This document shows, in pieces, positions 1-21,924 of a stretch of 21,924 nt of DNA. Position 1 is the first letter of the stretch; each line of letters opens with the position of its first letter. Position numbers and translations under genes: made by a program. The stretch is from a virus: positions 1-21,924 of IMG/VR virus record IMGVR_UViG_3300010412_000092. One strand, given 5' to 3'. The notes under the pieces are model-generated. The model saw only the letters and a program-made list of their open reading frames with translations. It was not told where the DNA came from and made no database searches.

Positions 1-1
1 A

Positions 2-277
2 TGGTTGACGTGTCCTAATACCGCAAACTGTGCGGTTTATGCCGCTGGTCATTTACATAATTTTACGATTACCAATATACTACTCTGTTTGCAAGCTGCT
101 GGTTATCCAGTAAATGATTTACGATGGTATTTGACAAAAGGTCAGTTGAGAGTCAGGGTTAAAGCATATGGTATTCCTGGGATTCTGCCAGATCCATTTG
201 AAAAAGCTCTGTCAAAAGATATACATTTCAGCGTTAATAAACTACCACAAATATGGAGATGGCAAAATGAAGAATAG
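2..277 (+). CDS. Unrecognised protein, C-terminal part (open at left edge)
   Basis: The frame is open to the left edge and ends with TAG at 275-277, so at least 91 residues of a larger protein are visible. A TTG at position 5 could start it, but no ribosome site can be seen and a start outside the window is more likely. The visible part has two cysteines near its beginning, then a segment reading AAGHLHNFTITNILLCLQAAGY followed by alternating basic and hydrophobic residues. The G-H-x-H-x-F plus hydrophobic helix plus A-G-[YF] pattern recalls the C-terminal part of some class I SAM methyltransferases, but no SAM-binding motif is in view, so this is only a guess. The last 11 bases overlap the start of the exonuclease gene, which suggests translational coupling in a rightward operon. 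Confidence 0.6.
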   Translation, partial: WLTCPNTANCAVYAAGHLHNFTITNILLCLQAAGYPVNDLRWYLTKGQLRVRVKAYGIPGILPDPFEKALSKDIHFSVNKLPQIWRWQNEE

Positions 278-899
278 TATGGAGCATTGGAATGGCTCAC
301 AGATGTGTGTCATAGATACTGAGACAACGGGACTTGACCCTTACTGGCACGAGATTATACAAATCTGTATATTACCTCTTGATTCAAACATCAAACCACG
401 TAAGGATGTACTTCCGTTTTATATAGAAATACGTCCAGACTTTCCAGAACGTATAGACCCTGAGGCTATGACCGTCAATAAACTAGATGCTTGCAAGATA
501 GCTACTAGAGGGTTTGACAGAGAAAAAGCTAAAGATATGCTTCGTGACTGGATTGATAAACTTGATTTACCATTCACAAAAAGCGGATCTTACAGAAAAA
601 GAATTATTCCACTTGGTCAGAATTATGCATTTGATCGTGCATTCATTCTTCGTTGGCTCGGTGTTCACGAATACAATGAATTCTTTGATTACCATTATAA
701 AGATACAATGATAGCCGCGCACTACCTAAATGATAGGGCAGCTATGCACGGAGAAGCAGTACCATTTGCAAAGGTAAATCTAAGTTGGCTCGCTAATAAA
801 CTAAATGTCCAAAATGAGCGAGCACACGATGCATTATCCGATTGTGTGACTACTGCTGAGGTTTATAGACGACTCTTGATGCAGGGCCTTTTGGGATAA
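267..899 (+). CDS. DnaQ-like 3'-5' exonuclease (DEDDh family)
   Basis: A 210-residue protein with the three Exo motifs of the DEDDh superfamily. Exo I is D17-T-E19 in VIDTETTGLDP. Exo II is N119-x3-D123 in GQNYAFDRAF. Exo III is H187-D-A-L-S-D192. These acidic residues bind two metal ions and hydrolyse 3' ends of DNA or RNA. The length fits a stand-alone proofreading-type or RNase T-like exonuclease; no polymerase domain is attached. I chose the ATG at 267 because GGAG at 255-258 lies 8 bases upstream; the frame is open further left, but that part overlaps the preceding gene and looks non-coding. The gene runs opposite to the structural genes and probably belongs to a replication or DNA-metabolism operon. 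Its last 50 bases overlap the 3' end of the convergent glycosyltransferase gene. Substrate is not predictable. Confidence 0.9.
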   Translation: MKNSMEHWNGSQMCVIDTETTGLDPYWHEIIQICILPLDSNIKPRKDVLPFYIEIRPDFPERIDPEAMTVNKLDACKIATRGFDREKAKDMLRDWIDKLDLPFTKSGSYRKRIIPLGQNYAFDRAFILRWLGVHEYNEFFDYHYKDTMIAAHYLNDRAAMHGEAVPFAKVNLSWLANKLNVQNERAHDALSDCVTTAEVYRRLLMQGLLG

Positions 900-2154
900 T
901 AAATCTAATTGGCAGGGGGTGAGCATACTCAAGAATAGTTTTCTTATGTGACAGAAATCTTTTCTTACTGCCACCTCTAGCTGAATCATATCCTATACAT
1001 TTACCATACTCAACACTATTGGTAACACAGGAATCAAAACACAACATTCTAAATCCTGTGCAGTTTAGTTTCTTAGCTAGTGCTAAGGCATAAACAACTG
1101 TTATATTATTCGTAGATAATCCTAATTGCGAATAATGGAAAATGTATTTATCCTCTATATCTGGATACCAATATCGGCAAGCATATGACAATATTATGCC
1201 ACCATAAGTTGGGCGACAAGTATCTTTAAGCCAGGCGTCTTGTTGCATAGCATATACTTTATTAGGTATCTTGAGTGACTCAACCTTATGTATACACTCA
1301 TTTATGCATAGCACAGGCAACCTAGGATTTGAAAAATCACTAGCCGATAAGTTATCTAGACTCGGACCTTTACCGACAATATAACATTCTTTGTTAGCGA
1401 AGTAAGGTTGCATTTCTGCCAGATTCTTACCTTCTGATTGTTTAGGATACCAGCGTAATTCGCCTTCAAGTTTTACGTAATCCTTCCTTAACATCTCTTC
1501 TATTTCAGGATTAGCACGTGGCAAAAAGAATGAACCATCCCCGGCTAATCTGGTTTTCATACCAGCTATGAACTCTGGAATAGTTACGCAGACATTAACG
1601 GATTGTTTAAATCTTCTACTTGCTTGAAAATGTTCTATTACCGGTTCACCTGCATCTTTCATTAGGTCAAAAATTTGTGTATAAGTTGCTGGTAAATCAA
1701 TAACTTTGACATCTTGACTTTTAGCATATTTCTTAATAGTAAATGCTAATGCTTGCTGGTCTGTTAATTGTCTATAATTACTGATAACATTTATCCAGCA
1801 TTTAATAAACATAATCATCTTGTCACTATTCTTTATATAAATAGTGCCACTTAAAAGTTCAGAACCATTTCTAAAATGTACACCTATGTCACCGTCAAAG
1901 GCGTCAAAGAGTGTAGGGTACTTTTGGATGATTCCATCTGCGTCAATATATAGCAAATCTTTATCTGGATGTTCATACATCATATCCAGTATAAATTCTG
2001 GTTTAATACAAGTATTATCTTGCCAAGATCCACGCTGGTCATAACCACGCACTTCGCAAGGTATATTAAAATTATTACAAGATTTAATTAATCCTTGTAT
2101 TTCTTTCTCATAGGGTGTATCTTTAGTATAGAATCCGATTACTATAAAACTCAT
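850..2154 (-). CDS. Two-domain glycosyltransferase: GT-A-like plus DUF115/sialyltransferase-like
   Basis: A 434-residue protein that reads as a fusion. Residues 1 to about 190 look like a GT-A nucleotide-sugar transferase, with a D71-A-D73 metal-binding motif in LLYIDADG and a following segment in which GSELLSGTIYIKN fits an acceptor-side loop. Residues about 255-434 carry G-K-G-P-S-L at 261-266 (ECYIVGKGPSLDNL), CINE near 283, and STNNITVVYALALAKKL near 347. That arrangement is typical of the DUF115/MAF (motility accessory factor, MptE-like) fold and resembles the G-N-G-P-S-L motif of GT42 sialyltransferases. No membrane segment or signal peptide is visible, so action in the cytoplasm is likely. 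The ATG overlaps the TGA of the upstream methyltransferase (ATGA, 2151-2154). Donor sugar and acceptor are unknown; virion or host surface glycan is an inference from position next to the fibre. Confidence 0.75.
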   Translation of the reverse strand: MSFIVIGFYTKDTPYEKEIQGLIKSCNNFNIPCEVRGYDQRGSWQDNTCIKPEFILDMMYEHPDKDLLYIDADGIIQKYPTLFDAFDGDIGVHFRNGSELLSGTIYIKNSDKMIMFIKCWINVISNYRQLTDQQALAFTIKKYAKSQDVKVIDLPATYTQIFDLMKDAGEPVIEHFQASRRFKQSVNVCVTIPEFIAGMKTRLAGDGSFFLPRANPEIEEMLRKDYVKLEGELRWYPKQSEGKNLAEMQPYFANKECYIVGKGPSLDNLSASDFSNPRLPVLCINECIHKVESLKIPNKVYAMQQDAWLKDTCRPTYGGIILSYACRYWYPDIEDKYIFHYSQLGLSTNNITVVYALALAKKLNCTGFRMLCFDSCVTNSVEYGKCIGYDSARGGSKKRFLSHKKTILEYAHPLPIRFIIPKGPASRVVYKPQQ

Positions 2155-2729
2155 TTTCTCGTCAAATCAGCAATTATATGCCGACCCTCCAGTATATTGA
2201 AGTTCATACCAAGATTCCAAAAATCCTGCATAGCCCATCGGCTTCTATGAACTTCGTGTTTATTACCAAAAACAGCCAAGGACTCATTATTAATTTGTGT
2301 CTGAAAATTCGGAGTAGCTATAACTAAGTGTCCAGTCTCTGTCAACCATTTATCACGAAGTATACCAATAAGCTCTCTGCCTTCTTCTTTTGTAAAATGC
2401 TCTATAACATCTGCCATTAAAATTAAATCAAATTTACCAAGATGATTGCATTCTTTCAAATACTTATAGGCATTGCATATAACGATCTCATCATAAAGAT
2501 ATTCGTGTGCAGGAGTGATATAGTCTTTCCAAATTTCCATACCTATGAGAGTTGTTTTCCAAGTTTCTGGATTATGAAAAGCTCGTTGATTCCAATGACC
2601 ATCTATGTATTCTCTAATGAGCATACCAAACTTACCACATCCTACTCCAATATCCAAAACTGTTTTAGGCTGTATCTCACGAATGATTTCTAGAATCGGT
2701 GTTATAGTATTATGATCTGAGCTCGGCAT
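2151..2729 (-). CDS. Class I SAM-dependent methyltransferase
   Basis: A 192-residue Rossmann-fold methyltransferase. Motif I is V-L-D26-I-G-V-G-C-G-K, which binds SAM. The acidic residue ending strand 2 is probably E65 in LIGMEIW. Motif IV is F-D-L-I-L-M-A-D-V-I-E-H-F at about 100-112, and the following strand is GHLVIATPNF. The A-D-V-I-E-H-F signature is typical of the Methyltransf_23/11 type, which often acts on small molecules, lipids or sugars, rather than the DPPY or NPPY of DNA adenine methylases. I chose the ATG at 2729 because CGGGGTG lies a short distance upstream; a GTG at 2744 would add five residues. The gene overlaps the zinc-ribbon gene upstream by 20 bases and is coupled by ATGA to the glycosyltransferase downstream. 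A role in modifying a sugar made or moved by that enzyme is plausible but not shown. Confidence 0.85.
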   Translation of the reverse strand: MPSSDHNTITPILEIIREIQPKTVLDIGVGCGKFGMLIREYIDGHWNQRAFHNPETWKTTLIGMEIWKDYITPAHEYLYDEIVICNAYKYLKECNHLGKFDLILMADVIEHFTKEEGRELIGILRDKWLTETGHLVIATPNFQTQINNESLAVFGNKHEVHRSRWAMQDFWNLGMNFNILEGRHIIADLTRK

Positions 2730-2979
2730 TTTGGCACCCCGCACAAAAGTATCTACTTACAAACGTATTATTTTTGGTACAGAAAAATCTTTCTGATCGC
2801 CCTCCACAACAAGAACTTGTTTTGACAAGTCTCTTTTGTCTATATTGACATTCTGGCATAATAGGAGCAAAGACATAGTCTTCTCCAGTTAAACGCTCGT
2901 AGCCCGGCGGTGGTTCTGGTGATGCACCACGCGCCGGGGCTATGAGGAATCCATTAGGAAGTTTACGAAAATTAGCCAC
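2710..2979 (-). CDS. Small cysteine-rich zinc-ribbon-like protein
   Basis: An 89-residue protein. The first half contains a Pro/Gly-rich stretch, RGASPEPPPGYERL, then YVFAPIMPEC. The second half has cysteines at 44, 57, 58, 67, 79 and 82, ending with C-A-G-C. Four to six cysteines in about 40 residues suggest a zinc-ribbon or knuckle; no catalytic motif is seen. I place the start at a GTG (2979) that lies inside the end of the preceding gene, with GAGG about seven bases upstream. An ATG at 3063 would give a longer product, but its extra part runs antiparallel to no known fold and overlaps the preceding coding sequence for 84 more bases. The gene contains an unusually GC-rich inverted repeat (see that entry). 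Function unknown. Confidence 0.7.
   Translation of the reverse strand: MANFRKLPNGFLIAPARGASPEPPPGYERLTGEDYVFAPIMPECQYRQKRLVKTSSCCGGRSERFFCTKNNTFVSRYFCAGCQNAELRS
2900..2942 (-). repeat. GC-rich imperfect inverted repeat within the zinc-ribbon gene
   Basis: The arms are 2900-2914 and 2926-2942. TAGC pairs with GCTA, CCGGCG with CGCCGG and GTGGT with ACCAC, giving 15 base pairs with two single-G bulges (2931 and 2938) and an 11-base loop. The stretch is far richer in G and C than its surroundings. It encodes the Ala/Pro/Gly segment of the zinc-ribbon protein, so codon constraint may explain part of it. Confidence 0.6.
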
Positions 2980-3283
2980 GTGTAAACCTCGAGAACAATC
3001 TTTCCCACTCCTCCTTAGTAAGCTTATAAGCAGGGTCAATATACTTCTCAAGAGCCTGCTCATATTTCAGCCGTGCAAGTTGCGTATCCATACGAATGGC
3101 ATTAAGCTCCTCATTAAACTTTTTCTCTGCAAGTTGTGCGTCCTCAAGAGCGTGACGAAGTTTCTTTATATCCTCGTCATTCACGTGTTTATCCTCAGCA
3201 ATCATCAATGCTGATTGACGCAATCTAACTTGGCGAGCCTGAGCTTCGCGTTCTTGTTGCTGTTTCTGTTGGTCTGTTGTCAT
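2972..3283 (-). CDS. Small charged coiled-coil protein, function unknown
   Basis: A 103-residue protein, almost wholly helical by appearance. It begins with a Gln/Glu/Arg-rich stretch (MTTDQQKQQQEREAQARQV) and continues with heptad-like leucine and alanine spacing through about residue 85 (LRHALEDAQLAEKKFNEELN). The C-terminus carries DPAYKLTKEEWERLFSRF. There is no signal peptide or membrane segment, so it is not an obvious holin or spanin. AAGGAGAG lies about seven bases before the ATG and supports the start. It follows the fibre gene by 15 bases, a place often used for fibre chaperones or small virion proteins, but I cannot assign a role. The next gene begins inside its last codons. Confidence 0.7.
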   Translation of the reverse strand: MTTDQQKQQQEREAQARQVRLRQSALMIAEDKHVNDEDIKKLRHALEDAQLAEKKFNEELNAIRMDTQLARLKYEQALEKYIDPAYKLTKEEWERLFSRFTRG

Positions 3284-3298
3284 ACTATCTCTCCTTTT

Positions 3299-5974
3299 TT
3301 ATACAACGGATGTTATTATACCTTTTGTGACAGTTACCGTTTTCCCGTCAACAGTCGTAAATGTAGCGGAACTAGTTCCACTTGTGCCATTAATTTTTAA
3401 ATCACCAGTCGGATTTAAATTTATAAAAGATCCAGCCACTATCTCTACTTCATTGGTGGACTCAAGTGACGCAAGACTACCAAAATGTAATCCCATTCCA
3501 GAACCAACACTACCTTGGTATATATCAAGATTAGCACCGACACCCGAGAGTATAGTTGTTGCGGCGGCGGCAGTAATTTCAATAGCCCCACCTGATGTTA
3601 CTTTAGAGAGTGTAGGATGTGCCATTTCAGTAGCGGTGGCGTGTGTATCAAAATATGCATTTGCAGCATTATAGTAAAGAGTAGCGTGACTGCTCTCTAT
3701 ATAAAGTCCAGCAGTTATAGCCCTAAATTGTATATCTGGGGCATTGCCAATAATATAACCAGAGCCATCGATAGTTATATTACCACCATCTATATCAACA
3801 GGATTAGCATAAGCATTTATCCAAATACCAGTACCACCATTCTCAACAACAGTTTGACCACCTGAGGAACCTAGTGTAGCACCAGTATCTGCCTGTATGT
3901 TTACGAGACCAGTCACATCAACAACAAAAGTATCATTACCCCAATGATTGGTTAATGCATCTTGGATGTAAAAATCTACGGCTTTAACGTATCCTACACA
4001 AGAAAAATTGTCATTCTGGTCGGTGCCACCATAATTCTCAGTTCTCCAATAACGACCATCGTGACCTCCTTCATTAACAAGACAACCACTGCACGGCGTG
4101 ACGGATTCTGATAAATCACCATCGTGTTCAATTGTTAGCCAACCATTATCTAGGCATTCTCTAACAGCCTGGCATATTGTACCTTCTCCGCCACCACCGT
4201 CATCATCAGTTACAAAATGACAATTAGTTTCAAGTTCATTACAGTCGATGCAACCCATCACATTCGAGCAACAATCATCTATCGCCGAACAGGCAAATCC
4301 TGCAGTGCCAGGTGTGAAATCTATAAAACCACCTGCAGGTTGAGCAAAATTACTAGTACCACCAGCCCACTCAGCATTTGCTAATTTAAATCTAAGAGTC
4401 GCTCCACTATCTTCAATAGACACTTGTTGTGGAACATTTGTCCATAAGTCTAATCCTGCTGGATTACCTTCAACATCTCCACCCTTATTATTCCAAGTAA
4501 CGGGCCAAATCCATTCAAGTGCACGATCATTAGAAGTACTTAGACTATCTCGTGTTGGACATTGATGTTTCTTGGATGTATCGAAATAGTATAATTGAAT
4601 GATGTCTTCATCAGCCAATACCTGAATTGATCTAGAATATCCAGCAGGTCTTAATGGCCACTCATTATCAAAGGCAGTCCATACTAATTTTCCAATTACT
4701 TCTTCGGTGTCATTTCCATCCGTTAGAAAATAAGTAGCAACTCTTTCAGGTGTATTGACAATAGGTATAGTATCAATACCAAATAGACCGAATTGATAGT
4801 AGAGATAAGGATTACCTACTGCTGTTCCATCCAATCTAGTTTCTAGTGTACTTTGATCTCTTTGAGTGTAAATTGATGCGTAAGCTGAATCAATAGCTGC
4901 CCATAGTCCGCTACCATCTGGACCTTGTAAAATATCTCCAGTACTGTTTCCATCAGTATTACCAATAAAGATATTTTCAGAATAGTCAGGTTGTGTATGT
5001 TCGTTTCCTATTTGCCACATTCCTCTTTCTGGAGCATTTATAGGATTCTTCTGAATCAGTGCTCTATTAGGAACATTACCGGCATATGAACCCCACGTAA
5101 AATATCCAGAGGATCGCCAGGCTATAGCTTCTTGATCATTACTATGTACATTAGTATAGATGTCGTCATCTTGGACTGTCTCTATACTATCAATATTACC
5201 GGTAGTAGTTACTTTTATAACTGCGAGTAACTCCCAGTTTCTATCTGCCGTGAATCCTTTATTTATACCAATACCAGAACTATATACGGATGAGGCTAAA
5301 CCAACAAATAGTTCAGAGTTATCAGCGTTATCGACGATAGGTTCAGTTCCATAGTCGCTACCGTGCCAAGCGGCAATAACGTTGTATGTTCCTGCAGCTA
5401 AGCTAGATACTGAAATAGGTGTAGCAGTTTTTCCAATTGTATTGATTTTATGAATCGGTCCATCTGCCCATTCTTTATCTTCACCATTGCGATACCACGT
5501 ACCCTCACTACAATACAAGTCTCCACTTTCATTTGCATATACAGTCCATCTTCCAGATGTATATTGGGTACTTCGTATATGCTGATCCCAATTTTGAATA
5601 ACTTGTTCTCCATTCCAAGGCGGAGATTTTGGGTACTCATTAAGAGCGGCAGGTGTATCTGTTATAAAATTAAGTTTTCCAATTAATCGCTTATACGAGT
5701 AATGCTCAACCTTTGGTTCAGCAGCTTCAGCCGTTATGAGACCAGACATATCATAAGGATTTATAGTAACAACTATATAAGGTGTAGCTACAGATCCGAT
5801 ATCTGTAGCACCAAGAATCTTTATAAGATTTCCTTTATATACCCACCAGCCACCTTTGACATCAACACTTGACCAAGATTCTTGTGTCTCGAGCGTGGTA
5901 GCAGAATCATCCACGTGTGCGTGGATTTCAAATTCATCATTATGATCGGTTATTACCGGTATTCCTATAGACAT
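3299..5974 (-). CDS. Putative tail fibre / receptor-binding protein
   Basis: An 891-residue protein placed after the tail hub. The N-terminal 550 residues are Thr/Ser/Asn/Tyr/Gly-rich, beta-type sequence with no recognised enzyme motif. Around residues 560-660 is a cysteine-rich block (CSAIDDCCSNVMGCIDC, CQAVREC, CSGC) broken by a DDDGGGGEG linker. It is followed by GGHDGRYWRTENYG, which resembles the G-H-D-G-R-Y/Y motif found in fibre necks. Residues about 690-870 have alternating hydrophobic, Gly and Asn residues suggesting a beta-helix or beta-prism shaft, and the protein ends GKTVTVTKGIITSVV, a common last strand of phage fibre and structural proteins. GAGG stands just before the ATG. The location and the C-terminal features support a distal adhesion device; the receptor is unknown. 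No diversity-generating retroelement is nearby. Confidence 0.7.
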   Translation of the reverse strand: MSIGIPVITDHNDEFEIHAHVDDSATTLETQESWSSVDVKGGWWVYKGNLIKILGATDIGSVATPYIVVTINPYDMSGLITAEAAEPKVEHYSYKRLIGKLNFITDTPAALNEYPKSPPWNGEQVIQNWDQHIRSTQYTSGRWTVYANESGDLYCSEGTWYRNGEDKEWADGPIHKINTIGKTATPISVSSLAAGTYNVIAAWHGSDYGTEPIVDNADNSELFVGLASSVYSSGIGINKGFTADRNWELLAVIKVTTTGNIDSIETVQDDDIYTNVHSNDQEAIAWRSSGYFTWGSYAGNVPNRALIQKNPINAPERGMWQIGNEHTQPDYSENIFIGNTDGNSTGDILQGPDGSGLWAAIDSAYASIYTQRDQSTLETRLDGTAVGNPYLYYQFGLFGIDTIPIVNTPERVATYFLTDGNDTEEVIGKLVWTAFDNEWPLRPAGYSRSIQVLADEDIIQLYYFDTSKKHQCPTRDSLSTSNDRALEWIWPVTWNNKGGDVEGNPAGLDLWTNVPQQVSIEDSGATLRFKLANAEWAGGTSNFAQPAGGFIDFTPGTAGFACSAIDDCCSNVMGCIDCNELETNCHFVTDDDGGGGEGTICQAVRECLDNGWLTIEHDGDLSESVTPCSGCLVNEGGHDGRYWRTENYGGTDQNDNFSCVGYVKAVDFYIQDALTNHWGNDTFVVDVTGLVNIQADTGATLGSSGGQTVVENGGTGIWINAYANPVDIDGGNITIDGSGYIIGNAPDIQFRAITAGLYIESSHATLYYNAANAYFDTHATATEMAHPTLSKVTSGGAIEITAAAATTILSGVGANLDIYQGSVGSGMGLHFGSLASLESTNEVEIVAGSFINLNPTGDLKINGTSGTSSATFTTVDGKTVTVTKGIITSVV

Positions 5975-5984
5975 AATTACCTCA

Positions 5985-8471
5985 CTATGCAGGTCTAACT
6001 TGTGGAACTATATTTGTATTCGCACTAATAATATCTCGTCTATTAGAGCGGATTTCTACATCAATATCTACTGTGAGCCTTGATAGCCCGCCACGTATAA
6101 CAAATTGTTGCTCAAAGAGTCCTGCTACAAATTGACAATTTTGTTTCCAGAATCTATCTCTACCCCAAGGTGTCATTATCCTTATTTCAGTTTCACCTTC
6201 TGCAGTATTGATAGCTGCTACATTCCCGTCTGAATCTCTAATTTCTGCTTTGATTGTAAATGGAGTAAATCTTCGTATTCTTAAGGGCCAGAGTGTTAAA
6301 AATATTTGATAACGCTCACGTGTAATGGGATGAGCTTCATAATATGTTGGACAAGAATCATCTTGCGGAACTTCGTAATCAATACCACCACCAATGCTAG
6401 GAGTAGGACAAGCAGTAAATGGAACATTCCAATAACCTGGGTCATCGGATGTACTTCCAACAGGTACGGCTGTACGAACTTTAACTCGGACGTGAGGCGA
6501 ACTAGTTTCGTGAGTTACTGATTCAAAGAATCCACTAGCATTTGTTATAATACCGGGATAGTCCAATAACGCAGTATCATATGCTTCTATACCAGACTGC
6601 TGTATAATTAAGTCAGCCTCAAATGTTTTGTATGCCTGCGAATTTCTGTTAGACCAGAATTCTGTAACTCCTCTAACTCCACCCTCACAGACAAATGCCC
6701 AGAATTCGTGTGACTCCTCTTTATTTCCGAACTTATCATCATTCTGTTTTACAACAACTTCTTTACGCGAGGAATCTTCTCCAGAGTAATCTGTAACATA
6801 TGACCCACTTACTTTAGTATTTAAGTCTTCTTTATCAGTAGTACCCAACTTGATGGTCTTCATCAAAGTTATACCTTTTGTAAGGGTATGCTTGCGTCCT
6901 ACTGGAACTAATGCTGGATTTTTTGCCGCACTTTGATACCTAAGATTTAGACCATCAATAATTATTACTGACGCCGTTTGCCAAGCATATTCTTGTATGA
7001 AACTTATTGCATCAGTCGTTTGGAAATAAGCGAAGTTAGTACTAACTGAAGGTAAGTCACTATTCGCGGAGTCAAATGTATATGTTGTGAAATTATCAAC
7101 TACCCATTGTACCAGTAACTTAGGATTAGCAGTAAGACTGGAAGAAACATTAACATATATTTCGTCTTTCCAATTCTCACATTCTCTACTACTCAAAGCC
7201 TGATCAAAAGTTATTGATGTTGGATTTCTTACAACAGCTCCTGGCTCTGTAGTAATTGAATCACTACCGATCACGGTATAGTAAGATGATGGAATTCTTG
7301 CCCAAATTTCTTTACCATAGAATGTACGCTTGCCCCATACTTCTCCTACACTTCCTGGGTAAAGATTAACAATATATTTGTCAGTGTAACCAGTCTCACT
7401 CACATAGATTACTGGAGTTCCTTTAGGAATCCTCCATCCTCCAGCGGCTACTACTGTCATAATATTACCGCCATCAGTATAGATTTCAAAATCCGTATCC
7501 CATTCTTCTCTAGGAAAAGGTGCTACTTCTAAAAGGGTATCATCGGATGTCAAATGACTAGGCCAGGGAACAGAACAAAACCATTTATTCTCATCCTCAG
7601 GATCTCTGCCTATTACATAATTTACAAATTTATAAGTGCCATAGTCTTTTATAACATACATACCAGCTAAATTACCTGTAAATGCAGGTGGTGTCCAAAA
7701 TACTGAACGACTTGTAGAATCAGTCGGTCCTCTATCTGCTAGTGTCAGATTAGTATAGATAGGTTTATTCTTTATAGAGGGAGTAAATGTACTTCCACTC
7801 ATAGATCCTACAAAATATAGTCTACCAATCTTAAGTGTTATTGTCGTACCTTGCGGAAGACTCTCACCATTATCAATTTCATAGGTGGCATCAGATTTTG
7901 AAATCGTATTGGTTAATGCAGTAGCTTCTGAATATTCAACTCTAACTCCGGGTATCTTGAGTGCATTACCAAATACAATCGGCCAGTTCTTGCCAGCGGC
8001 ATTATTATTCATTTCTGGCCAGGCATTTTCTTCTGGTGCATAACCTAAATCACTACTTTGACCACTTCCACTTCCCTGTCCATCAGATGTGCCAGAAACA
8101 GATTCACAACTAAGTGTAAGTGTACGTTCACCTTCGTCCCAAGTAGTATCAGTAATTTGACCACTTAAAAGTAAAGCATCTGCATAAGAGCCATCAGGGT
8201 CTATTAATCTTTGCCATACTGCAACAAGTGAACCTTCTGTAACGGTATTATCGTAAACATTCTTTAGTCCACCATCAGTATCATCAAGAACAAGCGTACA
8301 AGATTTAGAAATCCCACTATTTGAACCTACTTGTGCGGTCTTGGATATTGAGGCATTAACCAGTAATGCACCTGAAATTCCGGGCATACCACGTGAACCG
8401 TATTTTACTCCAGCTCCACCACCCCACTTTATTTCTGCCCATACAAAAACTTCTGTACCGTATTGAGCCAT
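5985..8471 (-). CDS. Tail hub / baseplate protein (tail-associated)
   Basis: An 828-residue protein after the tape measure and two minor tail genes, the usual place for the tail hub that closes the tube and carries the fibre. The N-terminal 110 residues look like a beta-rich hub domain (CTLVLDDTDGGL, then LLLSGQITDTTWDEGERTLTL). Around residue 165 is W-P-I-V-F-G-N-A, a segment often seen in such hub proteins. The middle is long and beta-rich. From about residue 734 (RFTPFTIKAEIRDSDGNVA) to the end there is an Ig-like repeat pattern. TAGGAGT just upstream supports the ATG. No lysozyme or peptidase motif was found, so I do not claim cell-wall activity. The gene ends 10 bases before the fibre gene. 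Confidence 0.7.
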   Translation of the reverse strand: MAQYGTEVFVWAEIKWGGGAGVKYGSRGMPGISGALLVNASISKTAQVGSNSGISKSCTLVLDDTDGGLKNVYDNTVTEGSLVAVWQRLIDPDGSYADALLLSGQITDTTWDEGERTLTLSCESVSGTSDGQGSGSGQSSDLGYAPEENAWPEMNNNAAGKNWPIVFGNALKIPGVRVEYSEATALTNTISKSDATYEIDNGESLPQGTTITLKIGRLYFVGSMSGSTFTPSIKNKPIYTNLTLADRGPTDSTSRSVFWTPPAFTGNLAGMYVIKDYGTYKFVNYVIGRDPEDENKWFCSVPWPSHLTSDDTLLEVAPFPREEWDTDFEIYTDGGNIMTVVAAGGWRIPKGTPVIYVSETGYTDKYIVNLYPGSVGEVWGKRTFYGKEIWARIPSSYYTVIGSDSITTEPGAVVRNPTSITFDQALSSRECENWKDEIYVNVSSSLTANPKLLVQWVVDNFTTYTFDSANSDLPSVSTNFAYFQTTDAISFIQEYAWQTASVIIIDGLNLRYQSAAKNPALVPVGRKHTLTKGITLMKTIKLGTTDKEDLNTKVSGSYVTDYSGEDSSRKEVVVKQNDDKFGNKEESHEFWAFVCEGGVRGVTEFWSNRNSQAYKTFEADLIIQQSGIEAYDTALLDYPGIITNASGFFESVTHETSSPHVRVKVRTAVPVGSTSDDPGYWNVPFTACPTPSIGGGIDYEVPQDDSCPTYYEAHPITRERYQIFLTLWPLRIRRFTPFTIKAEIRDSDGNVAAINTAEGETEIRIMTPWGRDRFWKQNCQFVAGLFEQQFVIRGGLSRLTVDIDVEIRSNRRDIISANTNIVPQVRPA

Positions 8472-8480
8472 TTTATACTC

Positions 8481-8846
8481 CTACCGCTGAGTTTCAAAGT
8501 CAATAGTTATAGTTGCCCATTCACCACATACCGCTTTACGACCATCTATAGAAATTTCAGCTGGTTCATTTTTAATAATACCTTGGAAAGACGCTCCATT
8601 ATAATCAGTATAAGTATGCACCATTCCACGTGAACCACGAAACCAAGCAAGAAAGGCTTCAGCGGTATTACTCGGAACATTTTGGATTGTGAGATGAAAC
8701 GTAGAGATTGGACTAGGTTGCCTATAACTAAAAATAGCTTTAGCCATAGTGATTTTAAAAATCGTTCCAATATTAAATTGATCATTATCCCCAAGAACTG
8801 GATTAGGTAATTCTATAGAACCGTAAGCACTAGAAAATGTTATCAT
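8481..8846 (-). CDS. Minor tail protein, lambda gpM-like (second of a related pair)
   Basis: A 121-residue beta-rich protein. The order L-P-N-P-x-L-G-D, then S-T-F-H-L-T-I, then E-A-F-L-A-W-F-R-G-S-R-G, then a closing strand W-A-T-I-T-I-D-F-E, matches the layout of lambda gpM-like minor tail proteins (a GD turn, a long strand, an FL helix, then a last strand). It has the same length and order of features as the gene just upstream, so the two are probably diverged duplicates. Start is firm: ATGA overlap with the upstream stop at 8843-8846. It probably forms part of the tail tip between tube and hub. Family membership is inferred from visual comparison only. Confidence 0.6.
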   Translation of the reverse strand: MITFSSAYGSIELPNPVLGDNDQFNIGTIFKITMAKAIFSYRQPSPISTFHLTIQNVPSNTAEAFLAWFRGSRGMVHTYTDYNGASFQGIIKNEPAEISIDGRKAVCGEWATITIDFETQR

Positions 8847-9205
8847 AATCCTAACTCCAAAAATTCAAAAGCCAGACTATTTGAGCAATTTGGTCTGGTT
8901 CTTATAATTTCTTCAACAGGTGTCCAAATAACACCATTATATGAAGATCCTTGATTCACAATAACAACTGGAATACCAGCTGACTCTGTAAAGAATCCCA
9001 TCAAAGCCGTTATATCAGTAGACTTAATGATGCTGAAATTATATGAGTGTATGCGTAAAGATGCCCATTCACTCCAAGCATATACTTTCAAATCCCCGTT
9101 AGCTGTCCTCCTACGGATATCATTAGCTTGAACACGTCTGATATCCCCAAAATCAGGATTCCTGATCGTTATATCATAAGGAGCATATATAAATTTAAAT
9201 GACAT
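8843..9205 (-). CDS. Minor tail protein, lambda gpM-like (first of a related pair)
   Basis: A 120-residue protein directly after the tape measure gene (TAA, one base, then ATG). It has I-R-N-P-D-F-G-D near residue 15, an S-Y-N-F-S-I-I strand, the segment ITALMGFFTESAGIP, then SSYNGVIWTPVEEI and a final FEFLEL strand. This parallels the following gene feature by feature: NPxxGD, S-x-F-x-L/I, a helix ending FxxSxG, [SY]-[YF]-[NQ]-G-[VI]-I, EI, and a closing E-x-L strand. GAGG precedes the ATG. In siphoviruses this slot holds distal tail or gpM-type proteins that connect tube and hub. I cannot say which of the two copies performs that role. Confidence 0.6.
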   Translation of the reverse strand: MSFKFIYAPYDITIRNPDFGDIRRVQANDIRRRTANGDLKVYAWSEWASLRIHSYNFSIIKSTDITALMGFFTESAGIPVVIVNQGSSYNGVIWTPVEEIIRTRPNCSNSLAFEFLELGL

Positions 9206-9206
9206 A

Positions 9207-12200
9207 TTACCTCGTCAATGTAACTGTTCCACGCCGTATTTCCCTACGGAGTAATCTACCAAGCTTAATTACATCTACACTCTCATTTCCACTGGACTGC
9301 ATAGAGATGTTAAAATCTCCGAAGGTATTATTAGTGCCGCCACCTTCAGCAAATCTACTAACACCAGAGTTCATAGCAACTAATTGACTATAGAACTTAC
9401 GTGTCGCTCCTTTATTCATTACAAATTCACCCGGACTAAGTAATGCAGGTATTGTATCCGTTCCAACTTGAACACGATTACCTTTTGCAAATGTTTGTAT
9501 AGCACCACCTAGGGCTCGAGTAATAAATCCACCTTTAGATTCTGGGAGCGGCTCACCAGGTTTGGGCGGTGGTGTTGGCGTTGGCGGTTTAATCTCGTCG
9601 ATTATTCTCTTTAGATTAGCCATTGAATCTCTTAATTTATCTGCGGCTGAACTGGTTCCAGTAACAGAAGCAGTAAGGTCATTAAGTTGCTGATCAAAAG
9701 TTTTACCTTTAGCTTCAAGAATATCTGCGGCTACTCCAGCTTTTTGCAATTCGGCTTGTAGATTCTTGAGTTGCTGAATCTGTGTTTGGTATGCTTCGAT
9801 GTAACGTTTGTATTCTTCCAGAGGGAAGTTTTGTGTATTCTCCCTGAGTCTTGCTAATTCTTCTGCTGGTAAATTTTGTGCGGCAGCTTTGATTTCTTCA
9901 GAAACACCCTCTAAGAACTTACCAGTCTTAGCATAATAAGCGGCTGTTAAATCCTTAAGTCTTTCGACTACGACTTTATTATTTTCTTTTACGCCTTCTA
10001 TATTTTGTTTAAGAACTTCCTTATTACGTTCAACTTCAGCCCTAGCAGCCTCAATCTTTAACTGGTCAATCCTAGCTGATGTCTGAGCTTCAACACGTTC
10101 TCTTAGTTGTTGCAGAGCTATAACATCTTTAAGGTCAGTTCCATATACTTTTCGTTTTGCAGCTAAAAGACTATCTATAGCATCAAGAGCTTGCTTCTCA
10201 ATACTATTAATTACGTCAAGATTCGTTTCAGTCGCTAATTTAGGGATATTCTTTTCAGCTTCGATATAGGCGTCCAAAGCAGCCTCATAAGCGGCTTGTT
10301 CTTGCTTCTTCTTCTCAACTGCTTCTGCCTCAGCCTTTAGTGTCTCGGCTTTGATTCTCTTAATCTCTTCCAAAGTATTCTTGGTTCTAGTAACTAGAGC
10401 GTCATACTCTTTGGCTAAGTTATTTTGTTCGCTGTAAACTTTCTTTATTGCCGCTTGTTCTTCTTGAAGTGTCTTGATCTTAGCGATACGCTCATTCTGA
10501 GATTCTATGATTAGTTTAATTTCGTCTTTGATTAGATCAATCTTACTGCGATCAGCTGTTCCGCCAGGCTTTGTAAGTTCTTTTTCAATATCGGCTCTCT
10601 TCTTTGCCGCCTTTATACGATCTTTCTCTGCGGCTTCTGCCTCATCCTTTATCTCTTGAGAGATTTCTTTAAATCTTTTCGCACCTTCTTCATTGAGCTT
10701 ATTGCTTTCCTTAATGATATCATCGCGTAATTTTAGAAGTCTATTACCTTCCTCATATAAGTCATTTACACGCTCTACATCCCTAGTAGTATTAAGTTCA
10801 GCACCAATCTCTCGCAGACGATTCTTTATGATATCAAGTTTTGCTTTTGGATCTTCAAGTCCTTCGATCTTAAGATCGAATTTAATTCTCGTTGATTCTT
10901 TTACAAGATCCTTTATTCTATCTTCAACTGTCTTGAGTTCATCCTGAGTTTTCTTAAAAGCATCCTCAAGTAATTTAAGTTCTTCCTTGATGACATCTAT
11001 ATCTTTTTTGGCATTGGCTTTAATAGCCTTGCTCATTGCTTCAAGAAATGTAACAGTCTCGGCAGCATACTTATTAATAAAGCCACTGATACGTGCACCA
11101 GCTTGTAAACTTTCTCTTGCAAGAACATTAAAAGCTTCCACTATAAAATCGGCAGTCTTATTAAGGGCTTGTATACTTTGTTCAGTATAAGTATCCCAAA
11201 ATTCTTCAAAATCGTCTCTTGCTTTTGCAACTGCTTCATTATGTTTATTCCAGAAATAAGTTGTAAGTTCCACTAGTAACTGTAATGTTACATAAGCAGC
11301 AATATAAGGATTAACTGCCGCTGAAGCTCTCATAGCATTACCAAGATTCGTAAATCCAAGTGCTGAAGCGTCGGCGGCTATCTTTAATGTTAAAAGTCTA
11401 TTAGCTACGGCATTTAAGGCTTTCATAACAAAGCCAAGTAATACAGTTGCTACGATCACCTTTATACCACGCATTGCTATTCTAAATGTTTCAAGAACTG
11501 CACCCGTCTTATCTTGTAATGCCGCTAAAGAAGCTATGAAATTCTGACCAATTTCAACTAGGAAGAAATTCTTAAGAGTCTCAACTGTAATAGCTACTTT
11601 CTTACCTTGATTTTCCAACACGGTAGTAACTGCTCTATCAAAGGATTCCTGGGCATTTTGAACGGCTTCCAAATTTTTCTTGTATGTCTCAAATCCAGAA
11701 CCTGTGGCAATCATAGCACCTGTGATACCACGAATCAATGGGAAGAATTTTGCAAGTTCTGTTGAACTTCCCTGAGTCTTCTTACGTAATTCTTCATAAA
11801 TACCAGCAAGACCATAAGTTGCTATAGCGTCTTCACCGGTTGCTACACCAAGTTCAGATAGCAACTTTGTCATTTCTTCTGTTGGTTTAATCAACTTAGT
11901 CAAGAAACCACGTATCTGTGTAGCCGCTTTATTATATTTAACACCTTGGATAGTGATTGTGGCAATCGTAGCAAATAGTTCTTCAAATCCAATATTAAGT
12001 TGACTAGCTAAAACAGCAACGTCACCAATACTTTGTGCCATTTCATCCAACCTAACACGACCAAGTTCAATAGTTTTGAATAGTGCGGCTGAAACTTGGT
12101 CAGCATAAGAAGCATCAAGACTATAGGCGTTGAGTACACCAGTGAGTGCAAGTACAGCTGTATTTTGGTCACTGACTGCTGCGACCGCAAGTCTAGAAGC

Positions 12201-13514
12201 TGACTCTACAAATTTGAGAGCTTCAGCACCCTGAGCAATCTGGTTTGATAGAGCTTGGTAAGCCGCTTCAGCAGAGTCTAGAACGCTGAATCCAAAAGAA
12301 CTAGAAAGTTTAACTAGACCTTCTGCCCATCCACCAAAGGATAACTGAGCACGCTGAGAAATAGTTTGGATTTCTGCAATCTTTATTGATAGTTCTTTAG
12401 CCGCAACGATACCATTACGCATTGCTACTACGATTGCAGAAATTGATCTGTGTATTAACTGTACTGTAACAAGTCGAACAAAGGATTGCCAAGAAATAGT
12501 AAGAGCTTCTGTTTGTTTCTTAGCTTCTTCTGTAGCCTTTGCTTGAGCAGTTCTGGCTATAGCTGATTGTATAAATCCTCTTCTAGTAGCCTCACCAGCT
12601 CTTTTGTTGGCTTCTGCCGTTCCATAAATGGCAGTCATCAGCTTAACATTTGCTCTGCCCAGAGCTTCTAAGTGAGCTTGTTGTTTAGCTCTTACACCAT
12701 CACGGCGTCTTTGTTCTTTTTCTTCGGCGTCAGCAACTTTTTTGGCGGCAGCTACTTGTCGATCATAAGCTGATAGAAGTGCAGACTGTATTCTGCGTAC
12801 TGCATTTTCTCTACGTTGTTCAGCCGCAACCATATCATTAACGGCTTTAATTCGTGCTTGTTTTTCACGTTCGGCATTAGCGATTGCTTCTTGTGTTCTT
12901 TTAGCATCTGTCTGACCAAGTTTTAAATATGCGGCATCAAGTTTTTGAATGGCAGCAACTAATTTGGTATTTTCATCAGTTACTTTTATAGTACCATTAC
13001 GAACTAAATCAAAGTAAGCTTTAGTTTGAGTCGTTGTAAGATTCATCGCATTTGCGATTCTTACAACTGCTTGTTCCTGTGCTCTAAAAGCATTAAGTTC
13101 TTCTGGAGTTGCACGTACACCAGAAGTTGTAGGAAATGCCGATCTGACACCAGCTCTAGTAGCACTTTGTCCAGCAACTAAAGCGGCTTGTAATTTACGT
13201 GCTTCTCGTTCCTGCCTGACCATTTCGGCAGTTGTATCAACCATTGCACTTTTTACAACTGTTTGACCTTTAGCATTTATTTGTAGCGTTTGCGTAAGTG
13301 TCTTGGTAGCAGATATCTCTTTTTGGATATTAGCTATAAAGTCTGTGATTTTACCATCAACGGTAGTTACAGTTTGTTTTACTTGTTTGTCAAGTATATT
13401 ATTATATTTAACGTGAGCGTCCGCCATTGCCTTAAGTTGTTTAAGGTATTGTGCGGCGTTTATTTCAAAATTAACAACTTCTGTTACACCAAAAACTGAT
13501 TTCCAAATCTTCAT
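9207..13514 (-). CDS. Tail tape measure protein (TP901-type)
   Basis: A 1435-residue protein, the largest here, directly after the chaperone region as in most siphoviruses. Residues 4-8 carry the shared W-K-S-V-F motif. Residues about 60-340 are Ala/Lys/Glu-rich helix. Residues about 340-610 match the TP901/PhageMin_Tail type (SRLAVAAVSDQNTAVLALTG, DQVSAALFKTIELGRVRLDEM). Hydrophobic segments lie near 685-715 and 730-755 (VIVATVLLGFVMKAL, YIAAYVTLQLLVEL) and may enter the host membrane at DNA ejection. Residues about 800-1290 are coiled coil, followed by a proline linker near 1315 and the C-terminal signature GTDTIPALLSPGEFVMNKGA. At roughly 1.5 angstrom per residue it would set a tail of about 200 nm if uncut. 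GAGGA precedes the ATG. Confidence 0.93.
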   Translation of the reverse strand: MKIWKSVFGVTEVVNFEINAAQYLKQLKAMADAHVKYNNILDKQVKQTVTTVDGKITDFIANIQKEISATKTLTQTLQINAKGQTVVKSAMVDTTAEMVRQEREARKLQAALVAGQSATRAGVRSAFPTTSGVRATPEELNAFRAQEQAVVRIANAMNLTTTQTKAYFDLVRNGTIKVTDENTKLVAAIQKLDAAYLKLGQTDAKRTQEAIANAEREKQARIKAVNDMVAAEQRRENAVRRIQSALLSAYDRQVAAAKKVADAEEKEQRRRDGVRAKQQAHLEALGRANVKLMTAIYGTAEANKRAGEATRRGFIQSAIARTAQAKATEEAKKQTEALTISWQSFVRLVTVQLIHRSISAIVVAMRNGIVAAKELSIKIAEIQTISQRAQLSFGGWAEGLVKLSSSFGFSVLDSAEAAYQALSNQIAQGAEALKFVESASRLAVAAVSDQNTAVLALTGVLNAYSLDASYADQVSAALFKTIELGRVRLDEMAQSIGDVAVLASQLNIGFEELFATIATITIQGVKYNKAATQIRGFLTKLIKPTEEMTKLLSELGVATGEDAIATYGLAGIYEELRKKTQGSSTELAKFFPLIRGITGAMIATGSGFETYKKNLEAVQNAQESFDRAVTTVLENQGKKVAITVETLKNFFLVEIGQNFIASLAALQDKTGAVLETFRIAMRGIKVIVATVLLGFVMKALNAVANRLLTLKIAADASALGFTNLGNAMRASAAVNPYIAAYVTLQLLVELTTYFWNKHNEAVAKARDDFEEFWDTYTEQSIQALNKTADFIVEAFNVLARESLQAGARISGFINKYAAETVTFLEAMSKAIKANAKKDIDVIKEELKLLEDAFKKTQDELKTVEDRIKDLVKESTRIKFDLKIEGLEDPKAKLDIIKNRLREIGAELNTTRDVERVNDLYEEGNRLLKLRDDIIKESNKLNEEGAKRFKEISQEIKDEAEAAEKDRIKAAKKRADIEKELTKPGGTADRSKIDLIKDEIKLIIESQNERIAKIKTLQEEQAAIKKVYSEQNNLAKEYDALVTRTKNTLEEIKRIKAETLKAEAEAVEKKKQEQAAYEAALDAYIEAEKNIPKLATETNLDVINSIEKQALDAIDSLLAAKRKVYGTDLKDVIALQQLRERVEAQTSARIDQLKIEAARAEVERNKEVLKQNIEGVKENNKVVVERLKDLTAAYYAKTGKFLEGVSEEIKAAAQNLPAEELARLRENTQNFPLEEYKRYIEAYQTQIQQLKNLQAELQKAGVAADILEAKGKTFDQQLNDLTASVTGTSSAADKLRDSMANLKRIIDEIKPPTPTPPPKPGEPLPESKGGFITRALGGAIQTFAKGNRVQVGTDTIPALLSPGEFVMNKGATRKFYSQLVAMNSGVSRFAEGGGTNNTFGDFNISMQSSGNESVDVIKLGRLLRREIRRGTVTLTR

Positions 13515-13515
13515 A

Positions 13516-14106
13516 TTAGTCCTCGAACTGTATTGCAGGTTCTATAACACCTTTGCCAGTCTCCCTAAAAAGAGACTCAGCAGTTGGAACGAATTGCTTG
13601 AAATACTTTTTAAGAAATGCTTCCATTGCCGAAACGGCTTGTCCGACACTCTCCCAGGCTCCACCTGGTTTAGTAAATCCAAGACCATATTCATTTATAA
13701 AGTATTGGTAAACTTGTATTTCGAATACAAAATTATATCTAGGATTATTAGGTGCACCATACTGAAGTTTATAAGACTTCTCACCGAGTTTTTCACCAAG
13801 CTTTCGATCTTTAAATCCACTAGGTATGTACGTACCGGTAATTAATGTTAGCCCCTTTCTACGTTCACGGGCAGGACTTGATGGTGGGATTTCTGCTTTG
13901 ACCTGTCTCGAAAGCTTGAAGAGCGAGGCATAGGACATTCCTGTATCCTGATGCCTCGACACTTCTTCCGCTAGTGTTTCAACAAAAACACGTACGGCAC
14001 GATCAAACATTTTTACATTTTTCTTATGTTGCTTGGTAAGAGTAGCACGGACGTCAGGTGTTAAGCCTAATTTCCGTCGTATAGTTGTTTGATAACCGTA
14101 GCCCAT
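13516..14106 (-). CDS. Unassigned virion morphogenesis protein between GT chaperone and tape measure
   Basis: A 196-residue protein. The first third is basic and helical (FDRAVRVFVETLAEEVSRHQD), followed by TGMSYASLFKLSRQV, then a Gly/Lys-rich turn region and a C-terminal helical part (GQAVSAMEAFLKKYFKQFVP). The helix plus D-T-G-M-S/R pattern slightly recalls HK97 gp10-like or virion morphogenesis proteins, but the match is weak. Its ATG shares one base with the TAA that ends the frameshifted GT extension (TAATG, 14104-14108), and no good ribosome site is visible, so its translation is probably coupled to ribosomes that took the -1 shift. Its TAA is followed one base later by the tape measure ATG. 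A minor tail or tape-measure-associated role is inferred from position. Confidence 0.6.
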   Translation of the reverse strand: MGYGYQTTIRRKLGLTPDVRATLTKQHKKNVKMFDRAVRVFVETLAEEVSRHQDTGMSYASLFKLSRQVKAEIPPSSPARERRKGLTLITGTYIPSGFKDRKLGEKLGEKSYKLQYGAPNNPRYNFVFEIQVYQYFINEYGLGFTKPGGAWESVGQAVSAMEAFLKKYFKQFVPTAESLFRETGKGVIEPAIQFED

Positions 14107-14755
14107 TATATACTTCGCTGTTCTTGATGTTCATAATCTCGAATTTGGTAGTAAGCTAACAAATCCGCTTGAGTAAGAACATCATTCTCTTCCCAATTCT
14201 TTTTCACGTTTGGCGGTACAACTCCCATTAGCTCGCAAGCCCTCCAGATGGCGTACTTATTCGTACGCCCCTGGGGTAGCTTACGTTGCTTTACTGTGCC
14301 GCCTCCCCAGCTAAAAAAGCTTTCGTAGCCTCATCAATTTTCTCTTGATTAAGACCACAAGCCATTTGAATTATCTCAAAGAGCTTTGACACTTCTATAG
14401 TTGTAAGACCAGAAGTCTCGAGTTCCTTGATATAGTTTTCATACGTCTCAGGCTTGGACATATCGACAGTATCCCATTCCAATCCCTCAGTAGCACTAAG
14501 AGATTTAAGAATCATCCAATGGGTCTTTCGAGCCGCCCACTCCTCTAATGCTTTCTTGTACTTAGGACTCTCCACATCCTGAGATACAACCCCACCAGGT
14601 TTCATTATAGCTTCTGGTTTCGGTTGAGGACATATCTTATCGAAGTCCTCATAGTTGCCTACCGGCTTAGCTTTGAATACCAAGTTACCATTTTTCCTAG
14701 GAAAAACAATAACTTCCTCGTTCGGCTGTTCTATATTTTTGCCTTTGACCTTCAT
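14106..14755 (-). CDS. Tail assembly chaperone GT, made by -1 frameshift
   Basis: Read from the chaperone G start through 148 residues, then shifted by -1 at the T TTT TTA heptamer (14318-14312), the frame continues for 68 more residues to a TAA at 14108-14106. The extension begins SWGGGTVKQRK and ends WEENDVLTQADLLAYYQIRD plus a short charged tail. Length and character match the gpT extension of lambda-like chaperones, which binds the tail tube protein while the G part binds the tape measure. The extension has no start of its own and fills exactly the gap between G and the next gene, so expression by frameshift is the simplest reading. Total 216 residues. Join: 14755-14312 then 14312-14109 in the new frame, reading base 14312 twice. 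Confidence 0.88.
14291..14755 (-). CDS. Tail assembly chaperone G (unshifted product)
   Basis: A 154-residue acidic, mostly helical protein that ends at TAA 14293-14291, six codons after the slippery site. It lies between tail tube and tape measure, the fixed position of the lambda gpG type. Such chaperones coat the tape measure and deliver it to tube subunits, and are absent from the finished virion. Visible features are a short beta segment near the N-terminus (EVIVFPRKNGNLVFKAKPVG) followed by helices, including VSKLFEIIQMACGLNQEKID near the C-terminus. The ATG at 14755 is preceded by a purine-rich stretch; the best GAGGAG is 15 bases away and partly inside a small hairpin, which may limit initiation. 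Confidence 0.85.
   Translation of the reverse strand: MKVKGKNIEQPNEEVIVFPRKNGNLVFKAKPVGNYEDFDKICPQPKPEAIMKPGGVVSQDVESPKYKKALEEWAARKTHWMILKSLSATEGLEWDTVDMSKPETYENYIKELETSGLTTIEVSKLFEIIQMACGLNQEKIDEATKAFLAGEAAQ
14312..14318 (-). promoter_or_regulatory. -1 ribosomal slippery heptamer T TTT TTA
   Basis: In the zero frame the codons are GCT TTT TTA GCT, so tRNAs on TTT and TTA can both re-pair one base back. One base after the heptamer, CTGGGG (14310-14305) can pair with CCCCAG (14276-14271). A second hairpin with a 7-base-pair stem, GGCGTAC/GTACGCC, and a GAATAA loop lies at 14269-14250. Either or both could pause the ribosome; the spacer before the first is shorter than usual. Confidence 0.88.
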
Positions 14756-14773
14756 ACTAACTCTCTCTTTCTC

Positions 14774-14790
14774 CTCGCAGATATCGCGAG
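14774..14790 (-). promoter_or_regulatory. Small hairpin over the chaperone G ribosome-binding site
   Basis: On the transcript CTCGC (14790-14786) can pair with GCGAG (14778-14774) across a seven-base loop. The 3' arm includes part of GAGGAG (14776-14771), the strongest Shine-Dalgarno-like sequence before the chaperone start. Two bases of the 5' arm (14789-14790) are also part of the outer stem of the larger hairpin upstream, so the two structures compete. Confidence 0.4.
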
Positions 14791-14837
14791 TATTGGTTGT
14801 GGACGGGATGGGATTTGACCCATCCCGTCCGAATACT
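14789..14837 (-). promoter_or_regulatory. Strong RNA hairpin after the tail tube gene
   Basis: A perfect 12-base-pair stem, GGACGGGATGGG (14801-14812) with CCCATCCCGTCC (14819-14830), closes a six-base loop. An outer stem of six pairs, AGTATT (14789-14794) with AATACT (14832-14837), lies beyond an unequal internal loop. It sits 17 bases after the tail tube stop. No U-run follows on the transcript, so it is not a normal intrinsic terminator. A role in protecting the 3' end of upstream mRNA, or as a partial attenuator or processing site, is more likely. Confidence 0.75.
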
Positions 14838-14847
14838 GCACTACACG

Positions 14848-15378
14848 TTAGCTAGACTGTGCCGACCTGACAACAGTAGCTTGTGTTACATTACACTTAC
14901 CAGACACACTCACTGTACCAGCCCGAAGGTCGTGGTCCAGGGACTCGTAACGGAAGTCAGGAAGTGTGATAACTTCCTGGTCACCGCACGAGGCAGGTAT
15001 TGGAGCATATGTAACTTCGATGTCAACCGCATATGGACGACAAGCATCTGCATCTGTCGATACCCAATTTGCGGCATTTCCGATCCTCTTCAGAGCCTCT
15101 TCCACTGTCGGAGGCGCTCCTGATGCTGAAGATCCACGCAGATATTCCCATACGAAGTCCATTGAGACATCGACAGGTATCTGGTCACCTTCACGAACCT
15201 CATCAAGTATACCACGATCAAGTGTATACTCAATATTACGAGCTTCCGTGTACGTTAGATTTCCCTCACCAATGGTTATTGTCAACTCATTGGTACTACC
15301 ATCCTTGATCTTGATGGTAGCATATTTCAGGTCAATCTGTGCGAACACAGAGATCCACGGCCGAACCATTCTATTCAT
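14848..15378 (-). CDS. Major tail tube protein
   Basis: A 176-residue beta-rich protein directly before the chaperone pair, where the siphovirus tube subunit is usually encoded. Strand patterns YATIKIKDG and LTITIGEGNLTYTEARNIEY, then a loop with DRGILDEVREGDQIPVDVSM and FVWEYLRG, fit tube proteins that stack as hexamer rings around the tape measure. EVITLPDFRYESLDHDL and TVSVSGKCN make the last strands. Residues 8-12 (W-I-S-V-F) carry the motif shared with portal, scaffold, coat and tape measure. AAGGAG six bases before the ATG at 15378 favours that start over the ATG at codon 4. A strong hairpin follows the stop codon. Confidence 0.82.
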   Translation of the reverse strand: MNRMVRPWISVFAQIDLKYATIKIKDGSTNELTITIGEGNLTYTEARNIEYTLDRGILDEVREGDQIPVDVSMDFVWEYLRGSSASGAPPTVEEALKRIGNAANWVSTDADACRPYAVDIEVTYAPIPASCGDQEVITLPDFRYESLDHDLRAGTVSVSGKCNVTQATVVRSAQSS

Positions 15379-15388
15379 CTTATTCTCC

Positions 15389-15862
15389 TTACACTTTTAC
15401 CAAACACTCATAGTGTCCTTCGACACTAGCTTGAACTACTTCACTCTTAACATCCACTTTTCCAAAATGGAAGATGTCTAGTCTATGACGTTTTTCGGTA
15501 TTCTGCAACAAGTACCAACACGCCCATTGAGACTGATCATCATCAACACCAGTCCCGAATTTGAATAATCGTATCGTTGTGAAAGCGGCAGCAACAATGC
15601 CAACATTCTGATGGATACGATGATAATTATTGTTGTCCATAGCGGATGTAACCAATATATTGACTTCGCCATATATACGCCAATAGTCCTTACTGATTTC
15701 AGTAATCTGCGGACCGTCCATCCGTAACTCGATGAAGTCTTTCAAGTCACGGGTGTCTCTTTTCTGACCCTCAATAAACATATATAAACCTTGCCTACGG
15801 TCATCAAAATGTTTGCTGACCGAAGCAAAACACCATCTGGGCCAATTTGGATTTGCACTCAT
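15389..15862 (-). CDS. Putative tail terminator (tail completion) protein
   Basis: A 157-residue alpha/beta protein encoded just before the tail tube. The pattern of an N-terminal helix (RWCFASVSKHFDD), two strands (GLYMFIEGQKRD and FIELRMDG), and a long strand (YWRIYGEVNILVTSAM) resembles the tail terminators of siphoviruses, which cap the tube in a ring and join it to the head. Later come TTIRLFKFGTGVDDDQS and a C-terminal EGHYECLVKV strand. Family assignment rests on length, order and gene position rather than a decisive motif. The start lies three bases after the upstream stop, and the ribosome site is weak, which suggests coupling to the gene before it. Confidence 0.6.
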   Translation of the reverse strand: MSANPNWPRWCFASVSKHFDDRRQGLYMFIEGQKRDTRDLKDFIELRMDGPQITEISKDYWRIYGEVNILVTSAMDNNNYHRIHQNVGIVAAAFTTIRLFKFGTGVDDDQSQWACWYLLQNTEKRHRLDIFHFGKVDVKSEVVQASVEGHYECLVKV

Positions 15863-15865
15863 ATT

Positions 15866-16330
15866 TTAACTCGCATTATCTGAATTAACAATTTCTCTGG
15901 CTCTTAATAGATAAGCATTATTATCTTCTGCCAGAGTTACTTCATAAATATGATATTCACGATTATTAATAACGATGCTATACTCAGTAGTTATTTCCCT
16001 AACAGGATTTGGATATCTGTAGTCAAGAGTAAGATCTTTGATATCAATTATAAACCACCTATCATTGGTATCAAAATACCCACCATAAGTAAAGTTCTTA
16101 TTGGCGGCAATAAATGAAAGGTCATAAACAAAGTCTGATATATTTCTGCGTGGAAGTCTAATGATTCTGGAAATCGCTAGATCCACAAAATTAATAGTAG
16201 TTTCGCCCGTTGTAATATCGTAACCAGATGTTGAATTATCTGGATAACGCAGAATACCGGCAATACCAAATTGCCGTTTTAGTTTATATACGACTAACGC
16301 GATTTGTCTTAATGTATTCTTAGCTGTCAT
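15866..16330 (-). CDS. Putative head closure / head-tail connector protein
   Basis: A 154-residue protein between the coat gene and the tail terminator, the usual slot for the head closure ring. It begins with a basic helix (TLRQIALVVYKLKRQFG) followed by beta-rich sequence with a Y-D-I-T-T-G-E-T-T-I-N-F turn and strands DRWFIIDIKDL, REYHIYEVTLAED and AYLLRAREIV, much like small SPP1 gp16-type closure proteins. AAGGAAG a few bases before the ATG supports the start. The assignment is inferred; it could also be another adaptor of the neck. Confidence 0.6.
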   Translation of the reverse strand: MTAKNTLRQIALVVYKLKRQFGIAGILRYPDNSTSGYDITTGETTINFVDLAISRIIRLPRRNISDFVYDLSFIAANKNFTYGGYFDTNDRWFIIDIKDLTLDYRYPNPVREITTEYSIVINNREYHIYEVTLAEDNNAYLLRAREIVNSDNAS

Positions 16331-16347
16331 ATCTTCCTTAGGGGATC

Positions 16348-16369
16348 GGGAGTCCCCGAAGGGACTCCC
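16348..16369 (-). promoter_or_regulatory. UUCG-capped RNA hairpin after the coat protein gene
   Basis: A perfect nine-base-pair stem, GGGAGTCCC with GGGACTCCC, closes a four-base loop. On the minus-strand transcript the loop is UUCG closed by C-G, one of the most stable RNA tetraloops known. It starts 22 bases after the coat stop and ends 17 bases before the head closure start. No U-run follows, so it is unlikely to be a full terminator. It may stabilise the coat mRNA end or lower readthrough into later genes. Confidence 0.8.
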
Positions 16370-16391
16370 TCTCCAAACCTCCGCTTAGGCA

Positions 16392-17771
16392 TTAGGCATA
16401 CATTACGACGCCAAGGTTGGTGTCAAGAGTCTTAACACCAGCCAGCATATCGACAGTAACCAGATGTCCTTGCTTACGACCTTCGTACGTAATCACAACA
16501 CGAATGGACAGACCATTGTAGTTAGCGACCGCACTCAGAGCACCAGTTCCAGACCTCGGCTGAGCCAGAGGGCGAGTAACCAATGCGATAGCATTGCGAT
16601 GGAAACCAAAGCAATACTCACCAGCCGGGCCAATACCAACAACAGCGTCATCAGCTGCCGCCGCGTCCAGAGGACGGTTAGGCAGAAGAGCCGTGGTTGT
16701 CGGAGTGCTAAGAGCACTATACCTATCAGCCGCCGTGCCGATAGAAATCAGCTGACCCGTCTTAGGGGCAACAGTGAATCCATCGATTACGAGATCCTTG
16801 CCATACCCTGCGGCATAGCCAGCACCGTAATTAATTGCACCAGCCGTGTAAACAGTCACAACTGCATTGTCCAGAACTGCAGACTTCAGACCAGGAGTGA
16901 TCGTTATCTGAGTAGGAGTTGCACCACCAACTGTTCCGGTAATCATCTGAGGAACCATATCCCCAGCGATTGTGCACCAGCTACCATTGGCTATTGCCGC
17001 ACTGAATCCGTCAACTGTCAGAACTGTTGAACCAACTGCATACCCAGCCAGCAGATTGATTGCACCAGTCACAGTCGTGTTTCCAGCTGCAACGCTAGGT
17101 ACATTCTGGCCCATAAAGAAGTCAAACCCAAACTTGCGTCCGAGCCAGCCTTCCCTCATAGCCGTACCTGCATCACCAACTTCGTTAGCCTTAATGAACT
17201 CACCGATGTCAAGCAGAGCACCCTCTGCATTCGGAGACACAAGCATATTGCGTCCCATCATCGGAACCTTATTGTTGTTCATCACTTCCTTAGCCGCAAT
17301 CACAGTACTGCGAGTCGGGTTCGTTCCCAGCTTACCAACTGAGTTACCCATAAACTCGTAGACCTGACCGAGCACGACTTCGTCGATCGCCTGAGCTTCT
17401 GCCGTAAGAGCAGGAGCAAGATAAAGGGAAACAAGATCCTTAAAGGACTTGCTCTCTTCACCATCCTTGATCGTGAATGAAACGTGCAGGTGCTGATTCA
17501 GCTTAACCGGTACGTTCGTTGCCTGTGCATCCTGGACCGTAACCTCGTCAGCGTCCGTCTTGCGTTTTGCAACGAAAGAATTAGGACGATGAGCGTTAAC
17601 AGTATCACCAAAGCTTGCAATCTCGTTCTCGAAATCACGATAGACGAGGTTTGCAGCTACCATATTGGCTTCCAGAATCATCAATGCTTCCTGAGCCCAC
17701 ACCTCTGGGATGAGAGCATCATTATCATTGTCGAACACTGTCAGCCACACCTTCTGAACCTTCTTATTCAT
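16392..17771 (-). CDS. Major capsid protein, P22 coat-like (HK97 fold)
   Basis: A 459-residue coat protein. The N-terminal ALIPEVWAQEALMILEANMV, followed by NLVYRDFENEI and FGDTVNAHRP, matches the P22 gp5-like coat family, and MMGRNMLVSPNAEGALLDI fits its central part. Between residues about 235 and 379 lies a beta-rich insertion made of two similar halves (GAINLLAGYA...LTVDGF and GAINYGAGYA...LVIDGF), in the region where P22-type proteins carry an inserted domain. The protein ends with RVVITYEGRKQGHLVTVDML, the usual P-domain strand region. Residues 9-13 (W-L-T-V-F) carry the shared N-terminal motif. GAGGAGA about nine bases upstream supports the ATG. No maturation protease is encoded nearby, in keeping with the P22 way of assembly on a separate scaffold. 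Confidence 0.9.
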   Translation of the reverse strand: MNKKVQKVWLTVFDNDNDALIPEVWAQEALMILEANMVAANLVYRDFENEIASFGDTVNAHRPNSFVAKRKTDADEVTVQDAQATNVPVKLNQHLHVSFTIKDGEESKSFKDLVSLYLAPALTAEAQAIDEVVLGQVYEFMGNSVGKLGTNPTRSTVIAAKEVMNNNKVPMMGRNMLVSPNAEGALLDIGEFIKANEVGDAGTAMREGWLGRKFGFDFFMGQNVPSVAAGNTTVTGAINLLAGYAVGSTVLTVDGFSAAIANGSWCTIAGDMVPQMITGTVGGATPTQITITPGLKSAVLDNAVVTVYTAGAINYGAGYAAGYGKDLVIDGFTVAPKTGQLISIGTAADRYSALSTPTTTALLPNRPLDAAAADDAVVGIGPAGEYCFGFHRNAIALVTRPLAQPRSGTGALSAVANYNGLSIRVVITYEGRKQGHLVTVDMLAGVKTLDTNLGVVMYA

Positions 17772-17802
17772 CTTCTACTTTCTCCTCGGATTCAAACATC
17801 CG

Positions 17803-18624
17803 TTAGATTTTACCAGCTTTCCTAGCTTCCCTATAAGCCTTAGGATCTCTCGCCAGTGATTTGAGGTCGGCTTCTTTTCCAGTGCCATTGTTACTGCCAC
17901 CGATTCCACCAACTCCCTTACCCTTGAAGAGATTTCCATACTTAGGGATTTCCGTCATCCTCTTAACTGCCTCCCTTACGGAAAGCGTAAGAGTCACAGG
18001 TTTGCCGTCCTTGTCAGAGTCCTCAAATTCGACTTTGGGACTAAACTTTCCGTTCGGCTTACCATCTTCATCCAAAGCTTCTGCAAGCCTTGTATTAGGG
18101 CGTAGTATAGCAACGATCTGCTCGGGAACGAAAGCTTCGTTCTCAAGAGACGCGTCAATTATTGTACGCTCAATAGTCTGATTCGTGAATCGTTGTTGCC
18201 ACGCGTCACGGTCAGCTGTAAGTTTTTCGATCTCCTCACTATGTTTCTTAGCGAGTTTATCTTTTTCCTTCTTCGAAAGTTCTTCCTTCGTAAGAAGGTC
18301 ATTCCTCATACTCTCGAGACGTTTCTCGAGTTCTGTTCTCTCGTCATTTGTGAGGTTAGCTTTAGCTTTAAGGGCTTCTGCTTCCTCTATAGCCTGCTTA
18401 ATTCTGGCTTCGTGCTTGCGACGATCTTCGGCAAGGATTTTATTAACCTGCTCTTGGGTAAGAAGCTTTCCCTTACCATCGCCACCAGTACCGCCACCAG
18501 ATCCACCTTCACCACCAGCTCCGCCTTCTCCGCCAGCTCCGCCTTCTCCGCCTTCTCCCTCGAATACGGCATACCACGGATGGTTAAGGATTGTTCTAAT
18601 CATATTTTCTTCATACTTCTTCAT
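17803..18624 (-). CDS. Scaffolding protein
   Basis: A protein of about 273 residues encoded directly before the coat. Residues 17-21 (W-Y-A-V-F) carry the shared motif, followed by a Gly/Glu/Ala linker (about 22-52). From about 55 to 150 it is highly charged coiled coil (EQVNKILAEDRRKHEARIKQ, LEKRLESMRNDLLTKEE). The rest is less charged and ends with a short basic helix (AYREARKAGKI), the kind of tail that binds coat in P22-type scaffolds. I prefer the ATG at 18624 because AGGAG (18632-18636) is seven bases upstream; for the ATG at 18630 the gap is only one base. No serine-protease triad is visible, so I do not call it a protease fusion. Confidence 0.8.
   Translation of the reverse strand: MKKYEENMIRTILNHPWYAVFEGEGGEGGAGGEGGAGGEGGSGGGTGGDGKGKLLTQEQVNKILAEDRRKHEARIKQAIEEAEALKAKANLTNDERTELEKRLESMRNDLLTKEELSKKEKDKLAKKHSEEIEKLTADRDAWQQRFTNQTIERTIIDASLENEAFVPEQIVAILRPNTRLAEALDEDGKPNGKFSPKVEFEDSDKDGKPVTLTLSVREAVKRMTEIPKYGNLFKGKGVGGIGGSNNGTGKEADLKSLARDPKAYREARKAGKI
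18518..18553 (-). repeat. 18-base tandem repeat coding for the scaffold Gly/Glu linker
   Basis: Two copies of an 18-base unit, GCTCCGCCTTCTCCGCC plus A or T, lie side by side, with partial copies on both sides. They encode repeats of Gly-Gly-Glu-Gly-Gly-Ala. The linker could change length by replication slippage without loss of frame. Confidence 0.75.
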
Positions 18625-18634
18625 CTTCATTCTC

Positions 18635-19081
18635 CTAGGAGACCCTAGTAATGCTAAACGAATTCACGTCACGCAGATAGGGCATCAGGTATCTCCAAGC
18701 GACTGAGCTTGGGATTCCCGCAACTATGTGCGGTGGTGGAGTCGTTCGATCATAGGTTGATCTCACATTTGCATAACCTTGAGAAACCATATTTAGTTGC
18801 TCAAACTCTAGTTCAATGTCAAAACCATCCAGAAACTTAAGTGCACACTCGGCACAAGCTTTCTTGATGTCTTCAGGTACTACTGTGTCGGCATCCCTGG
18901 GAAATTGATTCTCCTGACTAGAATCCGTCTTACTCCCAAGATAGTTCAGTCTATCAATAGCTTCTGTAGCCATAGTTAATGCAGAAACTTTAGATGAATC
19001 AGATGCTAAGTCCCAAGGTTCAGTATTGAGCCTTGTCGCAAAGTATGTGTCACCTTCTGCAGTTGTCATATAATTAGGCAT
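18635..19081 (-). CDS. Head-tail adaptor, DnaT-like (gp6-type) protein
   Basis: A 148-residue helical protein. The pattern Y-M-T-T-A-E-G-D-T-Y-F-A-T-R-L near the start, then W-D-L-A-S, ALTMATEAIDRLNYLG, QFPRD, VPEDIKKACAECALKFL, is the signature of the DnaT-like adaptor family that forms a ring under the portal. I chose the ATG at 19081 because GGGGAGGG (19090-19097) is eight bases upstream; a GTG at 19099 would put the start inside the preceding gene without a good ribosome site. It overlaps the end of the portal gene by eight bases. Its position between portal and scaffold, instead of after the coat, is less common. Confidence 0.78.
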   Translation of the reverse strand: MPNYMTTAEGDTYFATRLNTEPWDLASDSSKVSALTMATEAIDRLNYLGSKTDSSQENQFPRDADTVVPEDIKKACAECALKFLDGFDIELEFEQLNMVSQGYANVRSTYDRTTPPPHIVAGIPSSVAWRYLMPYLRDVNSFSITRVS

Positions 19082-20828
19082 TGTTCTTACCCTCCCCACG
19101 AGTCTTAGTACTTACAACATCATCTTCATCTGTCTCTCTTGATGCCGCTTTTTCTTTTGACCCTGCGGTAGGATCTGCACTGGCGTCATCGACGCCCCTT
19201 GCGGCTGGGTCTGTTTGGGCCATTTGGATTCTCGCAATCCTTTCTGCGTGTTCCTTCTTAGCCTTCTCAGCCTCGCCCTTCGGATATAGACGTGCTATGC
19301 TTGCTGTCTCAACAGTGACAAGACCTTGCTCTATATCACTCTTGAGTATATCAGGATCTATCACGATTACTTCAGCTTTATCAATTTCATCGTGCATTAC
19401 CTTTAGTTCTTCAGTTGAAACTCTGTGACCAACTAGGGTTGTTATAGTTTCCTTAGCCACTTCCTTCTGATAGGTCTTAGATGGGATGTTAGGAATCAAT
19501 TCTATGTTTTCCTTAGCTTCCTTTCTTCGATCCTCGTCAGTCTTTAGACTATAGTTAGAAGGATACGTCACCTTCGTTTCACCTTTATATGATTCATACT
19601 CGTTCCAGATATTAGCGATACGCTCTTCAGCATACTGCAATTCCATTCCGATGTATGAAAGACCTGCTTCCAGACTTCTGTTATCTTCTTGCTTACTTTC
19701 AGCAGAAGCTCTTACTGGCTGAAGTCCAGATACTGCCAAATTAACTAATTGCCTTATTTCATCCTTAAGTTGATCTTGCTTCTTCATTGAAGCAAGCAAA
19801 GGTTCTGGAGAAGGATGTATAAATTCCGGTCTCTCAACTCCCTTAGGGTATCTGCGACCTTGAGCCGTACCAAGCTCAATTTGATTTTTATTTGCCGTAT
19901 CAGCTGATACCTTTTCACCGTCCTCTGTTCCAGCTGTATCATTAGCGTAAGCTTTACGAAGGTTAGCCATTTCTACGGCTATATCAAATTGCTCAGTATA
20001 GAATGGGAAATTGGATTTCAATGTATAGTTTATGTCTGAAGAAGCAAGATTCGTCATAGCGATTTGATAATCTGCAACATCAACAAGAAGACTCTGTGAG
20101 AGTTCAGCTATAACAAAAGGTATCTGCGTCAGTGCCAGAGTCTGTCTTTCTTTTTCTTCTCCATTCAAGTCATAGATAACAACTTCTACGCCAGAATTTG
20201 TAAGCTTCAAATGCCTATAGGATTTTTCTGTTTGAACAGTAAGTCCTGTGATTTCGTCAATCTTCGGTCGTGTATCAGCTAGTAACAAAGAGACAAGTTC
20301 ACCGTTCTTGGTAATAGTCCAAGACTTTATTTCCTCTGCCTTATAAATATAGATATATGGACGTATTCCTTCAGTATCCAATCTAGTAGGATTTTGCGGA
20401 AGTGGATCTTTGTCAACGTATATTCCAACTTTAGCCATTGAAAGCAACTCAGGTAATACTAGTCGACCAACAAATCCATTCATTGAATTACCTGTATAGT
20501 CAACACCATTATCTTCACCACCAATTGCCGCCTGATAAGTGTCTGCTCCACCAGTTCTTTGAATGTCAACCATACGTTGATAAATAGCATTTTTGATATC
20601 CATTACTGCTGCTTTCGCGTGAGCCGCACAGTAACTCATCTTTTTACGATCACGGAAATCATTCCAGTCTTCTCTTGAACTAAATCTTTCTAGGTACTCC
20701 TCCACAAATGCTTTACCGCCGGTGAAGGTATACCTGAATTTTTGCCAAGCAGAAAGATTGGCACTATACTCAGGATGTACCATATTCTGAATATTTGATC
20801 CTGCAAATATTGATTTCCAGATTCTCAT
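19074..20828 (-). CDS. Portal protein
   Basis: A 584-residue protein immediately after the terminase, as expected for the dodecameric portal through which DNA is packed. The N-terminal part has HPEYSANLSAWQKFRYTFTGG, then EEYLERFSSREDWNDFRDRKK and a long helix-rich stretch (SYCAAHAKAAVMDIKNAIYQ), similar to DUF4055/SPP1 gp6-type portals. The middle has the beta-rich wing (RPYIYIYKAEEIKSWTITKNG), and the region around residues 340-420 forms the stem and crown helices (PLLASMKKQDQLKDEIRQLV). The last 60 residues are charged and low in complexity. Residues 4-8 (W-K-S-I-F) carry the shared motif. The ATG overlaps the terminase TGA (ATGA), with AGGGAG a few bases before it. Confidence 0.87.
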   Translation of the reverse strand: MRIWKSIFAGSNIQNMVHPEYSANLSAWQKFRYTFTGGKAFVEEYLERFSSREDWNDFRDRKKMSYCAAHAKAAVMDIKNAIYQRMVDIQRTGGADTYQAAIGGEDNGVDYTGNSMNGFVGRLVLPELLSMAKVGIYVDKDPLPQNPTRLDTEGIRPYIYIYKAEEIKSWTITKNGELVSLLLADTRPKIDEITGLTVQTEKSYRHLKLTNSGVEVVIYDLNGEEKERQTLALTQIPFVIAELSQSLLVDVADYQIAMTNLASSDINYTLKSNFPFYTEQFDIAVEMANLRKAYANDTAGTEDGEKVSADTANKNQIELGTAQGRRYPKGVERPEFIHPSPEPLLASMKKQDQLKDEIRQLVNLAVSGLQPVRASAESKQEDNRSLEAGLSYIGMELQYAEERIANIWNEYESYKGETKVTYPSNYSLKTDEDRRKEAKENIELIPNIPSKTYQKEVAKETITTLVGHRVSTEELKVMHDEIDKAEVIVIDPDILKSDIEQGLVTVETASIARLYPKGEAEKAKKEHAERIARIQMAQTDPAARGVDDASADPTAGSKEKAASRETDEDDVVSTKTRGEGKNNA

Positions 20829-21924
20829 ACTACTCCCTTTATATCTTGAGAAGTAAGCAATCCTGCCGCTAGTGGCAGTGCTATCTCACAGTAATTTCTT
20901 GCGTGTGCAAAGTGATCTGCCTCATTCCCAGTTACATATGTACCAATAGGATTATCATTCTTATCTTTACGGTACACCCTAACTGGTGCTTTTATGTGAT
21001 CTTTATATTCGAGAGAAAGATCTTTCGGAAGATGCAATGCATTACGCTTGATTCTTCCCAACGATAAATCTAACCAAGTTGTACGATCTACGGTTAGAGA
21101 GTGTTCTTCTTCAGCGTGAAGATGAATGGTTTTTCCAGCAACGTTGTTGCCATAGAAACACATTCTAACAAAACCCCAAAATCTTTGAGCAAACTCAAGA
21201 GCTTTTCTTCTTTCTGGATTCGCGTCAATCACACAGAACTTTACGTGGTACTGATTCATTAATCCATCCAACTCTTCAAAGTGTTGGATTTTACCTTCCC
21301 ACATAAGTCTGCCAGTTGCCATAAGATTAATATCGACTGAAGGTATCATTCCTTTTTCGAAAAACCATTGAGTAATTTCAACGTGTAACCATTTACCTAC
21401 GTCTACTCCCATTGTACAAAGTGTATCCATTGGACAACTTTTCATTTTAGTATAGTCGCGTGTACAGTCAGAGATTTGAGCATCAGATATTTTCGCACCC
21501 TCTACAGTATGTGTTTCACCCATCTTAGAGTTCCAATATTCCTGCTCGTCTGCAGGATTTGTCTCTGACTTGATCTTGGAAATCGCTATTTTATAAGGAG
21601 GCATAACCATAGAATACAATTGATTTATCTGGAATCCTCTAGCCATTTGATTCGTTTTAGATTCAATCCATTGTCCTGTTCCGCCAGCAATTTTATCCTT
21701 TAGGAAATTTACTTTATCTTCGTGCGGAAGGATATGTTTACATTCTTTACAAATAATATGTGATTCCCTAATCCTTATATCACTAATGTCTTCTCCAATT
21801 ACTACCAGACATTCTGGAGTAAGTTCCGTAAACCGATTACAGAATGGACACTTGAAAAAATAATGTTCTTGCGTTGAGTCTATAAAATAAGCATTGATTC
21901 CGTACTTATCAATAGTCGGGGTAG
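20825..21924 (-). CDS. Terminase large subunit, gpA type, C-terminal part (open at right edge)
   Basis: The frame is open past the right edge, so about 365 C-terminal residues are visible; the ATP-binding Walker motifs lie outside. First comes a four-cysteine zinc ribbon, C-P-F-C at 21839-21850 and C-K-E-C at 21740-21751, as in lambda gpA-type terminases. Then GTGQWIESK and GFQINQLYSMVMPPY, then YWNSKMGETH, all in the family's order. The RNase H-like nuclease has acidic residues in M-G-V-D-V-G (Asp codon 21401-21403), V-I-D-A-N-P (21224-21226) and E-A-D-H-F-A-H-A (20915-20917). These cut concatemeric DNA during packaging. The ATG at 21646 lies inside the protein, between zinc ribbon and nuclease, and is not the true start. 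The TGA overlaps the portal ATG. Confidence 0.92.
   Translation of the reverse strand, partial: TPTIDKYGINAYFIDSTQEHYFFKCPFCNRFTELTPECLVVIGEDISDIRIRESHIICKECKHILPHEDKVNFLKDKIAGGTGQWIESKTNQMARGFQINQLYSMVMPPYKIAISKIKSETNPADEQEYWNSKMGETHTVEGAKISDAQISDCTRDYTKMKSCPMDTLCTMGVDVGKWLHVEITQWFFEKGMIPSVDINLMATGRLMWEGKIQHFEELDGLMNQYHVKFCVIDANPERRKALEFAQRFWGFVRMCFYGNNVAGKTIHLHAEEEHSLTVDRTTWLDLSLGRIKRNALHLPKDLSLEYKDHIKAPVRVYRKDKNDNPIGTYVTGNEADHFAHARNYCEIALPLAAGLLTSQDIKGVV

Follow-up and report, generated by a model that had tools for sequence, protein, structure and literature searches.

Related phages carry, at the N termini of several of their virion proteins, a short leader peptide that differs from phage to phage and is repeated within each genome (about 230 related loci). 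The leader co-occurs with a gene for a small protein of predicted C39-like fold. We consider it probable that the leader is cleavable and is recognised by this phage-encoded peptidase, with which it would co-evolve; cleavage and an effect on assembly are inferred.

The leader came to light in a 21,924-nucleotide stretch of viral DNA, referred to here as the window, in which an initial annotation had described the motif W-x-[STA]-[IV]-F near the N termini of five virion proteins. All five matches were confirmed in open reading frames with ATG starts (Table 1). Among the 19 window proteins tested, the motif occurred only near the starts of the portal, scaffold, coat, tube and tape-measure proteins, and no further carrier was found in the remainder. 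The scaffold tryptophan is W19 when counted from the first ATG and W17 from the second (residue 3), the Shine-Dalgarno spacing being better for the second. The tail tube protein, which had no Pfam or PHROG match, had a conserved counterpart in 15 of the 16 contigs compared. In an AlphaFold2 model of the window coat, residues 1 to 17 had pLDDT values below 50, and the ordered fold began only after them. Shuffling predicted 0.0094 carriers in the first 30 residues against five seen, and none of 20,000 shuffles reached two; the annotation's own rough estimate was fewer than 0.1 by chance. The motif is short, as a chance match or an effect of the reader's eye for patterns would have it, but we give that explanation practically no credence: it is refuted by the shuffling (0.009 expected, 5 seen) and by a coat-scaffold z of 17.8 across 60 nonredundant genomes.

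Table 1. Leaders and the proteins that carry them in the window.
Feature	Position	Strand	Leader and following residues	Match or evidence
Portal leader	20805..20828	-	MRIWKSIF then AGSN...	RIWKSIFA, W4
Portal protein	19074..20828	-		PHROG 145 E 3e-35
Scaffold leader	18562..18630	-	MKMKKYEENMIRTILNHPWYAVF then EGEGG...	HPWYAVFE
Head scaffolding protein	17803..18630	-		PHROG 206 E 3e-13
Coat leader	17733..17771	-	MNKKVQKVWLTVF then DNDNDALIPEVWA...	KVWLTVFD, W9
Major capsid protein, P22-coat family	16392..17771	-		PHROG 283 E 1e-69, PF11651 E 2e-31
Tail tube leader	15343..15378	-	MNRMVRPWISVF then AQIDLK...	RPWISVFA, W8
Tail tube protein	14848..15378	-		Role from gene order and initial annotation
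Tape-measure leader	13491..13514	-	MKIWKSVF then GVTE...	KIWKSVFG, W4
Tape-measure protein	9207..13514	-		PHROG 991 E 3e-36, PF10145

The literal W-x-[STA]-[IV]-F motif was not conserved among relatives, whose versions include YPTTY, FINTF, KFWKVRY, SLFTPAH in G004 and RTWYTVF in G001. What was conserved is the repetition of a phage's own leader, on scaffold and coat in each phage, often on tube, and in some cases also on portal or tape measure. The shared N-terminal peptide is thus real, but the motif first described is merely the window phage's version of a varying leader. Leader similarity within genomes exceeded that in genome-shuffled sets (z = 17.8 for the coat-scaffold comparison; 12.4 and 8.9 otherwise), a level reached in 0 of 5,000 shuffles, and control segments taken downstream gave z values of about 0 (-1.0 to 1.5).

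Tested family by family for carrying the leader of their own genome, scaffolds scored z = 17.7, tubes 14.1, portals 2.4 and tape measures 0.3. Scaffold, coat and tube also stood out as carriers in 15 long contigs, with portal or tape measure carrying it in few. Five carriers therefore do not make a rule: scaffold, coat and tube are regular, but portal and tape measure are occasional. Restriction of the motif to one or two proteins in related genomes would have refuted the original observation; this was not found for scaffold, coat and tube, although portals and tape measures of relatives mostly lack it. The closest relatives of the window were short contigs only, and its five-carrier state was found among them piecewise: on portal, scaffold and coat of L037 (portal start MRIWKSVF then DIKI), on coat and tube of L021, and on tube and tape measure of L013 (tape-measure start MKSWMSVF then ALEN). 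The leader was also present on the portals of L008, L009, L047 and L094, and on the tape measure of G003 and, more weakly, of G007.

Spread of the leader to all virion genes was ruled out. In the family-wise test it was absent from adaptor, head closure, terminator, chaperone, TerL, decoration-type genes and hub; the initial annotation had noted the lack of the motif for the first four in the window. One contig (L164) carried a leader-like sequence on scaffold only, with untagged coat and tube starts, which counts against our preferred explanation. One provirus of the family sits in a Planctomycetota genome.

The leader is selected at the peptide level. Identical leader residues used the same codon in 91 of 179, 56 of 116 and 25 of 60 cases, where 79, 47 and 25.5 were expected from codon usage. 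Because codons are shared little beyond genome codon usage, it is the peptide that is under selection and not an initiation signal, as the initial annotation had argued. Leader pN/pS was 0.40 and 0.55. All leader copies do lie at gene starts, where a regulatory element or gene conversion of 5' ends might produce similarity in DNA or RNA. We nevertheless regard such an origin as extremely improbable: initiation or other nucleotide signals and gene conversion are refuted at the codon level by the codon test and by pN/pS below 1, the distance from start codon to motif ranges from 3 to about 25 residues, and the adaptor, terminator and chaperone genes of the same operon have no leader.

The leader junction coincides with the start of untagged homologues. 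Untagged relatives begin Met-AND.. or Met-AQID.. precisely where the leader of others stops. A leader is present on 214 coats, whereas 11 loci, some of which come from the same contig, begin M-AN[DSN] exactly at the junction. Cultured distant relatives likewise start MANT, VANT or MAND, and in untagged tubes Met sits at the P1 place preceding A. The usual form of the leader end is [KR]-[PVIA]-[WF]-x-[PTAS]-[VCA]-[FY], then A, D or E. About 80% of nonredundant coats and scaffolds have Y or F at P1; P5 is mostly W or F, P2 is V, C or A, and P1' is A, D or E. The conserved part of the leader lies at the junction, and residues further upstream vary freely. A conserved part that ends where untagged homologues start is as expected of a cut site. 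Cleavage at this junction by the C39-fold protein remains an inference, and we found neither N-terminal nor mass-spectrometric data on any member of the family.

The candidate enzyme is a free-standing Cys-His-Asp protein of about 155 residues, encoded at a non-structural locus of relatives. Its gene lies in the replication region, near the DNA polymerase gene and between an NYN gene and a sigma-like gene; it is outside the head module, and in G001 some 33 to 38 kb separate it from the genes for coat and terminase. C11, H121 and D132 were invariant in 37 of 37 sequences. H33 and E56 were invariant too and have no assigned role, which we count against the preferred explanation. A very divergent copy (G013) kept the Cys and His and has N at the Asp place. 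The AlphaFold2 model (pLDDT 94, pTM 0.87) had its best VIA matches in PCAT1, ComA and a C39 protease with leader peptide (Z 11.6 to 10.9, rmsd 2.3 to 2.6). Foldseek against the PDB gave a probability of 1.00 to staphopain and PCAT1 (E 2e-3 to 2e-2), and the best structural match in BFVD was a C39-domain protein of Bacillus phage vB_BcoS-136. Sequence searches with correctly placed members gave nothing in Pfam at E values up to 5, no name in PHROG and no relatives in a tblastn search of 50,697 phage records. Peptidase activity of this protein is an inference, without biochemical data.

The leader and the C39-fold gene co-occur. All 23 leader-bearing (tagged) contigs that cover the locus have the gene, and the leader was present in all 20 additional contigs that were retrieved through the peptidase and include the coat. 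The gene was absent from five untagged cultured phages; in genome contigs it was present in two tagged and absent from three untagged. Contigs ending before the peptidase locus (tagged G011, G015, G060 and G061; untagged G069) were uninformative. G014, the sole near-relative untagged contig that covers the locus, has polymerase, VRR-NUC, NYN-like and sigma-like genes in order without the peptidase, and its NYN-like and sigma-like genes overlap with nothing between.

Peptidase similarity predicted leader similarity beyond coat similarity, and the co-evolution signal was modest (partial Mantel r = 0.225, p 0.001, n = 29). Corresponding values for neighbouring genes were 0.04 for VRR-NUC, 0.06 for sigma, 0.08 for helicase and 0.12 for polymerase, all with p > 0.05. 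On a smaller set, the adjacent NYN gene almost equalled the peptidase (0.17 versus 0.18, n = 15), and co-evolution within clades was non-significant in either clade alone (p 0.06, 0.11). The modest signal and the few untagged near relatives that cover the locus leave some room for removal of the leader by a host protease, with the phage gene merely a clade marker. We find this quite improbable. It leaves unexplained why the quite different leaders of related phages change together on all carriers and why untagged G014 lacks the gene at precisely this point between its neighbours, and polymerase, helicase, sigma and VRR-NUC correlate less with the leader than the peptidase does.

The leader might instead stay uncleaved and serve as a tag by which subunits dock at, or are targeted to, a common assembly factor, membrane site or chaperone; the C39-fold protein would then be its receptor or unrelated. 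In T4, the propeptides of internal proteins serve initially as capsid-targeting sequences (PMC9026906). The leaders here are frequently basic and hydrophobic, they are predicted to be disordered and so accessible, and cleavage has not been observed. A docking tag is not excluded, but we think it unlikely, given that the triad is intact in every one of the 37 sequences and that the conserved part of the leader, with freely varying residues upstream, ends exactly where untagged homologues start. Among the meanings offered by the initial annotation, the best fit is a processing site for a protease encoded elsewhere, since the C39-fold gene tracks the leader.

Under the preferred reading of a cleavable leader, scaffold, coat and tail tube (in the window, also portal and tape measure) would be made with a short N-terminal extension whose last six or so residues form a phage-specific recognition sequence. 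A cysteine peptidase of C39-like (papain) fold, encoded in the replication-gene region, would recognise this sequence and cut after the aromatic residue, leaving a putative ancestral mature N terminus, A-N-D.. on coat and A-Q-I-D on tube. A single peptidase would read all leader copies in a genome, so that leader and peptidase would co-evolve and all leaders of a genome would change together. Until its removal, the leader probably holds back the abundant subunits or sets the order in which they assemble, an effect that is likewise inferred. The window is a fragment without the peptidase locus, and its phage's own peptidase is assumed.

The phage protein resembles the C39 domains of ComA and PCAT1 in predicted fold (VIA Z 10.9 to 11.6, rmsd 2.5 to 2.6), in Cys-His-Asp order and in having an N-terminal leader as presumed substrate. 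It differs in having no ABC transporter, no Gly-Gly site and no Pfam sequence match. Known C39 peptidases cut after Gly-Gly, whereas the leaders here end in an aromatic residue (P1 Y or F), which counts against the preferred explanation. Phage RNA polymerases and their promoters likewise combine one trans-acting reader with many copies of a site in a genome, copies that change in concert from one relative to another; in the present system a peptide takes the place of the promoter, and a presumed peptidase that of the polymerase.

The prohead protease gp21 of T4 cuts both capsid targeting sequences and head propeptides (PMC9026906). In both systems several different proteins bear short N-terminal propeptides that resemble one another, and there is one phage protease, with cleavage inferred in ours. 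The T4 system is confined to internal head proteins and the head shell, with the protease inside the prohead. In contrast, the leader here is on the tail tube as well as on scaffold and coat, with tape measure and portal as additional carriers, and not only on head-packed proteins; its sequence differs from phage to phage, and the enzyme gene lies among replication genes. In SPN3US/phiKZ-type phages, one prohead protease, gp245, has eight substrates with N-terminal propeptides and one consensus site (PMC10052503). Those substrates are head proteins with propeptides of up to 254 residues, whereas the leaders described here span about 8 to 25 residues and include that of the tail tube. Unlike known prohead proteases, which have a serine protease fold, the phage protein has a predicted papain-like cysteine fold, and its gene is not in the head module beside portal, scaffold or coat. 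We found no description in the literature of a shared head-tail leader or of a C39-type phage maturation peptidase.

To our knowledge, the phage maturation proteases described so far work within the prohead, on head proteins. If our explanation is true, a cleavable leader shared by head and tail subunits, together with a non-structural cysteine peptidase dedicated to it, would amount to a different form of assembly control. More tentatively, each phage may have a private leader code, read by its own C39-fold peptidase, that licenses head and tail assembly together and keeps out subunits of co-infecting relatives or host countermeasures, as a maturation system separate from the prohead proteases. 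The concerted leader changes would provide a natural data set for peptidase specificity, with dozens of matched peptidase-leader pairs, and a possible source of orthogonal site-specific peptidases. The leader would also offer a new marker for a large family of uncultured phages, at least one member of which is resident in Planctomycetota.

Among the 19 window proteins tested, the pattern W.[STA][IV]F has exactly five matches, every one close to an N-terminus, and they lie where the initial annotation had placed them, in the portal, scaffold, coat, tube and tape measure proteins. Its claim that the motif exceeds chance is borne out: 0.0094 carriers were expected from shuffled proteins, and at least two carriers arose in 0 of 20,000 shuffles. 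The second ATG of the scaffold gene has a better ribosome-site spacing than the first. No PHROG or Pfam family matched the tube or the majority of the small connector genes, and their identities rest on gene order. The gap that separates a chaperone-like gene from the next gene is the place expected to hold a second, frameshifted tail chaperone. The window is the entire 21.9-kb virus record, and the remainder of the genome could not be read.

Viral contigs were searched with the coat and portal, which yielded related loci well in excess of 200. In these loci the literal motif was not kept; what recurs is a genome's own short N-terminal peptide, or leader, repeated on its scaffold, coat and often tube. 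Leader similarity, scored as the best 7-residue match, was compared in 63 nonredundant genomes (60 for coat-scaffold). Coat and scaffold leaders scored 25.6 within the same genome versus 14.4 (SD, 0.6) after genomes were shuffled (z = 17.8); z was 12.4 for coat-tube and 8.9 for tube-scaffold. Downstream segments, used as controls in nine comparisons, gave z between -1.0 and 1.5. In the scaffold and its homologues, the leader is directly followed by long stretches of low complexity (GEGG, DPPAG, EAAAA), which differ between genomes. In L029/L030, a tandem-repeat ORF (HNDT..NHND) upstream of portal runs into the portal frame.

Identical leader residues shared the same codon in 91/179, 56/116 and 25/60 cases, where the codon usage of the respective genomes predicts 79, 47 and 25.5, and leader pN/pS was 0.40 and 0.55. 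Judged from these sequence measures, the leader is therefore translated and selection acts on the peptide, as had been suggested.

When 15 long contigs were scanned for their own leader, scaffold, coat and tube stood out; G003 had it on the tape measure as well and G008 on the portal, and the tape measure of G007 gave a weaker match. Scanned family by family, scaffold (z = 17.7) and tube (14.1) were followed by portal (2.4), and every other family had z ≤1.7 (tape measure, 0.3). Regular carriage in relatives is limited to scaffold, coat and often tube, with portal and tape measure as occasional carriers, so that having the leader on all five proteins is a local state of the window. Among individual loci, L037 has the leader on portal, scaffold and coat, L013 has it on tube and tape measure, and the LYLS clade has an untagged tube (MARIELR). 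The 22-kb contig L164 combines an untagged coat (MANDLDAF) and tube (MAQLDLK) with a leader-like IWTPVYGED on the scaffold; its leader system is possibly half-lost. In L283-L285 and L288, the scaffold has its leader and the coat N-terminus, RCKEADRNDPPDSKELVTDCWAQEG, shows neither the usual leader nor an xPExWA start, possibly through a frameshift or a different start.

The nonredundant leaders share a junction pattern: P5 is mostly W/F, P2 mostly V/C/A, P1 (the last leader residue) mostly F/Y and sometimes H/G/C, and P1' A/D/E. Untagged coats of 11 loci begin M-AN.., precisely at P1', as do those of distantly related cultured phages (Galactica, R5C, MAR10 and VanLee); untagged tubes start with M-A-[QR]-I-[DE] at the same junction. 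Because untagged proteins start at P1', leader removal would recreate the N-terminus that these relatives get through Met loss, both processing steps being inferred. In the AlphaFold2 model of the window coat, residues 1 to 17 have pLDDT <50 and the remainder is folded (mean, 84).

Among the genes conserved in long contigs was a small family with invariant Cys, His and Asp in 37/37 members. Its predicted structure (pLDDT 94, pTM 0.87) matches papain-type cysteine proteases, the closest being C39 leader-peptidase domains (PCAT1, ComA and a leader-bound C39 protease; Z, 10.9 to 11.6). No Pfam or PHROG model matched it, and tblastn found no relatives in 50,697 phage records. G013 carries a very divergent C39-fold homologue (18% identity, N in place of the catalytic Asp) and an unusual leader, RKYPVPH.

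This putative peptidase gene is linked to the leader by co-occurrence. It was present in 23/23 coat-selected tagged contigs that reached the locus (G001-G010, G012, G013, G052-G059, G068, G070, G071); contigs ending before it were not counted (untagged G069; tagged G011, G015, G060, G061). In the reverse search from the peptidase gene, all 20 new contigs also holding a coat gene had tagged coats. In G014, a near relative of 82.8 kb that is untagged, the polymerase, VRR-NUC, NYN-like ORF and sigma-like gene follow one another in unchanged order, the last two overlapping, and the peptidase is absent. The gene was likewise absent from 5/5 complete untagged cultured phages; among genome contigs, the tagged L406 and L407 belong to genomes that contain it and the untagged L408-L410 to genomes that do not.

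With coat similarity controlled, peptidase similarity predicted leader similarity (partial Mantel r = 0.225, p = 0.001, n = 29). In matched genomes, r was 0.04 to 0.12 and not significant for VRR-NUC, sigma-like, polymerase and helicase genes, as opposed to 0.19 to 0.21 for the peptidase. The adjacent NYN gene reached 0.17 versus 0.18 for the peptidase (n = 15), and the peptidase correlation was not significant inside single clades. We regard co-evolution as supporting, not decisive, evidence. Most long contigs have an NYN-domain-like gene, correlating with the leader nearly as well as the peptidase, next to the C39-fold gene or in its vicinity.

Table. Motifs, leaders and loci in the window and its relatives
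Feature	Source	Position	Leader	Assignment
Portal motif Trp	window	W4		PHROG/Pfam
Scaffold motif Trp	window	W19 (W17 from second ATG)		PHROG/Pfam
Coat motif Trp	window	W9		PHROG/Pfam
Tube motif Trp	window	W8		no family match; gene order
Tape measure motif Trp	window	W4		PHROG/Pfam
Scaffold gene (low-complexity runs after the leader)	window	17803-18630
Gap after chaperone-like gene	window	14107-14290
Leader	L012		YPTTY
Leader	L022		FINTF
Leader	L072		SLFTPAH
Leader	L017		F[IV]VADARPIAHD
Leaders	L029		RKYPVPH / RSYLVPH / RKYLIPH
Leaders	L076		KIQLTYC / RIQLTYC
Leaders	L226		KKFWKVRY / KKNFWKVRY
Leaders	L231		LYLSQPFTACY / LYLSRPWSACF
Divergent C39-fold homologue	L133 (G013)	6656-7069
NYN-domain-like gene	L106	648-1620
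Integrase-like ORF	L415	6358-7395
Resolvase-like ORF	L417	3642-4376

One tagged member (L406; L415-L419) lies, provirus-like, in a 444-kb Planctomycetota MAG contig (QQVP01000119.1). It is flanked on one side by an integrase-like gene, and the contig has cellular-looking genes at a greater distance. This hints at the host of an otherwise uncultured phage family; the host of the window is not identified.

The sequence comparisons establish the leader, its carriers, selection on the peptide, the junction and the association with the peptidase gene; that the protein is an active enzyme, that it cuts the leader and what the leader is for are inferred. By regularity, the leader is carried first by scaffold and coat, then by tube; these are normally the most abundantly made subunits. 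The simplest purpose would be to block or delay polymerization until the leader is removed. It may also serve as a private code separating the subunits of different phages, which would explain its rapid concerted change. In T4, several internal proteins bear similar capsid-targeting propeptides (PMC9026906), and gp245 of SPN3US cuts N-terminal propeptides off eight head proteins (PMC10052503). Both are head systems, whereas here the leader is on head and tail proteins, and paper searches turned up neither a leader common to head and tail nor a phage maturation peptidase of the C39 type. We therefore call the shared head-and-tail leader a putative form of propeptide maturation not described in the papers searched.
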